From Pseudanabaena sp. FACHB-2040 (GTDB lineage Bacteria; Cyanobacteriota; Cyanobacteriia; Phormidesmidales; Phormidesmidaceae), in NCBI RefSeq assembly GCF_014696715.1, contig NZ_JACJQO010000002.1, forward strand, positions 186,001-250,000: 64,000 nucleotides of DNA, given 5' to 3'. This document shows, one piece after another, positions 1 through 64,000 of the stretch; position 1 is the first letter of the stretch; each line of letters opens with the position of its first letter. Made by a program: the position numbers and the translations under genes. The notes below the pieces were generated by a model, which did no database searches, was not told where the DNA came from, and saw nothing but the letters and a program-made list of their open reading frames with translations.

Positions 1-1055
1 GATTCGTCTAGACGAGAAAAGGTACGTAGAGACAACACAATCTGACGAATCCGCTCAGAGCCAACTTTATAGGACTTCAGAATATCCTGCAGGTCGCCCA
101 GCATAAAATCCAGCTCTACCGCTTCAATCTGGTCAGCAATAGGCTGGACAGGCTCAGGGTAATGCGTTCTGTAGAGGTTGACTAAATGAGTCAACTCCTG
201 GATGTAAGTTCTGAGATAGCCGACGTTACCGTAAATAAAGTTGACTGGATTGTTGATTTCGTGGGCAATGCCTGCCACTAGCTGTCCCAGACTTGACATC
301 TTTTCGGTCTGAACCAGCTGAGCCTGCGTCTTTTTCAGCTTCTGTAGCGCTGCCTCTAACTGAGTTGCCTGCTGCTGGGCAAGTCGGGCACTGGTAGTAG
401 CCTGCTTGTAGAGTTCAGCCTGCCGAATCGCAACCCCAACCTGCTCAGCTAAAGCCTGCAGCAGCTCGGTCTCACTTTCCCGCCACTGGCGAGGTGCGGA
501 GCAATGATGGGCAATCAGCAGGCCCCACAGTTGGTCTCTCACGAGGACCGGCACGATCAGGTTTGCCCGCACCTGTAAGCTCTTGAGATAGTCCATATGG
601 CAGGTATCTAAACCCGCCGTCTCAATATCATCAATCGCCCGGACGTAACCACGGCCATACAGTTCCGCATATCCTCGAGGGAAGCAGCTGTCTGCTCCCA
701 TTTGCCCCAAAGTTTCTCGCCAGGGGGGAATCACATCCTCAATGACTACTTGCCCCTGCCAATTTTCGCCAAATCGATAAATCAGTACCCGGTCAGTTTC
801 TAGAAGACAGCGAACCTGACAAACCGTGGTTTGGAGAATCTGATCAAGCTGTAATGATTGCCGAATCTGCTGAGAAATTCGATAGAGCAGCTCATTTTGC
901 CGGGCCAGTTCTCGGAATTTAGCCTCTGACTGCTTCAGTCTGTCTTCTTCTGAGGGCTGTACCACACCAGTCAATGATAGAAAAGGTCCTTGGGTGGGGG
1001 AGAGATCCGAGCTTTTTGAGCAAGGATCGGGGTGAGCACTAACACCGGAGTACAT
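1..1055 (-). CDS. GAF-domain sensor histidine kinase (C-terminus cut by window edge)
   Basis: I read an open frame on the minus strand from an ATG at 1055 to the window edge with no stop; an in-frame TAG lies about 80 bp upstream with no other ATG between, which fixes the start. Residues about 60-215 form a GAF domain (GAF of phytochrome/cyanobacterial kinase type), followed by a Q-rich coiled coil and an H-box [12 protein letters not shown] with the phospho-accepting His near residue 265. The dimerisation helix pair continues to the edge; the ATPase domain must lie outside. It is a cytoplasmic autophosphorylating kinase without visible membrane segments. The GAF lacks an obvious Cys-His bilin-attachment pair, so light sensing cannot be claimed. 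It resembles the kinase at 6961-8601 in the coiled coil and H-box, suggesting paralogy. Confidence 0.85.
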   Translation of the reverse strand, partial: MYSGVSAHPDPCSKSSDLSPTQGPFLSLTGVVQPSEEDRLKQSEAKFRELARQNELLYRISQQIRQSLQLDQILQTTVCQVRCLLETDRVLIYRFGENWQGQVVIEDVIPPWRETLGQMGADSCFPRGYAELYGRGYVRAIDDIETAGLDTCHMDYLKSLQVRANLIVPVLVRDQLWGLLIAHHCSAPRQWRESETELLQALAEQVGVAIRQAELYKQATTSARLAQQQATQLEAALQKLKKTQAQLVQTEKMSSLGQLVAGIAHEINNPVNFIYGNVGYLRTYIQELTHLVNLYRTHYPEPVQPIADQIEAVELDFMLGDLQDILKSYKVGSERIRQIVLSLRTFSRLDE

Positions 1056-1943
1056 AGAAACCACGGGAACAAACCAATGAGAATGAAGTGACGATTTTCC
1101 TAAAGCTAACCCCAATCTGGTCGCCTACTTGAAAATTCAGCCAGAGTACGCAGGCTTTAAACTACCTAACTGCAAGCAGCAGATCAGGCAGATCTCCATT
1201 GGAAAAACCATTGGAGCATTACCTGAAATAGCTTTTTGTCAGCTCACAAACTGCAGTTTTTCTGCATGATTTCCTGAGCTGGGGTGGCTGATGACCCGGA
1301 GATGGACTTAGGGCTAGGGTAGCTTGTGATCTACTAGTGACCTATGGGGTTTATAGAAACCGGTAAATGCCCGTGACGAATCTTAATGGTAGGAATTCAC
1401 TCAAATGTAGACTCTGAATGCCTTTGAGCTTATCTACCGAAAGAAACAGTCTTCTGTAACGGTAGACTCTGATCGCCTTTGGGCCTATCTACCGAAAGGA
1501 ATAGTCTTCTATAACAGCTGGCAGTGTAGCATTTTTTACCAAGGCTTTTGAAATTCAGGAAAGAGTCTTTTACTCTTGGTTTCTGACCGATCTTGCTACG
1601 TGAAGGGGAATTAGATGGTCAAGCTTATTTGAGCAGAACACTTTTTCAGCTTTCAAGTTGCGATTAAAGGGCGTATGGCTGCAATAATCTCCCGAAAGCG
1701 AGAAGCCTGGGCCAAATTCAATCCCTTATTTTAGTTTTACAGGATTTCACCATTCTGTAGCAAGACTGGCCTGTAGCAAGTGTTGACTGCCGGGGCAAAG
1801 ACAAGGTCTACAAACCCCAGTGTACCCATGTTCGCCTGCTTATCTACCAAGCAGTTAGGCGTAACAAAGCCTAAAGGCCCCCTGACAACGGACTGAGCTG
1901 CAGGCCATGATGGATGAAAAAACAACAGGCTCAACGGTAAAAC
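1056..1943. other. Gene-poor intergenic region
   Basis: No convincing gene is seen in these about 890 bp. The region carries the tandem repeat at 1407-1515 and the promoters of the kinase to the left and of the TPR gene to the right. A minus-strand open frame reaching into the start of the TPR gene is Cys/Leu-rich without family resemblance and is treated as a shadow. Confidence 0.6.
1407..1515. repeat. Two tandem 54-bp imperfect repeats
   Basis: Units at 1407-1460 and 1462-1515 both begin GTAGACTCTGA and run through TATCTACCGAAAG to CAGTCTTCT or TAGTCTTCT and TAAC, differing at only a few positions. Each unit begins with GGTAGA (or TGTAGA) and carries TCTACC about 25 bp later, so the second can fold as a short hairpin (CGGTAGA with TCTACCG). 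The element is noncoding and lies between two genes reading away from each other. Confidence 0.75.
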
Positions 1944-3233
1944 ATGAGGCAATGGGCACAGGAGTGGAGCCAGAGACAGGCTGCTCGTTATCGTTACCGG
2001 CAGGGGCTGGACTTTTCTAGAAAGGGAGATCACGAGGCTGCGATCGCAGCCCTTACCGCAGCCCTCAATCACCATCCCCGACCAGCTCAAATCTACATTA
2101 CTCGCGGCATTACCCGTTGGCAGGCAGGCGATCTGCAAAATGCCCTGACAGACTTCACAGAAGCGACTCAAGATCAAGAGCTAGGAGCCAAAGCCTACGG
2201 CAACCGGGGTCTATTGCGTTACCAGTTAGGAGATGAACAGAGTGCCCTAGCAGACTGGGCCCAAGCCATCGCAGTTGGCCCTAGAGATGCGCGGGTCTAC
2301 TACAACCGGGCCCTACTGTTCATTCAAAAAGGTCGTTACTCAGAAGCGCTAGCCGATTTAAACCAAGCGTTGACCATTAACCCTAATCTGGCAGAAGCTT
2401 ATTACCATCGCGGCAATGTTTGCTACGAACTGCAGGACACTGACAGAGCCATTGCCGATTGGGAACTGGCTCTGTGCAACGACCTGCGTCTGGAGCAAGC
2501 CCGCCTGCGTCTCCAGCAAGTGCAGCAAAACCCCCTCGACGACTTGGGCCAAAAACTGCAGAGCGCTCTTACAGTGCAACAGGTACGCGTTGCCGTTAGC
2601 CAGAGCGGTAACCAGCTCGACATCGATATTCGGCGACCCAAGGGTAAAGGCGTAAACTACTTCACGCTGCCAGAACTGATTCGCAACCGCCTGATTGACT
2701 GGCAAGTCCCCGGCATTCGCAAGTTTCGGATCATCGGCAAAGTTGAAGAGCAGTCACTGCCGGAGTGGCAGCAGGTCTATACCCTCTACCAGGGACAGCC
2801 TAGCCCCCCGGCCTACTGGCGACTAGCCAGCCTCACCACGTTGCTCATCTTTCCGCCCCTAGGTATTGCGGCCATGGTCTATGCTTACCGGGTAGGAGAA
2901 TCCTATCGGCGAGGAGATTACCCGCTAGCCCTACAGGCCTCTAAAACCGTTAAGGCCCTATGCCTAATCGGAATTGGGGTAATGGGTTCAATTGGCGTGA
3001 TGGCCCTAGGCTATTTGGGCTTTACTCAGCTAAAGACGCTGCGATCCGGGCCAGAGCAACCTCGTCAGGCCCTCCTGCCGCAAGCCCTCCCCTTCACACC
3101 CCTCAAACCGCCGCTCCTGCTTGCTCCTGCTGGCGAGCAACTAGCTCCGGTAGGCTCATCAACTCATACTTCTCAAAGGGCTGGTGAATCCAGGGATTAC
3201 CGTCTAAATAGACTACGTGATAGTCAGGTTTGA
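1944..3233 (+). CDS. TPR protein with C-terminal CD225/dispanin-like membrane module
   Basis: The first about 195 residues are tandem tetratricopeptide repeats (for example the units containing AAIAALTAALNHHP, AYGNRGLLRYQLGD, ALADLNQALTINPNLAEAYYHRGNV), a protein-interaction scaffold. Residues about 291-355 contain two hydrophobic helices joined by a short polar loop: the first has FPPLGIAAMVYAYRV, then a loop with RRGDYPLALQASKTVKAL, then a second helix. That order, including PLGI, the GDY loop and the A-x-x-A-S-x-x-x-K pattern, matches the CD225 (dispanin/IFITM-like) family. An ATG 30 bp upstream is followed by a stop, so ATG 1944 is the start. The last 43 codons overlap the convergent phosphoribosyltransferase gene. 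Function unknown; a membrane-tethered assembly protein is a reasonable inference. Confidence 0.85.
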   Translation: MRQWAQEWSQRQAARYRYRQGLDFSRKGDHEAAIAALTAALNHHPRPAQIYITRGITRWQAGDLQNALTDFTEATQDQELGAKAYGNRGLLRYQLGDEQSALADWAQAIAVGPRDARVYYNRALLFIQKGRYSEALADLNQALTINPNLAEAYYHRGNVCYELQDTDRAIADWELALCNDLRLEQARLRLQQVQQNPLDDLGQKLQSALTVQQVRVAVSQSGNQLDIDIRRPKGKGVNYFTLPELIRNRLIDWQVPGIRKFRIIGKVEEQSLPEWQQVYTLYQGQPSPPAYWRLASLTTLLIFPPLGIAAMVYAYRVGESYRRGDYPLALQASKTVKALCLIGIGVMGSIGVMALGYLGFTQLKTLRSGPEQPRQALLPQALPFTPLKPPLLLAPAGEQLAPVGSSTHTSQRAGESRDYRLNRLRDSQV

Positions 3234-3633
3234 CCTCGGAGCAAGCCTTTTGCCAAAGCACAGCCGTCCGTAGCTCGTCGATGTAGAAGCCGTATTTGTG
3301 CTGTAACCAGGCAATTGCCCGTCTCAAACTTTGGCCAGAGTCTACCAAATCATCCACCAGCAACACGCGACTGCCAAGGTTTGGCGTGGTCATACTCAAG
3401 TCTTTAGAAAAGGTAATAGCCCCTCTCATGCGGTTGTCTTGTCCTCCGTAGGAGGCAGTAGAGAGAATCGCCAGCGGCACATCGTACAGGCGGCAAAGGA
3501 TGTCGCCAATGCGTAGCCCCCCTTTAGCTAGACAGACAATCTGGTTGAACTCCCAGCCCGACTCGTGAATCTGAATAGCTAACCGTTCGATATCTCGATG
3601 GTAATCGTCCCAGGTGACATAGTAATCAGACAT
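3103..3633 (-). CDS. Phosphoribosyltransferase
   Basis: This 176-residue type I phosphoribosyltransferase carries the PRPP-binding signature VLLVDDLVDSG around residue 94, preceded by a CLAKGGLRIGD loop. The size, the tryptophan-rich front end and the C-terminal NPWIHQPFEKYE resemble xanthine/guanine phosphoribosyltransferase-like proteins, which transfer ribose-5-phosphate from PRPP to a purine base; the actual base is not decided by the sequence. ATG 3633 is chosen because the longer frame to 3645 begins at TTG. The 3' end overlaps the convergent TPR gene by 131 bp, with conserved C-terminal residues inside the overlap, so this frame is the better supported one there. Confidence 0.85.
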   Translation of the reverse strand: MSDYYVTWDDYHRDIERLAIQIHESGWEFNQIVCLAKGGLRIGDILCRLYDVPLAILSTASYGGQDNRMRGAITFSKDLSMTTPNLGSRVLLVDDLVDSGQSLRRAIAWLQHKYGFYIDELRTAVLWQKACSEVKPDYHVVYLDGNPWIHQPFEKYELMSLPELVARQQEQAGAAV

Positions 3634-3726
3634 AGTGTGCCGCAACCAATCGCAATGTAGCCGATTCTGGAATGGGGCAATAATACACTGAGGACGCTAC
3701 TTACAGAGACACTCAGTAGACACAGC

Positions 3727-5142
3727 ATGGCTCAGGATTTCCCCCAACCCCCCACATCTCCCTCTCCGGCTCCCGGCAAACTCAGTTTTCGGGCCAAACT
3801 AGCTTTTGGTGCAGGGGACATGGGAGCTGGCATGACCTCTAACCTGATTGCTTTCTCCTTTCTCATTTTTCTGACCAGTGCTGCTGGGCTCGATCCTCTG
3901 ATCGCCGGAACGGTGCTGTTAATCGGCAAAGTTTGGGACGCCGTTAACGATCCGATGGTGGGCTACCTGAGCGATCGCATTCATACCCGCTGGGGCCGCC
4001 GCTATCCTTGGATGTTTTTGGGGGCGCTGCCCTTTGGCCTAACCTTTTTTCTCATGTGGCTGGTGCCAGATCTAGGTCAAACCGGCAAGTTCTGGTACTA
4101 CGTGTTGACCTCAGTGCTATTCCAGGTGTTTTTTACCGTAGTCAACCTGCCCTACACCACGCTAACCGCTGAGCTGTCCCAAGACTATGATGAACGAACA
4201 GAATTGACGGCTTTTCGACTAGCTTCATCGCTGGTAGGGGCCATTGGAGCCTTGGCACTGGGCCTGGTTGTCACCCAGTTCATTGCTGTCGAGCAGCAGC
4301 AGTATTTGGCGCTGGGGGGGCTGTGTGCGGTGCTATCGGTGCTGCCCATCTTTTGGTGCATCTTTGGCACTTATCCCTTCGCTAAGCGGCAGCTCCAAGC
4401 AAACCCGGTCTTGATAGAAGATCCTTCAACCCGGATCCCTTTTCTAGCCCAGCTCAAGATTGTCTTTTCCAACCGGGCCTTCCTGGTGATCGTGGGCATC
4501 TATATGTTTTCCTGGCTGGCCCTCCAGGCCACGGCCAGCATCATCCCCTTCTACGTCACCTTCTGGATGGGGATAGATTCCTATTTCTTGCCTGCCCTAC
4601 TGGTTCAGGGAACCGCCATTCCCATGATGTTTGTGGTCAACCTGATCAGCAAACGGGTCGGCAAGCAGGGCGCTTTTTATATTGGCATCGGTAGCTGGCT
4701 AATTGTGCAGATGGGCCTCTTTTTCCTACAGCCCGGACAAACGGCGGCTCTGTATCTGCTATGTATGGCCGCTAGTTTTGGCGTGGCCACCGCTTACGTA
4801 GTGCCCTGGGCAATGCTGCCCGATGTAATTGAACTAGACGAGTTGCAGACTGGTCAGCGGCGAGAAGGCATTTTCTATGCCTTTATGACCCTGTTGCAAA
4901 AATTTGGGCTGGCCCTAGGGCTATTTCTAGTCGGGGCTGCGCTGGAAGGCTCTGGCTTCGTCTCAGAAGCCGTTCAGCAGCCAGACTCTGCCCTGACCGC
5001 CATCCGCCTCTTTATGGGGCCATTGCCAATGCTGATGCTGATCGCGTCCATGATCATCATCCGCTTCTACCCAATTACTCGTCATGTTCATGAGGAGATG
5101 CTGCTGAAGCTAGCAGAGCGCAGAAAGCAAAGTGCCCAATAG
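3727..5142 (+). CDS. MFS transporter, GPH (MelB-like) sugar:cation symporter family
   Basis: About twelve hydrophobic segments span 471 residues. The motif WDAVNDPMVGYLSDR in the loop after helix 2, followed by TRWGRRYPWM, is the hallmark of the glycoside-pentoside-hexuronide:cation symporter family, where the first Asp pair binds the coupling cation. The DELQTGQRREGIFYA stretch late in the protein is the matching C-terminal half signature of the family. The N-terminus is a Pro/Ser-rich cytoplasmic tail. Substrate is not deducible. It is divergent from the phosphoribosyltransferase (93 bp apart) and followed by the helicase on the same strand with an 84-bp gap. Confidence 0.88.
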   Translation: MAQDFPQPPTSPSPAPGKLSFRAKLAFGAGDMGAGMTSNLIAFSFLIFLTSAAGLDPLIAGTVLLIGKVWDAVNDPMVGYLSDRIHTRWGRRYPWMFLGALPFGLTFFLMWLVPDLGQTGKFWYYVLTSVLFQVFFTVVNLPYTTLTAELSQDYDERTELTAFRLASSLVGAIGALALGLVVTQFIAVEQQQYLALGGLCAVLSVLPIFWCIFGTYPFAKRQLQANPVLIEDPSTRIPFLAQLKIVFSNRAFLVIVGIYMFSWLALQATASIIPFYVTFWMGIDSYFLPALLVQGTAIPMMFVVNLISKRVGKQGAFYIGIGSWLIVQMGLFFLQPGQTAALYLLCMAASFGVATAYVVPWAMLPDVIELDELQTGQRREGIFYAFMTLLQKFGLALGLFLVGAALEGSGFVSEAVQQPDSALTAIRLFMGPLPMLMLIASMIIIRFYPITRHVHEEMLLKLAERRKQSAQ

Positions 5143-5226
5143 ATTAGGCCGGTTCGGCGCGGCATGCCATTAGTAGGGGCGTATTATGATGATCCCTGAG
5201 CAGAGCATCTGTACGTACCTACCCCC

Positions 5227-6819
5227 ATGACCGCACCTGCGCCCCGCCCCCCCCAACTGCGCCCCTATCAAATCGAGCTGATCAACGACCTGTACCGCAA
5301 GCTCAACGAGGGCCATAAGCGGGTCGCCATAATCGCTGGGACCGGGGCCGGTAAGACCGTCATCAGCGGCCAGATCTGCGCCCACGCCGAAGCTGCTGGA
5401 AAACGGCTGATGTTTCTGGTACACCTGGATGTGCTGGTGGGGCAAACCTACGAGAAGATGAAAGCCTTTGGCCTGCACTGCGGCTTTATTAAAGCTGGGT
5501 GGGAGGAAGATCAATCGGCCCCCATCCAGATTGCCAGCGTGCAAACTATGGCCCAGCGCAAGTGGTGGCGCACTTGGCCCGCAGATGTAGTGTTTTACGA
5601 TGAGGGTCACACCACTTTGTTCAGCCGAGTTGGCAAAGCCGTTCTTTATAAAACTCATCCCCACGCTACGCATTTGGTGATGACTGCCACACCGGAACGG
5701 CTAGGCCAAGACCAGCTAGGCGAACACCTCGAAACCCTGGTAGCCTCTCCGATCCCAAGCGACCTTCAGCAGATGGGATTTCTAGCGCCCATGCGCTACT
5801 ACAGCATGCCGCCAGATGGAGTTGTCAACCTCAAGGGCGTTAAAACCGTGAAGGGCGACTACGACGAGGCCGGACTAAAGAATGCTTGCGATCGCCCTGA
5901 GCTGATCGACAAAATTGTGCGCGAATGGCAGCGCCTCGTTTCCAGCAAGCGCACTATCGCCTTCTGTGTAGATATTGAGCACGCTCGCCACGTGGCCAAT
6001 GCCTTCCGCCAAGCGGGAATTCCTTCAGATACGGTTGAAGGCGGCACACCGATTAAGGAGAGGCAGCGCATGTATGCCGACCTGCGGGATGAAAAAATCC
6101 TGGTGTTGACCTCTTGCAACGTAATCAGCATTGGCTTTGATGAACCCAGCGTAGAAGTAGGGTTATTACTGCGGCCCACCCAATCGAGTGCCCTACATTT
6201 TCAGCAGATTGGTAGGGTCATGCGAATTTCCCCTCAGACGGGCAAGCAATACGGCATGATTCTCGATCAGGCGGGCAACCTAGAACGCTTAGGTTTTCCG
6301 GAGGACATCAAGGAATATCACCTGCCAATGAAAAAGGAGGGTTCTGGTAGTGGTAACCCGCCGCCTACGAAGCCCTGCCCTCAGTGTGGTCGCATTGTCC
6401 ATGCTTTTATTGTTAAGTGCCCCGACTGCGGCCACCAATGGATTAGCGAACGGCCTTTGAACCTGGAGGACATGGTGGAAATTTACTCCGCTGACCAGGC
6501 TCACCAAATTAACGACATCCCTACGCTGATCGAGCTGTTCCACAGTCATCGCCGCCGGGCTTACCTGCGGGGCAACGCGCCTACTTGGTCAGAGCGGTCG
6601 TTTTGGGAGCACTGCGGCCGCTGGCCTAAGGATAACTGGTACAGAGGCTCACTTTTTGGCCTGCGGCCTACGCCCCAGCAGCAGCTAGAGTATCTGAACT
6701 ACCTGCAAAAAAGCGCTAAACGTCTGGGTAAGCAAGGCGACTGGATCGTAGCTGAGTTTGAGAAGGAGTGTGGGATGGGTAGCTTTGCACAGGTTTCGGC
6801 TCTGCGGCAGGCGATCTGA
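5227..6819 (+). CDS. DEAD/DEAH-box (SF2) helicase with C-terminal zinc ribbon
   Basis: The 530-residue protein shows the SF2 order: Q-like LRPYQIELI, Walker A AGTGAGKT (about residue 37), Walker B box DEGH, TATPERLG (motif III), a conserved TIAFCVDIEHA second RecA domain, and motif VI QQIGRVMRISPQTGKQY. Near residues 383-405 lies a four-cysteine zinc ribbon (CPQC and CPDCGHQW). It should unwind or translocate on nucleic acid using ATP. The overall plan is like UvrB/RecQ-type restriction-like helicases found as single genes in cyanobacteria and phage; no nuclease or methylase domain is fused and no restriction partner is adjacent. Confidence 0.85.
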   Translation: MTAPAPRPPQLRPYQIELINDLYRKLNEGHKRVAIIAGTGAGKTVISGQICAHAEAAGKRLMFLVHLDVLVGQTYEKMKAFGLHCGFIKAGWEEDQSAPIQIASVQTMAQRKWWRTWPADVVFYDEGHTTLFSRVGKAVLYKTHPHATHLVMTATPERLGQDQLGEHLETLVASPIPSDLQQMGFLAPMRYYSMPPDGVVNLKGVKTVKGDYDEAGLKNACDRPELIDKIVREWQRLVSSKRTIAFCVDIEHARHVANAFRQAGIPSDTVEGGTPIKERQRMYADLRDEKILVLTSCNVISIGFDEPSVEVGLLLRPTQSSALHFQQIGRVMRISPQTGKQYGMILDQAGNLERLGFPEDIKEYHLPMKKEGSGSGNPPPTKPCPQCGRIVHAFIVKCPDCGHQWISERPLNLEDMVEIYSADQAHQINDIPTLIELFHSHRRRAYLRGNAPTWSERSFWEHCGRWPKDNWYRGSLFGLRPTPQQQLEYLNYLQKSAKRLGKQGDWIVAEFEKECGMGSFAQVSALRQAI

Positions 6820-6960
6820 TTTTGCAAACACAGTCCGGTGTTGCGGGAATCAGGCGGTTGGGCAGACTAAAAACAATACTAAAAGACATGCTCCGGCCCC
6901 AGTGGACCTGCCTGTGAACTGCGACCCATTGCCCTGAATCCTAGATCCAACCACCGTTCT

Positions 6961-8601
6961 ATGATCCCAGCACCTTTTCCGGAGAATGAAGAGCAGCGGA
7001 TTGCCAAGCTACTGAGCTACGACATCCTAGATACCTCCGCTGAAACGGCTTACGATGACCTGACTGCAATTGCCGCTTACATCTGCCAAACACCAATTGC
7101 GTTAGTAAGCCTGGTTGATCGCGATCGCCAGTGGTTTAAGTCAAAGGTTGGCATTGATGCTGAAGAAACGCCGCGTGATGTTGCCTTTTGTGCCCATGCC
7201 ATTCTCCAGCCCGACGTGCTGGTAGTTCCCGACGCAGCTCAAGACGAACGGTTTGCGGACAATCCTTTAGTGGCCTCCGACCCCAACATTCGCTTTTATG
7301 CAGGGACTCCGTTAACCACCCCCGACGGCTATACGCTGGGTACGCTGTGCGTGATTGATTACCAGCCTCGCCATCTAACACCAGAACAGTATTCGGCTTT
7401 ACAGGCTCTAGGACGACAGCTGATCAGCCAGCTTGAACTCAGGCTCAAAGTGGTTGATCTAAATCATGAAATGGAGCAGCGCCAGCAGGCTCAGGACCAG
7501 TTACTTGAGCTAAATCAGGCATTGGAACAGCGGGTAATCGATCGGACTGCGGAGCTTCAGGCTATTAACACCCAGCTCAGACTAGAGATTGCCGTTCGTC
7601 AGCAGACTGAACGGTTTTTGAAACAGTCTCAGTGCGAACTCAAAACTCAGGCACACCAGCTTCAGGGCACTCTGGATCAGCTCAAGCAAACTCAGACTCA
7701 TCTAGTACAGTCTGAAAAGATATCGGCTTTGGGCTTACTGGTTGCAGGCATTGCTCATGAGATCAACAATCCTGTCAACTTCATTTCTGGCAATATCGAC
7801 TATGGCATCCGCTACGCTAACGATTTGCTAGATTTGGTCCGTCTTTATCAGGCTGAGTATCCTCATCCCCCTGCCACCATTCAGGAGACAATCGACGAAA
7901 TTGAGCTAGAGCATTTGGCAGAAGACTTGCCTAAGCTAATGGCTTCGATGAAGGTTGGCACCCAGCGCATTCGTGAAATTATCACGTCACTCAAAAACTT
8001 CTCGCGGACGGATAGCCACAAGAAAAAGCTGACGGATTTGCATGAGGGCATACAGGGTGCTCTGATGATTCTGCGGCACCGCTTGAAGGCCCAGCCGAAT
8101 CGACCTGAGATTGAATTGCGGCAAGTCTATGAGGATCTGCCACCTGTAATGTGCAACATTGGGCAGCTCAACCAGGTATTTATGAATCTCATTTCAAATG
8201 CGGTTGATGCTCTAGACGAAGCCCATGCCAGTGGCAAGCTAACGGCTCCCCCAACAATTACCCTTCATGTAACCCGCCTCGAAGGTGATTGGGTCAGCAT
8301 TGTGGTAAAAGATAACGGGCCAGGTATTGATTCGGATATACAGGCCCATATCTTTGAGTCGTTCTTCACCACCAAAGCACTTGGCAAAGGAACGGGTTTA
8401 GGGCTATCTATCAGTCATCAAATTGTTACGCAAGCTCATCAGGGCAGGCTCGTTTGCTACTCGGCTCCTGGAGAGGGCACCGAGTTTCACATCGAGCTGC
8501 CTTGCCAACCACTAACTATGCCAGAAGGTTTAGGCAGCAAAGGGGCAGGGGGGCAACTGGTCACTTCATTGGCCAAACTGCTGAATTACCCAGCGCAGTA
8601 G
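6961..8601 (+). CDS. GAF-domain sensor histidine kinase
   Basis: A 546-residue cytoplasmic kinase. Residues about 10-165 are a GAF domain opening with the common [15 protein letters not shown] motif and containing [12 protein letters not shown] and FYAGTPL; residues about 165-255 are a long coiled coil; the H-box [16 protein letters not shown] puts the phosphorylated His at residue 266; N box (LISNAVDAL), G1 (DNGPGID) and G2 ([14 protein letters not shown]) complete the ATPase domain by residue 520. The two-component partner is not adjacent. Its 3' end overlaps the convergent DUF4112 gene by 36 bp. Confidence 0.9.
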
Positions 8602-9063
8602 CAGCAGGGAAATAGCCACACACCCAATCAACACTAGAATCAGGCCGACAATTAGCAGCACGGCAAACCAGCGGTTGCGGGCATGAGTGACTGGCGGCAG
8701 CTTTAGGTGTTCTTCTAGCAGCCGCATGTTGCGAACATTAGATTTCCAGGTGGCATCGAACAGGTCGCCCGCTACTGGAATCGTACCCGCTAGAGTTTCT
8801 AACAAAATGTTGAAGGCCATTTGGCTCAGCATTGCCTTAGAGGCTCCCATCCGGGCGGCTTCTAGCACAATGTAGCTAGACATCAGTAGTCCAGCCGTGT
8901 CGCCACCGCCGGGTAAGAGGCCAATAATGGGGTCAAGGCCAAAGCGAAACCGGGTGCCGGGAATTGCGATCGCATTGTCCAGCCAGTAGCTCAAGTTACG
9001 CAACCGAGCAATTCGAGCAGAAGCAGGAGAAGCGGGCAGACTCGATGGGCGAGGCGTGTTCAT
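8566..9063 (-). CDS. DUF4112-family membrane protein
   Basis: A 165-residue protein whose middle, with the motif [14 protein letters not shown] and the later [19 protein letters not shown], matches the DUF4112 family of small membrane proteins of unknown function. A strongly hydrophobic helix near the C-terminus (about 125-150) is a membrane anchor; a second, Gly-rich segment may be re-entrant. ATG 9063 is chosen over an in-frame TTG at 9075. The gene overlaps the kinase 3' end and has a short 5' gap to the divergent NmrA-like gene. Confidence 0.8.
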
Positions 9064-9244
9064 TGGAAAACCCAAGATCTATGCAGTTCTATAATTGTCG
9101 CTTCAATCAACGTTGTATCCTTTTATTCCTATGACTCCGGTCTATATCTGCACAATCTGCAAGATACGGTAGGCTGGGGCTAGACAGCTAGCGGGTTGTG
9201 CGATCGCGCCCAGCCTGCAAGCGACCCGTAGCGTTCTAGATGCC

Positions 9245-10180
9245 GTGAACTCTCGTTCAGATTCCCTGCTTAATCCGGAGATTCCAGTGGGTAAAGTGCT
9301 GCTGATCGGCGTCACAGGCGGCACTGGCCATAACGTTGTCAAAGGCTTTTTGGATCAAAATCTAAACGGGCTCTGTGTCCTAACCCGCAGGGTAGATCCG
9401 CAGCGTCCTGCCTTGGCTCGATTAATAGAGGCGGGAATCGAGCCGGTTGAAGCTGACCTAGATGATGAAGCGTCCTTAGATAGAGCCTTTGCGGGCGTGT
9501 CAGCTATTTACTGCCATGCTACCGCCCCAGATACGGCCAAGCCCGATCCCCTAGAGGTAGAGCGGGCCGAGCGCATTGCCAGGGCTGCTCAGCGGGCCAG
9601 TATTCGCCACTTGGTCTACAACTCTGCGGGAGGAGCTGATCGCAACTCCGGCATCGGCCATATTGAGCAGAAGCATCGGGTGGAGCAGGTCTTTACCCAG
9701 GCAGTGCCCACTACCCTACTGCAGGCCTGTCTCTTTATGGAAGAGTTTTGGAAAAAGTACACCCGCCCCTCGATCCTCAAGGGCACCTTTTCTTTTTCCC
9801 TTCAGCCGGACAGGCCACTGCACCTAATTACTACGCGGGATATAGGTCGGGTGGCAGCCTATGTGATTCAGCACCGAGATCAGTATGTAGGACGCGCTAT
9901 TGAACTGGCTGGCGACGTCTTGACACCGCAACAGATAGCGGCAGAATTTGCTAAGGCTCAGGGAAAACCAGTCAAGTACCGCGAAGTGCCTCCCTGGCTC
10001 TTTTTGCTGCTCTTTCGCAAGTCGCTGTTTGACCTAATTCAGTGGTACCGACATCAGGGTTACCAGGCCGATGTTGAGTACCTGCGGCAGCAGGAGTTTC
10101 CGGGCTTGCTGACTTCGTTTTCGACCTTCTTGGCAGAAACTGACTGGGCCAATTCAGCCCTAACTTACCAGGATCTATAG
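9245..10180 (+). CDS. NmrA-like atypical short-chain dehydrogenase/reductase
   Basis: The protein begins a Rossmann fold with the nucleotide-binding glycine motif GVTGGTG near residue 22, followed by RRVDPQRPAL after beta-2 (a basic pattern that would favour NADP) and DLDDEASLDRAF, then HLVYNSAGG in place of a normal YxxxK site. That is the NmrA/atypical extended SDR pattern, so it may be a redox sensor or an NAD(P)H-dependent reductase. Start is GTG 9245; an internal GTG at about 9287 is possible because the fold begins there. It ends 2 bp from the convergent rarD. Confidence 0.8.
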   Translation: MNSRSDSLLNPEIPVGKVLLIGVTGGTGHNVVKGFLDQNLNGLCVLTRRVDPQRPALARLIEAGIEPVEADLDDEASLDRAFAGVSAIYCHATAPDTAKPDPLEVERAERIARAAQRASIRHLVYNSAGGADRNSGIGHIEQKHRVEQVFTQAVPTTLLQACLFMEEFWKKYTRPSILKGTFSFSLQPDRPLHLITTRDIGRVAAYVIQHRDQYVGRAIELAGDVLTPQQIAAEFAKAQGKPVKYREVPPWLFLLLFRKSLFDLIQWYRHQGYQADVEYLRQQEFPGLLTSFSTFLAETDWANSALTYQDL

Positions 10181-10181
10181 C

Positions 10182-11093
10182 TCAGCTCTTTTTGGCCCAC
10201 AGGCCCAGTGAGGTTGTGGAATAGAGAATCAGCGCCAGCCAGATCAGGCCAAAGGTGAACGCGTGAGTCGAGGTAAAGGGTTCACGGTAGAGAAATACCC
10301 CCAGCATGAGCTGAATCGAGGGGGCTAGGTATTGAAAAAAGCCTAAAGTTGAGAGCCGCAGCCGCTTAGCGGCATTGTTAAACCAGAGCAGAGGCAGGGA
10401 AGTCATCACTCCGGCCCCGACAAACAGCAGCGTCATTTGCCAGGAAGCGCCCAGGTGACTTTGCCCGGTCGTAGTCCAGTAGAGGACAAGTGCGATCGCA
10501 AATGGCGTAATCAGCAGCGTCTCTACTGCCAGACCGACTAGGGGAGAGACGGGCACAATCTTGCGCAGCAGCCCATAGAAGGCAAAGGAAAAAGCCAGAG
10601 CCAAAGCAATCCAGGGCACTGCTCCAAACTGCCAGACGAAATTGGCCACACCAATGACCGCCAGCAGCACCGCCAGCCGCTGCCCCCACTGCAGCCGCTC
10701 CTTCAAAAACAAAAAGCCCAACAGCACGCTGACTAGAGGGTTGATGAAGTAGCCCAGGCTAGTTTCAACTACCCGGTCGCTGTTGACGCCGTAGATATAT
10801 AAACCCCAGTTAAAGGTGAGCAGCAAGGCTGTGAGCAGCAGACGGAGGAGGGTCTGCCGCGATCTCAAAATCTGCCCCACTTCAGCGCCTCGCCGCAAAA
10901 TCAGCAGCAGCCCCGACAAAAACACCGCCGACCAGATCATGCGGTGGGTGAGCACTTCCACAGCGGGCACCTGACCAAAAAACTTCCAGTAGATCGGCAG
11001 CAGCCCCCAGGAACCGTAGGCCAAAATAGCGTAGATCGGCCCTGCTCCCAAGCCCGATGGAGGGGAAGGAAGCTCAGTGGTGGATTCTTTCAA
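10182..11093 (-). CDS. rarD: RarD-type EamA permease
   Basis: A 303-residue integral membrane protein with about ten hydrophobic helices. The opening IYAILAYGSWGLLPIYWKFF, the HRMIWSAVF segment after helix 2 and SLGYFINPLVSVLLGFLFLKERL are the diagnostic stretches of RarD, a drug/metabolite transporter superfamily exporter of uncertain substrate. Length equals that of the E. coli protein. It is the third gene of a minus-strand series purH, nif3-like, rarD with about 100-bp gaps. The gene stops 2 bp from the convergent reductase. Confidence 0.9.
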   Translation of the reverse strand: MKESTTELPSPPSGLGAGPIYAILAYGSWGLLPIYWKFFGQVPAVEVLTHRMIWSAVFLSGLLLILRRGAEVGQILRSRQTLLRLLLTALLLTFNWGLYIYGVNSDRVVETSLGYFINPLVSVLLGFLFLKERLQWGQRLAVLLAVIGVANFVWQFGAVPWIALALAFSFAFYGLLRKIVPVSPLVGLAVETLLITPFAIALVLYWTTTGQSHLGASWQMTLLFVGAGVMTSLPLLWFNNAAKRLRLSTLGFFQYLAPSIQLMLGVFLYREPFTSTHAFTFGLIWLALILYSTTSLGLWAKKS

Positions 11094-11194
11094 AGGAAAG
11101 CCCTGAGATTAAAGAGCCTTCATCGTAACGAGGGGAGGGGAGGTTAGGGCAATCTTTCCTTCTAATGGCATCTATGAGCGTTATCGATGGTATG

Positions 11195-12007
11195 TCAGGA
11201 GGCGCTGGCAAAAAACCGGCGGAAGTCTTCGTCTTGGCTACTGAGCTGAACCCACTCAACCCCAACCGCCTGGAACTTCTCGACCAATCGAGCACAGGCG
11301 GGCCGCTCCGTAGCGTAGTGGCCTGCATCGATTAGGATCACGTTGCGATCGCGCCCTTCCTGGAACTGATGAAACTTGCAGTCGGAAGTTAGATAAACTT
11401 CAGCCCCAGTTTTAGCTACATCCTTTAAAAAGCTCGCGCCTGAACCGCCCAGCACCGCAACTCGACTGATCGTCTGCTTCAGGTCAGCCGCTGGGGAGTA
11501 AATCAGGTCAGGCGGCGCGAGCTTAGCTTGAATCCGCTCCAGCAATGCCTTAAGGCTCAATCTGGGATTAAGATTGCCCACTCGCCCATAACCTAACCCC
11601 GCCTGAGTCGGCACGACTGGCTCAGCCTGCTCCAGATCCAGCAGTTGAGCCAGCAGATCGGCAGTGCCATCCTCCACCTGATCAAAGTTGGTGTGAGCCG
11701 TATAAACCCCAATCCCGTGAGTCATTCCCAGCCGCACCATCTCCCCCACCGGATCGCCCTTTCGCACCGACTTGAGCGGGCTAAAAATTAGCGGGTGGTG
11801 GGCAAAAATCAGGTTCACCGGAGCCCCCTGCTGACGCAGTGCGATCGCTTCCTGCATCACAGCTAGAGTCGGCGTCAGACAGACTAATACCCCGGCTGCT
11901 TCATCTAAGATGCCCGGCTCTACCTGCCAGCCACAGTTGTCCCAGCTTTCCTGCCAGGTAGGGTCGGCCCAGGATTCGAACCAGGTAATGAGGTCGGTGA
12001 TTTTCAT
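11195..12007 (-). CDS. Nif3-like dinuclear metal centre protein
   Basis: The 270-residue product starts at ATG 12007 with MKITDLITWFESW; the frame stays open upstream but that part is low-complexity and not conserved. WDNCGWQVE, the metal ligands in AHHPLIF and YTAHTNFDQ, and the C-terminal LIDAGHYATERPA, all family signatures of the Nif3/YbgI/YqfO fold, are present. This family binds two metals and has been linked to GTP cyclohydrolase-like and stress functions without a proven substrate. It sits between purH and rarD on the same strand. Confidence 0.88.
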   Translation of the reverse strand: MKITDLITWFESWADPTWQESWDNCGWQVEPGILDEAAGVLVCLTPTLAVMQEAIALRQQGAPVNLIFAHHPLIFSPLKSVRKGDPVGEMVRLGMTHGIGVYTAHTNFDQVEDGTADLLAQLLDLEQAEPVVPTQAGLGYGRVGNLNPRLSLKALLERIQAKLAPPDLIYSPAADLKQTISRVAVLGGSGASFLKDVAKTGAEVYLTSDCKFHQFQEGRDRNVILIDAGHYATERPACARLVEKFQAVGVEWVQLSSQDEDFRRFFASAS

Positions 12008-12009
12008 AG

Positions 12010-12108
12010 ATAGGTGGATGAGTGGGGGAACAAGGAGTGGGGGTGGATGGGTAGGGGAGCAAGGAGTGGAGGAAACGCGATCCTGCCTCTTTGCTCCCCT
12101 GCCTTCAG
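12010..12108. repeat. Purine-rich imperfect palindrome, copy 1
   Basis: Between nif3-like and purH lies a G/A-rich arm (12022-12073) and a C/T-rich arm (12082-12105) able to pair. The right arm contains, on the minus strand, GGCAGGGGAGCAAAGAGG, an 18-mer that recurs exactly at 27991-28008. Confidence 0.6.
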
Positions 12109-12110
12109 TC

Positions 12111-13667
12111 TTAATGCAAGAAATGCCGAACCCCTGTAAGGGCCATAATAACGCCCAGCTCATTGGCGGCTTTGATCGAGTCTTCGTCACGGCGACTACC
12201 TCCTGGCTGCACAATCAGGCGAATTCCGGCGGCGGCAGCGGTTCGTACAGAGTCGTCGAAGGGAAAGAAGCCATCGCTGGCAAGGGTTGCGCTTTGGGCT
12301 TTTTCACCAGCTTGGGCTAGGGCAATTTGCACTGAGCCGACTCGGTTCATCTGTCCGGCCCCGACGCCTAGTGTCTGGTGGTTGCGAGTAACGACAATGG
12401 CGTTGGACTTGACGTGCTTCACCACTCGCCAAGCAAAGAGCATTTCGCTCAGCTCCTCGTCGGTCGGTTTTTGGTCGGTGACAATCTGCCAGTGGGCTGG
12501 ATCGTCGGCGTAGGTGTCGGGGGTCTGCAGCAGGAAGCCACCTGCGATCGCATTTACCGCCAAGGCTGGCCCTTGGTGCAGATCGGACAGCACCAGCACC
12601 CGCAGGTTGCTTTTCTTAGCCAAAATCTCACGAGCATCAGCGTCACAACCGGGGGCAACAATGCACTCTAGAAAGGTTCCGGTTAGGATTTGGGCCGTTT
12701 CAGCATCGATCGGGCGATTCAGAGAGACAATGCCGCCAAAGGCTGAAGTGGCGTCGGCATCAAAGGCAGAGCGGTAGGCAGCCGCTAACGTATCGCCCAT
12801 CGCTACGCCACAAGGGTTAGTGTGTTTGAGCACTGCCGCCGCTGGCCGATCCGCCGGAAACTCGGCAATAATGCGGCGAGCCGCCTCTAGATCCACCAGA
12901 TTGTTGTAGCTGAGTTCTTTGCCCTGGAGCTGCTCTGCGGCAGCCCAGCCGGTGGACGTCGCGCCGGTTTGGTACCAGGCCGCAGGCTGGTGTGGGTTCT
13001 CACCGTAGCGTAGAGACTGGCGCTGAGTCCCGGCCAGGGTCCAGCGTTCTGGCAACCCCTCAGCGGCCGCTTCTGACTCAGTCTGCTCGGTTAAATAGGT
13101 GGCAATGGCCTGGTCGTAAGTGGCCGTGTGCCAAAAGGCTTCGCGGGCGCAGGTTTGCCGAAAGGCAAGGGGAACGGTGCCTTGGTGCGATCGCATCGCC
13201 TCTAAATACGCCTCATACTGAGCCGGACGGCACAGCACCGTCAGGTACTGGTGGTTCTTCGCTGCTGCCCGCAGCATCGCTGGGCCGCCAATGTCGATTT
13301 GCTCAATCGCTTCCGGCAGCGTCACTCCCTCTTTAGCAATCGTTTGCTCAAAGGGATAAAGGTTCACAACCACCAAATCCAGAGGGCGAATGCTGTTATC
13401 AGCTAGATCCTTTTGGTCTTCAGGCAAGTCCTGCCGCGCCAAAATGCCGCCGTGAATACGGGGGTGCAGCGTCTTGACCCGGCCTCCTAAAATTTCTGGT
13501 GAGCCGGTGTAGTCCGATACCTTTGTCACCGGAACCCCGGCCTCAATTAGAGTTTTAGCTGTTCCGCCACTGCTGATAATATCGAACTCAAACTCCGCAA
13601 CTAGCGTTTTCGCCAGCTCTACAATCCCAGTCTTGTCTGAGGTACTCAACAGTGCTAACCGTGCCAT
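12111..13667 (-). CDS. purH: Bifunctional AICAR transformylase/IMP cyclohydrolase
   Basis: The 518-residue protein has both halves: an N-terminal MGS-like IMP cyclohydrolase domain (MARLALLSTSDKTGI, then GGRVKTLHPRIHGGIL and VVNLYPFEQT) and a C-terminal AICAR formyltransferase domain from about residue 200 (LRYGENPHQPAAWY, KHTNPCGVA, and SDGFFPFDDSV). It catalyses the last two steps of IMP synthesis from AICAR and 10-formyl-THF. Start is ATG 13667; the frame is open further upstream but the family N-terminus begins here. Length is near the 529 residues of the E. coli enzyme. Confidence 0.96.
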   Translation of the reverse strand: MARLALLSTSDKTGIVELAKTLVAEFEFDIISSGGTAKTLIEAGVPVTKVSDYTGSPEILGGRVKTLHPRIHGGILARQDLPEDQKDLADNSIRPLDLVVVNLYPFEQTIAKEGVTLPEAIEQIDIGGPAMLRAAAKNHQYLTVLCRPAQYEAYLEAMRSHQGTVPLAFRQTCAREAFWHTATYDQAIATYLTEQTESEAAAEGLPERWTLAGTQRQSLRYGENPHQPAAWYQTGATSTGWAAAEQLQGKELSYNNLVDLEAARRIIAEFPADRPAAAVLKHTNPCGVAMGDTLAAAYRSAFDADATSAFGGIVSLNRPIDAETAQILTGTFLECIVAPGCDADAREILAKKSNLRVLVLSDLHQGPALAVNAIAGGFLLQTPDTYADDPAHWQIVTDQKPTDEELSEMLFAWRVVKHVKSNAIVVTRNHQTLGVGAGQMNRVGSVQIALAQAGEKAQSATLASDGFFPFDDSVRTAAAAGIRLIVQPGGSRRDEDSIKAANELGVIMALTGVRHFLH

Positions 13668-13910
13668 TTTGGGGTTCCCATCGCTTGTGCAACTCCCCAC
13701 TATAGCGAAAAAGAATGCCCTGATAGAGCTAGTTGAACCAGGTCTTGAACCCATCCAAAAATCAGACTTCGCTACCTTTAAGCCGTCTAGAAGCATCAAC
13801 AGTTCTGACTTTTTATTAGCGATTGTGCCGTCAGAGTCAAGGTTTTGACCTGGCGTAATATGCTGAGGGGCAGAGCCAAGACCTCAGCTCGCCCCTATAC
13901 CGGAGACAAC

Positions 13911-15134
13911 ATGAATACGCGAAAACGCATTGGCATTCTTACCAGCGGCGGAGACTGCCCCGGGCTCAATGCCGTCATCCGAGCAGTCGTGAAGTGTGCC
14001 AATCGCAGGGGTTGGGATGTGTTTGGCATTCCCTACGGCACAGATGGTTTTATCAGCGTTACCGAGGGGCATTACAAACCAGACGATCTGCGGCTGCAGG
14101 AGCATGGTTACAACATTCCTGGGATCTTGCAGGGGCTAGACGTACTGCAGTTTCTCAGCGGCAGCATTCTGGGATCGCTCAGTAAAGGCAATCCCCAACA
14201 GCCAGAGGTCGCTGCCAAGATCCTAGAGGGCTATCAGCGGTTAGGGCTAGATGCGTTGGTTGCGATCGGCGGCGACGGCAGTCTCGACATTATTTATGAA
14301 CTAGCTAAACAGGGCGGCTGGAACATCATCGGCATTCCCAAAACCATCGACAACGATGTGCCTTTTACCGAGCAGTCGGTGGGTTTTGGCACTGCAGTCG
14401 AAACGGTTACCAATGCCCTCTATGATTTGACGTTTACTGCCGCTAGCCACGACCGCGTCATGGTGGTGCAGGTGATGGGCCGCAATGCTGGGCACCTAGC
14501 GCTCTATTCCGGCATTGCTGGAGGCGCTGATGTAATCTTGATCCCCGAACTGGTGCCTCAGCTAACCTCTACAGTAGTCACGCAAATTTGTGAAAAGGTT
14601 GCAGAAATGCGGCGAGCTGGGCGTAAATTTGCCCTGGTAGTCGTTGCTGAAGGCGTCGGTGGCGAGAACGGCGAGAAAGACAGGTGCATTGGCGATACCC
14701 TGGCGCAACTGATCCACGATCGCAGCCGTACCCTTTGTCTGACCGGAGATCAAATCTATTGCGATCTAGATCAAGTGGAAACGCGAGCCTCAGTTCTAGG
14801 CCATATTCAGCGCAGCGGCATACCCACCTCCTTTGATCGGCTGCTGGCCTCCGCCTTTGGTAAAAAAGCCGTCGACCTGATCGCCGAAGGCCGCTTTAGC
14901 CGTTTAGTCATTTGGCGGGCAGGCCAGGTGCAGTCTGAGCCTCTAGATCAGGTGCTTCAAGTTGTTCGCCGCTGCCACGAGCAGGGAATTTGCCCCAGCC
15001 CAGTCGAGCGAGACCACACCATGCTGCAGGTGGCTCAGTCTCTGGGTGTCTACGTGGGCGACTTAGATTCAGCTGCGCCGCCGATGCTGCATGAGACGCA
15101 TAGTATCCGGGAGACTATGGTTCACAGGTCGTAA
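13911..15134 (+). CDS. pfkA: 6-phosphofructokinase
   Basis: The 407-residue enzyme opens with RIGILTSGGDCPGLNAVIRAV and carries the phosphoryl-donor site GGDGS, the catalytic TIDND loop preceded by Lys (PKTIDND), and GRNAGHLAL for fructose-6-phosphate binding. Gly in GGDGS is the signature of nucleoside-phosphate-dependent enzymes, while Lys before TIDND is more usual in pyrophosphate-dependent ones, so the donor is not settled by sequence alone. ATG 13911 is chosen because homology begins there; earlier in-frame sequence lacks resemblance. It is longer than bacterial ATP-PFK (about 320) by a C-terminal part. Divergent from purH. Confidence 0.93.
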   Translation: MNTRKRIGILTSGGDCPGLNAVIRAVVKCANRRGWDVFGIPYGTDGFISVTEGHYKPDDLRLQEHGYNIPGILQGLDVLQFLSGSILGSLSKGNPQQPEVAAKILEGYQRLGLDALVAIGGDGSLDIIYELAKQGGWNIIGIPKTIDNDVPFTEQSVGFGTAVETVTNALYDLTFTAASHDRVMVVQVMGRNAGHLALYSGIAGGADVILIPELVPQLTSTVVTQICEKVAEMRRAGRKFALVVVAEGVGGENGEKDRCIGDTLAQLIHDRSRTLCLTGDQIYCDLDQVETRASVLGHIQRSGIPTSFDRLLASAFGKKAVDLIAEGRFSRLVIWRAGQVQSEPLDQVLQVVRRCHEQGICPSPVERDHTMLQVAQSLGVYVGDLDSAAPPMLHETHSIRETMVHRS

Positions 15135-15385
15135 GCGTTGGAGAGAATTCTGAGGGTTCAGAAAACCTGGTTCCTACGTTAGACGAACATTAGACGAACC
15201 CATTTTAGAAGCGTGGTTTTTGCACCCAACTCAGGTCTATGGCTAGCCGAGCAGGGTTTGTATGCGTCTTTTCTGCAAAGCTCATGCAAAAACGGCATCT
15301 GTAATCTTTGGTAGGACTGACAGTCTCTTCTGCATTTGTTAGACCAAGGATTAAGGGAGTTTTCTTCTAGCGAGGGCATAAATCT

Positions 15386-15547
15386 ATGGCAAGTTCGACT
15401 GAGCAGTCTACTTACAGAGGCAGAGCACCCCAAGGGCAGACTCAGCTTGACCAGAGTGCCATTGCCTGCCGTCCCGATTTTGATATCTGGGCTGCTGCTG
15501 TGCGAGAGCAAATGCTGGCCGTTCTACAAAAACGATCGGCTAACTAA
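15386..15547 (+). CDS. Small conserved-looking protein (53 aa)
   Basis: An ATG at 15386 opens a 53-codon frame ending TAA at 15547. The protein begins MASSTEQSTYRGRAPQ and has the C-terminal motif FDIWAAAVREQMLAVLQKR, an amphipathic helix of a pattern I recall from short cyanobacterial proteins of unknown function. A clear rho-independent terminator begins 79 bp after the stop, supporting a transcript. Overlapping longer frames in other registers have no family resemblance. Function unknown. Confidence 0.65.
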   Translation: MASSTEQSTYRGRAPQGQTQLDQSAIACRPDFDIWAAAVREQMLAVLQKRSAN

Positions 15548-15625
15548 AAAACGCGTAGTGGAGGTAGTCTGCTTAAGGCTGTCCTGACACTGCATTGACT
15601 ATTGCCGTCTTTTCTAAAGTCAAAG

Positions 15626-15652
15626 GGCCTCCTTATTTGGGAGGTCTTTTTT
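15626..15652 (+). terminator. Rho-independent terminator
   Basis: GGCCTCC at 15626-15632 pairs with GGAGGTC at 15640-15646 (one G-U), loop of 7, followed by six T. It ends the transcript of the 53-residue gene. Confidence 0.85.
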
Positions 15653-16052
15653 GTAGCTGTTGTACGGTCGTCAACATGCGCAACATAGCCGTGTGGTTGG
15701 CACTTTAGCTCACTCAGACACATTGCAAGATTAATTATAAATTGTTACATTAGTTTACATATTGCATAAGTTTACAATCTCCCCTTAGAAATATTTATGA
15801 CTAACGACCAAGCTGGTGATGGTTAGATCAAGCTCAACAACCTTGGGATCGAATCGCAGATGTGTGTCGATGCTAAGCACGACCGAGCTGGTGCCAGTGC
15901 CCACGCTGAGGGTTTGAATAGGCAACTGGTGAGATTAGGTTTATTTCTCTGTAGGTGCTAGAGGGGCAGACAGATTGAGGACTAGTGAATTTGTTCTCCC
16001 ATCTGTCGTGGCCAGTTTTGAGGGTGACGGATTTTCCACAGGCACGATAGAT
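15653..16052. other. Intergenic, A/T-rich promoter-like stretch
   Basis: No gene seen. Around 15735-15780 there are three near-repeats of GTTTACA/GTTACAT spaced about 10-20 bp in AT-rich DNA, a plausible promoter or activator-binding region for the pentapeptide gene. Two copies of ACGACC(A/G)AGCTGGTG occur at about 15805 and 15880. Confidence 0.4.
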
Positions 16053-16598
16053 ATGATGCAGCTTTTGGATATGTACTCGGCAGGCTGTCGAGATTTTAGC
16101 CACCTGGATTTTCGCGAGGCTTGGATGCCAGGCGTATGTTTTCCTGATGTGCAGCTGTGTTATGCAGATCTGACCTGTGCTCATTTGCCCCAGGCTGTGC
16201 TGGAGGGAGGCAACCTTACAGGGGCTAAGCTATGGCGAGCGAATCTGTCGGAGGCCAACTTAAAGCGGGTGAATCTGGAGCGGAGCGTTTTGATTAGGGC
16301 TCACTTGGAGAGGGCTGACTTATCAAGTGCCCGCTTGAGGGAGAGTGACTTGCGCCTTGCTAACTTGAGAGGCAGTGTGCTGACAGGAGCCGATTTGCAG
16401 CGGGCAAATTTGAGCTATGCAGACTTAACAGGAGCTAACTTGAGTGGGGCAGATCTGCGCTACGCCGACCTGACTAGAGCAATTTTGGTTGAGGCGGATC
16501 TGACTGGAGCGCAGTTAGAAGGCGCAATTTTGGACCGAGCCCGATTAAACCCGCCTGTGATGGCTGAGCTAGATGAACCCTTCAAAAGCCTCGTTTAG
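16053..16598 (+). CDS. Pentapeptide-repeat protein
   Basis: From about residue 40 the 181-residue protein is made of A(D/N)LxX pentapeptide units such as ANLSEANLKRVNLER, ADLSSARLRESDLR, and LTGADLQRANLSYADL, which fold as a right-handed quadrilateral beta-helix. ATG 16053 (or 16056) is preferred because MMQLLDMYSAGCRDFS is the usual entry of cyanobacterial pentapeptide proteins, whereas the longer frame starts with TTG. No signal peptide, so cytoplasmic. Role unknown. It overlaps the convergent gene by 17 bp. Confidence 0.88.
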   Translation: MMQLLDMYSAGCRDFSHLDFREAWMPGVCFPDVQLCYADLTCAHLPQAVLEGGNLTGAKLWRANLSEANLKRVNLERSVLIRAHLERADLSSARLRESDLRLANLRGSVLTGADLQRANLSYADLTGANLSGADLRYADLTRAILVEADLTGAQLEGAILDRARLNPPVMAELDEPFKSLV

Positions 16599-16872
16599 AA
16601 ATCTGTGCTTGGGCCTGCCACTGGAGTAGATCTCGTCGCCACAGCCGGGCTCGACAGATGAGTGGACTGTAGCACTCAATTAATTGGGCTTGGTCTGGCG
16701 CTGGAGGTCTTTGGGCAACGTCAAATTTTGCGATCGCAGCCGCAATCTTACGGGCATCATCCTTAGGAATGCCGGCCTGATATAGCTGCTGCCAGTAGTG
16801 CAGCCCTACTTTTTTAATTTCACAGTTGCGCTGCTGCCGGTCTTGGGGAAGCGTATCTACCGATAAAAACAT
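16582..16872 (-). CDS. Hypothetical protein (96 aa)
   Basis: A frame from ATG 16872 with a mostly helical, charged product; the stretch YWQQLYQAGIPKDDARKIA reads as protein-like and the codon use matches neighbours. It overlaps the 3' end of the pentapeptide gene by 17 bp tail to tail. I do not recognise a family. No membrane segment or signal peptide. Confidence 0.55.
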   Translation of the reverse strand: MFLSVDTLPQDRQQRNCEIKKVGLHYWQQLYQAGIPKDDARKIAAAIAKFDVAQRPPAPDQAQLIECYSPLICRARLWRRDLLQWQAQAQISKRGF

Positions 16873-17103
16873 ATGCCGTGTTTGCTTGGGGGGACTTCAG
16901 CCCAAAGCGCCCTGCGCCTGGGCTAGAGCTAACTACAGCAGCAGCAGTTTGCATTCCTTACCGCAAGAATGTTGATTTGGGAATGATGTTTTCGGCAGCT
17001 TACTTAGCGGTTATTGTCATTGCCATAAAGCCGGTGGCAATGGCGTCAGGATCCTTCTCTAGCTTAGGGGTTCAACAACAGCCTTTTTTTGACTCAGGCT
17101 ATA

Positions 17104-18066
17104 TCAGCACCCTTCCGGCGGAAACCATACCAACGAATCTTGCTCACCTGTGCGCCAACGAATCCATCCTTCCTGAGTACCGGCCCCTGGTAGAGGCGCG
17201 CAGGCATCAACCGGCTGGGTCACTCGTACCCGTGCCCAGTCTCCCTCAAACTCCAGCGGCTCAATCAAGCTGTTGGGGCTAATCAGCGCCTGCAGACTTT
17301 GCCCGCTCTCAGGCTGCGGCATCAACGCATGAGAGGCTCCATGCTTACGAAACTCAATCCAACCCGCTGATAAGAACCGATCTTCCCAGGTTTCCAGCGT
17401 CAGTTCTACCGAGCCCAAGTTGAGATGAGAGACATGGGCCCAGGCCGTACCCACAGGGGTGTACTGGAAGCGGAACCAACCGTCTGGACGGACCTCCATC
17501 ACTGGAAACGTGTAAAGGCCAGAGTAGGTGTGCAGCATAGAAAAGGCTGCATCTCTACCGACTGCCAGAGGGTCGGCCTGATCTGTTACTAGCCAGCCAT
17601 TGATGAACCAGCCCCAGGGTTCTCCTTCGGGAGCTGCGTAAATGGGTAAGGTCACATCACGCAGCCAGCTAGCATTGGCCGTGGGGCTTTGGGGCCAGCT
17701 GCTGTCTTGAAGGGAAGAGACTTGCTTCGGCCGCAGATGGCCTATGCCTAGATCAGCCTCCTCGGTAGGATGGAGCCCCACTAGCCCAGCCGGATCGGGA
17801 GAAATCGCCTCTGGAACGGTCTCTGGGAAAGGCGGTACCGGCACCGGAGTCACCGCCATTGGCAGCGCTCGTGGAGTATTTCTAATCGCAGAAACATCCT
17901 CAGCGGGAGAGCTTGCTTCAGCAGCGGGCGTTTCAACTGATTCTGAGGGGGAAGGCTCAATGGCAGGTTCAGGTGCTGCCCAGGTGCTGGCAGGAGCACT
18001 GCCCCAGAGGCATCCTGCTGCCAGCAAAACTCCCCAGGACTTTAACGATATGCCGATTCTATACAT
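17104..18066 (-). CDS. Secreted proline/glutamate-rich protein
   Basis: The likely start is ATG 18066, giving a Sec signal peptide (SLKSWGVLLAAGCLWG, cleavage after about residue 31 at TWAA). Residues about 32-130 form a low-complexity Pro/Glu/Ser linker, followed by about 190 residues of a folded domain rich in Trp and Gly (for example APEGEPWGWFINGWLV, GWFRFQYTPVGTAWAHVSHLNLG), and a C-terminal Cys pair (VDACAPL and PPEGC) that could be a disulfide. Periplasmic or cell-wall location is predicted. No family recognised with confidence. GTG 18105 upstream is in frame but would bury the signal. Confidence 0.7.
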   Translation of the reverse strand: MYRIGISLKSWGVLLAAGCLWGSAPASTWAAPEPAIEPSPSESVETPAAEASSPAEDVSAIRNTPRALPMAVTPVPVPPFPETVPEAISPDPAGLVGLHPTEEADLGIGHLRPKQVSSLQDSSWPQSPTANASWLRDVTLPIYAAPEGEPWGWFINGWLVTDQADPLAVGRDAAFSMLHTYSGLYTFPVMEVRPDGWFRFQYTPVGTAWAHVSHLNLGSVELTLETWEDRFLSAGWIEFRKHGASHALMPQPESGQSLQALISPNSLIEPLEFEGDWARVRVTQPVDACAPLPGAGTQEGWIRWRTGEQDSLVWFPPEGC

Positions 18067-18067
18067 A

Positions 18068-18093
18068 GATATATAGCGTGGATATATAGCGTG
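18068..18093. repeat. Tandem 13-bp direct repeat
   Basis: GATATATAGCGTG occurs twice in succession at 18068-18080 and 18081-18093, immediately upstream of ATG 18066 of the minus-strand secreted protein gene. Its position suits a leader or regulator site; only two copies are seen. Confidence 0.7.
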
Positions 18094-18300
18094 TACCTGC
18101 TGCACTCAAATGGGTAGCTATAGTTTTCTTAGCATTCTCTGATGAACTATTCCGGCAACTTTGCAAAGAAATTGAAGAGATGAAGTTTTGCAGGGTCTAG
18201 CAGATCATAAACAGCTACAGACAAAAATCTTACCTGGGAATACTGAGATGGAAATTCTAAATTTCACAAATCTCATCTGCTACTCAGTACAGCCCGCCCT

Positions 18301-21267
18301 ATGGTCAGTTATCTGAAAACAATTTTTAGCAGTGGCTTCTTTGTTCCCTACGGCCACTGCGACCTCTGGCAAACAGGGCTAGTGGGCCTACACATTGCGG
18401 CAGACGCACTGATTGCGATCGCATACTATTCCATTGCGCTAACGCTGTTTTACTTTGTCTATCAGCGACGAGACTTGCCGTTTAAACAAATATTTTTGCT
18501 GTTTGGCGCGTTCATTATTTCCTGCGGCACGACCCATCTTTTAGAAATTTGGACACTTTGGTATCCAACCTACTGGCTCTCGGGTGGTATGAAGGCCATT
18601 ACCGCACTGATTTCCCTGTTCGCAGCGCTTGAACTGGTGCCGCTGCTGCCGCAGATCTCAGCCTTCCCCAGCCCGTCTGACCTAAAGCAGTCCAACACAG
18701 ATCGGCGCGAGAACGAAGCCACAATTCAAGCCCTTTACGATGTTACAGCTGACTATCGACTCAGCTTTAGTGAGCGATTTCAACAGGTTTTGGTGATGGG
18801 GTGCCAGCACTTCAATCTTGATCACGGGATACTGGCGCAGGTTCAGGGCAACCGCTATGAGATAGTCAACGCCCACACCCCAGACAATTCAATTATGTCG
18901 GGAGATATCTTAGACGTTCGAAAAACCTACTGCCTAGAAGCCCTCCACTCAGAAGAACCCCTCTATATTGAGTCCTCTAGCCAATCTGCTTGGGGCTTAC
19001 ACCCTGGTGCGAGTCTAGGCATGGAGAGCTACATCGGCATGCGGATCAAGGTCTCTGGTGAAACGTGTGGAGTTCTGTGTTTTTGCAGCCATCAACCGGC
19101 TCACAAACCCTTTCGAGCGGTTGATCAGCAAATTCTCAAGCTGATGGCTCAATGGGTCGGCGGCGAACTAGAGCGACAGCGAGCAGTCAACGCCCTGCAA
19201 AAGCAGCTAGAACAGGCCGCACTGCTGAAAACAATTACCCAAGAGATCCGTCAGAGCCTAAAGGCAGAAGACATCTTCCAGACAGCTGCCGTGCAGGTGG
19301 GGCAAGCCTTTGGCGTGAGTTGTTGCCTCATTCATACTTACGTTTCGGCACCGATACCTCAAACCCTAGTCGTTGCTGAATATTTAACTGCCGAGTGCCC
19401 CTCCAGGCAGGGGACGACGAATCCTGTATCGGGCAATGCTTACTTGGAGCTGCTAACCGCGCAAGATAGAGCCATTGCCTCCTCCCTGCTTTCAGACCAG
19501 CTTTTGTCGCGATCGGCTAGTTCTCCTCACGCTCAGGCTCAATCCACCTTGGCAGTACGCACCTCCTATCAAGGAGAAACCAATGGGGTGATTGTCCTGC
19601 AGCAGTGCGATCGCAGCCGAGAGTGGTCAACCGATGAAATTGAACTGCTAGAAGCAGTGGCGGCTCAAGTTGGCATTGCCCTAGCGCAAGCAACCCTACT
19701 GCAGCAGGAAACCCTCAGAAGCGAAGAGTTGACCGTCAATAACTTGGCTCTGCTGGAGGCTACAGCGGCAGCAGAAGCAGCGAACCGCACAAAGAGCGAG
19801 TTTCTGGCCAATATGAGCCACGAGATTCGCACGCCAATGAATGCCATTTTGGGCTTTACCAACCTGCTGCAGTCAATGGTTGCCGAACCTGAAGCCAAGT
19901 CCTACCTACAGGCGATTGCGGTTAGCGGTAAGGCGCTGATGGATCTAATCGACGACATCCTAGATCTGTCTAAGATCGAGGCTGGCAAGCTCGAGCTGCA
20001 GTACGAAGCAGTGAATGTGCGATCGCTAATTGAAGAAATTCAGCAAATCTTTAGCCAAAGAGCCGCCGAGAAACGCCTGACCCTACAGGTCACCCTCGAA
20101 GAAAGCATACCCACCTCAATTCGAATTGATGAGGTGCGGCTCCGGCAAATTTTGTTCAACGTTGTGGGCAACGCGCTCAAATTTACAGAGCAGGGCCTGA
20201 TTCGGATTACGGCTCGCGCCCAAACTTACCCAACTGCAGAAGGCGAAAAAAACTGGTTAGAAATTACCGTACAAGACAGCGGCATTGGTATTGCGCGAGA
20301 CCAGCAAAGCCGAATTTTTGAAGCCTTCACCCAAAGTGCAGGCCAAAGCAATCGAATGTATGGCGGTACTGGCCTAGGACTGGCCATCACTCAACGCTTG
20401 ACTCGAATGCTGGGGGGCACCATTACTCTACAGAGTGAACTCGGGCAGGGCTGCCTGTTTACGCTGGTATTTCCTGATGTGCCCTCAGCTGAATCAGTCT
20501 TAACCGCAATTGTCCCCTCAGTGGACCAAGACAACGACCTGAGTCAGTTTGCGCCCAGCACGCTCCTGGTCGTAGACGACGTGGCCTCCAACCAGGCGTT
20601 AATTCAGGGGTATTTTGCCAGAACCCACCATACCGTTCTAACTGCAGAAGCAGGGCAAGAAGCCATCCATCTCGCTCAAATTCATCACCCTGATCTAATT
20701 TTGTTAGACCTCAAAATGCCTGAGATGGAAGGACAAGAGGTCGCTGCCCAGCTCAAGGCCAATCCCCAAACCCGAAGTATTCCAATCGTAGTTTTAACGG
20801 CTCTATGCTGTAGTCAAAACGAAGCAGAAATAGCACAGCTGTGCCAGGGCTTTTTGCGTAAGCCGGTAAGCTGTCCTCAACTAGCCATAGAGCTCAAGAA
20901 ATACTTAAAGGTTTCTAGCATAGATTCGCAGCGCTCACTGCCCAACGAACAGCTCAACGCACCCAATAGAAGCCATTTAAGCCATGTAGTTGATAGCTCA
21001 CAGTTGCTTGAGCATCTGCACGAAGAGGAGGAAACCGTTTGGTCTGAGCTTCGGCGCACGCTCAAGAGTCGCGAAATTAATCGGTTTATTAACCGATTAG
21101 ATACCTGGGGGCAGGAGCATTTCTGCCAAATGCTGACAGACTACGCCGCCCTTTTGCAAACATCGGTGAAAGAGTTCAATTGGGAAAAGTTATCCCAGGA
21201 TGTTGAGAAATTTCCAGAAGTGCGACGATTAGTTTGTGAGCTTTGCCAAAAAGAGGATATGCCGTAA
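18301..21267 (+). CDS. Ethylene-receptor-like hybrid sensor histidine kinase
   Basis: The 988-residue protein starts with three membrane helices forming an ethylene-binding-type domain. The conserved residues line up with plant ETR1: Asp35 (ETR1 D25), Tyr42 (Y32), Cys75 and His79 in CGTTH (C65/H69, the copper ligands); the Pro at ETR1 position 36 is Ala46 here. Two GAF domains follow (about 145-295 and 315-475) without a Cys-His bilin pair, then HisKA with His507 (NMSHEIRTPMNAIL), an ATPase domain, a receiver domain (about 755-870, phosphorylatable Asp803), and a helical tail (about 910-985) that could be a degenerate phosphotransfer region. The TAA overlaps the ATG of the downstream diguanylate cyclase (TAATG), so the two are co-translated. 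Confidence 0.93.
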   Translation: MVSYLKTIFSSGFFVPYGHCDLWQTGLVGLHIAADALIAIAYYSIALTLFYFVYQRRDLPFKQIFLLFGAFIISCGTTHLLEIWTLWYPTYWLSGGMKAITALISLFAALELVPLLPQISAFPSPSDLKQSNTDRRENEATIQALYDVTADYRLSFSERFQQVLVMGCQHFNLDHGILAQVQGNRYEIVNAHTPDNSIMSGDILDVRKTYCLEALHSEEPLYIESSSQSAWGLHPGASLGMESYIGMRIKVSGETCGVLCFCSHQPAHKPFRAVDQQILKLMAQWVGGELERQRAVNALQKQLEQAALLKTITQEIRQSLKAEDIFQTAAVQVGQAFGVSCCLIHTYVSAPIPQTLVVAEYLTAECPSRQGTTNPVSGNAYLELLTAQDRAIASSLLSDQLLSRSASSPHAQAQSTLAVRTSYQGETNGVIVLQQCDRSREWSTDEIELLEAVAAQVGIALAQATLLQQETLRSEELTVNNLALLEATAAAEAANRTKSEFLANMSHEIRTPMNAILGFTNLLQSMVAEPEAKSYLQAIAVSGKALMDLIDDILDLSKIEAGKLELQYEAVNVRSLIEEIQQIFSQRAAEKRLTLQVTLEESIPTSIRIDEVRLRQILFNVVGNALKFTEQGLIRITARAQTYPTAEGEKNWLEITVQDSGIGIARDQQSRIFEAFTQSAGQSNRMYGGTGLGLAITQRLTRMLGGTITLQSELGQGCLFTLVFPDVPSAESVLTAIVPSVDQDNDLSQFAPSTLLVVDDVASNQALIQGYFARTHHTVLTAEAGQEAIHLAQIHHPDLILLDLKMPEMEGQEVAAQLKANPQTRSIPIVVLTALCCSQNEAEIAQLCQGFLRKPVSCPQLAIELKKYLKVSSIDSQRSLPNEQLNAPNRSHLSHVVDSSQLLEHLHEEEETVWSELRRTLKSREINRFINRLDTWGQEHFCQMLTDYAALLQTSVKEFNWEKLSQDVEKFPEVRRLVCELCQKEDMP

Positions 21268-22193
21268 TGCTCAAGCGCTTCAACCCAGAGGACTACTTAA
21301 TCCTCGTTGTGGATGACGCTCCTATGAACCTTCAAATTGTCGGCAGTATGCTCGACGAAACAGGGTATGCAACTACCTTTGCCAACAACGGCTCACAGGC
21401 GATCAGCCGGTTCAAAGCAGCCCAACCTGATCTCGTGCTGCTAGATCTGATGATGCCAGGAGTCGATGGCCTAGAAGTCTGTAGCGCTTTGAAGGCTACC
21501 TATCCAGAAATTCCGATTATTTTTCTCACCGCTAGTCACGAGTCGGAGCACTTACTTCAGGCCTTTGAGCAGGGGGCCGCAGACTATGTCACAAAGCCCT
21601 TTAGTAAACCCGAACTGCTGGCGCGAGTTAAGACACACCTGATGCTGAAACATACTTTTAGCGAACTCAGAACAGCTCTCGTTGAAATGGAGCGCCTTGC
21701 TAAAACCGATGGCCTCACAGGGTTGCTCAACCGTCGGTATCTGTTTGAAGCTGCGACTCAAGAGCTTTCTCGCGCCCAGCGGTATGGGCGGGCTTTTTCT
21801 GTGCTGATGGTCGATATCGATCACTTTAAGCGGATCAACGACACCTATGGGCACCCCGTTGGAGACGTCGTTATTCAAACTGTCGCATCGGTTCTCACAG
21901 AAGCCCTTCGAGAGGTCGATTTAATCGGGCGTTATGGCGGTGAAGAATTTAGCATCATTTTGCCGGAGACACCACTTCAAAAGGCAACGGAGGTGGCCGA
22001 GCGAATTCGGGAAATGATCAATAGCCTGCCCATTCCCGCTGGCTCCGAGAACCTGCACATTACTGTCAGCACAGGTATTTCAGGGTGTGAGGGAGGGGTT
22101 CAGTCTATTGATGAGATTTTTCATCAGGCAGATAAAGCCCTTTACCAAGCCAAATCTGCTGGTCGCAATACCTGGGTGGTCTTCACTCAATAA
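21267..22193 (+). CDS. Response regulator with GGDEF diguanylate cyclase output
   Basis: A 308-residue REC-GGDEF protein. REC (about 10-125) has the acceptor Asp60 (LLDLMMPG); a short linker leads to a GGDEF domain with active-site GGEEF at 224-228 and an intact inhibitory I-site RxxD (REVD) nine residues earlier, so product feedback is expected. It should make cyclic-di-GMP from two GTP when phosphorylated. ATG 21267 shares its A with the stop of the upstream ethylene-receptor-like kinase, which is its obvious partner; a TTG 24 bp upstream is in frame. Confidence 0.95.
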   Translation: MLKRFNPEDYLILVVDDAPMNLQIVGSMLDETGYATTFANNGSQAISRFKAAQPDLVLLDLMMPGVDGLEVCSALKATYPEIPIIFLTASHESEHLLQAFEQGAADYVTKPFSKPELLARVKTHLMLKHTFSELRTALVEMERLAKTDGLTGLLNRRYLFEAATQELSRAQRYGRAFSVLMVDIDHFKRINDTYGHPVGDVVIQTVASVLTEALREVDLIGRYGGEEFSIILPETPLQKATEVAERIREMINSLPIPAGSENLHITVSTGISGCEGGVQSIDEIFHQADKALYQAKSAGRNTWVVFTQ

Positions 22194-22204
22194 GTCGGTA
22201 GCGA

Positions 22205-22924
22205 TTAGCCCGCCGACTCTCGCTGCTGGCCGGAGGGGCAGAGGTCGAGCAGGCAGCAGCGATCGCAACTTGGCTTGCGATAATGGCAAACTCGCTGACC
22301 ATGCAGCATGAGAACTTCATGATTGTCATAAACCTGTTGCGCATCCCAATGGGGCGGCAGCTGCGCTTCTAAAACAGCATGAGCTGGGCCAACCGCTAGC
22401 GTTTTGGGAATTAACCCCAGTCGCTGGGCCACTCGATGGTGGTGGCTATCTACTGGCAACGCCGGACGGCGCAGGGTGCTAAAAGACAGCACGGCGGCAC
22501 TGGTCTTGGGACCAATACCGGGAATTTCCTCCAGCCAGACCCGCGCCTTGGACACCGGCAGGTCTGCTAGAAAGTCTAGAGAGAGCGGTTCACCCAGCCG
22601 CTGCGTCAGCTCCCGCAAGATAGCCTGAAGCCGGGGCGCTTTTTGCTCGGGCCAAGTGCAGGGCGCGATCGCAACTTCAACCGCCGCCGGATCTCCGTCT
22701 CGCACCGCCTCCCAAGTCTCAAACTGCGATCGCAACTGCAGAAAAGCCCGGTGAGAATCTCGATTCTTAGTGCGATGAGACAGCAGCGCCGAAACCAGCT
22801 CACTCAAGGGATCGAGGTTACTGAAATAGCGGATTGGGCAGCCATACTCAACGCACAGTCGCTGGTGAATATCGAGTACTCGGCTCTGCAAGGCAGCCCC
22901 AGAGAGGTCAAAATCAAGCTGCAT
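22205..22924 (-). CDS. nth: Endonuclease III homologue (DNA glycosylase/AP lyase)
   Basis: The 239-residue HhH-GPD protein has the helix-hairpin-helix IPGIGPKTSAAVL with catalytic Lys140 and the essential Asp159 (VDSHHHRV). At the C-terminus the [4Fe-4S] ligands are intact: C-x6-C-x2-C-x5-C in CHYRKPSCDRCCLLDLC. These point to base-excision repair of oxidised pyrimidines. The N-terminal part (LLSHRTKNRDS in place of the usual LLSAQATD) is divergent, so substrate range may differ from E. coli Nth; the symbol is given on overall family. Convergent with the diguanylate cyclase gene, 12 bp apart. Confidence 0.85.
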   Translation of the reverse strand: MQLDFDLSGAALQSRVLDIHQRLCVEYGCPIRYFSNLDPLSELVSALLSHRTKNRDSHRAFLQLRSQFETWEAVRDGDPAAVEVAIAPCTWPEQKAPRLQAILRELTQRLGEPLSLDFLADLPVSKARVWLEEIPGIGPKTSAAVLSFSTLRRPALPVDSHHHRVAQRLGLIPKTLAVGPAHAVLEAQLPPHWDAQQVYDNHEVLMLHGQRVCHYRKPSCDRCCLLDLCPSGQQRESAG

Positions 22925-22935
22925 AGAGCGCGCGG

Positions 22936-23694
22936 CTAGTCGATTTCAATTTTGCTAGGCACCTCTTCCCGCACCACGTAGACCGGGACAGTGCGCTTAT
23001 TTTCGTAGAATTGGCAGGCCAGATATCCCACACCGTAGAGCAGGGCTGCATCGGCTGTAACGCCAATCGCTGCACCTATTCCAGGCAGTAGCTCCACCAG
23101 GTTTAGGCCGCTTTTCAAGACACCAGAACCACCTGAGGAAAGCCCCCAAATAGCCAATACCTCACCCCGCCGGGCCGGTTCCTTAGGCGAGAAGCCATAG
23201 ATAGCGGCAATGCGGTAGATCATCTTAGCCTGCAAAGCAGCGACTGCCCCTGCATCTAGCGCTGCCGTAGCAAAGGCCAAAGGCGGAATAAAGTTCGTAA
23301 TTAGGCCCACCTGAGCAGCATTCCAGGCCGACTCAGTCATCACTCGTTGAGCCAGCTCAGCAGGGCTCTCGCTAGGGTGCTGCTGCTTGAGGGCCTCAAC
23401 TTCTACCAGCACATTATCCACATCTACCTGGCCTAGAGCCGCCATGAGCCAGCTCATGCCAGGAATTTTGGTGGCATATTTCACAGCCGGGTTTTCGGCA
23501 ATTGGGGTTACTAGTCTGCCGATGGTATCGGTTCCCTGCTCCACCGTACTGTGAATGGCCGGACCAACGGTCGTTTCTACGGTTCTGGAGACCTCCTTAA
23601 CAGCCTTGGAAAAGGTGCGGGACGTATCCCAAACTAAGGCCAGGGTTCCTTCAATTAAATCCGTGACGAAGGCGTCTTGATGTGAAGTAGTCAT
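22936..23694 (-). CDS. Hydrophobic protein of unknown function (EcsC/DUF697-like in character)
   Basis: A 252-residue protein with hydrophobic helical stretches around residues 130-160 (GLITNFIPPLAFATAALDAGAVAALQ is split by a helix break) and 200-225 (LLPGIGAAIGVTADAALLYG). The combination of Ala/Gly-rich helices and a YRIAAIYGF segment is reminiscent of membrane-associated EcsC/DUF697-type proteins, but this is a loose resemblance. Its stop lies 11 bp from the endonuclease start; both read leftwards, so they may be co-transcribed. Confidence 0.65.
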   Translation of the reverse strand: MTTSHQDAFVTDLIEGTLALVWDTSRTFSKAVKEVSRTVETTVGPAIHSTVEQGTDTIGRLVTPIAENPAVKYATKIPGMSWLMAALGQVDVDNVLVEVEALKQQHPSESPAELAQRVMTESAWNAAQVGLITNFIPPLAFATAALDAGAVAALQAKMIYRIAAIYGFSPKEPARRGEVLAIWGLSSGGSGVLKSGLNLVELLPGIGAAIGVTADAALLYGVGYLACQFYENKRTVPVYVVREEVPSKIEID

Positions 23695-23813
23695 AGGGCG
23701 GCCTCGCTAGAAAATGACGAACAAGCTCTATCTCAACTCTAGAGGGCGAACTCAAAACCGGCGTCTACTTTCGGTTATAGAGATCGGCTTTAGCCGTAGA
23801 AAAAATGCAGTGA

Positions 23814-23838
23814 CCTGCGGGACACAGCCGCAGGATTT
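23814..23838. other. Hairpin in intergenic region
   Basis: CCTGCGG at 23814-23820 pairs with CCGCAGG at 23828-23834, followed by ATTTTA. It lies in the divergent gap between the hydrophobic protein and the PhoH-family gene. No upstream plus-strand gene is present, so it may belong to an untranslated leader rather than be a terminator. Confidence 0.5.
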
Positions 23839-23986
23839 TAGGCCAGAGCAGGATTTTCAGTAGATTTGACGTACTCTAGAGATCTCTCTAAAACGTCCCG
23901 TTTTGGCCTGAGCCCTTTGAGCTAAGCGCATCTGAAGGGTTTTTGTTTGTTTCTTCGCTCTAGCCTGCTGGGAGTTATCCTGCTGT

Positions 23987-25312
23987 ATGAAAAAAGCGTT
24001 TGTTCTTGATACCAACGTATTGCTTCATGATCCAACAGCGATGCTGAGGTTTGAGGACAATGACGTAGTTCTCCCAATTACGATTATTGAAGAACTCGAT
24101 CGCTTTAAAAAGCAAACTGAGGCAACGGGCCGCAATGCCCGCCACGTTTCGCGTCGCTTGGACGAACTGCGGCAGCGGGGTTCGCTCACCCAAGGCATTC
24201 CTCTAGATAACGGTGGCACGCTGCGGGTTGCCCTTTGCCACCGAGATACGCTGCTGCAGCTGCCCGCCGAGCTAGAAGGCGACCAGGGTGACAACGCCAT
24301 TTTGGCTGTGGCGATGGAGCTAAAGCACAACTCTAGTTTTCCGGTCGTGCTCATCAGCAAAGACACCAATCTGCGGATTAAGGCAGATGCAGTGGGGCTG
24401 GTGGCCGAAGACTATGAAACCGACAAGATCGACATCGACGATCTCTATACGGGCACCGCTGAGGTTTTGGTACCCGCTGCCACCATTGCTCAGCTTTTCA
24501 AGGGCGACCCGGTGGTGCTAGACGTGCCGCTGTATCCCAACCAGGCCATTACCCTGATAGATGAGGCCAACCCGGCCCACACGGCGCTAGCCTTTGTCGA
24601 AGGTGAAACCGGCAAGGTAGTGCCCCTTGGCAAGCTCTCTCATGTTGGGGCATCTCGCATTTACCCGCACAACCGGGAGCAGCGCTTTGCCTTTGAGCTG
24701 CTGCTGCGAGACTCGATTTCTCTAGTGACGCTGGTGGGCAAGGCGGGAACAGGAAAAACGCTGATTGCGATCGCAGCCGCCGTACAAAAAGTTGCCGACG
24801 AACGGCTCTACTCCCGCCTGCTAATTGCCCGGCCGATTGTGCCAATGGGCCGCGATCTGGGATATCTGCCGGGAGACTTGATGGAAAAGCTCAACCCCTG
24901 GATGCAGCCCCTGTACGACAACTTTGACCTGATCTTCAACACCCAAGACTCCCGAGGCAAGCCCGAGCACTGGCGACGCGGCCATGAGGAAATGCAAGAC
25001 CAGGGTCTACTGCAAATTGAGCCCTTAACCTACATTCGAGGCCGCACTATCCCCAAGCAGTTTTTGATTGTAGATGAAGCGCAAAACCTGACGCCCCACG
25101 AAGTCAAAACTATTCTCACGCGGGCAGGCGAGGGCACCAAAATCGTACTGACTGGCGACCCAGACCAGATCGACAACCCCTACGTCGATGCAGCCAGCAA
25201 CGGCCTAACCTATGTCGTCGAGCGCTTTAAGGGAGAAGCCATTGCCGGACACATTACCCTCTACAAAGGAGAGCGCTCTGAGTTGGCTGAGCGGTCAGCC
25301 AGCTTACTCTAA
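23987..25312 (+). CDS. PhoH2-type PIN-domain/ATPase protein
   Basis: The 441-residue protein fuses an N-terminal PIN ribonuclease domain (VLDTNVLLHDP, with acidic residues at EELDRF, and GDNAILAVA and LISKDTNLRIKA) to a PhoH helicase-like ATPase from about residue 235 (Walker A LVGKAGTGKTL, Walker B LIVDEAQN, sensor GDPDQID). This is the PhoH2/YlaK architecture, known from other bacteria to unwind and cut RNA. No small antitoxin gene is seen upstream. The stop lies 76 bp before the cupin gene. Confidence 0.93.
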   Translation: MKKAFVLDTNVLLHDPTAMLRFEDNDVVLPITIIEELDRFKKQTEATGRNARHVSRRLDELRQRGSLTQGIPLDNGGTLRVALCHRDTLLQLPAELEGDQGDNAILAVAMELKHNSSFPVVLISKDTNLRIKADAVGLVAEDYETDKIDIDDLYTGTAEVLVPAATIAQLFKGDPVVLDVPLYPNQAITLIDEANPAHTALAFVEGETGKVVPLGKLSHVGASRIYPHNREQRFAFELLLRDSISLVTLVGKAGTGKTLIAIAAAVQKVADERLYSRLLIARPIVPMGRDLGYLPGDLMEKLNPWMQPLYDNFDLIFNTQDSRGKPEHWRRGHEEMQDQGLLQIEPLTYIRGRTIPKQFLIVDEAQNLTPHEVKTILTRAGEGTKIVLTGDPDQIDNPYVDAASNGLTYVVERFKGEAIAGHITLYKGERSELAERSASLL

Positions 25313-25388
25313 AGGCTGCTTTAGAAGCGACAGCGTAACGATGGTTTAGAGGCATAATCGTCAGGAAATCTACTCACTTCTGTACCTA

Positions 25389-25760
25389 ATGCTCATTCGT
25401 AAACTGCTAGACTGCCCCGAATTTATTGCAGGCGATGGTACTCAACTGAGGGAGCTACTGCATCCTGACAAGCAGTCCCTCCAGCTGCGCTATAGCTTGG
25501 CCCACGCCATTGTCCCTGTAGGGCAAGTCTCTACCCCTCACGCCCTAAAAACCTCAGAGGTGTATTACATTCTCCAAGGCCAGGGAGAGATGCACATTGA
25601 TGATGAAACCCAAACAGTCGAGCCGGGAGATGCCATTTATATTCCACCCGATGCTCGGCAGTTTATTCGCAACACCGGCCAGGAACCGCTGGTTTTTATT
25701 TGTTTAGTTGATCCAGCCTGGCGCAAAGAAGACGAAACAGTCTTTGATGCCGAGGGTTAG
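25389..25760 (+). CDS. Cupin-domain protein
   Basis: A 123-residue single-domain cupin. The metal-binding motif 1 region is HAIVPVGQVSTPHALKTSEVYYILQGQGEMH (split here as H-x-n-E-VYYILQGQG) and motif 2 is EPGDAIYIPPDARQFIRN. The missing second His of motif 1 is replaced by other polar residues, so metal binding may be altered. Probably a cytoplasmic isomerase/binding protein of unassigned substrate. A terminator hairpin follows. Confidence 0.85.
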   Translation: MLIRKLLDCPEFIAGDGTQLRELLHPDKQSLQLRYSLAHAIVPVGQVSTPHALKTSEVYYILQGQGEMHIDDETQTVEPGDAIYIPPDARQFIRNTGQEPLVFICLVDPAWRKEDETVFDAEG

Positions 25761-25767
25761 CACCCTA

Positions 25768-25821
25768 TCAGAGGGAAAGTTCACAGTATTCTGAAGAAAT
25801 AGACCTTTCCCTCTGACGCTT
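25768..25821 (+). terminator. Long inverted repeat, likely terminator
   Basis: A perfect 12-bp stem TCAGAGGGAAAG (25768-25779) and CTTTCCCTCTGA (25805-25816) encloses 25 nt and is followed by CGCTTTTTC. It sits 8 bp after the cupin stop and 18 bp before the glutaredoxin start, separating the two genes. Confidence 0.75.
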
Positions 25822-25833
25822 TTTCAGACTGCT

Positions 25834-26163
25834 ATGATTCCTTTGCTTGACCGTTTTTTAGACCGCTCCTCAGACCAGGTTAAGGCTCACGTTGAGATCT
25901 ACACCTGGCAGACCTGCCCTTACTGCATTCGGGCTAAGCTGCTGCTCTGGTGGAAGGGCGTTCGCTTCATTGAATACAAAATCGACGGCAATGGTGGAGC
26001 TAGAGTCCGAATGGCAGCCAGAGCCAGCGGGCGGAAAACCGTACCGCAGATCTTTATCAACGACCATCACATTGGCGGTTGTGACGACCTCTATGGACTT
26101 GATCGGGTTGGACGGCTAGATCCGCTCTTAGCTCAAACGCCTGAGCCTGCGGTCGAGGGCTGA
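25834..26163 (+). CDS. grxC: Glutaredoxin
   Basis: A 109-residue thioredoxin-fold protein with redox motif CPYC at residues 28-31 and the cis-Pro motif TVPQIFI about 55 residues later, then GGCDDLYGL. It has a 20-residue N-terminal extension absent from the short E. coli Grx3. Reduces disulfides with glutathione in the cytoplasm. Single gene after a terminator; its own weak hairpin follows. Confidence 0.92.
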   Translation: MIPLLDRFLDRSSDQVKAHVEIYTWQTCPYCIRAKLLLWWKGVRFIEYKIDGNGGARVRMAARASGRKTVPQIFINDHHIGGCDDLYGLDRVGRLDPLLAQTPEPAVEG

Positions 26164-26192
26164 GACAACAGTGGGTAAGCCTTGCAGGCTAC

Positions 26193-26215
26193 AAGGGTGG
26201 GCGTTGTCCACCCTT
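26193..26215 (+). terminator. Hairpin after glutaredoxin gene
   Basis: AAGGGTGG (26193-26200) pairs with CCACCCTT (26208-26215) around a 7-nt loop; only a short T run follows, so termination strength is uncertain. Confidence 0.55.
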
Positions 26216-26560
26216 TGCTGCATCTGATTGCAAGATCTATCTAATGAGGGAAAGCAGGTTTACGCCTCTAGCAGGGTGCCTGTATTGTTTGGTTGCGGTA
26301 CGGTTATAACTAACAGACAGAGCCCAGTGAATGTGCCAAGATCAAACTAAGTTAGAAGGGATTCTAACTCGCGTCAAGACCCCTTAGGAAGCGCCTTAGT
26401 TCTTAACAGTAATAGCTTAGTACTCAAAAGTTTTCTAAAGACCCGTCTTCGCGATTGCCTTGGCTAAAGATCATACTACAGTCGAGATTCCATCAGGAGC
26501 TAGTTACTAGTTAAAGAGCATCACTGCTATCTGGATGTTGTAATGCTAAAGGGGGAACCC
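26216..26560. other. Intergenic with small hairpin
   Basis: No gene. A perfect 8-bp hairpin AGTTAGAA-GGGA-TTCTAACT lies at 26350-26369. The 26460-26560 part is AT-rich and precedes a strong ribosome site (GGGGGAA) for the pentapeptide gene. Confidence 0.5.
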
Positions 26561-26992
26561 ATGAAACTTTTTGCTTTATCCACTCTATCGCTGGCGCTTC
26601 CCCTCTTGTTGGCCGGCCCAGGGCAGGCAGAAAATCCTGCTCACGTGCAGCAGTTGTTAGAGACTAACCTTTGCTATGCCTGTGACCTGTCTGGTGCAGA
26701 CTTGAGCCAGGCCCACCTGATTGGAGCCGATTTGAGGCTGGCAAACTTAGAGGGAGCCAACCTAACAGAAACCAATCTAGAAGGGGCTGACCTGACCGGA
26801 GCAAACTTAGAGGGAGCTGTCTTAAACAACGCTTTCTTGACCAACGCAATTCTAGAAAACGCCAACTTGGATGAGGCTGACCTGTCTCAAGCCGACATCT
26901 TTCATGCAGTCGTAACAGGTGCTTCGTTTGAAGGAACAGATCTGACTCAGGCTCAGATTGTGGGCACACCTATCAGCGTTGGTGGAGACTAG
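26561..26992 (+). CDS. Exported pentapeptide-repeat protein
   Basis: Start ATG 26561 is supported by AAGGGGGAA about 7 bp upstream and by a Sec signal peptide (MKLFALSTLSLALPLLLAG, cleavage near PGQA). The mature region starts with LLETNLCYACDLSGADLSQ, a conserved entry motif with two cysteines, and continues as about 14 A(D/N)LxX pentapeptide units (DLRLANLEGANLTETN and so on). It should be periplasmic or thylakoid lumenal, folded as a beta-helix rod. Function unknown. An in-frame ATG at 26543 is less likely. Confidence 0.9.
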   Translation: MKLFALSTLSLALPLLLAGPGQAENPAHVQQLLETNLCYACDLSGADLSQAHLIGADLRLANLEGANLTETNLEGADLTGANLEGAVLNNAFLTNAILENANLDEADLSQADIFHAVVTGASFEGTDLTQAQIVGTPISVGGD

Positions 26993-27051
26993 AGTCAGCT
27001 TTGGCTATCCGTTGCCTCTTAGGAGCCATTCCTTAGTAGCTCGCTTAGAAA

Positions 27052-27975
27052 CTAGCCTATGTGAGCCGCTAAGAGCGCTTCTACGGCCTGCCGTGTCGGC
27101 AAAGAAGGCTGAGCCCCAGCTTGCGAGACTGACAGAGCCGCTGTCGCTGTTGCAAACCGAGCTGCTTCTAGCAATGACACTCCCTCTGAAAGAGCAACAG
27201 CCAGCCCCCCATTAAAAGCATCTCCAGCGGCAACGGTATCGACCACTGGCACCTCAAAAGCAGGAACCGGAAAGGCAGCATCGGCAGCTTCTACCCAAAC
27301 GCCCTCAGCTCCTAGCTTGATCACAATTGCTCTAGCGCCTCGCTGCCGCAGCACCTTAGCGGCAGCAGCGGCGCTTTTTTGATCGGCTACCGGAAAGCCT
27401 ACCAACTGTTCAGCTTCCACCTGATTAGGCGTGAGCCAGTCGACCAGGCCATAAAACGCTTCTGGCAAATCATTGCGAACCGGGGCCGGATCAACTATCA
27501 CAGTGACGCCCTGCTGCTGCGCTGTCGCTGCTGCCGCCATCACTTCAGGCAGCGGCACCTCAAACTGCAGCAGCAAAGTATCATCAGGAGCCAACCTCGC
27601 TGACAACCGCTCAACATCACTACGAGCAACCCGGCCATTGGCTCCCGGAATCACAATAATGTGGTTGCGGCCTGAGGTATCAACTGCGATCGCAGCCACC
27701 CCAGAACTTACCCCCGCCTCTATCTGCACATCCCCCGTCTCAATTCCCTCTACCTGCAGCGATTGAATTAGGGCCTGACCAAAAGCATCATTCCCCACCC
27801 GGCCCACCATCCGCACCGCTGCCCCTAACCGCGCCGCCGCCACCGCCTGATTTGCACCCTTGCCTCCCGGCACCGTTGTAAATTCAGTCCCCAAAATCGT
27901 CTCTCCCGGCACCGGCAAACGCGGCGTCTGGCAGACAAGATCCATGTTGAGACTGCCGAAGATGTGAAGGGTCAT
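27052..27975 (-). CDS. rbsK: Ribokinase
   Basis: The 307-residue PfkB-family sugar kinase has motif 1 GGKGANQAVAAARLGA near residue 37 and the C-terminal motif 2 DTVAAGDAFNGGLAVAL, with catalytic Asp in AAGD. Length and the opening LHIFGSLNMDLV match RbsK of E. coli (309). It phosphorylates ribose with ATP. ATG 27975 is chosen; the frame upstream runs through the purine-rich repeat and is not conserved. A CNT nucleoside transporter gene lies 0.5 kb away on the other strand, consistent with nucleoside/ribose salvage. Confidence 0.93.
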   Translation of the reverse strand: MTLHIFGSLNMDLVCQTPRLPVPGETILGTEFTTVPGGKGANQAVAAARLGAAVRMVGRVGNDAFGQALIQSLQVEGIETGDVQIEAGVSSGVAAIAVDTSGRNHIIVIPGANGRVARSDVERLSARLAPDDTLLLQFEVPLPEVMAAAATAQQQGVTVIVDPAPVRNDLPEAFYGLVDWLTPNQVEAEQLVGFPVADQKSAAAAAKVLRQRGARAIVIKLGAEGVWVEAADAAFPVPAFEVPVVDTVAAGDAFNGGLAVALSEGVSLLEAARFATATAALSVSQAGAQPSLPTRQAVEALLAAHIG

Positions 27976-28085
27976 AGCAAGGAGCAGAAGGGCAGGGGAG
28001 CAAAGAGGAGAGAAGCAGAGGAGCAGGAGGGTAAAGCAACAGCGACAGAATCTTCTTCCCGCGTCGCCCCTGCCTCCTATTCTTC
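27976..28085. repeat. Purine-rich imperfect palindrome, copy 2
   Basis: A G/A-rich arm (about 27978-28033) and a C/T-rich arm (about 28050-28085) lie between rbsK and the 83-residue gene. GGCAGGGGAGCAAAGAGG at 27991-28008 is identical to the minus strand of 12085-12102. Confidence 0.6.
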
Positions 28086-28328
28086 CTCCGCTTGCCCCAA
28101 ATTCGTTACCGGCCGATCGCTGCTCCAGGCCCACCAAACGGTGCTGCACTCACAGTGGTAAAACTCTTGCCACTTGCGCCGGTGGTTTTCGGTGTAGACC
28201 GGGGAGCGACGGTTAATCCAAACCGACTGGGCCTTGCTGGTTTCCGCGCCGCAGCGAGGACAACAGAACTGAGTGGTATGAACTGCAGATTCAGTCCAAT
28301 TGGGCGGAATGGGGGAAAAGGCATCCAT
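28077..28328 (-). CDS. Small Cys-rich protein (83 aa)
   Basis: A short protein starting at ATG 28328 (MDAFSPIPPNWTESAV). CCPRCGAETS and the later FYHCECSTVWWAW give two Cys pairs (C-x2-C and C-x-C) suggesting a zinc ribbon or rubredoxin-like knuckle. It is on the same strand as rbsK, about 100 bp upstream with the purine-rich repeat in between. No specific function assigned. Confidence 0.65.
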   Translation of the reverse strand: MDAFSPIPPNWTESAVHTTQFCCPRCGAETSKAQSVWINRRSPVYTENHRRKWQEFYHCECSTVWWAWSSDRPVTNLGQAEEE

Positions 28329-28492
28329 AGAGCAGGGGATTACCGGGGTTTATCCCATTATGAGGCAGGTCAACTGGGAGTATCGAAGTTTTAAGCGAAA
28401 CCGAATTTAATCGCTGACTTGGGTATCTTTGAGGTCATTCAAGGTATGACTTAAGGCAAACTGGGTGAGGGTCTGAGGAGGACTAGTACCTT

Positions 28493-29839
28493 ATGCTGCT
28501 CCGATTGATTTCGCTACTGGGTCTTGCGGGGCTGTGTGCCATTGCCTGGTTGGGGTCAGAAAACCGCCGACAAGTGCCCTGGAAAATTGTTACCTGGGGA
28601 ATTGGTATTCAGCTGGTTTTAGGCGTTTTTATTTTTCTTTTCCCGGTGACGCGAGATGCCGTGGTCTGGCTCAGCGGCCTATTAAATGGGCTGATTGATG
28701 CTGCCGATGCCGGTTCCCGGTTTCTGTTTGGGCCAATTCTGGTGCCCGAGACGGGAACTACGGGCCCTGCCGGGGCCGGACGCTGGTTATCGCGAGCGCT
28801 GACACCCCCATTTGTGCCGGTTCCCGGTGACCGGATTGGGGGCGATAACCTGTCGATGGGCTACATCCTGGCATTTCGGGCACTGCCTCAGGTAATTTTC
28901 TTTTCGGCTATTTTTTCGCTGCTTTACAGCCTCAATGTTGTTCAGCCAGTGGTGCAGTTCTTTGCCCGGTTTTTTCGCTGGGCTATGAATATCAGTGGCG
29001 CTGAAGCGCTGGCAGGGGCGGCCAATATCTTTGTTGGGATCGAATCTGCGATCGCAATCAAGCCCTTTCTCCTAAGAATGACCCGCAGCGAGCTCTGCGC
29101 TGTTTTAGCCTCCTGTTTTGGCTCTATCGCCTCAACTGTGTTGGGGCTCTACGCAGGCTATTTGCGAGGCGTTTTCCCTACCATTTCTGGGCATCTAATG
29201 GCCGCTTCGGTGCTGACCATTCCGGCCGCTTTTGTCATGTCCAAGCTGCTGGTGCCTGAGACCGAAAAGCCCGAAACTTTGGGCGGAGTGCCCGAAATGA
29301 CAATGGAAGAATCTGACCAGCAAAGCCCTATGGATGCCCTGATTCTGGGGGCTTTAGACGGGGTCAAGATGGCTGTCGGCATTGCTGCTGCCCTAATCGC
29401 CATTTTGGGCCTGCTAGAGCTGCTGCAGATGATCCCCTTCGTCAACTTCGATGTGATTACCGGGGCCCTGTTTTTGCCGCTGACCTTCTTAACCGGGGTA
29501 TCTCTAGACTGGAACGAGCTGTGGGCTTCATCAGTGCTGATCGGTCAGCGGCTCCTCAAAACCGCGATTCCGCCCTATATCGGCCTAGCAGATTTATCAG
29601 CAGAAGGGGTCATTAGCGACCGAGCAATGGTGATTGTCAGCTATGTGCTCTGTGGCTTTGCCCACATTCCCTCAGTCGGCATATTTGTCGGTGGTTTGTC
29701 TGGTCTGGTGCCCTCTCGTCGTAAAGACATCGCCAGCGTCGTCTGGAAAGCGCTTTGGGCGGGTACTCTGGCAACTCTCATGACAGGCTGTATTGCGGGA
29801 ATCTACTTCTATGAGGGCACAGCGGTGCTGGGCAGGTAG
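28493..29839 (+). CDS. nupC: Concentrative nucleoside transporter (CNT/NupC family)
   Basis: A 448-residue membrane protein with about 9-10 hydrophobic segments. The stretches LSMGYILAFRALPQVIFFSAIFSLLY (shown in parts), NIFVGIESAIAIKPFL, LLRMTRSELCAVLASCFGSIASTVLG and GFAHIPSVGIFVGGLSGLVP are the CNT core. In the usual CNT motif the substrate-binding segment reads GQTEAPLLVKP; here it is GIESAIAIKP, so the coupling or substrate preference may be unusual. Likely imports nucleosides with sodium or protons. Confidence 0.88.
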   Translation: MLLRLISLLGLAGLCAIAWLGSENRRQVPWKIVTWGIGIQLVLGVFIFLFPVTRDAVVWLSGLLNGLIDAADAGSRFLFGPILVPETGTTGPAGAGRWLSRALTPPFVPVPGDRIGGDNLSMGYILAFRALPQVIFFSAIFSLLYSLNVVQPVVQFFARFFRWAMNISGAEALAGAANIFVGIESAIAIKPFLLRMTRSELCAVLASCFGSIASTVLGLYAGYLRGVFPTISGHLMAASVLTIPAAFVMSKLLVPETEKPETLGGVPEMTMEESDQQSPMDALILGALDGVKMAVGIAAALIAILGLLELLQMIPFVNFDVITGALFLPLTFLTGVSLDWNELWASSVLIGQRLLKTAIPPYIGLADLSAEGVISDRAMVIVSYVLCGFAHIPSVGIFVGGLSGLVPSRRKDIASVVWKALWAGTLATLMTGCIAGIYFYEGTAVLGR

Positions 29840-29841
29840 AA

Positions 29842-29860
29842 GGCAGAAGGGAGTTCTGCC
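29842..29860. other. Hairpin after transporter gene
   Basis: GGCAGAA (29842-29848) and TTCTGCC (29854-29860) form a 7-bp hairpin three bases after the transporter stop; no T run follows. Confidence 0.5.
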
Positions 29861-30005
29861 AAGGGTTTAGTCTGCGTCCAAACTAAGTTCAACCTGCGGT
29901 CTCTCTTCTACCTCTGCTTTCTGCCTTTCCTAAATCCACCATCCATAAAGTCTGCTGCCGTGAGATTCTATTAGGTGTCGATCCCTAATTAATTCTGAGG
30001 TTCCC

Positions 30006-31196
30006 GTGAAAGCGATCACCCTGCTTGGCTCCACCGGCTCCATTGGCACCCAGACGCTGGATATTGTGCAGCAGCACCCCGACAAATTTCGGCTGGTGGG
30101 TATTGCTGCCGGGAATAATGTGGAGCTGCTGGCTCAGCAGGTGCGCCAGTTTCGGCCTGAGATCGTGGCGATCTGCAATGAGGCCAAAATAGGGGAGCTG
30201 CGGGATGCGATCGCAGATCTCGATCCCCAACCGATCATCCTGGCTGGCGATGATGGGATAGTGGAAGTCGCCCGTTATGGCGATGCTGAAGCAGTCGTCA
30301 CCGGAATTGTGGGCTGTGCTGGGCTATTGCCGACCTTAGCCGCCATCGAAGCAGGCAGAGACATCGCGCTAGCCAACAAAGAGACCCTAATTGCTGGGGG
30401 GCCAGTGGTGCTGCCCCTAGTCGAAAAACACGGCGTCAAGCTACTGCCTGCAGACTCTGAGCACTCAGCCATTTTTCAGTGCCTTCAAGGCGTGCCGGAG
30501 GGAGGGCTGCGACGGATTTTGCTGACGGCCTCGGGCGGGGCGTTTCGAGACTGGCCGGTGGAAGATTTACCCAAGGTAAAGGTGTCCGACGCCCTCAAGC
30601 ACCCCAACTGGTCAATGGGCCGCAAAATCACGGTTGATTCGGCCACGCTGATGAATAAGGGACTGGAGGTGATCGAAGCCCACTATCTTTTTGGCCTCGA
30701 CTACGACCACATTGATATCGTCATCCATCCCCAAAGCATTATTCACTCGCTGATTGAGCTGCAAGATACCTCCATGCTGGCTCAGCTGGGCTGGCCCGAC
30801 ATGCGTCTCCCCCTGCTCTATGCCCTTTCTTGGCCAGAGCGCATTTACACCGATTGGGAACCGCTGGATCTGGTCAAGGCAGGCGATCTAACCTTCCGTG
30901 AACCCAATCACGACAAGTACCCCTGCATGGATCTGGCCTACGCAGCCGGGAGAGCCGGGGGCACCATGACAGCGGTGCTCAATGCAGCCAACGAGCAAGC
31001 CGTTTCCCTCTTCCTAGACGAGCGGGTGGGCTATCTAGATATTGCTCAGCTGATTGAGCGGGTGTGCGATCGTCACCAAACTGAGCTAATCGCCAGCCCC
31101 TCGCTAGACGACATTCTCACAGTTGATCGGTGGGCCAGGGCTGAGGTGCTCAGAGCTAACGAAACCCTCCATCAAACCACTGTGTCGTTGCGGTAG
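30006..31196 (+). CDS. dxr: 1-deoxy-D-xylulose 5-phosphate reductoisomerase
   Basis: The 396-residue enzyme starts at GTG 30006. NADPH motif [14 protein letters not shown] opens the protein, followed by [24 protein letters not shown], the metal/substrate region and [16 protein letters not shown]. It converts DXP to MEP, the second step of the plastid-type isoprenoid pathway that feeds carotenoids and chlorophyll tails. Length matches E. coli Dxr (398). Followed 9 bp later by a small membrane-protein gene, likely in the same transcript. Confidence 0.97.
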
Positions 31197-31205
31197 GGGA
31201 ATGCT

Positions 31206-31427
31206 GTGGAAATTATTCTAGTTCTGGGCGCGCTGATTGTTGTTGCCTTAGTAGTGGGGTGGCTATTCAAAGTTGTCGGCTCCACCTTACGAGCGCTGCT
31301 CTTTATTGGGTTTGTGCTCTTGGTACTGTGGGTCGTTTTTGGGATTGGCCCGGCTGCCATTTGGCAACAAATTCAGCAGCTGATTCCGGGGGGTGCCCCT
31401 TCTTCCTCACCACCACCTATTCGGTAA
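31206..31427 (+). CDS. Small membrane protein (73 aa)
   Basis: GTG-initiated frame 9 bp after dxr. Two hydrophobic helices occupy residues 3-20 and 27-46, leaving a short Pro/Ser tail (GGAPSSSPPPIR). I do not recognise a family; membrane localisation is the only firm statement. Tight spacing suggests translation with dxr. Overlapping hypothetical frames in the same stretch are rejected. Confidence 0.65.
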   Translation: MEIILVLGALIVVALVVGWLFKVVGSTLRALLFIGFVLLVLWVVFGIGPAAIWQQIQQLIPGGAPSSSPPPIR

Positions 31428-31466
31428 AAAATCACAGCTCCTACACAAACACAATTCATCAGAAAA

Positions 31467-31506
31467 CCTGGGCACCGGGCACAATTCCTTGTGCTTAGAA
31501 CCCAGG
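31467..31506. other. Compound hairpin between convergent genes
   Basis: CCTGGG (31467-31472) pairs with CCCAGG (31501-31506), enclosing GCAC-8 nt-GTGC (31479-31494). It lies between two convergent genes and may act in either direction; no T run is visible. Confidence 0.5.
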
Positions 31507-31536
31507 CTACTTGTAGGAGGCTTTAAAGAATTTGCC

Positions 31537-32319
31537 TTATGCGGCTGCTTTGTTACCCATGCGCTTGAGCAACTTCTCCCCCTGGTTAACGAAGCGCCGG
31601 TTCTTGCGGTATTGAAAGGGGGTAGAGCTTTTGATTTTGACAATCATGGTTTCTAGCGTGTCACGGGCTTCGGCTATCTGTCCCTGCTGCTGTTGAATTT
31701 GCGCTAAGAGCAGATGTCCTTGAGGGTGGCTCCACTGCTTGAGGTGGGTCTGTAGGTGGGCCTTGGCACCATCGAGATCGCCGATTTGAAAGAGCGTTTG
31801 TCCGTAGACCATTGAGGCATCGCCATAGGCAAACTCAGGTTGCGATCGCACCAGAGTTTGCAAGTGAACCTTAGCGACCTGTAGCTGTTTGCAATCCATT
31901 GCAATGCAAGCCGCTCCCCAAAGCGCTTTGATGTTTTCGGGTTCTTTCTCCAGAGCCTGATCGTATGCGATCGCAGCTTTTTCTCGATTGCCCATCTGAT
32001 AGTGAATATCGCCCAGCTTAATGTATTGATGGGCTTTACCAATATTCTTAACCTCAGCTTCGGCCTGCCATAGAGCATCGCGCAGTCGCCAGCGATTGGT
32101 AAAGTTAGATACCGGCAGAACGTTGGGATGGTTGGGCATCCAGCAAATAACAAAATAGAGGGCTGCACCCAGCACGTTAAGAAACAGAAGAATCCAGACC
32201 CAGTTGTGGCTCCCTTGACGACTGTTCTTCAGGCAGTCGTAGAGCATCCAAACCCAGAAAGCGGCCCCCACCAAGCTGAAAGGGCCCAATACGTTAAAAG
32301 CCATCGAGAGTAGTGCCAT
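31537..32319 (-). CDS. TPR protein with N-terminal membrane segments
   Basis: The 260-residue product starts at ATG 32319. Two hydrophobic segments (about residues 10-28 and 42-60) surround WMLYDCLKNSRQGSHNWVW, the start of a phospholipase-D N-terminal-like (PLDc_N) anchor; from about residue 95 the protein has TPR units (for example GKAHQYIKLGDIHYQMGNR and AIAYDQALEKEP). A membrane-anchored scaffold is the likely role. It converges with the small membrane-protein gene, and a hairpin lies in the gap. Confidence 0.8.
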   Translation of the reverse strand: MALLSMAFNVLGPFSLVGAAFWVWMLYDCLKNSRQGSHNWVWILLFLNVLGAALYFVICWMPNHPNVLPVSNFTNRWRLRDALWQAEAEVKNIGKAHQYIKLGDIHYQMGNREKAAIAYDQALEKEPENIKALWGAACIAMDCKQLQVAKVHLQTLVRSQPEFAYGDASMVYGQTLFQIGDLDGAKAHLQTHLKQWSHPQGHLLLAQIQQQQGQIAEARDTLETMIVKIKSSTPFQYRKNRRFVNQGEKLLKRMGNKAAA

Positions 32320-32469
32320 GATCCCGCTAGGTTTGCCCTGCTGCTTGACTTAAGGGAAATCTTCAAGCGTCGGCTCGGAGATTCCTGATGAATCTAAAAT
32401 TCCCTATACAAGCTGTGATCTAAATCTTTCACCACAATTTAAGGCAGTCTACTGATCCCCTCTCAAGGA

Positions 32470-32499
32470 CTTAAGCAAATGCCGAGACAATCCGCGTAG
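32470..32499. repeat. Direct repeat unit (30 bp), copy 1
   Basis: CTTAAGCAAATGCCGAGACA... ending GCGTAG matches 32649-32678 with three to four changes. The second copy runs straight into REP copy B, so the unit is probably part of a larger REP-associated repeat. Confidence 0.6.
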
Positions 32500-32557
32500 T
32501 AGCGCGTCTAGCTTAAACTATTGTTTTACTCTGAAGCGCCAGAACCCTTATTCCGCA

Positions 32558-32585
32558 GGGGTTACGCTTCGCTAATCCATCCTAC
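32558..32585. repeat. Variant REP-like palindrome (GGGTTACGCTTCGCTAATCC type)
   Basis: The element 32558-32585 has arms GGTTA and TAATCC around CGCTTCG and ends CATCCTAC, the same CCTAC end as the REP copies to its right. It precedes the RAYT gene. Confidence 0.55.
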
Positions 32586-32616
32586 AAAATCCCAACGCTT
32601 TAGACTTGCCGCGTTA

Positions 32617-32648
32617 GTAGGTTGGGTCAAGCACAGCACGACCCAACC
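32617..32648. repeat. REP-like palindrome, copy A
   Basis: A GTAG head followed by stem GTTGGGTC (32621-32628) and GACCCAAC (32640-32647), 11-nt loop. Orientation: GTAG at left. Confidence 0.8.
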
Positions 32649-32674
32649 CTTAAGCAAATTCCGAGAAAACCTGC

Positions 32675-32706
32675 GTAGGCTGGGTCAAGCGCAGCGCGAC
32701 CCAACA
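32675..32706. repeat. REP-like palindrome, copy B
   Basis: GTAGG head, stem TGGGTC (32681-32686) with GACCCA (32698-32703), loop AAGCGCAGCGC. Same orientation as copy A, and 9 bp from the RAYT stop. Confidence 0.8.
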
Positions 32707-32715
32707 CCCCTTTAA

Positions 32716-33258
32716 TCATTCCAACCCTACCCCTAAAGGCTCAGCTATCTTAACTTCAGTTCCCCAATCACTTAAATATTTTCCTGCTTCAACATATCGG
32801 GAGAAACTCGAGTAAGGCCAAGATTGGGGAGATATAACTAATCCATGTCTGACTGGATTGTAATGAATATAGTCTACATGATTAGCAAAATCTGTCTCAT
32901 CCCGAATCTGATGCTCCCAAAATCGGCGCTGCCAGACTGCCTGTTCCTCCTTCTTGATACGTGACAGGGTATGGTGCTCTTTATAGCGGTTAGAACAGCG
33001 ACGGCTAAAGTGGTCTTTGATTAATCGCCATCGAGTGGAAAAGTCTGCTACTCCCTCAGGTAATGTCCAGAGACAATGAATATGATCTGGCAGGATAACA
33101 ATGGCATCGATTGTGAAGGGATGGCGTTGCTTAACGTGGTGGAATGCCTGCCTTAATAGTTGAACGTTTTCGGCTTCGTGAAAAATACGCTGTCGCTGAT
33201 AAGTAACGACAGTGAAAAAGTAAGTAGCTCCAGGAGTTTTGGCACGACGGTATTCCAT
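32716..33258 (-). CDS. REP-associated tyrosine transposase (RAYT)
   Basis: A 180-residue Y1/HUH single-domain transposase (IS200-like fold). The HUH metal motif is in LPDHIHCLW and the catalytic Tyr is in the helix FANHVDYIHYNPVRHGLV; the front end YRRAKTPGATYFFTVVTYQRQR and RRFWEHQIRDE are family marks. ATG 33258 is preferred; the longer frame starts with TTG. It is flanked by REP palindromes in inverted orientation (copies A, B on one side and C on the other), the arrangement of bacterial RAYT/REP units that can copy REPs without being a classical insertion sequence. Confidence 0.92.
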   Translation of the reverse strand: MEYRRAKTPGATYFFTVVTYQRQRIFHEAENVQLLRQAFHHVKQRHPFTIDAIVILPDHIHCLWTLPEGVADFSTRWRLIKDHFSRRCSNRYKEHHTLSRIKKEEQAVWQRRFWEHQIRDETDFANHVDYIHYNPVRHGLVISPQSWPYSSFSRYVEAGKYLSDWGTEVKIAEPLGVGLE

Positions 33259-33353
33259 ACTGTTGTCTAGCCATTTCGAGTTTAGGGTAGACAAATGGGG
33301 TGAAATGGTAACAGAGTTGAGTGAGATTATGGAATTTGGCTTAACTGTGGGGG

Positions 33354-33385
33354 TGTTGGGTCGCGCCGCGCTTGACCCAACCTAC
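33354..33385. repeat. REP-like palindrome, copy C
   Basis: TGTTGGGTC (33354-33362) pairs with GACCCAAC (33374-33381), followed by CTAC at 33382-33385. It is the reverse complement arrangement of copies A and B, so the RAYT gene lies inside inverted repeats. Confidence 0.85.
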
Positions 33386-33400
33386 AGGATCTACTTAGAT

Positions 33401-33637
33401 TCACTCTTCTAAATTGAGATTGCCTAAATATAAGCGCTTAAACTCTTCTGCTGCTCTGGAGTTTATTTTGTAGAGCGCTCTAATGATTTCTAGCAATGTC
33501 TCAGAACTAGGGTCTCGCATTTCGTTAGCCCATCTGTAAACGTTTGATGCGCCAATACCCATTACAGTCGCTAATTTGCCCTGACTGATCTCATACTCTT
33601 CTAAAACAGCTTTTAATACCTTTCCAGCTTTTCCCAT
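33401..33637 (-). CDS. XRE-like helix-turn-helix regulator 1
   Basis: A 78-residue DNA-binding protein starting at ATG 33637 (an upstream in-frame GTG at 33649 is less similar to the paralogue). The helix-turn-helix is ISQGKLATVMGIGASNVYRWANEMRDPSSETL (split here) and the C-terminal helix ends RLYLGNLNLEE. It is about 50% identical by eye to the next gene, including the AEEF..LYLGN tail. Probably a dimeric repressor of the Cro/CI type. It lies between the RAYT unit and its paralogue. Confidence 0.85.
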   Translation of the reverse strand: MGKAGKVLKAVLEEYEISQGKLATVMGIGASNVYRWANEMRDPSSETLLEIIRALYKINSRAAEEFKRLYLGNLNLEE

Positions 33638-33697
33638 GCTTTCATGCACAGCATACCTACGGGGTCTAATCTGCGAGGTCTACTTGGCTTTCGCTTC

Positions 33698-33949
33698 TCA
33701 AGCTTCTTCTTGGCTTTCACCCTTAAGCACGTTCCCTAAATATAGCTGCACAAACTCTTCTGCAGCTTGATAATTCAGGCTCTTCAAAGCTTCTACAATT
33801 TCCACCACCGTTTCAGCCGTAGGATCTCGCTTGTCGTGGTACCAGCGAAATACGCTACCGCGCTCAACACCCATCGTAACGGCCAGTTGATTTTGAGTGA
33901 TGCCGTAAGTCTCTAAAATCTGCTTGAGTGCTTGACTTGCTCTACCCAT
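33698..33949 (-). CDS. XRE-like helix-turn-helix regulator 2
   Basis: An 83-residue paralogue of the preceding gene with MGRASQALKQILETYGITQ, the HTH core NQLAVTMGVERGSVFRWYHDK and tail AEEFVQLYLGNV. Start ATG 33949 is upstream of the 20-bp inverted repeat, so the gene may be regulated by that site. The pair arose by tandem duplication. Confidence 0.88.
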   Translation of the reverse strand: MGRASQALKQILETYGITQNQLAVTMGVERGSVFRWYHDKRDPTAETVVEIVEALKSLNYQAAEEFVQLYLGNVLKGESQEEA

Positions 33950-33983
33950 GCCCCAACTTTGTCAGAGGATCATGAGCACGTAA

Positions 33984-34044
33984 ATGTTGCTTAATGGATC
34001 ACATCGGGCCAGGACATGGTACTTTGTGATCCATTAAGCAACAT
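33984..34044. promoter_or_regulatory. 20-bp perfect inverted repeat (putative operator)
   Basis: ATGTTGCTTAATGGATCACA at 33984-34003 and its exact reverse complement TGTGATCCATTAAGCAACAT at 34025-34044, with 21 bp between, lie in the divergent gap between the XRE gene and the 87-residue gene. No T run follows, so a terminator is unlikely; the position suits a regulator binding site shared by both directions, or a cruciform. Confidence 0.6.
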
Positions 34045-34061
34045 CCGAGGACACTACTCCA

Positions 34062-34325
34062 ATGCCCAAAGCCTTCTTAACTTCCGATGCACAGAGCACT
34101 TCAGCTTCCGAAATCCAGGATGCCATTACCGCAGTGCCAAAGGCCGAGTCTGGGCGTGAGGAGGTCAAAATTTTAGTCACTGGCACATCTTATGGGGTGG
34201 AGCGGGTGGTCCACGAGCTGTACCGCGTTGGCTTTGCCGAAGTTCGCGAATGGAGCAAACCCCAGCCTACGGGCCGAGAAAATCAGGTGATGCGGATTTT
34301 GACTCGCTACATTCTGCTGGGGTGA
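34062..34325 (+). CDS. Conserved small protein of unknown function (87 aa)
   Basis: The product has a disordered Ser/Ala-rich start and a core KILVTGTSYGVERVVHELYRVGFAEVREWS (given in parts: ILVTGTSYGVERVVHELYR and FAEVREWS) that looks like an alpha/beta mini-domain. I recall similar cores in cyanobacterial hypothetical proteins but no function. ATG 34062 follows GAGGACAC. It is divergent from the XRE genes across the inverted repeat. Confidence 0.7.
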   Translation: MPKAFLTSDAQSTSASEIQDAITAVPKAESGREEVKILVTGTSYGVERVVHELYRVGFAEVREWSKPQPTGRENQVMRILTRYILLG

Positions 34326-34388
34326 GGCGTTTAGTCACTTAGGGAAGTGTCCCAACTACAGTTCTAGTGACGCGTCTGTTGGGAAATT

Positions 34389-34988
34389 ATGATCTTAACT
34401 TTTCCAGTGAGGACACCTGAGTTGAAAAACGTTCGTTGGCTGGTCATGGCTGTGGCGGCTGCTCTAGTAGCCCCTTCCCTTCATGTCGCACCAGCCCAGG
34501 CGCAGATGGATGGTAGCTATGTCGGTGTTCCCCTCGATAGCGCCATTGCACCGAGGGCCGGAGCAGGGCTGGTAGACAGCAGTAACCCGGCAGCAACCAT
34601 TCTTCAAAGCGTGCTGCAGCCTGGGAGCCAACCGGTTCAGGGAGACACTGGGCTGCAGTATCAGGGCCGGATGGATCTGCCCGACTCTAACCTGTCGGTG
34701 CGAGGCTCGGTCTACGTTAACGGCGAGTCGAGCGCAGTGCTGCCAACGCTTTCCTACGATATGTCTGTCAGACAGGGCACCAATGTTTATGCAGGAGCGG
34801 GCGTGGCGCTGGTCAACGGCAGTACCCCCATTGGCGATCGCAATGGCCTAGTGCTCAATGCTGGAGCTGAAACAGAGGTAGCGTCGGGCTTAGTGCTCTT
34901 TGGCGATGCCAAGATGGGCGTTAATACAGACTCGGCTCGGGGTAACTCGCCTATGCGGCTGCAGGTGGGGGTCGGTCGTCGCTGGTAA
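34389..34988 (+). CDS. Exported outer-membrane-like beta protein
   Basis: The 199-residue protein has a signal peptide (NVRWLVMAVAAALVAPSLHVAP, cleavage near AQAQ) and a mature part of alternating polar/hydrophobic strands (for example NLSVRGSVYVNGESS, YAGAGVALVNGSTP, GVNTDSARGNSP) ending in a C-terminal RRW, the common outer-membrane barrel signature of a terminal aromatic residue. It is short for a barrel (about 8 strands). ATG 34389 is used; a TTG at 34423 is possible since the signal starts there. Function unknown. Confidence 0.65.
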   Translation: MILTFPVRTPELKNVRWLVMAVAAALVAPSLHVAPAQAQMDGSYVGVPLDSAIAPRAGAGLVDSSNPAATILQSVLQPGSQPVQGDTGLQYQGRMDLPDSNLSVRGSVYVNGESSAVLPTLSYDMSVRQGTNVYAGAGVALVNGSTPIGDRNGLVLNAGAETEVASGLVLFGDAKMGVNTDSARGNSPMRLQVGVGRRW

Positions 34989-35024
34989 AGCCAGAATCGC
35001 CTTAACTCCGCTAAGGGTAACGGC

Positions 35025-36815
35025 TTATCCTGCCAAAGTAGCCACCGCAGATCGATTTACCTGCGACTCCAAAATCACCCCATAGAGTGGGCTGGTACGC
35101 ATTAGCTCCTCATGGGTGCCCTGGGCCATCAGCCGCCCTTTTTCCATCAGCAAAATCCGGTCAGCATTGAGCACAGTACTGATGCGCTGGGCAACGACAA
35201 AAGACGTGCAGGTGCGGCGGCGCATCAGATCGTCTAGCGCTGCCTGAATTTGCGAGGCCGTTTGGGCATCTACCGCCGAGGTACTGTCGTCAAGGATGAG
35301 AATGCTGTAGTCGGTCAGCAGGGTACGTGCGATCGCAATTCGCTGCTTTTGCCCGCCTGACAGGCCTACCCCTCGCTCGCCCACAATCGTCTCGTAGCCC
35401 TCCGGCAGGTCCACAACAAAGTCGTGGATCTGAGCGGCCTTGGCCACTTCGATTACCTCCTCTAGGGCAGCTTCGGGTTTAGCGTAGGCAATGTTGCTGC
35501 GAATTGTGCCCGAAAACAACGTGGTTTCTTGAAAGACAATGCCAATGCGCGATCGCAATGTCTCTAGAGTAAAGTCGCGCACATCGCGGCCATCGATCCG
35601 CACCGCTCCGGCAGTCGCATCGTAGAACCGGGGAATCAGGTTGGTAATTGTGCTTTTGCCAGAGCCGGTCATGCCCAGAATGGCGATCAGCTCGTTGGGC
35701 CGGGTTTCAAACGACACTCCCACCAGCGCTGGAACTGCCGCTCCCGGATAGCGAAAGGAAACGTGCTCGAAGGTAATGCGCCCGCCGCAAGTCTCAAAGG
35801 GAACTGCGTTAGGTCGATTGCGAATTTCAATGGCGGCATCGACCACCTCATAGACCCGTTCTGCCGAAGCTGCTGCCTGTGCGATCGCAGGAGCCGCAAA
35901 GCCAATCAGCAAGATCGGCTGCAAAATCAGCAGCAGGTACGAGTTAAACGCCACCAGTTCGCCAATGGAAAAGCGTCCGTCGATAACAGAGGCTCCGCCA
36001 TAGCCAATCACCACCACCGTTACCAGATTGCTCAGCAAAAAGATAAACGGAAAGGTGTTGCGAATCGCCCGCACCGTCTTCAGGTTCGACTCGACAAGAG
36101 CATCGTTGAGCCGAGTGTAGCGCCGTGTCTCTGCCTTCTCCCGCACAAACGCCTTAACTGCCCGCACCCCCAGCAGGTTCTCCTGCAAGACCGCATTGAG
36201 GTCACTGAGCTGTTCCTGCACCTGCCGAAACAGGGCATTGTTTAGCTGCAAAAACCGCGCCATCAGCCAAGCCGACAACGGCACCACCGTCAGGGTAATC
36301 AGCGCCAGTTCCCAGTTCATCAGCAGTAAGATCACCGCAATACTGACCAGCGTGACCACACCGCTGATAACCTGAATCAGGTTGGTGCTGAGAAAGGTGC
36401 GAATCTGCTCAATGTCACTGGTGACGCGAGTTAGGAGTTGGGAAGTCTGCGACTGATCATGGTAGCTAAAGCTGAGCGTTTGAATCTTGCTGAAGATCTT
36501 GTTGCGCAGGTCATAGACCACGCTTTGCGACAGGGCCTCAGCACAAAAGCTCTGGCCAAAGTTAAACAGCCCCCGAGCAACGGCTGCTGCCACCAAACCC
36601 AGCGCCGCATAGAGCACCACCTGTAGATTCCGCTGAGCGATCCCCTGGTCAATTGCCCAGCGAAAGAGTTGGGGCGTAACGGCATAGGCTGCTACCAGCA
36701 GTAGAGCGCTGCCCAAAGCCCCCAGAGACAGCCAGGGATAATTTTTCAGGCTGCTCAAAACCCGCTGCAGTGGCTCTCTCGACGGTGTTTCCTGAGACTG
36801 GGGAGATTGAACCAA
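35025..36815 (-). CDS. ABC exporter half-transporter (degenerate NBD)
   Basis: A 596-residue fused permease-ATPase with six membrane helices in residues about 25-330 and an ABC ATPase after: Walker A GMTGSGKST, Q-loop VFQETTLF, signature LSGGQKQR, Walker B ILILDDSTSAVD, H-loop FVVAQRISTV. The catalytic Glu after Walker B is Asp (DDSTS) and the switch His is Gln, as in the degenerate NBD of heterodimeric exporters (e.g. TM287 type). The likely partner half is not adjacent. Start TTG 36815 is supported by AGGAG about 8 bp upstream. Substrate unknown. Confidence 0.93.
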   Translation of the reverse strand: MVQSPQSQETPSREPLQRVLSSLKNYPWLSLGALGSALLLVAAYAVTPQLFRWAIDQGIAQRNLQVVLYAALGLVAAAVARGLFNFGQSFCAEALSQSVVYDLRNKIFSKIQTLSFSYHDQSQTSQLLTRVTSDIEQIRTFLSTNLIQVISGVVTLVSIAVILLLMNWELALITLTVVPLSAWLMARFLQLNNALFRQVQEQLSDLNAVLQENLLGVRAVKAFVREKAETRRYTRLNDALVESNLKTVRAIRNTFPFIFLLSNLVTVVVIGYGGASVIDGRFSIGELVAFNSYLLLILQPILLIGFAAPAIAQAAASAERVYEVVDAAIEIRNRPNAVPFETCGGRITFEHVSFRYPGAAVPALVGVSFETRPNELIAILGMTGSGKSTITNLIPRFYDATAGAVRIDGRDVRDFTLETLRSRIGIVFQETTLFSGTIRSNIAYAKPEAALEEVIEVAKAAQIHDFVVDLPEGYETIVGERGVGLSGGQKQRIAIARTLLTDYSILILDDSTSAVDAQTASQIQAALDDLMRRRTCTSFVVAQRISTVLNADRILLMEKGRLMAQGTHEELMRTSPLYGVILESQVNRSAVATLAG

Positions 36816-36933
36816 GAGCGTGCTCCTCGACGAACGAAATGAGATGTAGGGGCGACGACTGCGCCTAAAGTTTCTGCAGCCTTGCCAAAACTATAACCGC
36901 AATCTCTGCAACCCATGACCTGAGCCAATCCAC

Positions 36934-37860
36934 TCAAGCTGCTTGGTCTTCTACAGCAGCTATCCCCGCCGCCTCAATTGCTTGCCGAGCCGCTTCGCTC
37001 ATAAACCGATGGGCTGCGGTCGTCGGGTGAATGCCGTCCCAAAATAGAAACTGGTTAGGCTGGCTGCAGATGCCAGCAGTCGAAAGGCAGGCAGTCGTGA
37101 CATTGGTGAAGCCGTACTGGGTTGAGTTTGCGATCGCTTCTTGATAGAGCGTATTGATATCCAGCAGCACCAGCTGAATTTCGGGCGAGCTCTGGCTCAG
37201 CTGTTCCAAGGTCTGGCTTAAATTTTGGTTGTGGGCCGAGGTCAACTGACTAAGCGCTGCCGACTCTGGCCGCAAGCGGGTAGCCGGAAGTTGGCCCAAG
37301 TTAGGCAGGTTGCCTACTAAAAACCGCTGAGCTCCAGCTTGGATCAGAGATGCGATCGCAGTCCTTAGATTCTCAACCGGCAGCGCTGTATCGCTTCTTC
37401 CCTGAAGGTAGTCATTAGCCCCAGCCCACAGCACATAGAGCGCATCGGCATTGACCGACGGATTGGCCTGAAGAAAAGCCTGAACTTGGGCCAGCAGACC
37501 AGGAGCGGCCCGACCAGCATCCAGCCCGGTTGTAGCTCCTCCCCTAGCAGCATTGCTCACCTGTTCTACCGGAACTTCCAAAGCTTCCGCCAGATACTCT
37601 ACCCACACCCGACCATTAGAAAATCGGCCTTGAAAATAAGGCGGATCTGGCGGATTGTTGCCGTTTGACAAGCGCAAAGACACCCCTACATCCGAAAGAC
37701 TATCGCCAAACACATATATCTGATTGATTGGCACTTGATTGGTTGGCATTTGACTGATCGGCATTTGAGTCATCAAATTCGGCTGTGATTGAGAGACTAC
37801 GGCCCAGGCCATAGCTGCTAAACCCACGATAACTAAGAGCACAGCTCGTCGTTTGAGCAT
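36934..37860 (-). CDS. GDSL/SGNH esterase, exported
   Basis: The 308-residue protein begins with a signal anchor (LLVIVGLAAMAWAVVS) and a short repetitive linker (MPISQ-MPTNQ-VPINQ units). Catalytic block I FGDSLSD has Ser54; block II NAARGGATTG; block III WAGANDYL; block V WDGIHPTTAAHRF supplies Asp and His. It belongs to the COG3240-like phospholipase/lecithinase group and should hydrolyse lipid or carbohydrate esters outside the cytoplasm. Orientation is leftward; it starts 118 bp upstream of the ABC gene start, on the same strand. Confidence 0.92.
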   Translation of the reverse strand: MLKRRAVLLVIVGLAAMAWAVVSQSQPNLMTQMPISQMPTNQVPINQIYVFGDSLSDVGVSLRLSNGNNPPDPPYFQGRFSNGRVWVEYLAEALEVPVEQVSNAARGGATTGLDAGRAAPGLLAQVQAFLQANPSVNADALYVLWAGANDYLQGRSDTALPVENLRTAIASLIQAGAQRFLVGNLPNLGQLPATRLRPESAALSQLTSAHNQNLSQTLEQLSQSSPEIQLVLLDINTLYQEAIANSTQYGFTNVTTACLSTAGICSQPNQFLFWDGIHPTTAAHRFMSEAARQAIEAAGIAAVEDQAA

Positions 37861-37946
37861 CTATTAAGGTTCCCTCTAAAGCGTTTTCCAGTCTTGTGAG
37901 ATACAGGGTTGAGTTTCACTGTGTTTAACCCAACAACCCTCTCCCC

Positions 37947-37979
37947 TGTTGGGTCGCGCTGCGCTTGACGCCAACCTAC
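37947..37979. repeat. REP-like palindrome, copy D
   Basis: TGTTGGGTCGCGCTGCGCTTGA then CGCCAACCTAC, the same as copy C except for one inserted G near the second arm. It lies 4.5 kb from the RAYT gene, showing the element is dispersed. Confidence 0.85.
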
Positions 37980-38073
37980 GGGAAAAAAGCAAACCCTTTG
38001 AGATCAAACGCTGTTTGAGGAGCTTACAGCCTCCACCTAGTGGGTTAAGTTCCTGTCACTCCCCCCATCAATT

Positions 38074-38102
38074 AAAAAAAATCCCCCAGCATTTGCTGAG
38101 GG
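38074..38102 (-). terminator. Strong minus-strand terminator, no recognised gene upstream
   Basis: On the minus strand, CCCTCAGC pairs with GCTGGGGG (one T-G) around AAAT and is followed by eight T. This must end a leftward transcript whose start lies at about 38100-38500; no convincing protein gene is seen there, so a small RNA is possible. Confidence 0.75.
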
Positions 38103-38508
38103 ACCCTGTCTGACACTAGCTCGACACCTTTTCGGGCTCTTGCTAAAACGCCTTCCTTTGAGCACAAAACCATTCTCTGCCGCTGCTGCAGTATCCTCGT
38201 CCCACGGAAGAGAGAAGCCTCTGTAACGAACCTCAGTACGAGCAAAGAATTTACACACAATTCATTTTGAGCAGCAGCAAACATTGTGCTGTTACAGTTT
38301 GTTCTTTCCCCAGCCAGACGAGTAACGGGAAGATCGAACGAATAATAATGATATTCCTGACTCAAGCAGAGGTTTCTGGAGTTGGGCTGTTAAAGGGGTT
38401 TTCCAATTGTTAAGAAAATCCGGTCACTCCCTACTTTCCGAGTGCATCTGCTACAGGTAGCTAGTGAAGGGCGACACATGGCTTGAAATCGCGTTCAATG
38501 CCAAACTT

Positions 38509-38537
38509 AAAATCCCGGTTTTACTGGGATTTTTTTT
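38509..38537 (+). terminator. Plus-strand hairpin with T run
   Basis: AAATCCC at 38510-38516 pairs with GGGATTT at 38526-38532, then more T. The reverse direction is weaker but could also serve the leftward crtX transcript, so it may be bidirectional. Confidence 0.7.
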
Positions 38538-38675
38538 ATTCCTATAATTTTTTTAATTCCTATAAACATACTCAGGCTAAGCCTAGACTCAATCTCTATG
38601 CCAGTTCTCCTAAATAAGTAGCCCCAATCAAACACGTCCGCAGCGACTATGTCTGGCTAACTACTCAAAAAAGGA

Positions 38676-39962
38676 CTAGACTTCGACCATTGCTGGAGAT
38701 AGAATCGGCCGCCTTGATTGGACTGCCTGCTCCACAATATCTGCAGCTCGCCGCACTCCGCCTGCTTGAGCAATAGCCTGCTGCATCTTCTGAGCATTTT
38801 TCCGGTAAGATTCGTCTGAAAACACTCGCTGCACCGCTGCTTTCAGATTCTCTACCTGCACCTCGGCAATTGGAATAACCTCTCCTACTCCGGTCCAACG
38901 AATGCGGGCCCCCGTCCCTGGCTGCTCAAAAGTAATCGGCATCGCTACCATTGGCACACCCGCACTCAAAGAATCTAAAACCGTATTGAGTCCGCCATGC
39001 GTAATAGTCAGGCTAGCCCGCTGAATCACCTCGACTTGGGGAGCATAGTCTACCACCAGCGGCGAACCGGGTAAATCCAGCATGTCGTCAGCCTTGATCC
39101 CGTGGCCTAGGGTAATTACCAACTGGGCATCGAGCCCCTCGCAAGCGCGGGCAATGGTGTGATACACATCCTGCTTAGTGTTTTGAATGCTGCCAAGAGA
39201 AGCGTAGATCAACGGCTGTCCGGTAAGTCGCTCAAACGGAAAGGGTACCGACTGCGGCCAGGGATGGCGGAACGGCCCTACGTAGTGCAGGTGACTGGGC
39301 CGCTGGTCTAGAGGAAACTCAAAGGCGGCAGGCTGTTGACTAATCCAGGCTAAGCGAGCATTTGAGCAATAAATGTGGCGATAGGGAGGCATCTGCCGCT
39401 GCTGGCGGTAGCGGTTGATTTCCTGCAAGATAGGTTTGCAGCTACGGTCTAGCACATAGTAAGCAGCCTGATTACGCAGCCGCGCCCAAACCTTATTTTG
39501 GTAGGGCCAAAGGGTAAAAAAGGGCGGTACATCAGCTCGACGATGAATTGCTTGGCCACAGCTCACCGTGACAAAAGGCAGATTCAGCGATTCACCAATT
39601 GTCTCGCCGACCGGCTCTAGTTGGTCGGTAATTAATGCTTCAATACCTTCACTTTTAATGGCAGCGGGAGCATCTTGGCAGATGATCTCGGCCATGTGGC
39701 GACAAAATTCAACCGAATACTGCAGCGATTCTCGCCCGCTCAGTTGGGCCAGCTGCTGAAACATCTCAGCCAGCGAGCCAGGCTTATACAGAGACTGACC
39801 AATCGCCCGAAAATCTAGCTCGGCAGAGTGTACCTTGTCTGCTAAATCAGGTAGCTGCAAAACGGTTACCCGGTGCCCGCGCGATCGCAACTCCCGCCCC
39901 AGAGAGAACTGAGGATTTAAATGACCAGAATAGGGCGGGCAAATGATGCCAAAGTGAGTCAT
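38676..39962 (-). CDS. crtX: Zeaxanthin glucosyltransferase-like GT1 enzyme
   Basis: The 428-residue GT-B fold protein opens FGIICPPYSGHLNPQFSL, includes LITDQLEPVGETIGE near residue 110 and ends THGGLNTVLDSLSAGVPM, AMPITFEQPGTGARI, and AGGVRRAADIVEQAV, a segment-by-segment match to CrtX of carotenoid clusters. The His/Gly UDP-sugar binding motif is HGGLNTVLD. It probably transfers glucose (UDP-glucose) to a hydroxylated carotenoid end group at the membrane. It starts 23 bp after crtW on the same strand, so the pair is an operon making carotenoid glycosides. Confidence 0.88.
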   Translation of the reverse strand: MTHFGIICPPYSGHLNPQFSLGRELRSRGHRVTVLQLPDLADKVHSAELDFRAIGQSLYKPGSLAEMFQQLAQLSGRESLQYSVEFCRHMAEIICQDAPAAIKSEGIEALITDQLEPVGETIGESLNLPFVTVSCGQAIHRRADVPPFFTLWPYQNKVWARLRNQAAYYVLDRSCKPILQEINRYRQQRQMPPYRHIYCSNARLAWISQQPAAFEFPLDQRPSHLHYVGPFRHPWPQSVPFPFERLTGQPLIYASLGSIQNTKQDVYHTIARACEGLDAQLVITLGHGIKADDMLDLPGSPLVVDYAPQVEVIQRASLTITHGGLNTVLDSLSAGVPMVAMPITFEQPGTGARIRWTGVGEVIPIAEVQVENLKAAVQRVFSDESYRKNAQKMQQAIAQAGGVRRAADIVEQAVQSRRPILSPAMVEV

Positions 39963-39985
39963 AAAGCACCCGGGAACTGAAGTCT

Positions 39986-40858
39986 TTAACAGCTAGGTAG
40001 AGTCTGAGGAGTCTGAGAAGTCTGAGATGAGGTTAACGAGGATGGCTTTTGAACTGTAGAGTCTGACCCAAAATAGATACCCTGTCGATAAACGGTAGGT
40101 AAGTACCACCAAGGGATGTGCGGGTGCTCGTGGTGCTCCTCATGAAAGCCAAAGTGGTAGCAGGCAAGGAAGGACAGCCACGTTGGCAGCGGATAAGTTT
40201 TAGCGCGATGGCGGTTACTGTAGCCTCCATTGGGCTCTCGGTGCGGCAGAAAAGTGCCAAAGAAAAAGAGCTGAAGCGAGCTCAAAAATGAAGGCAGAAT
40301 CCAGAATAGGAACATATTCCTTTCAGGAATTCCCAGCGCCCAATGGATTAGATAGTAGACCGAGATTAGAACAACAATTTGCTTCAGGCTCGTATAGCCC
40401 TTCATAAAATGGAGATACCAAAAGACTGGGTTTTTGTGGCGGCCATCATGAAAGTCTGGGTCGCCCGCTTGAGCAGGATGGCGGTGGTGTTGCCAGTGTT
40501 TCTGCAGCAGCTTTTTATAGGAAAAGAGGGCATAAACAGAAACGGCAAATGCACCAATAAAGTGATTCACTTTAAGGTTGCGGGAGAATACCGAGCCGTG
40601 CATCGCATCATGGGCCGTAATGAAGAGTCCCGTGTAGATAAATGCTTGCCACAAAATGGCTGGCACAAGCTGCCAGAAGGGAACTTCAGCTATGGGTATT
40701 GAGAGTAAAACTGTAAGACTAACTGCCCAGATCGAGAGAATAGCTAAAGCGCTGAGCAAGCCGTAGGTCGCAGCTTTGCCTTTGTTTTCCGAAAGAGTTG
40801 AAATGTCAAAGGTGGGTAGCAGGTTATTGTGTCCAATCAACTTAGGTTTTCCTTTCAA
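39986..40858 (-). CDS. crtW: Beta-carotene ketolase
   Basis: A 290-residue integral di-iron enzyme with three His-box clusters: TAHDAMH, KHWQHHRHP and FHEEHHEHP, plus membrane helices at the front and in the middle. This is the CrtW family that introduces 4-keto groups into beta-ionone rings (canthaxanthin/astaxanthin type). The only available start is TTG 40858; homology to CrtW N-termini covers the protein from about residue 20, so the start is uncertain. It leads the crtW-crtX operon. Confidence 0.94.
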   Translation of the reverse strand: MKGKPKLIGHNNLLPTFDISTLSENKGKAATYGLLSALAILSIWAVSLTVLLSIPIAEVPFWQLVPAILWQAFIYTGLFITAHDAMHGSVFSRNLKVNHFIGAFAVSVYALFSYKKLLQKHWQHHRHPAQAGDPDFHDGRHKNPVFWYLHFMKGYTSLKQIVVLISVYYLIHWALGIPERNMFLFWILPSFLSSLQLFFFGTFLPHREPNGGYSNRHRAKTYPLPTWLSFLACYHFGFHEEHHEHPHIPWWYLPTVYRQGIYFGSDSTVQKPSSLTSSQTSQTPQTLPSC

Positions 40859-41428
40859 GAGGAGGTGAGGGTTAATTCATCTCTGCTCTCTCTCCTATAT
40901 TTAAAGCCTCTATATCAGGGCTTATATCAGAAAGAAGAGAAGGAAGAGATGCTGGCTCTTATAAAGCTTAAGGGTGTTTCCTTTAGCTGTTAGTGTGTAT
41001 GTCGCGTGTAAGTGTTTGAAAAATGCTCGGAATTAATCGAGCTATATGCGTCTTTTTGATTGGAGCTTTTAATAGCCTGATGTTCAGAATAATAGCTAGT
41101 ATTTTCTACTCACTTCTGTAAAAGGATAGAGATAGCGACAAGCAAAAACGTTGAGCTAGCTTTTTATTGTTGATAGGGGAAAACAATAAACCAAAGCTAT
41201 TTCTGCTTCAAAACTGTCTGAAAACAGCGCCTGAGGAGTAGCTTGAGCTACAAAAGTTGTTTATGAAGATGTATCTCTAAAGAAAGAAGGGAACAATTTT
41301 TCTAATCGTTAGGGTTAGAGGATAAAAACAATTTCTGGGATGGCTTAACTACACTAAGCCTATCTCTGAATCTGGGCTAAGTCAGACTTGCTCTCATTTT
41401 TCATCCGATCTTCTGTCTAAGGGTAGAA
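40859..41428. other. Divergent intergenic region between crtW and ndhK
   Basis: About 570 bp AT-rich, no gene. It carries the inverted repeat at 41163-41190 and the promoters of two carotenoid-associated transcripts reading away from each other. A small repeat of CTATATCAG/CTTATATCAG lies near 40909-40930. Confidence 0.5.
41163..41190. promoter_or_regulatory. 9-bp inverted repeat upstream of ndhK
   Basis: TTTATTGTT (41163-41171) and AACAATAAA (41182-41190) are perfect reverse complements separated by 10 bp, in the divergent promoter region; an operator is plausible but unproven. Confidence 0.4.
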
Positions 41429-42169
41429 ATGAATTCAAATTCCCATCCTGCTTTTGACTTGGGGAGCGGCGAACGTATCTCTGCTCCCGCTAGCTATCCC
41501 GAGGTAACAAATCAGCTGTCAGAAAACGTTATTCTGACTAGCCTCGACGATCTCTATGATTGGGCACGGTTGTCTAGCTTGTGGCCAATGCTCTACGGCA
41601 CAGCCTGTTGCTTTATTGAATTTGCGGCTCTGATCGGCAGCCGATTTGATTTTGATCGGTTTGGTCTGCTGCCCCGGTCTAGCCCCCGTCAAGCTGACCT
41701 AATCATTTTGGCGGGCACTCTGAATATGAAAATGTCGGCAGCTACTCGCCGCCTCTACGACCAGATGCCTGAGCCCAAATACGTGATTGCAATGGGGGCC
41801 TGCATGATTTCGGGAGGTATGTTTAGCGCTGACTCTCCTACCGCAATTCGCGGGGCAGATAAAATTCTGCCGATTGATGTATATATTCCCGGCTGTCCGC
41901 CCCGACCCGAAGCCATTATTGACGCCATTATCAAGCTGCGTAAAAAGATGTCGAATGAGGCATTTCAGGAGCGTGACCCGAGCGGGCCTACCCATCGCTT
42001 CTATTCTATTCCCCATAAGCTCAGGTCGGTTCCCCAAATTCACACGGGCGAGTATTTGCAGTCTCCATTCCGGCAGCAGCCCCCAGCAGCTCTAGCGGCA
42101 GAGAAAGGAATTCCTCTGCCGGAACTGCTGAAGGAAATGGAGCCCAGCCCCACTGCAGAGAGCTGGTAG
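41429..42169 (+). CDS. ndhK: NDH-1 subunit K, single copy apart from ndhC/ndhJ
   Basis: The 246-residue protein carries the four ligands of cluster N2: Cys60-Cys61 (TACCF), Cys125 (MGACMISGG) and Cys156 (PGCPPRPE), so it can bind a [4Fe-4S] centre. The segment [21 protein letters not shown] is characteristic of NdhK in NDH-1. The usual cyanobacterial order is ndhC-ndhK-ndhJ; neither neighbour is present here and the N-terminal sequence and the residues around GACMISGG differ from the usual GACTITGG. It reads directly into crtO with a 7-bp gap. Confidence 0.93.
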
Positions 42170-42176
42170 GTTAGCA

Positions 42177-43838
42177 ATGAACTACGACGTAATTTTGATT
42201 GGAGCGGGCCACAACGCTCTGGTGTGTGCTGCTTATCTTTTGAAAGCCGGTTACTCGGTGCTGTTGCTGGAGAAGAATGCTGTACCCGGAGGCGGGGCCA
42301 CTACGTTAGAGGTGATGCCAGAGGCTGCACCGGGATTTTTCTTTAACCCCTGTGCGATCGACCACGTGTTTATTCATCTGGGGCCGGTGGTGCAAGAGCT
42401 AGAGCTACACAAGTACGGGCTGGAGTATCTGTACTGTGACCCACTGATTTTCTCCCCCCATCCCGACGGCAAGTATTTCTACGCCCATAAGTCTGTGGAG
42501 CAGACCTGCCAAGAAATTGCCCGCTTTAGCCCCCGAGATGCGGAGAAGTACCGGCAATATGATGACTTTTGGCAGCGCATGATCTCTGCGCTCGTACCCG
42601 TATTCAATGCGCCACCCAAGTCCATTATTGACATTGCCCTCAACTACAACCTGACTCAGATCAAGGACTTGCTTTCTCTAATCGGAGGCGACAAGAAAAC
42701 CCTGGATCTGGTTCGGACGCTCTTTACCAGCGCCCAAGACTTGCTGGAAGAATACTTCGATGCAGAGTTTCTGCGGGCACCCCTGGCCCGGCTGTCTTCA
42801 GAGCTGAGCGTACCACCCTCGCAAAAGACCAGCGCCATTGGCGCGCTGATGATGTCTATGCGCCACAACCCCGGTGTGGCTCGACCCAAGGGCGGCTCCG
42901 GGGCGCTGACAGAGGCTCTACTGAAGTTGGTGACGCACCTGGGCGGCCAAGTGTTGACCGAGCAGCCAGTCGAGAAAATCCTGGTAGATGATGGTCGGGC
43001 TGTTGGCGTACGGGTGGCTGGGGGCCGGGAGTACCGGGCCAGCAAGGCAGTGATCTCTAGCCTCGACGCCAAGCGGGTGTTTCTGGAGCTGTTGAGCCCA
43101 GCTGAAGTGGATGGGGCCGACCCAGAACTGCGCGATCGCATGCAGCGCCGTGTCACTAGCCACAATAATGCCATTCTCAAAATCGACTGTGCCCTTTCAG
43201 AGCTGCCCCGCTTTGAGCACCACCAACACCGCGACGAGTACTGGACTGGAGCCGTCTTGATTGCCGACTCGGTTGATCACGTTGAGCTGGCTCACACCGA
43301 TCCCAATATTGGCCGCATTCCCGATGGTGATCCCTCAATGTATGCGGTTATTCCCTCTTTCCTCGATCCGTCCCTAGCACCACCTGGACTGCATACGCTA
43401 TGGATTGAGTTCTTTGCCCCCTATGCGATCAAAGGGGCCGAGGGCACAGGCCTCAAGGGCACAGGCTGGACAGAGGAAACCAAGGAAAAAGTGGCTGACC
43501 GCGTGATCGACAAGCTAGCCAGCTATGCTCCGAACCTGAAGCAGGCGATCATTGCCCGCCGGGTTGAAAGTCCGGCCGAAATTGGCCAGCGCCTAGGCGT
43601 GGAGAAGGGTAACTACTACCACTTCGACATGACCTTTGACATGATGATGCCGTTTCGCCCGTTGCCAGAGCTAGCCAACTACGAGACCCCAATTAAAAAC
43701 CTGTTGCTCACTGGAGCGGGCACTCACCCTGGCGGCTCGATTTCGGGTATACCAGGACGCAATTGCGCCCACGTTTTCCTACAGCAACAGAATCCGCTCT
43801 CAGCGCTAACACAGCGGCTTACGAGCCTGGTTAAGTAG
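42177..43838 (+). CDS. crtO: Carotene ketolase of the CrtO (phytoene desaturase-like) family
   Basis: The 553-residue FAD enzyme starts with the dinucleotide-binding GAGHNALVCAAYLLKAG and LLEKNAVPGGGATT, and ends with GAGTHPGGSISGIPGRNC. The length and these blocks match the CrtO of cyanobacteria that adds a 4-keto group to beta-carotene to give echinenone. It is not homologous to CrtW, so two unrelated ketolases exist in one 5-kb locus. It follows ndhK by 7 bp and is probably on the same message. Confidence 0.92.
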   Translation: MNYDVILIGAGHNALVCAAYLLKAGYSVLLLEKNAVPGGGATTLEVMPEAAPGFFFNPCAIDHVFIHLGPVVQELELHKYGLEYLYCDPLIFSPHPDGKYFYAHKSVEQTCQEIARFSPRDAEKYRQYDDFWQRMISALVPVFNAPPKSIIDIALNYNLTQIKDLLSLIGGDKKTLDLVRTLFTSAQDLLEEYFDAEFLRAPLARLSSELSVPPSQKTSAIGALMMSMRHNPGVARPKGGSGALTEALLKLVTHLGGQVLTEQPVEKILVDDGRAVGVRVAGGREYRASKAVISSLDAKRVFLELLSPAEVDGADPELRDRMQRRVTSHNNAILKIDCALSELPRFEHHQHRDEYWTGAVLIADSVDHVELAHTDPNIGRIPDGDPSMYAVIPSFLDPSLAPPGLHTLWIEFFAPYAIKGAEGTGLKGTGWTEETKEKVADRVIDKLASYAPNLKQAIIARRVESPAEIGQRLGVEKGNYYHFDMTFDMMMPFRPLPELANYETPIKNLLLTGAGTHPGGSISGIPGRNCAHVFLQQQNPLSALTQRLTSLVK

Positions 43839-43981
43839 ACCTAAGCTCCCCGATGGAGACGGCTATGCTTTGATCGATCATCTTAAGCTTGGGCATCTAA
43901 ATACCTGCGATCGCAGTATCAGCCCTAGCCAAAACCAGAGGACCGAGAAAAGACGCTGACCGCCGATTTTACGCATCCTTA

Positions 43982-44018
43982 GCCTCGCGCTTCCTTACAA
44001 GAGCGCAGGGCTTTTTCT
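43982..44018 (+). terminator. Hairpin-plus-T terminator after crtO
   Basis: GCC-TC-GCGCT stem with AGCGC-AG-GGC around a 10-nt loop, followed by CTTTTTC. It is 144 bp after the crtO stop. Confidence 0.65.
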
Positions 44019-44855
44019 TTGGGCAGAGAGCAACATCTACTCCCCAAACATAGGCTTACCTTTGTAGAGGTTGAGGACAGTTCCAGGCTCTACGCTTCAG
44101 CTGCCGTCTACTCAAAGTTGTGGACTCAATCCCTCTGCTAGTCTCCTGAGAGAGCGTTTGCGATGAGCTGGAAAACTGATTTTCTAGCGGTCTACGCCAA
44201 GGTATGAGTCCTGAAACTGTGCAGTCAACCTATCCAAAGAATACAGAATTCATTAATAGCCATTGTTATAAAGCTTGTGGCAACGCCTTAAAAAGCTTAT
44301 CCAGACTAGGGTTTCGACAAGTTGGACCTATCCTAGGTTTTCAAAAAACACTGTAGACATTAGTTATATTAGCTGCCTTTATATGTGGCGATAGTTACAG
44401 TATTTAATGAACTTTAAAGTAGCTGTAAGCAAGGCTACTTTTTAAGCCTTTTTGTCTAAAATTAGCTGCTTTTTTAAGTGATAGAATCCGCTGAAAACGT
44501 TTATCAGCAGGGAAGTTCAGGCCTCTCTTCAATTAATATATCTCTCGAATTTTCTCCACAAAGTCTAAAAAACAACACAGTTATCCCCTACTAAAGAGTG
44601 ATTAAAATCTACAGCTTACGAGAGAAAAAACATCTTTGCTTACACACTAGAGTTAGATAACAAGGAGTTCTATAGAGCCCTTTAACCACTTGCCATATCA
44701 GGCATTTGATTAAGGGGTCTGAGTGAGAAAGCTTCTCACTCTTTCTGGAGACGTCCTGACTCTCTATAAATTTCAAACTGTTTAATAAGCATATAGATGC
44801 TCTATTAATTTAACGCTTAGCAATAACTAAACCTAATAGACACAAGGTTGCTTCT
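44019..44855. other. AT-rich intergenic region
   Basis: About 840 bp with no gene seen. It includes a perfect hairpin AAAGTAGC(44416-44423)/GCTACTTT(44434-44441) with a short T run, possibly a terminator for an unmapped transcript, and the promoter of the downstream operon. Confidence 0.5.
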
Positions 44856-45113
44856 ATGACTGGACAAATGTGTTGGTTGAATGAGCAGGGCGCAAACTCT
44901 CACAAAATTCTACATCTGCGTTTAAAGCCGAGTGATCCTTGGCGTCCTTACACGGCCTGTCGCCAGTTTGCAGTACCCGACCACAACATTCCCAGAGGCT
45001 CTAAAGGGTGGGCAACTTATCAGAAGCTTTTTAAGGCTGGCTGGGCTTTAGTACCATCGGCTGAAGCACATCAAACCCCGGCTCTAGTGGGTGCATTAGC
45101 AGGTGGTCGTTAG
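44856..45113 (+). CDS. Conserved-looking small protein of unknown function (85 aa)
   Basis: The product has a WLNEQGANSHKILHLRLKPS front and RGSKGWATYQKLFKAGWALVP in the middle. I cannot assign a family. It is the first of three tightly spaced genes (12-bp and 7-bp gaps) ending with hflX, so it shares a transcript with it. Not membrane bound. Confidence 0.7.
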   Translation: MTGQMCWLNEQGANSHKILHLRLKPSDPWRPYTACRQFAVPDHNIPRGSKGWATYQKLFKAGWALVPSAEAHQTPALVGALAGGR

Positions 45114-45125
45114 GAGATAGCCAAT

Positions 45126-45368
45126 ATGAAAACACTTTCGTCTTCATCAACTTTTCTCGCTCGCTACTGCACAAATCCCAAATTCAAGCAAAATCAGCAG
45201 GTCAGTTTTGTAGGAGGCACTGGCAGAATCAAAACCTATCTACCCGACTCTGGAAAATGGACCTACGAAATTGAAATGGAGCTAGGACCAGAACCCGAAA
45301 TCGGCAGAGTTGGACCAGAGACCACAATTTTGCTTTACGAAGCAGACATCCAGAGTGTCTTAGACTAG
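45126..45368 (+). CDS. Small beta-rich protein of unknown function (80 aa)
   Basis: Residues after 24 (QQVSFVGGTGRIKTYLPDSG, then WTYEIEMELG) look like a small beta-barrel (SH3-like) without recognised family. The AGGAG at about 45113 gives a good ribosome site before ATG 45126. Middle gene of the operon ending with hflX, 7 bp upstream of hflX. Confidence 0.7.
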   Translation: MKTLSSSSTFLARYCTNPKFKQNQQVSFVGGTGRIKTYLPDSGKWTYEIEMELGPEPEIGRVGPETTILLYEADIQSVLD

Positions 45369-45375
45369 ACCTTTT

Positions 45376-47055
45376 ATGGCAAGTGTTTCCGGCAATGTTC
45401 AGGGCTTGAAAAATAGCCAGATCAAGCAGCTACAGCAGCTTTACCAAGAACGGCTGACCAGTGATGGAGTGGTGTCTTTGAAGCTAGCCCATAATCTGGG
45501 CAAACTCAGTAAGGCTATGCATCGACCGCTGTGTTGCTATCTAGACCGGCGGGGACAGGTAGTAGAGGTGGCCGTGGGGACACCTGAGCAAACCCAGCTA
45601 TCACCGGAGGCACTGCCCCGTCGTAGCACCGAGCGATTAAGCGGCATTCGCTGTATTGCAGTGCAGTCCCACGCCCCTGACCAGGCTGCTCTAGTTGCCA
45701 TGCTGCGACAGCGGCTGGATGCACTGGTCGTACTGGTTCCAGCTGCCGATGGAGCTGCCGACCCGATTGAGGTTGCTTACCTAGCTCACGTGGTGCCTGA
45801 TATCGAGCAGCCTTGGGCCGTCTCGTCCCCGTTATCGCTGGACGACCTAACAGTAGAAGACTTCAACGATCTGCTGCATGAGTGGGAGAGCGAACTGCGT
45901 GAGTCAGGCTTTAGCAGCGATCAGTTTCAGTATGTGCAGGCCGACCATGACCGGGTGCTGCTGGTGGGTCTGATGACAGACGATCTATCTTCCCATCAGT
46001 TTCAGGACGGGCTAGAAGAACTGACCCGGCTGGTAGAAAGCGCTAGAGGCGAGGTAGTGGGAACAGTGGTGCAGAAGCGATCGCAACCCCACCCCCAAAC
46101 CGTCATCGGTCAGGGCAAGGTCAGCGAAGTGGGGCTTCAAGCCCAAACGCTAGGAGCCAACCTGATCGTCTTTGACCGTGACCTAACAGCTACCCAAATT
46201 CGTAACTTAGAGCAAACTTTGGGTGAGCGGGTGGTCGATCGCACTGCCGTTATCCTCGACATCTTTGCCCAGCGGGCTCAGTCTCAGGCAGGCAAACTGC
46301 AGGTCGAGCTGGCCCAGCTAGAGTACCTGCTGCCTCGGCTACGGGGCCGAGGACAGTCGTTATCGCGCTTAGGCGGCGGCATTGGCACACGAGGCCCCGG
46401 TGAAACCAAGCTAGAAACCGAGCGACGCACCATTCAACGGCGGATCGATCAGCTGCAGCAAGAGGTCAACCAGCTCCAGGCCCACCGTGCTCGCCTGCGT
46501 CAGCAGCGGGAGCAGCAGGAAATTCCAGTCGTGGCTCTAGTTGGCTACACCAATGCAGGCAAGTCCACCCTGCTCAATACCTTGACCCAGGCCGAAGTCT
46601 ATACCGCCGATCAGCTCTTTGCCACCCTCGACCCGACCACCCGACGGCTCACCTTAACCCAAACCGACCCAGAGGCAGGAACTCAGGAACGCCACGATAT
46701 CTTGCTCACCGATACCGTAGGTTTCATCCATCACCTGCCGCCTGCGCTGATAGATGCCTTTCGCGCCACCCTAGAAGAGGTGACCCAGGCTACTGCCCTG
46801 CTGCACGTGGTAGACCTCTCACACCCCGCCTGGCAGAGCCATATCGAATCTGTCGAAGAGGTCTTACAGTCTCTGCCAGCAATGTCTGGGCCAATTCTAC
46901 TAGTGTTCAACAAAATTGATCAGGTGAACTCAGAGCAGTTAGCCACTGCTCAGCAAACCTATCCCGATGCAGTCTTCATCTCTGCGACCCAGCGCTTGGG
47001 CCTAGAGACCTTGCGACAGCGGCTGCAGCTTGACCAGCCAACTGCAGTAGCCTGA
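45376..47055 (+). CDS. hflX: Ribosome-associated GTPase HflX
   Basis: The 559-residue protein has an N-terminal extension of about 140 residues over bacterial HflX, then the HflX domain with GTVVQKRSQPHPQTVIGQGK and DRTAVILDIFAQRAQS, the Gly-rich GRGQSLSRLGGGIGTRGPGE, and a GTPase domain: P-loop GYTNAGKST, switch DTVGFIHHLP and NKID for guanine. It splits stalled or hibernating ribosomes in other bacteria. Last gene of a three-gene operon. Confidence 0.95.
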   Translation: MASVSGNVQGLKNSQIKQLQQLYQERLTSDGVVSLKLAHNLGKLSKAMHRPLCCYLDRRGQVVEVAVGTPEQTQLSPEALPRRSTERLSGIRCIAVQSHAPDQAALVAMLRQRLDALVVLVPAADGAADPIEVAYLAHVVPDIEQPWAVSSPLSLDDLTVEDFNDLLHEWESELRESGFSSDQFQYVQADHDRVLLVGLMTDDLSSHQFQDGLEELTRLVESARGEVVGTVVQKRSQPHPQTVIGQGKVSEVGLQAQTLGANLIVFDRDLTATQIRNLEQTLGERVVDRTAVILDIFAQRAQSQAGKLQVELAQLEYLLPRLRGRGQSLSRLGGGIGTRGPGETKLETERRTIQRRIDQLQQEVNQLQAHRARLRQQREQQEIPVVALVGYTNAGKSTLLNTLTQAEVYTADQLFATLDPTTRRLTLTQTDPEAGTQERHDILLTDTVGFIHHLPPALIDAFRATLEEVTQATALLHVVDLSHPAWQSHIESVEEVLQSLPAMSGPILLVFNKIDQVNSEQLATAQQTYPDAVFISATQRLGLETLRQRLQLDQPTAVA

Positions 47056-47192
47056 CAAAACATAAGTAGCCTAGATTAGGCCCTGCGAAGCTCACCTACG
47101 AAGTTAAGCCGACGCACTTAGAGCAGTTTGGCTAGGGTGTGTCGTTATCCCAGCGCGAGCACAAGAGACATCCAGCAGGGCTACTGGCTCAG

Positions 47193-48380
47193 TTAACTAT
47201 CTAACAAGACAAGATGAGATTTATCATCTAACAGCACGCTGCCCTCCTGCTGTAGCTTCCCCAGCAACCGAGTAATCGTGACGCGAGTAGTGCAGCAGGC
47301 ACTGGCCAAGTCTTCGTGAGTGAGGCGGATACTCAGCCGAATGCCCTGATCAACCGCTTCTCCCACCTCCACCTTCAAAAATTCCAGCATCTGGCGCAGT
47401 CTTTTCTCAGCGTTAGGCTCGCCTGAAATAGCTAGCAGCAGTTCGGTCTGCTGCAGGCGGTGAGCCGTTCCCACAAACAGATGATGAGTCAGTTCTGGAG
47501 CAATCAGTAGTTCATCTAGGTCGATAAAGGCTACCTGCACATCAGAAAGCGCCATTACCTCATGCAGCGGTAGCGCCGTTAGCAGCCTGCCAAAGGGGGT
47601 GCCTGGCCCCATCAGCCCCAGCAACACCTCTTTATTGTGGTCGGTTAAGGTCGTGAGCTTGACCAAGCCCTCACTGACATAGCCCAAAGATTGCGGCTGC
47701 AGCGGAATGATCTCGCCGCGACTAAAGGACTGCAGCGGGCGATCTTTCAGCAACAGTTCTGCTGGGCTAGAGGCCGTCTCTTGCTTGTTAGATTGCCACC
47801 GCTGCAGGCGCTTGCGGTGAGTGATATCCCGCAGTGCCCACTGAAAACCCACGGGCTGACCTGTGCGATCGCGAATGGCCACAGTTGAGCAAGCCGCCAC
47901 CGTGACGTTAGCGTTGCGAGAAGCTAGGCCCAGTTCCCACTCTTGGTAGTAGTCGCGCTCCTGCCGCCGCATCAGCTCTGTCCAGAATTTGGGGCGATCC
48001 GCCGCATCAACATAGACTACCAAAGGCTTTTTAGCCAAATACTCCGGCGGTACTCCCAGCAACTGTGAGGCCATCAGGTTAGCCTCCAAAACTTCACCTT
48101 TGAGGTTAGTCACAAGGTAAGCCTGAGGTGCAAATCGAAATAGGTGTTCGTACCGCCCCCGCTCAACATTAGCCGTTTCCACCGCGTAGGCTAAAGAATC
48201 GTTTTGCTGCTGTAGCTCCTCCACCGCAACCTGCAGCTCTTCCACAGCAATCCCCAACTCCTTAAACGCAGCAGCAGTGACCTCCGGGTCAGCACAGGAA
48301 AAAGACTCATCTCCGTTCAACATGAGATTGAGCCGTTGAGTCAGAGAAGAAACTTGCTCAGAAAAGCGATCAATATTCAT
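47193..48380 (-). CDS. PAS-domain Crp/Fnr-family transcription regulator
   Basis: The 395-residue protein (ATG 48380; the longer frame starts with TTG) combines a leading coiled coil (residues 1-70), a PAS domain (about 73-185, FRFAPQAYLVTNLKGEVLEAN and IRDRTGQPVGFQWALRDIT), a Crp-like cyclic-nucleotide-type beta-roll (about 215-310) and a C-terminal Crp HTH with RLTHEDLASACCTTRVTITRLLGKL. PAS fused to Crp is not a common combination. The same coiled-coil/PAS block begins the histidine kinase at 49432, with which it shares the divergent intergenic region. The beta-roll lacks the canonical cAMP phosphate-binding pattern, so the ligand is open. Confidence 0.88.
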   Translation of the reverse strand: MNIDRFSEQVSSLTQRLNLMLNGDESFSCADPEVTAAAFKELGIAVEELQVAVEELQQQNDSLAYAVETANVERGRYEHLFRFAPQAYLVTNLKGEVLEANLMASQLLGVPPEYLAKKPLVVYVDAADRPKFWTELMRRQERDYYQEWELGLASRNANVTVAACSTVAIRDRTGQPVGFQWALRDITHRKRLQRWQSNKQETASSPAELLLKDRPLQSFSRGEIIPLQPQSLGYVSEGLVKLTTLTDHNKEVLLGLMGPGTPFGRLLTALPLHEVMALSDVQVAFIDLDELLIAPELTHHLFVGTAHRLQQTELLLAISGEPNAEKRLRQMLEFLKVEVGEAVDQGIRLSIRLTHEDLASACCTTRVTITRLLGKLQQEGSVLLDDKSHLVLLDS

Positions 48381-49431
48381 CAAACTATACTGGAGACTCC
48401 ATTTGAGGCATCTACCAGCCGCAGACAAAATCGAGCAGCGACAGCCAGGATACCTACAATTTTTTCATTATTTAGCGGTTACTTAAATCATACCGACAGA
48501 TTTATTCACATTCCTCCCTCATTGGAGCCAATCTCCATTTACAAGTGTCAATAAACACACCATCGGGGCGTTTACTGAGAACTACTAAGATATCGCTAGA
48601 GGTTTTTGAGCTGCATTATTTCCCTCTTCACTAAGCCAAGTTTCTATTGGATTAACAGATAATCTCTATCGACCATTAACTGCCCAAAAGCACCCTTTGA
48701 TTTAGCTTTTTCGACTTCTCCTATGGTTTCAATAGAAGAAAATTTTACAACCCACTTTCTATCTCATTCTCAAGATAGATGCCTACTGCCAAAATAGCTG
48801 ATTTTAGTTGAATAGTGCAGCCGTCTCTGCAAGAGCAAGGGTATAGATTCTGCGAAAAACCGTCAAATATTCGGAATTTGCCTAGAAGTAAGGCCTAAAG
48901 CCCTAAACAGGTTTTCAGTCAATTACTCCATTTAGAAGATATTTTAGAAGCAGAAAAACCTGTTTAATGTTTCCCGCTCCTGTCACAAGGCTGAATAAGA
49001 AGAAAGTTTAATTTATCTTTTGGACAAAACCTGAGGAATACTTTTATAAAATAATTGAGTTATCTAACGCTTCTGCCCACTCTATTCAGCCGAAGTGAAA
49101 CCTGCCAAAAGAGATAAGAAAATGTTGATTTTTTTCAAATTTCCTCTTCAAAATACCTTCTTGAAGATTTCGGGTTTATGTTTTTAATCATCCTGAAATC
49201 TATGACTTAAGATCACCCGTTAGGATATTTTTATTCGAGGAGAGATATATCATAATACTTTTCAATTCGGAAAAAAGTTCTACTTCAACAGTTCGATCGG
49301 TCAAATTTAAGTAAACCCATCTTTAAATTTCCCCATTAGGTTGAGGTTGCTGGGCTAGGCTATTTGCTAAGATCATCGCCCCAAAGATAGAAATTTACAA
49401 TTAATTAAAAAAGGAGTTTGAAAATCGCTTT
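48381..49431. other. AT-rich divergent intergenic region
   Basis: About 1.05 kb with no gene supported. It is notably AT-rich compared with the flanking genes and separates two proteins with homologous sensory front ends. The right end has AAAAAAGGAG about 20 bp before the kinase ATG, a somewhat distant ribosome site. Confidence 0.5.
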
Positions 49432-50793
49432 ATGACTGGGGAAAATCGTCTACAGACTCAAAACGGGGGTGCCTTCACCCACTATATGGAGACGGTGCAT
49501 CAGCGGACCGAAACGCTTTACCAGAGTGCTAAAGACGTGCCCTGGGAGCAGCCCCAGCTGATTCTTGACTCCTTAGAAGAACTGCGCCTAGCCCTAGAAG
49601 AACTGCATGTGGCTGAAGAAGAGCTGCACCTCCAAAACGAGCAGCTGATCTCCACTCAAGAGGCATTAGAAGCAGAGCAGCGCCGCTATAAAGATCTTTT
49701 TGAATTTGCCCCCGATGCCTACCTGATCACTGATATCTATGGAGCAATTCAAGAGGCTAACACAGCGGCAGTGTCTCTGCTGTACTTAAAACAGCCGCTG
49801 CTAATCGGCAAGCCACTGGTGATTTTTCTGCCAGAGGAGCAGCGGGCCTCTTTTCGTACGGTGTTAAATCATCTGCCTACCATTCATCGAGTACAGGAGT
49901 GGGAACTAACGCTGTGCAAACGCAATGGTGCTACCTTTGAGGCAGCTTTAACGGTCGAAACGATTCGCAACAACATCGGTTCGGTAACGGGTTTGCGGTG
50001 GCTCATGCGCGATATCACCCTCCGTAAGCAGGGCGAAATGCAGCTGCGAGAGGCACGGGTCCAAAACTTGCGGCTGATCGAGGCTGACCGCCTAAAAAAC
50101 CAGTTTTTGGCGACTATTTCCCACGAGCTTCGCACGCCTCTCAGCGCCATGCTGGGCTTCGCCCACCTACTACTGCGGCGACTCTCCAATCATCCTGATG
50201 CTGAGGTCGCTCATATGCTTGAGCGGATCTACTGCAACGGTAAGCATTTACTGAGCCTAATCGAAGAAATGCTTGATTTCTCCCGGCTGAAGGCCAAGGG
50301 CCTAGAACTGCACCCCGAAACCTTTGATCTAGTTGATCTGGTGATGATCACTGTGGAGGAACTGCGCCCCCTAGCTGTACAGAAATCTCTTGCTCTGGAC
50401 CTGAAAACTCATCCGCTTACCCTAACTGTCAAAAACGACCGCCTGAGACTGCGGCAGATCATTGTCAATCTGGTGTCTAACGCCATCAAGTTCACAGACA
50501 AGGGCAGCATTGTACTGGAGCTTTGGGAACTGCCAGAGGGGCGGGTAGCCCTGCTAGTACGCGACACTGGTATTGGCATTGCGCCCGAGGAGCAGGACCA
50601 AATTTTCCAGGAATTTTGGCAGGTCAACCAGACTAACAACCGGCAGCACGGCGGCACGGGACTGGGGCTGGCAATTGTGCGGGCTCTGGTGCAGACAATG
50701 GAGGGCACCATTTCGGTATCAAGCCGGTTGGGGGAAGGCACTACCTTTCGAGTTGAGCTTCCTCGCCAAATTTGCAGCTCTGCTCAAAAGTAG
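49432..50793 (+). CDS. PAS-domain sensor histidine kinase
   Basis: The 453-residue cytoplasmic kinase starts with a coiled coil (LEELRLALEELHVAEEEL) and a PAS domain (FEFAPDAYLITDIYGAIQEAN to IRNNIGSVTGLRWLMRDIT), then HisKA with His231 (TISHELRTPLSAMLGF), N box, G1 (RDTGIGIAPEE) and G2 (HGGTGLGLAIV). The coiled coil and PAS align with the PAS-Crp regulator on the opposite strand (for example FAPxAYLxT). It is followed 91 bp later by a CheB gene. Confidence 0.92.
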   Translation: MTGENRLQTQNGGAFTHYMETVHQRTETLYQSAKDVPWEQPQLILDSLEELRLALEELHVAEEELHLQNEQLISTQEALEAEQRRYKDLFEFAPDAYLITDIYGAIQEANTAAVSLLYLKQPLLIGKPLVIFLPEEQRASFRTVLNHLPTIHRVQEWELTLCKRNGATFEAALTVETIRNNIGSVTGLRWLMRDITLRKQGEMQLREARVQNLRLIEADRLKNQFLATISHELRTPLSAMLGFAHLLLRRLSNHPDAEVAHMLERIYCNGKHLLSLIEEMLDFSRLKAKGLELHPETFDLVDLVMITVEELRPLAVQKSLALDLKTHPLTLTVKNDRLRLRQIIVNLVSNAIKFTDKGSIVLELWELPEGRVALLVRDTGIGIAPEEQDQIFQEFWQVNQTNNRQHGGTGLGLAIVRALVQTMEGTISVSSRLGEGTTFRVELPRQICSSAQK

Positions 50794-50884
50794 ATTGCTA
50801 GGTAGCTGTGGTCTTACGACAGATGCTCATTACAGCCTTAGAGTCTATACTGCTTCCAGAAATTTTCAGTAACAAAAGTTTTTT

Positions 50885-51955
50885 ATGCCCCATCGCAATA
50901 TTGTTGTTATCGGGGCGTCTGCAGGGGGCGTAGAAACGTCTAAAGAATTGGTTAGCTATCTGCCGCCTGACCTGGCAGCGTCTTTGTTTGTAGCGATGCA
51001 CTTCCCGGCTAACAGCGTCAGCATTTTACCCAGCATCCTTAATCGCTGTGGCACTTTGCCTGCTCTTCATCCTGAAGATGGAACGGCGATTGAGCCAGGG
51101 CGTATTTACGTTGCCCCACCCAACTATCATATGGAGCTGCGTCGGAGAACCTCAGTCAGTGGGGACCAAGATGCTAGCGGTTACATTGTGCTCGACCAAG
51201 GGCCTCGTGAGAATGGCTATCGACCAGCCATTGACTTTTTGTTTCGCTCAGCAGCACGGACTTACCATCAGCGAGTTATTGGCGTTATTTTGTCGGGCAT
51301 GTTGGACGACGGCACAGCTGGGCTCATGCAAATTAAGGCCAGAGGCGGGGTGGTGCTGGTACAAGACCCTCAAGAGGCGCTGTTTTCTGGCATGCCCAAT
51401 AGCGCCATTGCCAATGTTAAGGCAGATGCCGTACTCCCTATCGCGAAGCTAGCGGCCCACCTCGTCGAAATCATCCATGAGACCGTGCCGGAGGAGGTTT
51501 GGGTGGCAAACGAATTGAACAACGAAAGAGAACGAGAACGGGTAGCTCAGGAAAAAAGTGCGGCAGAACAGGGAGAGCGGCCCGACTCGGCCTCTCCGTT
51601 CACCTGCCCAGAATGTGGCGGGGTGCTCTGGGAACTGCGCGATCGCAACCTGCTGCGCTTTCGCTGCCATGTCGGCCATGTCTACTCCCCCGACAGTATG
51701 CTTTCAGAGCAGGCCAATGACCTAGAGCGGGCCCTTTGGTCAGGCGTGCGAGCCCTAGAAGAAAGAGCAGCCCTGGCCCGCCGCATGGCCAATCATGCCC
51801 ACGAGCAGAAGCGTTGGATCTCCGAAGCTCATTTTTTAGAGCGCGCCGAGGAAACAGCGTACCACGCCCAGCAACTACGCCAGGTGATTGCTCAACAGAC
51901 TAACGGCAAGCCGAACAAGCCCGGCGATCTAGACGATCTGCTTGAGGAAGCTTAG
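50885..51955 (+). CDS. cheB: CheB-type protein-glutamate methylesterase without receiver domain
   Basis: Residues 1-190 form a CheB methylesterase domain with Ser12 (GASAGG), His39 (MHFP) and Asp142 (MLDDGTAG) as the catalytic residues; there is no N-terminal receiver, so phosphorylation control is absent. A C-terminal extension contains a zinc ribbon (FTCPECGGVLWELRDR and RCHVGHVYSP) and a helical tail with LERALWSGVRALEERAALARRM. No CheR or chemoreceptor gene is nearby, so the target is probably not a standard chemoreceptor. Confidence 0.9.
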   Translation: MPHRNIVVIGASAGGVETSKELVSYLPPDLAASLFVAMHFPANSVSILPSILNRCGTLPALHPEDGTAIEPGRIYVAPPNYHMELRRRTSVSGDQDASGYIVLDQGPRENGYRPAIDFLFRSAARTYHQRVIGVILSGMLDDGTAGLMQIKARGGVVLVQDPQEALFSGMPNSAIANVKADAVLPIAKLAAHLVEIIHETVPEEVWVANELNNERERERVAQEKSAAEQGERPDSASPFTCPECGGVLWELRDRNLLRFRCHVGHVYSPDSMLSEQANDLERALWSGVRALEERAALARRMANHAHEQKRWISEAHFLERAEETAYHAQQLRQVIAQQTNGKPNKPGDLDDLLEEA

Positions 51956-51981
51956 TAGACATGACAGGACAGGAGGGTGCG

Positions 51982-52067
51982 GAGAGGGGGAGACGTGAGG
52001 AGTTAAGAAGGATTGGAAGATAAGCTTCCTGTTCTTTCTCTTGTTCCTGGCCCCACGTCCCCCTCTC
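51982..52067. repeat. Imperfect inverted repeat, purine-rich arm and pyrimidine-rich arm
   Basis: GGAGAGGGGGAGACGTGAGG (51981-52000) against CCCCACGTCCCCCTCTC (52051-52067). It lies between the convergent cheB and CAP genes and could terminate in both directions, and its G/A-rich arm resembles the elements at 12010 and 27976. Confidence 0.55.
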
Positions 52068-52089
52068 TTTCTCTCCGGCTAGCAATGCA

Positions 52090-52701
52090 TTAACGCGATC
52101 GCAAAAACAGCTGCGTAAAATAATAGGTATTGCCGACTTGCCACACGCCAATTCCGGTTTCTCGATATTCTGAGCGCAAGATGTTCTCCCGATGCCCTGG
52201 GCTGTTCATCCAGCCATCGACGGCTGCTGTCGCAGGTTGCGGGATGTTAGTGCTGGTATAGAGATTTTCACCTATAGCTAAGTAGGTAATACCGGCTGAC
52301 TGCACCCGATCTACTAGCGTGTCGCCTCGAGGGCTGGTGTGGGCAAAAAAGCCTTCTTCGGCCATGCGGCGGCTGTAGTTGCGAGCCACCTGCGCCAATC
52401 TCTGGTTATTGCTGAGGGCGCTCAAACCCTGCTCCTGGCGAATAGCATTGATTTGCTGAGCCACCTGAGCCTCCAGTTGGGCCGTCGCCTCAGATTGGGC
52501 AGCAGCTACCGTAGGCTGGGAAGGACTAGGTTGTGAAGCGCCGGCTCCAGGTTGAGGAGAGGGGCTGGGCTGGGGAACACCCGCTCCAGGTTGAGACTGT
52601 GGAGGACTGGGTTGAGTCGGCAAGGGGCTACAGCTTGCCAACAGCCCCAAAAAGCAGCCCAGCCCAGCGACAAGAGATTTACTGTAGATTGATCTTGGCA
52701 T
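52090..52701 (-). CDS. CAP/SCP-family lipoprotein
   Basis: The 203-residue protein starts at ATG 52701 with a lipoprotein signal (lipobox LASC, Cys24), then a Pro/Ser/Gln-rich linker and a CAP domain from about residue 75. The metal-binding/active motifs are FAHTSP, IGENLYT and PGHRENILRSEYRETG. It should be anchored at the outer face of a membrane. Its start overlaps the PPOX gene stop by 23 bp, implying translational coupling. Confidence 0.9.
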   Translation of the reverse strand: MPRSIYSKSLVAGLGCFLGLLASCSPLPTQPSPPQSQPGAGVPQPSPSPQPGAGASQPSPSQPTVAAAQSEATAQLEAQVAQQINAIRQEQGLSALSNNQRLAQVARNYSRRMAEEGFFAHTSPRGDTLVDRVQSAGITYLAIGENLYTSTNIPQPATAAVDGWMNSPGHRENILRSEYRETGIGVWQVGNTYYFTQLFLRSR

Positions 52702-53182
52702 TCTCTCCACTCTGGGCTTTCTCACCCGTTGCCAGTGCTTTGGCAAAGCCAACTGTCTTGGCGACCCAACCGGCAGGCGCATCCCAGTACTCGGCCTGCG
52801 ATACGTTTATCTTAAGTAGAGCAATATCAGGCTCATCTAGTTCCTGCGGAAACCAGGCTTTCAGTTCCGGCTTCCAGAGGTCCTGCATTTTGCTCCGGTC
52901 CCTGACTATCTCTGCCTTGCCCGACATAGAGACATAGCGCTGCTGACTGGGGTCAGAAAAACTGACGTTCACCTGATCCTGCTGATCGACCTCAATTACT
53001 TTGTGGGAGCTGGCATAGGTAAAGAACCACAAATCGCCGTTAGCTTCAATATGGCCATTGATAGACATCGGACGACTGCGTAAACACCCCTCATCCACCG
53101 TCGTCAACATGCAGTAGTCAATATCCTTCACCAAGTCCCGGAGCTTTTCGATTTCCTCGGTGGAGTGGACGGCAGCAGACAT
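52679..53182 (-). CDS. Pyridoxamine 5'-phosphate oxidase-fold (general stress protein 26-like)
   Basis: The 167-residue protein has the split-barrel flavin fold with MLTTVDEGCLRSRPMSI near residue 24, GDLWFFTYASSHKVIE and NVSFSDPSQQRYVSMSGKAEIV. These FMN/F420/heme-binding pockets are typical of the general-stress group rather than true PdxH. It is coupled to the CAP lipoprotein gene downstream. A perfect 11-bp inverted repeat sits 31 bp upstream. Confidence 0.9.
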   Translation of the reverse strand: MSAAVHSTEEIEKLRDLVKDIDYCMLTTVDEGCLRSRPMSINGHIEANGDLWFFTYASSHKVIEVDQQDQVNVSFSDPSQQRYVSMSGKAEIVRDRSKMQDLWKPELKAWFPQELDEPDIALLKINVSQAEYWDAPAGWVAKTVGFAKALATGEKAQSGENAKINLQ

Positions 53183-53213
53183 AGTAAGTCCTCATTGAGT
53201 TGCGATCGCAGCC

Positions 53214-53261
53214 TATCGCCTGCGAGACCTCAATTCAATTGAAGAGATTCCGCAGGCGATA
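53214..53261. promoter_or_regulatory. 11-bp inverted repeat upstream of the PPOX gene
   Basis: TATCGCCTGCG (53214-53224) and CGCAGGCGATA (53251-53261) are perfect reverse complements. They lie 32 bp upstream of the PPOX-CAP transcript start codon; an operator or leader hairpin is possible. Confidence 0.4.
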
Positions 53262-53393
53262 TTTCGATCCTAGAGAAGCCTCCAGCAGTTAAGCGTCCGT
53301 CCTACGGCAGGTTGACACCCATCTGCAAATTCCTTCCATAGGAGGGTTTTAGACAACTCATCTTGCCGATCTTCATTTCCCCACGTCCTTTTA

Positions 53394-54185
53394 CTAAGCA
53401 ATCCGCGCCACTCGCTGATTCACCCGAGGCCGATTAAACCGCTCCCAAGCACTGCCGCCACGCAAAAAAAGCTCCATCCAGCGCAGAGGCTCCCCACCAT
53501 CAGCCGCAGGCCAGCCAGAACTGCCAGGAGCGAAGGCCAACGTACCTTCAGGCACTTTAAAGCTGCCGTCAGAGTAGACCGCATCACTGACAATATCCCC
53601 AATTCGAATCACAACCTTAGTTTCAGGCTTTAGATCAAGGGTGTGGGCCGGAATCGTCGTTTTAATGTTGCCGTAGCCATCCACCCAAGCCACCCGATCC
53701 ATAGGCACCTCTGGAATTTGCTCTGGCGTTAACGGGTCTCCTAGCAAAGCAAAGTCTTCCTGCAAAATAGCCACCGCTGCAGGCGGAAAAACATCGCGTG
53801 AGCGAAACTGAGAGCCGCCCCGAGAAACGTTGACCGTCTGCAGCACCTGAGCCTGCTGCCTGATAAAAGACAGGGTATATCCAGCGTTGACACCAACAAC
53901 CTTCACCCCGTTAGGCAACAGCGCGTAGGACAATCCCTCGCCCTCATTATTGCGCCGAGCCTCCGGATCGTCCTGGCGAGGGGCGCAGTTGTGATAAATC
54001 AGCCGCTGGCTGGGGCCAGGGTTCAGGCCCAACTGGGCAATCCAAAACCCCGTAGCCAAAGTGCTAAAGGGCGGTACTGACAACAGCTGCACTTGGGCTT
54101 CGGGAAGCGCCATTAGCAACCGCTGCGTTACCTCAGAAAAGGCGGGATCTCCTGTGCCGTAGTCTGCAATGACGGAGATAAACAT
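53394..54185 (-). CDS. SAM hydrolase/hydroxide adenosyltransferase-like protein
   Basis: The 263-residue protein matches the DUF62/SAM-hydroxide adenosyltransferase family: an N-terminal ISVIADYGTGDPAFSEV in place of the classical TDFG strand, a central SRDVFPPAAVAIL and C-terminal VDGYGNIKTTI, which is the most characteristic motif. Family enzymes hydrolyse or transfer from S-adenosylmethionine to give adenosine. The divergent first motif suggests altered activity. It is a single gene. Confidence 0.85.
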   Translation of the reverse strand: MFISVIADYGTGDPAFSEVTQRLLMALPEAQVQLLSVPPFSTLATGFWIAQLGLNPGPSQRLIYHNCAPRQDDPEARRNNEGEGLSYALLPNGVKVVGVNAGYTLSFIRQQAQVLQTVNVSRGGSQFRSRDVFPPAAVAILQEDFALLGDPLTPEQIPEVPMDRVAWVDGYGNIKTTIPAHTLDLKPETKVVIRIGDIVSDAVYSDGSFKVPEGTLAFAPGSSGWPAADGGEPLRWMELFLRGGSAWERFNRPRVNQRVARIA

Positions 54186-54439
54186 GCTGCCCCCAAAAGC
54201 AGTAGGTTCAACGCTAGAAACCAGGAGCGATCAGCCGCTCCCCGTGAATCTATCACGTCAAAAGCCTCTGCGATAGGAAAGAGCACTCAATTTTTGCAGA
54301 AATACCTTTGGCTCAAACTCAAGACTGCTTTGCTACTACACCCAAGGGGAAGCAGGCTAACGAGCCTCCGTACTATGCCGCTGCAAGCGAAGTAAAGCTA
54401 TTCCTGAACTATACCCATGCGCTCTGCAGCGACAGAAAT

Positions 54440-54703
54440 CTAGCTGACCAGCTCTTTGAAGTGGGCTGGCTTGATTCCTAACCACTGAGTTGTTTGCTCT
54501 ATGCTCCATCTGCGGTAGTGAGCAATCGCCTGAATTTGATCCAGCGTTATATCAATAGAGCGGCTGACCATCCAGTCCTCAATGGTGTCAGGTGAAATAT
54601 CAAGGCCTGTTACAGTCCCCTTTACGGCCTTGTCCCTTGCCATCTCTGCCCTCAACCACTCCACCAATGCCTGGATATTCCAGGGGTAATAGTTTTTGCC
54701 CAT
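54440..54703 (-). CDS. Small protein with HTH-like helices (87 aa)
   Basis: ATG 54703 is used because the longer frame starts with TTG. The product has ALVEWLRAEMARDKAVKG and ISPDTIEDWMVSRSIDITLDQIQAIAHYRRW (in parts), which could be a helix-turn-helix, but I cannot name a family. It reads leftward between the SAM hydrolase-like gene and the protease gene. Confidence 0.65.
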   Translation of the reverse strand: MGKNYYPWNIQALVEWLRAEMARDKAVKGTVTGLDISPDTIEDWMVSRSIDITLDQIQAIAHYRRWSIEQTTQWLGIKPAHFKELVS

Positions 54704-54724
54704 GCCTGTCTTGGCTGCATTCAA

Positions 54725-55257
54725 AAAATTACTCTCTAACCGTAGAAAAATTACTGAAGTAAGATATCCATCTTTAGTATGATCTTTTGTAAATATCAGT
54801 AGTTATAGATGATGTTTAAGCCGGTGTGGATCATGGTCGAAAACCACACGAGTCACACACCAACCCACTCAGACACTGCGTTGGGGCGTAAGAACGGTTA
54901 TTTAAAGAATCTCTGCTTTAGCAGCCAGCCGCTAGCGACAAGCAGCCCAAAAAAATGTCTAGGCATCCCTCTATAGACGTAATGTTTAACGCACCCTTTT
55001 TAGAAGGAGTGTGCCACTGCTCAAGATGTCCTACCCCTAGATCGCCTCAGGGTACCCTCGTATATTTTGAAAGTTAGCCCACAGGCAGAGTTGGGTACCT
55101 TACTGCCAAGTGTTGCTTTGTGTCAGAAAAGACACATCCTCGCAATCCGGCCCACTTAAGCTGTTTTATAGAAACTATCTAACGATAGATGCCGGTTTGT
55201 GTTTCCCGCCTCTTCGCCCAGCAAAATCGCCGTATCACCCCACTACAGGTGACTCCT
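54725..55257. other. Intergenic, no supported gene
   Basis: A 55-codon frame at 54809-54976 (starting ATGATG, MMFKPVWIMVENH) is open but lacks family resemblance or a ribosome site. A hairpin GTGTGG/CCACAC occurs at about 54823-54850. Confidence 0.4.
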
Positions 55258-56535
55258 ATGCCGTCTAGCCGCAAAGCCCTGCTCCTGACGTCCTCTCTGG
55301 CCTTTGTCAGCATTGCAGCCCTCGCCCCAATTGCTCGCGCCGCGCTTCAAGACAGTCCCAAGGCCACTCTGGATCAGGCTTGGCAGATTATCAACCGAGA
55401 ATACGTTGATCCTGATTTTAATCAGGTGGACTGGGAGCAAGTTCGGCAGACGCTGCTTTCGCCCAACTATTCCTCCCAGGAAGAAGCCTATGCGGCGTTG
55501 AGAGAAGCCCTACAGCAGCTCAATGATCCCTATACTCGTTTCATGAGCCCGACCGAATTTCAGGCATTTCAAAACCAAACACGAGGAGAGCTGGTCGGAG
55601 TAGGCATGCGGTTGGCCCTTGATGGCGATACTGAGACTCTAATGGTGGTACAGCCCATCGAAAACTCCCCCGCACTAGAGGCCGGAGTGCAGGCAGGCGA
55701 TCTCATTCTCCAAATCGACGGCACCCCCACCCAGGGCATGACGGTAGAAGCTGCTGCCGACTTGATTCGGGGCGAGGCGGGCACCCCCGTGCAAATGCTG
55801 CTGCAGCGCAACGACACAGCCCCCTTCGTCATGACCCTAACGCGAGCCAAGATCGACGTTCCGGTAGTACATTCGGCCGTAAGGCGTGAGGGAGGACACT
55901 CAGTAGGCTATATCCGGCTGTCCCAATTTAACGCCCACTCTGCCGAGCAGATGCAGCGAGCCATCACCAGCCTACAAAGCCAGCAGGTAGATGGGTTTGT
56001 ACTGGATTTACGCAACAATCCAGGCGGGCGCTTAGATCAGGCTGTTGCGATCGCACGCATGTGGATCAGCGAAGGCGACATTGTCCGCACTGTCGATCGA
56101 AACGGCAGCGCCCGCCAGATTGCGGCCGACGGTACCGCTCTCACCGAGTTACCACTGACAGTCCTAGTCAACGGCAACTCGGCTAGCGCCAGCGAGATTT
56201 TGGCCGGGGCTTTGCAGGACGATCACCGCGCCACCGTCGTCGGCACCCAAACTTTCGGTAAAGCCCTAGTGCAGTCTGTCAATCCCCTAGGCGACGGCTC
56301 TGGTCTCAACGTCACTATTGCCCGCTACTTTACCCCATCAGGTTTAGACATTAACCATCTGGGCATCGCCCCCGATATCGTGGTTGACGCCTCCGAAGAT
56401 GAACAAAAAGAACTGTGGAGCCATCCTGAGCGTTTGGGCACCGGCGAAGACGTACAGTATTCCCAGGCCATCGAACAGCTGCAAAGCCAGTGGGGAAACC
56501 AAAACCAGCCCTCAACGGCCCAAGTCAGCCGCTGA
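55258..56535 (+). CDS. C-terminal processing peptidase (S41)
   Basis: The 425-residue exported protease has a signal peptide (ALLLTSSLAFVSIAALAPIARA), a PDZ domain (about 95-175, with VQAGDLILQIDG) and an S41 catalytic domain. Catalytic Ser310 lies in NSASASEILAGALQ and the Lys335 in FGKALVQS, 25 residues later as in E. coli Prc (S452/K477), with Asp321 at the position of D463. ATG 55258 is chosen because homology and the signal begin there. It is a CtpA/B/C-type enzyme; the exact paralogue is not assigned. CtpA matures photosystem II D1 protein in cyanobacteria, so a lumenal role is possible. Confidence 0.93.
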   Translation: MPSSRKALLLTSSLAFVSIAALAPIARAALQDSPKATLDQAWQIINREYVDPDFNQVDWEQVRQTLLSPNYSSQEEAYAALREALQQLNDPYTRFMSPTEFQAFQNQTRGELVGVGMRLALDGDTETLMVVQPIENSPALEAGVQAGDLILQIDGTPTQGMTVEAAADLIRGEAGTPVQMLLQRNDTAPFVMTLTRAKIDVPVVHSAVRREGGHSVGYIRLSQFNAHSAEQMQRAITSLQSQQVDGFVLDLRNNPGGRLDQAVAIARMWISEGDIVRTVDRNGSARQIAADGTALTELPLTVLVNGNSASASEILAGALQDDHRATVVGTQTFGKALVQSVNPLGDGSGLNVTIARYFTPSGLDINHLGIAPDIVVDASEDEQKELWSHPERLGTGEDVQYSQAIEQLQSQWGNQNQPSTAQVSR

Positions 56536-56654
56536 AGGGTCTGGAGTAGGGGTCTAGTCTGGCAGTTAAAGCTCATTGCAAGCCGTCAGACTGACCCCTG
56601 TAGGTTGCACTATTGGGTTAAGCTGTCAGGCTGCGCTACTGAGAGACAATTGAC

Positions 56655-57580
56655 CTACCGCAGTACCTCGGCAATGGTCTTAGCAACCAGCTCACTCTTC
56701 CAGTAGCTGCCGTGGGCGTCTCCTCCTCCCAACAGCGGCACCAAAGTTTGCTGAAACGGGGTATTCCAGAGATTTCCTCTTTGGGTCAACATATCGCGCA
56801 CCCGAACGTAGCGTTGGCTATCTGGCAGCAACAGCGGAATCACCCCACTCAGAGGATAGGCAATCGGATCACCCGGGTGAATGAAGTTGTGCCAGAGCAG
56901 TTCCTTATTCTGCCTGAGATTAAAGAGCCGCCGCAAAAACTCCTTCAGATTGGGAGAGAGGTCGTGGGAACTCTCTCCCGTCACCGATAGCAGGCTAAAT
57001 AAAGCAATCGGCGAACCCATCGTGGAATGCTAGCAACCGGTAATCCGGCTCCTGGATGGGCACCGAGCCCAAAGAGAGCATCCCGGATCTGGCTGACAAT
57101 TTGCCGAATCTGACGGGTGCTGGCATCCTCATCTAACCGAGGATCTTCCCACCGGCTTGCAAACAAAATGTCGAAGAAAATGACCGTACCCATACTGTGG
57201 GTAATCAGATGCAGCCGGTCACCTGGAGCTGCCCCCTGCAGTGAACCCAGGGCAGTTTCCTGAAAGCGACGGACCACTTGAGAACCTACGTGACGGCTCA
57301 AGTACAGAGCAGCATCTCCTACAAATTCCAGAATTTGCGTGGTTCTTAAAGATTGAAACCACACACCTTTCCAAGCAGGCGAGGCTTCCAGCCCTCGCTG
57401 GAGCGTCAGCTGCGGCTGCACATTGAGATCGCCCCAGAAAAAGAAGACTGGCTTGAGATCTCGGGTATTGTCCTTCATAGACTGGCGAATGCTGTTTAGC
57501 AAGCCCTGGGCCGTTTTTTGAAACTCTGCCTCGTTGCGGTTCTTAACACCGTGGATAAACAGAACATAATCAGTCGCCAT
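56655..57580 (-). pseudogene. Alpha/beta hydrolase broken by a frameshift
   Basis: Two frames reading leftward join into one hydrolase: the first (57580 to 56981) starts MATDYVLFIHGVKN and has the nucleophile elbow THSMG with GDRLHLI; the second (57020 to 56655) continues MGSPIALFSLLSVTG through LSPNLKEFLRRLF, PLSGVIPLLLPDSQ and GGGDAHGSYW. The first frame loses homology after PVASIPRW and the second begins at the next codon, so a one-base deletion (or a two-base insertion) near 57019-57024 is the cause. As drawn, the protein would be about 310 residues. Sequencing error is not excluded. Confidence 0.8.
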
Positions 57581-57787
57581 AGGAAATAACTCCTGGGGGA
57601 AACGAGCTGAACTAAGGGTAATCCCTTGCGACAGTGCTGCAGCCTACAGGCAAATTAAAACATTCCGTGTTTATCCTGAGACGTCCTAGACTACCCTCCA
57701 AGAGTCCCGTAGAACAACGGGTTTGTGGCTCTGTGTTCTTGGCTGACAATAGGCCCACATGGATGTTCTTGCTCCCTTGGTGCAATC

Positions 57788-58573
57788 ATGAAAAGCCAAT
57801 CTCCCTGCTCTGCCAAAATGATGGATCTGCTGGTTTCTTACCATCAAGCCCCCTCGGTAAACTTGCGAAATCAGTTAGTCAAGCTCAATACTGGACTCGT
57901 ACGTAAGATTGTGCACCGGCTTTGCCATCAGTGTGGAGAGCCCTTTGAGGACTTAGAACAAATTGGCTATCTGGGCCTGATTCGCGCCATCGAACGGTTC
58001 AATCCCAAGCAGGGCTGTGCTTTTAGTTCATTTGCAGTGCCCTACATTCGCGGGGAGATTTTGCATTACCTGCGCGATCGCAGCAGCGCCGTAAAAATTC
58101 CTCGACGCTGGCAGGAGCTACAAAAGACAGCTCAGCGGGTCTGCAGTGAACTGAGCCATGAGCTAGGCCGCAATCCCAAAGATGCCGAAGTTGCTACCCG
58201 ATTAGGCATTTCCAAGACCGAGTGGCAGGAAATGCAGGTGGCTAACCACAACCGCTCACCCCTCAGCCTTGATGCCTGCATAACTCATCAGCACGAGTCA
58301 TCCCCACTGAGTCTGGGAGACATGCTGCCCGATACCCATGCTCAAGTGCTGCTCCATTGGGAGGAAGACCGCGCCCAGCTGCAGCACGCCCTCAGTCAGC
58401 TAGAAGAAAAAACTCGCTCTATCATCGAAATGGTGTACTTGCAGGAACTGCCCCGAAAAGTCGCCGCTGAGCGCTTGGGCGTTAGCCCCATGACAGTCAG
58501 CCGTCGATTGAAGAGCGGCATAGAGCAGCTAGCTGTTTTTTTGGGTCAGCCGATTCAAGCCTGCAAACCTTAG
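57788..58573 (+). CDS. sigF: Sigma factor, SigF-type (group 3)
   Basis: The 261-residue sigma factor starts at ATG 57788; homology begins there (SYHQAPSVNLRNQLVKLN). Region 2 has LEQIGYLGLIRAIERFNPKQG, region 3 ELGRNPKDAEVATRLGIS, and region 4 an HTH RKVAAERLGVSPMTVSRRLK. It lacks region 1.1, as in SigB/F/G-type factors. Cyanobacterial SigF controls motility/pilus and stress genes. A strong terminator follows. An upstream frame to 57725 is not conserved. Confidence 0.95.
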   Translation: MKSQSPCSAKMMDLLVSYHQAPSVNLRNQLVKLNTGLVRKIVHRLCHQCGEPFEDLEQIGYLGLIRAIERFNPKQGCAFSSFAVPYIRGEILHYLRDRSSAVKIPRRWQELQKTAQRVCSELSHELGRNPKDAEVATRLGISKTEWQEMQVANHNRSPLSLDACITHQHESSPLSLGDMLPDTHAQVLLHWEEDRAQLQHALSQLEEKTRSIIEMVYLQELPRKVAAERLGVSPMTVSRRLKSGIEQLAVFLGQPIQACKP

Positions 58574-58619
58574 CCTCACTCAGTTCCGGCACTCTACAGC
58601 TAAAGAATTGGGAACAGTA

Positions 58620-58672
58620 GACCAGGAAGACACGCAGAATTCAGGCTCTGCGCGTCTTCCTGGTCAATTTTT
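58620..58672 (+). terminator. Rho-independent terminator after sigF
   Basis: A 19-bp stem (58620-58638 with 58647-58665, one mismatch) around an 8-nt loop and AATTTTT. It separates sigF from the convergent Spy-like gene and may work for both. Confidence 0.85.
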
Positions 58673-58677
58673 AATCT

Positions 58678-59154
58678 TTACTGGGGCTGCTCACCTGCGG
58701 GAGACCTACCCTCTGGCCCGTGGGGAGAACGCTGCATTAGCTGCTGTCGCTGTTCCTGGGTGAGGATAGCATTCATCTGCTCTCTAGCAGATTCGCGAAC
58801 TGCCTGCATTTGAGTTTTTTGAGTTTCTGTCAGGCCAAGGGATTCAAAGACTTGGCGAGGGTTTTCTCGATTGGTTCTAGCCGTTTCTAAACGCTCTCTT
58901 TGCTCGGTGGTCAAGATGGTGTCCATTTGCTGTCGCTCGGCTTGCCGGATACTGTCCATTTGGGCCTGCTGCTCTGTAGTCAGGTTCAAATGATTTTGCC
59001 CCTGCCGATCGCCACACTCTTGAAGTGAACCTGATTGGGCTAGCCCCGCTGGAGCAAGGGTGGCTGCCAGCGCCAGCGCCAACATACCCGCTAGCAGGGG
59101 CAGCCGTCTATTGGGCGAAATCTGGTTTTTGATTGAGGTGGGCCAAGTGTTCAT
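58678..59154 (-). CDS. Spy/CpxP-like LTxxQ periplasmic protein
   Basis: ATG 59154 gives a signal peptide (RRLPLLAGMLALALAATLAPAGLA), and the mature 158-residue precursor is a helical Gln/Glu/Arg-rich protein with repeated LTxxQ motifs (LTTEQQAQMDSIRQ, LTTEQRERLETAR, LTETQKTQMQAVR, LTQEQRQQLMQ). Spy/CpxP-family chaperones bind unfolded periplasmic proteins or metals. It is convergent with sigF and leaves a 250-bp gap to the two-component pair. Confidence 0.85.
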   Translation of the reverse strand: MNTWPTSIKNQISPNRRLPLLAGMLALALAATLAPAGLAQSGSLQECGDRQGQNHLNLTTEQQAQMDSIRQAERQQMDTILTTEQRERLETARTNRENPRQVFESLGLTETQKTQMQAVRESAREQMNAILTQEQRQQLMQRSPHGPEGRSPAGEQPQ

Positions 59155-59406
59155 AAAAGTCCTTTGAGCAAAAAAACGTCGAACAAACCGTTGTTTGATG
59201 TTCAAATCTTAGAAACCGAGGAGAGCCCCTCACATCAGCCCAAACTCCCTATTCGGCTGGTACCTACTTCCCTGGAGAAATTAGGACTTTGGTACTGCCC
59301 ACCTGCCGCTAAAGCGGGCCACTAGACGCTAGAAAGCAGGACTGCTTCTGCCCTACCCTAAAGAAAGCTGCAGTCAGCATTCCAGATCTCCCGCTTTTGC
59401 CTGCCT

Positions 59407-60633
59407 ATGCACCGTCGCTGGCTCTTTCCCAACCATTCCTTTCGTCTAATGCTTTACCTGGAATGGATTTTGCTGGGGATTATGTTGCTGGGTGAGATTC
59501 GACCTACGCCCCATGCTGCGGCCGGAAAGTGGGGCTTGCTCTCCTCAGTTCTGATTCTGGCTAGTTTTGGGCTGATGGGTCTGAAGCTGCCCAGGGAAAA
59601 TGCTTTAAGCAAGGTGTTGTATACGGCAGTAGAGTTTGGTCTACTGTTTTTAGCGTTTGAGCTGAACCGGCGAACGGCCTTTTTCCCGCTACTAGGTCTG
59701 ATTATTGTCATGCGTAGCTGTCTGATCTTTCAGCAGGCAGGACGCTTGACGGTGGCCATTGGGGTATTTGGGGCTTTTCTGCTGATGCTGTTTCAGCCGA
59801 TGCCGATGGCCCCGCCGCCACCCAGACGGCTCCCGCCTCCCGAACTGTTGACCCAAACGATTTTTACCCTCAAGCTCAATACAGCGGTAACCTTTGGCCT
59901 AACGCTGCTGTTTACCCTGCTGCTGATCAACACGCTGCTGTCCGAGCGTCAGAGCCGGGAAAAGCTGCTGCAGGCCAATGTGCAGCTGCGGCAGTACGCG
60001 CTCAGAATTGAAGATCAGGCAACGCTGCAGGAGCGCAATCGCATTGCCCGCGAAATTCACGATGCGTTAGGACATACCCTAACAGCTCAGAGTATTCAGC
60101 TAGAAAATGCTCAGCTATTTTTACCAACCGATGCTGGCAAAACCGCTGCTTTTCTACAGGAAGCCCAACGTTTAGGCGCTAGAGCTCTGCAGGAGGTGCG
60201 GCGTTCGGTTTCTATGCTGCGAGCCGACCCATTGCGAGGTCAGTCTCTGGAAGATGCGATCGCATCCTCCCTCAAAGAGTTCCAGCAGACGACCGGCATT
60301 ACCCCTGCTTACACCCTGGCACTGACCCGCCCGCTACCCGCGGAATTTCGAGCAGCTTTTTACCGCATTTTGCAAGAGTCGCTAACTAACATTTACCGGC
60401 ACAGCCTGGCCGACGAAGTGAGCATCCAACTGCTAGAGCAGGGGGAAATTGTGCAGCTGCAGATCAATGATAATGGCCGGGGGTTTGACCCTGAGGGCAA
60501 CTCCACAGGCTTTGGCTTGCAAGGCATGCGAGAGCGTACCTTGGCTCTAGGCGGCCAGTTTCAGCTCTTCAGCCAGCCCGGCCAGGGCTGCCAGATTACG
60601 GTGAGACTACCGCTGCCGGGGATTGTTCTATGA
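59407..60633 (+). CDS. HPK7-type sensor histidine kinase (NarX/LiaS family)
   Basis: The 408-residue kinase has about five membrane helices in its first 190 residues, a coiled coil, then HisKA_3 with His218 in RIAREIHDALGHTLT, and an ATPase domain with NDNGRGFDP and GFGLQGMRERTLALGG. This is the family whose partner has a NarL-type output. The kinase stop overlaps the start of the response regulator (ATGA at 60630-60633). Confidence 0.93.
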   Translation: MHRRWLFPNHSFRLMLYLEWILLGIMLLGEIRPTPHAAAGKWGLLSSVLILASFGLMGLKLPRENALSKVLYTAVEFGLLFLAFELNRRTAFFPLLGLIIVMRSCLIFQQAGRLTVAIGVFGAFLLMLFQPMPMAPPPPRRLPPPELLTQTIFTLKLNTAVTFGLTLLFTLLLINTLLSERQSREKLLQANVQLRQYALRIEDQATLQERNRIAREIHDALGHTLTAQSIQLENAQLFLPTDAGKTAAFLQEAQRLGARALQEVRRSVSMLRADPLRGQSLEDAIASSLKEFQQTTGITPAYTLALTRPLPAEFRAAFYRILQESLTNIYRHSLADEVSIQLLEQGEIVQLQINDNGRGFDPEGNSTGFGLQGMRERTLALGGQFQLFSQPGQGCQITVRLPLPGIVL

Positions 60634-61286
60634 CCCATCCAATTCGCCTGCTGCTGGTAGACGACCAAATTATCATTCGCCAGGGTCTGCGCAGCCTGCT
60701 AGAGGCTAAGCCCGATTTAGAGGTAGTCGGAGAAGCGGCAGACGGGATGCAGGCTATCGCCCAAGTGGAGGCGCTGCGCCCTAATGTGGTGCTGATGGAT
60801 CTGCGTATGCCAGGAATGGATGGGGTAGCGGCTACTCGCGCCATCTGCCAACAGTTTAGCGAGACGCGGGTACTGGTGCTCACTACCTTTGATGACAATG
60901 AGGATGTGGCCCAAGCCATGCGGGCCGGAGCCCGAGGGTACCTTTTGAAAGATACTCATTCGGATGACCTGGCTGAGGCTATTCGAGCCATTAACAAAGG
61001 CTATACCCAAATGGGGCCAGGGTTGTTGGAAAAAGCGATCGCACCTGCCCCACCGGCTACACCCGTCCAGCTGCCCCCCCAGCTAGTAGGCCTCACAACT
61101 CGGGAACGGGAAGTGCTTTGCCTAATTGCATCTGGAGCCAGCAACCGGGAAATTGCAGCTACTCTCTATATCTCAGAGCGCACAGTTAAGAACCACATCA
61201 CCCGAATTCTGAGCCAGCTAGAACTGCGCGATCGCACCCAGGCTGCAATGTTTGTAAGTCCATTTCTGCCACTGCTAGGCCCATAG
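60630..61286 (+). CDS. NarL/FixJ-family response regulator
   Basis: A 218-residue regulator: REC domain with Asp57 (VVLMDLRMPGMDG) and a LuxR-type HTH (LTTREREVLCLIASGASNREIAATLYISERTVKNHI). It overlaps the kinase by 4 bp, so the pair is a translationally coupled two-component system. Output should be DNA binding; no target operator recognised nearby. Confidence 0.95.
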   Translation: MTHPIRLLLVDDQIIIRQGLRSLLEAKPDLEVVGEAADGMQAIAQVEALRPNVVLMDLRMPGMDGVAATRAICQQFSETRVLVLTTFDDNEDVAQAMRAGARGYLLKDTHSDDLAEAIRAINKGYTQMGPGLLEKAIAPAPPATPVQLPPQLVGLTTREREVLCLIASGASNREIAATLYISERTVKNHITRILSQLELRDRTQAAMFVSPFLPLLGP

Positions 61287-61433
61287 CTGGGTTAATCACA
61301 GGGTGCCAACGGCTGCCCCGACAGCTCCCGCAGGTGCTAACACCAATTCTCTAAATGGCCACTACCACCTATCCACTCTCCCACCCCCTACCTGCAGCAC
61401 TTTTTTCTGGAATTGGTATAAGCTGGGAAGGCT
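61287..61433. other. Intergenic with inverted repeat ends
   Basis: ACCAATTC (61342-61349) and GAATTGGT (61410-61417) are reverse complements about 60 bp apart, preceding the riboswitch; no gene is seen. Confidence 0.4.
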
Positions 61434-61606
<173 letters not shown>

Positions 61607-61782
61607 TATCTGCGAGGTACAGAAGGTGCTCAAGTTATTTTGCGCTGCCAGTTTGGCTGCAGCTCAGCCACTCCCCGTTTGCCCAAGCCATCGCTACCGC
61701 CTAAGCTCCAAACGATTAACAACGGACACAGCCACTAGAAGCCTAGAGTAGACAAGTAATCTTTGCTCCAAGTCAATTTTAG

Positions 61783-61814
61783 AGAGATGCCGCAACCCTA
61801 CGCTCGGCATCTCT
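61783..61814 (+). promoter_or_regulatory. Hairpin just upstream of DUF1636 start
   Basis: AGAGATGCCG (61783-61792) pairs with CGGCATCTCT (61805-61814), 25 bp before ATG 61840. It may be part of the riboswitch expression platform (sequestering or exposing the ribosome site) or a separate regulatory hairpin; no T run. Confidence 0.45.
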
Positions 61815-61839
61815 AGCGTTGTCCTAATCTTTGAGTTTT

Positions 61840-62256
61840 ATGACACCAGAACATACCCTTTTTGTCTGCACTCAATGTGCCACCGTTCGCGTCAACGATC
61901 AGACCCAAGGCAAAAGCGGCGGGCAAGAACTCCTAGAGGAGCTAACTCGCCTCGCGGCAACAGCCCAGCTACCCGATCAAGTTTCTATTGAGCCAGTTCG
62001 ATGCATGTTTGCCTGTGAGAAATCTTGCATGGCTGCATTTTCTGCAGCAGGCAAGTACACCTACTTATTTGCCCATCTGCAGCCTGCGACTGCTGCCCCC
62101 GCTCTCATCGAGTGCCTTCGCCACTATGCGCTCAACCCTGAGGGTCTACTCCCCTACAGCATCCGCCCCGAACCACTAAAAACCGCTGTACTAGCTCGAA
62201 TTCCGCCCCAGCTTGCGGTTTTGCCAGCGCCTAATCAGCTAGTTCAATCGGCCTAG
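61840..62256 (+). CDS. DUF1636 protein (putative metal/redox protein, B12-regulated)
   Basis: The 138-residue protein starts at ATG 61840 (an upstream in-frame TTG is weaker) and has HTLFVCTQCATVRV followed by PVRCMFACEKSCMAAF, giving cysteines C-x2-C and C-x3-C-x3-C, the layout of ferredoxin-like DUF1636 proteins. The gene is preceded by a cobalamin riboswitch, consistent with a role in vitamin B12 supply or cobalt handling. Its stop overlaps the neighbouring remnant by 4 bp. Confidence 0.9.
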   Translation: MTPEHTLFVCTQCATVRVNDQTQGKSGGQELLEELTRLAATAQLPDQVSIEPVRCMFACEKSCMAAFSAAGKYTYLFAHLQPATAAPALIECLRHYALNPEGLLPYSIRPEPLKTAVLARIPPQLAVLPAPNQLVQSA

Positions 62257-62390
62257 AGTAAACTGCCCATCCCACCGCTTTGAGAGCGGTGGGTCAGGCT
62301 GACAATCGCTTCGATTAACTGATTAGACTCTATCGGCTTAGCGACATGTAGCTGAAACCCAACAGCGAGCGCCTGCTGTGCGCAAAGGGC
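62253..62390 (-). pseudogene. Remnant of a response-regulator receiver domain
   Basis: The leftward frame reads ALAVGFQLHVAKPIESNQLIEAIVSL, the last third of a REC domain (the lysine in AKP is the conserved KP loop), but the phosphoacceptor part, and any upstream kinase, are missing. What precedes it does not resemble REC. It is a decayed fragment of a hybrid kinase or response regulator. Confidence 0.6.
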
Positions 62391-62715
62391 AATCCATCTT
62401 CTGGAAAGGGATCTCCCAAAACCGTTGTACTTTTTCCAAAATTCAGCTAAATTTCTCCAAAATCCTTGTGGGTTTTCTTGCAAAGCCGAAAAATCGCTGC
62501 AGGTCAAATCGAGTCCTCACCTCTGCAGCAAAAAATACCCCTAGGTTGTCCTAGGGGTTGCTTTGAGTGTTCCAACATATTGATATTGTCAGGCTGAGAA
62601 CGAGCAAACCCATCCGACCCAAGATGGACGAAAACGTAACAAAAGCCTGTTCTCAGTTAATAGAAGTAAACAACCGCCTATATAAGAAGAGCGTTTAGCC
62701 GTCAGCAAAACCAGG
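62391..62715. other. Intergenic with terminator
   Basis: No gene is seen besides the remnant. It includes the terminator at 62529-62560 and short hairpins. Confidence 0.4.
62529..62560 (-). terminator. Minus-strand terminator of the Ycf45-like gene
   Basis: CCCCTAGG (62538-62545) with CCTAGGGG (62550-62557), 4-nt loop, followed on the minus strand by TATTTTTT. It lies 150 bp beyond the stop at 62716. Confidence 0.85.
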
Positions 62716-64000
62716 CTATGCAGGGTAAATACGCAATCGACGATTGGGTTCCTCTCCAAAGCTAGTCGCTTTGAGTTGATAGTGCTCAATCAGTTCGTGC
62801 TGTAATCGCCTGACTTTAGCTGAACGAGGCAGTAGCTCCACCGGCTGACCTTTGGGAATAACCACTTGCTCAACCGCAATTCGAGCTTCTTCAAGCGCCT
62901 CAAGCTCATGCTCACTACCTTCCTCTGAAAACAAGCTGAGTTCACCTGGCGCTAGGCTGGCTAGCGCATCTATTCCTAACAAACGCTGCAAAGCCCGAGT
63001 AATTTCTAGCACCGTATTCCCTTTGGCAATCTGAATCCGGATTTGTCGCTGCTTGGCCAAGCGTTCCAGCTTAGATTGGCTTTTACGGTGAGCAGGCAAC
63101 GTCAAAATCGCGTCTGCCTCATCTAGCTCTCGCACCAAAACCACCGGCAATTTTAGGGTCGTAGCAATATGTTCAAGCTGCTGTCTGCTAATGCCATAAG
63201 GATACAAATGCAGACTGTGACCGTTAACCGCCTTAACCAAACGTTGAGTATCCAATTCACCAGTTCCTAACACAGCCTTATGAGCCGGATCTGCTAACGA
63301 AAGCTGCTGAGTTGGCTCCCAAGTTCCCAAAGTATCTCGCTGGTAGCCCTTGTGGTGAAAAGGGAGCACTTGCCCAACCGACTGTCGCCGAGACCGAGCT
63401 GCAGGGCTGATGAGAGAGCCCGAAGAAGATTTGGGCTCCTCCTGAGTGACTATGACTTCCCCACTCTCAGTAACTGTTCTGACCTGGGGATAAGGCTGTC
63501 GTCCCCGTAACAAAGCATCTACTGTCTCTGCAACGCTCTCATGGACTACCCAGCGCTGACGCTCTAACATTTCAACCGCAATATCAAAGGTAGGTGGCGC
63601 TTTACGCTCCAAAACACTCTTTTGGGAACCACGACGCCGTGCCTCGTCATCACCCAAAGTTACGGATTGAATACCGCCCACTAAATCAGAGAGGGTTGGG
63701 TTCTTAACCAAGTTTTCGATTTGGTTCCCATGGGCTGTACCAACAAGCTGTACTCCACGCTCAGCAATCGTTCGAGCTGCAAGCGCCTCCAACTCTGCCC
63801 CAATCTCATCAATGACAACGACCTCCGGCATGTGGTTTTCCACAGCTTCAATCATCACCTGATGCTGCAGTTCCGGGCGACTAACCTGCATGCGCCTAGC
63901 CCGACCAATAGCCGGATGGGGAATATCGCCATCGCCAGCGATCTCATTAGACGTATCAATTATCACGACGCGTTTATTTAGATCATCCGCCAACACGCGA
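62716..64000 (-). CDS. Ycf45/SpoIIIAA-like R3H-domain ATPase (N-terminus outside window)
   Basis: The minus-strand frame is open to the right edge; the N-terminal part with Walker A is outside. Present are RVVIIDTSNEIAGDGDIPHP and HPAIGRARRMQV (the Ycf45/SpoIIIAA signature), the Walker B/sensor VVVIDEIGAELEALAA, VGTAHGNQIENL, a Ser/Arg-rich linker, a second alpha/beta domain (about 240-320 of the visible part) and a C-terminal R3H domain (LQHELIEHYQLKATSFGEEPNRRLRIYP), an ssDNA/RNA-binding module. Plastid-encoded Ycf45 and bacterial SpoIIIAA share the fold; the cellular role is not settled. Confidence 0.92.
   Translation of the reverse strand, partial: RVLADDLNKRVVIIDTSNEIAGDGDIPHPAIGRARRMQVSRPELQHQVMIEAVENHMPEVVVIDEIGAELEALAARTIAERGVQLVGTAHGNQIENLVKNPTLSDLVGGIQSVTLGDDEARRRGSQKSVLERKAPPTFDIAVEMLERQRWVVHESVAETVDALLRGRQPYPQVRTVTESGEVIVTQEEPKSSSGSLISPAARSRRQSVGQVLPFHHKGYQRDTLGTWEPTQQLSLADPAHKAVLGTGELDTQRLVKAVNGHSLHLYPYGISRQQLEHIATTLKLPVVLVRELDEADAILTLPAHRKSQSKLERLAKQRQIRIQIAKGNTVLEITRALQRLLGIDALASLAPGELSLFSEEGSEHELEALEEARIAVEQVVIPKGQPVELLPRSAKVRRLQHELIEHYQLKATSFGEEPNRRLRIYPA

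Follow-up and report, generated by a model that had tools for sequence, protein, structure and literature searches.

A second NdhK beside carotenoid ketolase genes in a cyanobacterium: a conserved paralog that probably serves an alternative NDH-1 electron arm

We analyzed a 64-kb stretch of the genome of Pseudanabaena sp. FACHB-2040 (the window) and found that it carries, beside two predicted carotenoid ketolase genes, an extra copy of ndhK, here called ndhK2 (Table 1). It looks like a long-established paralog encoding the N2 subunit and probably serves in an alternative electron arm of NDH-1, made under stress together with ketocarotenoids. An earlier note on this DNA had raised the idea of a second, specialized form of NDH-1. 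Comparative genomics supports that idea through a clade of such copies (K2) and through the extra ndhI and ndhH genes linked to it in relatives.

Table 1. Features of the ndhK2 region, in window coordinates
Feature	Coordinates	Strand	Basis or remark
UDP-glycosyltransferase gene, downstream of crtW	38676..39962	-	profile search
crtW, diiron-type beta-carotene ketolase (predicted)	39986..40858	-	NF045690, 367 bits (cut-off 350); divergent from ndhK2
Intergenic region, 570 bp, between divergent crtW and ndhK2	40859..41428	.	longest ORF touching the region, 54 aa
ndhK2, extra NdhK (N2 [4Fe-4S] subunit of NDH-1), K2 clade	41429..42169	+	ORF, profiles, tree, cysteines
crtO, FAD-type beta-carotene ketolase (predicted)	42177..43838	+	NCBIfam NF045689; 7 bp 3' of ndhK2
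PAS-Crp regulator, putative link to ndhK2	47193..48428	-	same family as ndhK2-adjacent genes in L069, L161, and L162

The window NdhK2 has 246 amino acids and an ATG start. It passed the cut-offs of NCBIfam TIGR01957 (213 bits; cut-off, 142.7), Pfam PF01058 (92.7; cut-off, 27), and NF005012 (235.7; cut-off, 116), and it matched NdhK of cyanobacterial NDH-1 (PDB 6hum_K, a sequence common to nine PDB entries) over residues 17 to 236 with an E value of 5.7e-102. Family profile and homology to a solved NdhK together place it in NdhK/NuoB, the PSST subunit of complex I. The earlier note had read four N2 cysteines in the protein, and this was confirmed: Cys60, Cys61, Cys125, and Cys156 are its sole cysteines, so that all four N2 ligands of NdhK/NuoB are present, and the four columns are invariant across 65 aligned cyanobacterial NdhK rows. 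The reported absence of ndhC and ndhJ also held, since tblastn searches (E up to 0.01) with NdhC and NdhJ of the same genome, and with NdhH and NdhI of relatives, found no match in the window. A tRNA scan of the window found none.

The housekeeping operon, ndhC-ndhK-ndhJ, lies on another contig of the same genome (G000; 6.28 Mb, 44 contigs), at about position 1,232,000 of C5, with the second NdhK at C5:1232073. This housekeeping protein (NdhK1) is about 70% identical to the window NdhK2, which, unlike it, is encoded outside ndhC-K-J. Since a second ndhK exists in ndhC-K-J, the window gene is not the housekeeping copy, and the concern in the earlier note that it might be the only one does not apply. 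Two NdhH copies, two CrtO copies, and one NdhI were found in G000, along with two PsaB copies by match identity, one beside a PsaA-like ORF and one without. Neither ndhI nor ndhH is linked to ndhK2 in this genome.

The search for extra NdhK copies covered 63 genomes from the family and 388 from the class. Among the matches listed, the copies closest to the window ndhK2 occur in several families, and their alignment revealed a common signature, RGADKxLPxDVY and GACM, which was defined on a subset of the rows used to test it. In an NdhK tree of 70 rows, 39 K2 rows, all of them cyanobacterial, formed one group (SH-aLRT, 98); the window protein carries the signature and belongs to this clade. The tree used 17 of the 37 NdhK1 rows and a row from eight of the nine K3-type loci, and it omitted L159, a fragment of 115 amino acids; another K2 copy, in L168, has a shorter frame. 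A K2 DNA pattern matched 41 of 81 loci, all classed as K2, and 0 ndhC-K-J loci, a result that is circular for those loci. Over genome contigs, it matched 41 stretches, 36 of which are cyanobacterial. The non-cyanobacterial matches (L086, L102, L107, L115, and L122) are other NuoB-like proteins and entered the NdhK tree solely as the outgroup.

At positions 94, 106, 126, and 143, all 39 K2 rows differ from all 17 NdhK1 rows, and the NdhK1 state recurs in nine further rows (eight K3-type rows and Synechocystis slr8031). Position 147 is Leu in 38 K2 rows and Met in one, compared with Ile in all NdhK1 rows. In contrast to NdhK of the 6hum_K type, K2 has Leu94, Thr106, Met126, Ala143, and Leu147; position 126 directly follows the ligand Cys125. 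Pairwise dN/dS was 0.04 to 0.13 in eight K2 pairs, indicating purifying selection, and a ninth pair, the window ndhK2 and L061, was saturated at synonymous sites. Because of the fixed differences and the purifying selection, K2 looks like an old and functional paralog and not a decaying duplicate. Among the matches listed from the open-licence literature, no paper on the K2 clade was found, and four passages of an NDH-1 review (PMC9283085) make no mention of extra NdhK, NdhI, or NdhH copies.

The K2 neighborhoods comprised 40 loci from 39 genomes (the window, L060 to L079, and L154 to L172), 21 of them with 9 kb or more of flank on each side. Extra ndhI lies near K2 in 9 loci and ndhH in 8, so that 12 loci have one or the other and 28 have neither. 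The ketolase gene crtW is found in 7 loci and crtO in 3, a glycosyltransferase gene resembling that of the window in 4, psaB in 4, an HLIP gene in 8, and a DUF4383 gene in 7. The NdhI, NdhH, and PsaB examples passed their respective NCBIfam equivalog cut-offs, and the HLIP label reflects one protein barely over the Pfam cut-off (22.6 versus 22.3) and tblastn for the others, with no NCBIfam match. Neighbor order and gene sets vary widely among K2 genomes, and about half of the neighborhoods carry genes of photoprotection or alternative photosynthesis (ketolases, HLIPs, a PsaB paralog, and extra NDH-1 subunits). An HLIP-crtW arrangement is divergent from ndhK2 in L067, L073, and L075; crtO lies upstream of ndhK2 in L070 and L171; crtW, a glycosyltransferase gene, psaB, and ndhK2 share one strand in L170; and L064 has a ketolase gene as well as ndhI or ndhH. 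A psaB paralog lies 5' of ndhK2 on the same strand in L071 (10814 to 13042, 333 bp away) and in L170 (9431 to 11662, 200 bp away). Two further K2 loci available as 8-kb stretches, L100 and L120, are outside the 40 and gave no ketolase, NdhI, NdhH, or PsaB match.

In 9 of 40 K2 loci, a ketolase gene (crtW in some, crtO in others) is no more than 10 kb away, compared with 1 of 30 NdhK1-type loci (Fisher P = 0.023), counts that are not independent because K2 loci are related by descent; L067, L073, and L075, for instance, represent one arrangement in one K2 subclade. The only NdhK1-type locus with a ketolase gene, at 9.6 kb, was that of G397, one of 33 matched genomes. These 30 control loci are the NdhK matches that remained after 34 K2 and 7 K3-type matches were removed, and they were tallied by hand from match tables, as were the copy numbers of NdhI, NdhH, and PsaB. 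With K2 loci restricted to the 33 matched genomes, the linkage was 6 of 34 versus 1 of 30 (P = 0.074). By density, 0.25 ketolase genes were expected in the K2 flanks and 10 were observed; the expectation is based on 42 CrtW and 50 CrtO matches in 33 genomes and an assumed 7.2 Mb per genome.

In the window, the gap between ndhK2 and crtO spans 42170 to 42176, the 7 bp given by the earlier note, and the two genes, which lie on the same strand, are likely cotranscribed. CrtO passed the NCBIfam equivalog NF045689 narrowly (1002.5 bits; cut-off, 1000; margin, 2.5), and a second CrtO of the genome, at C6:212405-214033, is 66% identical to it. The exact ndhK2-crtO pair was found only in the window genome (0 of the 39 other K2 loci have crtO directly 3' of ndhK2), and what other genomes keep is a ketolase gene in the vicinity, as counted above. 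The divergent crtW and glycosyltransferase genes had gone unmentioned in the earlier note. By context only, the latter would encode a carotenoid glycosyltransferase; crtW and a related glycosyltransferase gene are also near ndhK2 in L067, L072, and L170. A sigma-70-type promoter scan of 38500 to 45400 gave four matches, versus a shuffle mean of 7.0, and none inside the 570-bp intergenic region.

Partner subunits were compared between K2 genomes and controls. At least two NdhI copies were found in 10 of 39 K2 genomes and in 3 of 41 controls (P = 0.026); about 1 kb separates an extra NdhI gene from psaB in controls G143 and G162, which is not the case in control G181. The NdhI tree places the K2-linked proteins, along with that psaB-linked NdhI, on the same side (support, 93), and their branches are long. 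At least two NdhH copies were found in 15 of 39 K2 genomes and 9 of 41 controls, a difference that is not significant (P = 0.086). The contrast reached 12 of 39, including one genome scored from a partial gene, versus 3 of 41 (P = 0.007) only after matches of 76% identity or less were dropped, a cut that removes a third NdhH group and was chosen after the data had been seen. Class-wide and without this cut, 7 K2 genomes out of at least 23 have two or more NdhH copies, as do 33 of 365 others (P = 0.005). The third group (G394:C35:47484, G032:C7:555072, and others; 72 to 76% identical to the query) occurs in K2 and control genomes and supplies the only NdhH found in G140. Extra PsaB, counted from matches of at least 78% identity with two genomes on partial genes, was found in 22 of 39 K2 genomes and 16 of 41 controls and did not differ significantly (P = 0.09).

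The K2-linked NdhH proteins split into two groups in a careful tree, and support for one of these groups is weak. A quick tree had joined the second NdhH of G000, on C7, to the K2-linked type (support, 90). The careful tree, to which five rows had been added, overturned this: the protein falls beside the G213 copy that is paired with AraC (98/94) and, weakly, beside an extra G234 copy (79/93). The K2-linked types of ndhI and ndhH were not found in G000, where one NdhI was detected and the second NdhH lies outside the K2-linked groups. In G402, where ndhK2 is on another contig, 1.9 kb separates an ndhI-ndhH pair from crtO. The NdhI of this pair shares 90% identity with the K2-linked NdhI of L160, and the NdhH belongs to the second K2-linked group. 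The counterpart stretch of G403 contains neither this pair nor the subsequent 521-aa ORF. Two crtO genes lie 5 to 10 kb apart in L221 and L222, from syntenic genomes, and an ndhI-ndhH pair is present in only one of them.

In NDH-1, electrons pass from ferredoxin through N6a and N6b in NdhI to N2 in NdhK and on to plastoquinone, whose cavity involves NdhH and NdhK (PMC6616624, PMC7021789). The subunits found with K2, NdhI and NdhH, are those of this ferredoxin-to-plastoquinone wire. We infer that NdhK2 assembles into NDH-1, has altered redox properties, and is expressed under stress. It would most likely substitute for NdhK1 in a subset of complexes, and in several relatives it may come with its own NdhI (N6a/N6b) and NdhH (quinone site), the three forming an alternative ferredoxin-to-plastoquinone arm on an ordinary membrane arm. 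In G000, NdhK2 would pair with the single NdhI found and with one of the two NdhH proteins, and N2 may be altered by the substitution next to Cys125. With genes for photoprotection or for alternative photosynthesis in about half of the K2 neighborhoods, light or oxidative stress is the probable condition in which the variant complex is made, alongside ketocarotenoids. Against such an arm count the 28 of 40 loci without nearby ndhI or ndhH, the one NdhI found in G000 and its second NdhH outside the K2-linked groups, the nonsignificant PsaB and raw NdhH contrasts, and the weaker ketolase linkage in the matched genomes. A more far-reaching version is tentative and on balance doubtful: a stress-specific NDH-1 of various cyanobacteria in which an NdhI2-NdhK2-NdhH2 wire with a retuned N2 is exchanged as a unit and which is coregulated with ketocarotenoid synthesis and an alternative photosystem I core, resetting cyclic electron flow and the quinone redox state whenever photoprotective pigments are made.

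The closeness of ndhK2 to crtO had led to the speculation in the earlier note that the subunit has an electron role for the ketolase reaction. As a direct electron-transfer partner of CrtO outside NDH-1, NdhK2 would account for the 7-bp, probably bicistronic arrangement, but crtO is directly 3' of ndhK2 in 1 of 40 loci and crtW is a commoner K2 neighbor (7 loci versus 3). Synechocystis CrtO, moreover, is reported to pass hydride to an oxidized quinone (PMC11306087), so it would need an acceptor and not a donor, and the electrons of NdhK go to plastoquinone. We regard this role as highly improbable. NDH-1 and CrtO both reduce quinone and may share a pool; their tie would be shared regulation and at most that plastoquinone pool, with no direct electron transfer. 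Just as little credence attaches to identity with slr8031 on pSYSG, listed as NdhK2 of Synechocystis (PMC7058544). Both are solitary second copies of ndhK, but slr8031 is 62% identical to the window protein, carries GVDKLIPVDVY, the signature of the NdhK1 type, and clusters with L216, a copy of the CCFME type (support, 98), on another branch outside K2. The CCFME-type extra copies (L208 to L216 and L082), a set to which slr8031 belongs, occur as a third copy in several K2 genomes.

NdhK2 might instead be a spare, housekeeping-like copy with no special function, its loci being accessory regions that collect paralogs and stress genes. The 28 loci lacking linked ndhI or ndhH and the varied neighbor sets fit this, as does L065 (from G023, an assembly identical to G408), where ndhK2 follows an alpha-amylase gene and has no NDH-1, photosystem I, ketolase, or HLIP neighbors. 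The K2 residues fixed in 39 of 39 rows, purifying selection, and a ketolase linkage above both the density expectation and the NdhK1 control argue otherwise, and we consider a spare copy unlikely. Somewhat less likely still is that common stress regulation alone explains the proximity of ndhK2 to ketolase genes and that the variant NDH-1 serves low oxygen or a PsaB paralog. This would suit the 200 to 333 bp between psaB and ndhK2 in L170 and L071, the extra ndhI about 0.8 kb from psaB in L217, and the proposal that PsaB2 of Nostoc punctiforme favors anaerobic conditions (PMC4582080); however, 9 of 40 loci have a ketolase gene close to K2 and only 4 of 40 have psaB there, and the adjoining PsaB need not be PsaB2.

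An alternative electron arm containing NdhK2 would resemble NDH-1L and NDH-1MS in that variants of the complex would arise through exchange of paralogous subunits. Described cyanobacterial variants differ in NdhD/NdhF modules, some of them made under stress (PMC7021789), whereas the K2 case duplicates redox subunits of the peripheral arm and points to redox-arm variants. NdhK2 parallels PsaB2 of N. punctiforme (PMC4582080), each being a duplicate of a core redox subunit that is altered close to its cofactors, and a PsaB paralog is linked to ndhK2 in four loci. PsaB2, however, is a photosystem I subunit and not one of NDH-1. K2 and the linked NdhI and NdhH paralogs would offer concrete genes for the adjustment of cyclic electron flow under light, UV, and drying stress and may tie that adjustment to ketocarotenoid synthesis. 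For the K2 strain Chlorogloeopsis fritschii PCC 6912, a published transcriptome of carotenoid genes under UV-B reports a rise of one crtW (log2 4.06), and its main text does not mention ndh (PMC7029182).

Several arrangements were observed beside these genes. In L217 (5020 to 8643), from a genome with one detected NdhK, the extra ndhI is next to a divergent psaB without psaA. A gene for an AraC-type regulator lies directly 5' of the extra ndhH of G000 and G213 (L204:6338-8620 and L231:7036-9266). In the window, the PAS-Crp regulator gene adjoins genes for a PAS histidine kinase (49432 to 50793, + strand) and a CheB methylesterase (50885 to 51955, + strand); the gene for a relative of this regulator follows ndhK2 by 24 bp in L069, and in L161 and L162 such a gene precedes ndhK2 by about 240 bp.
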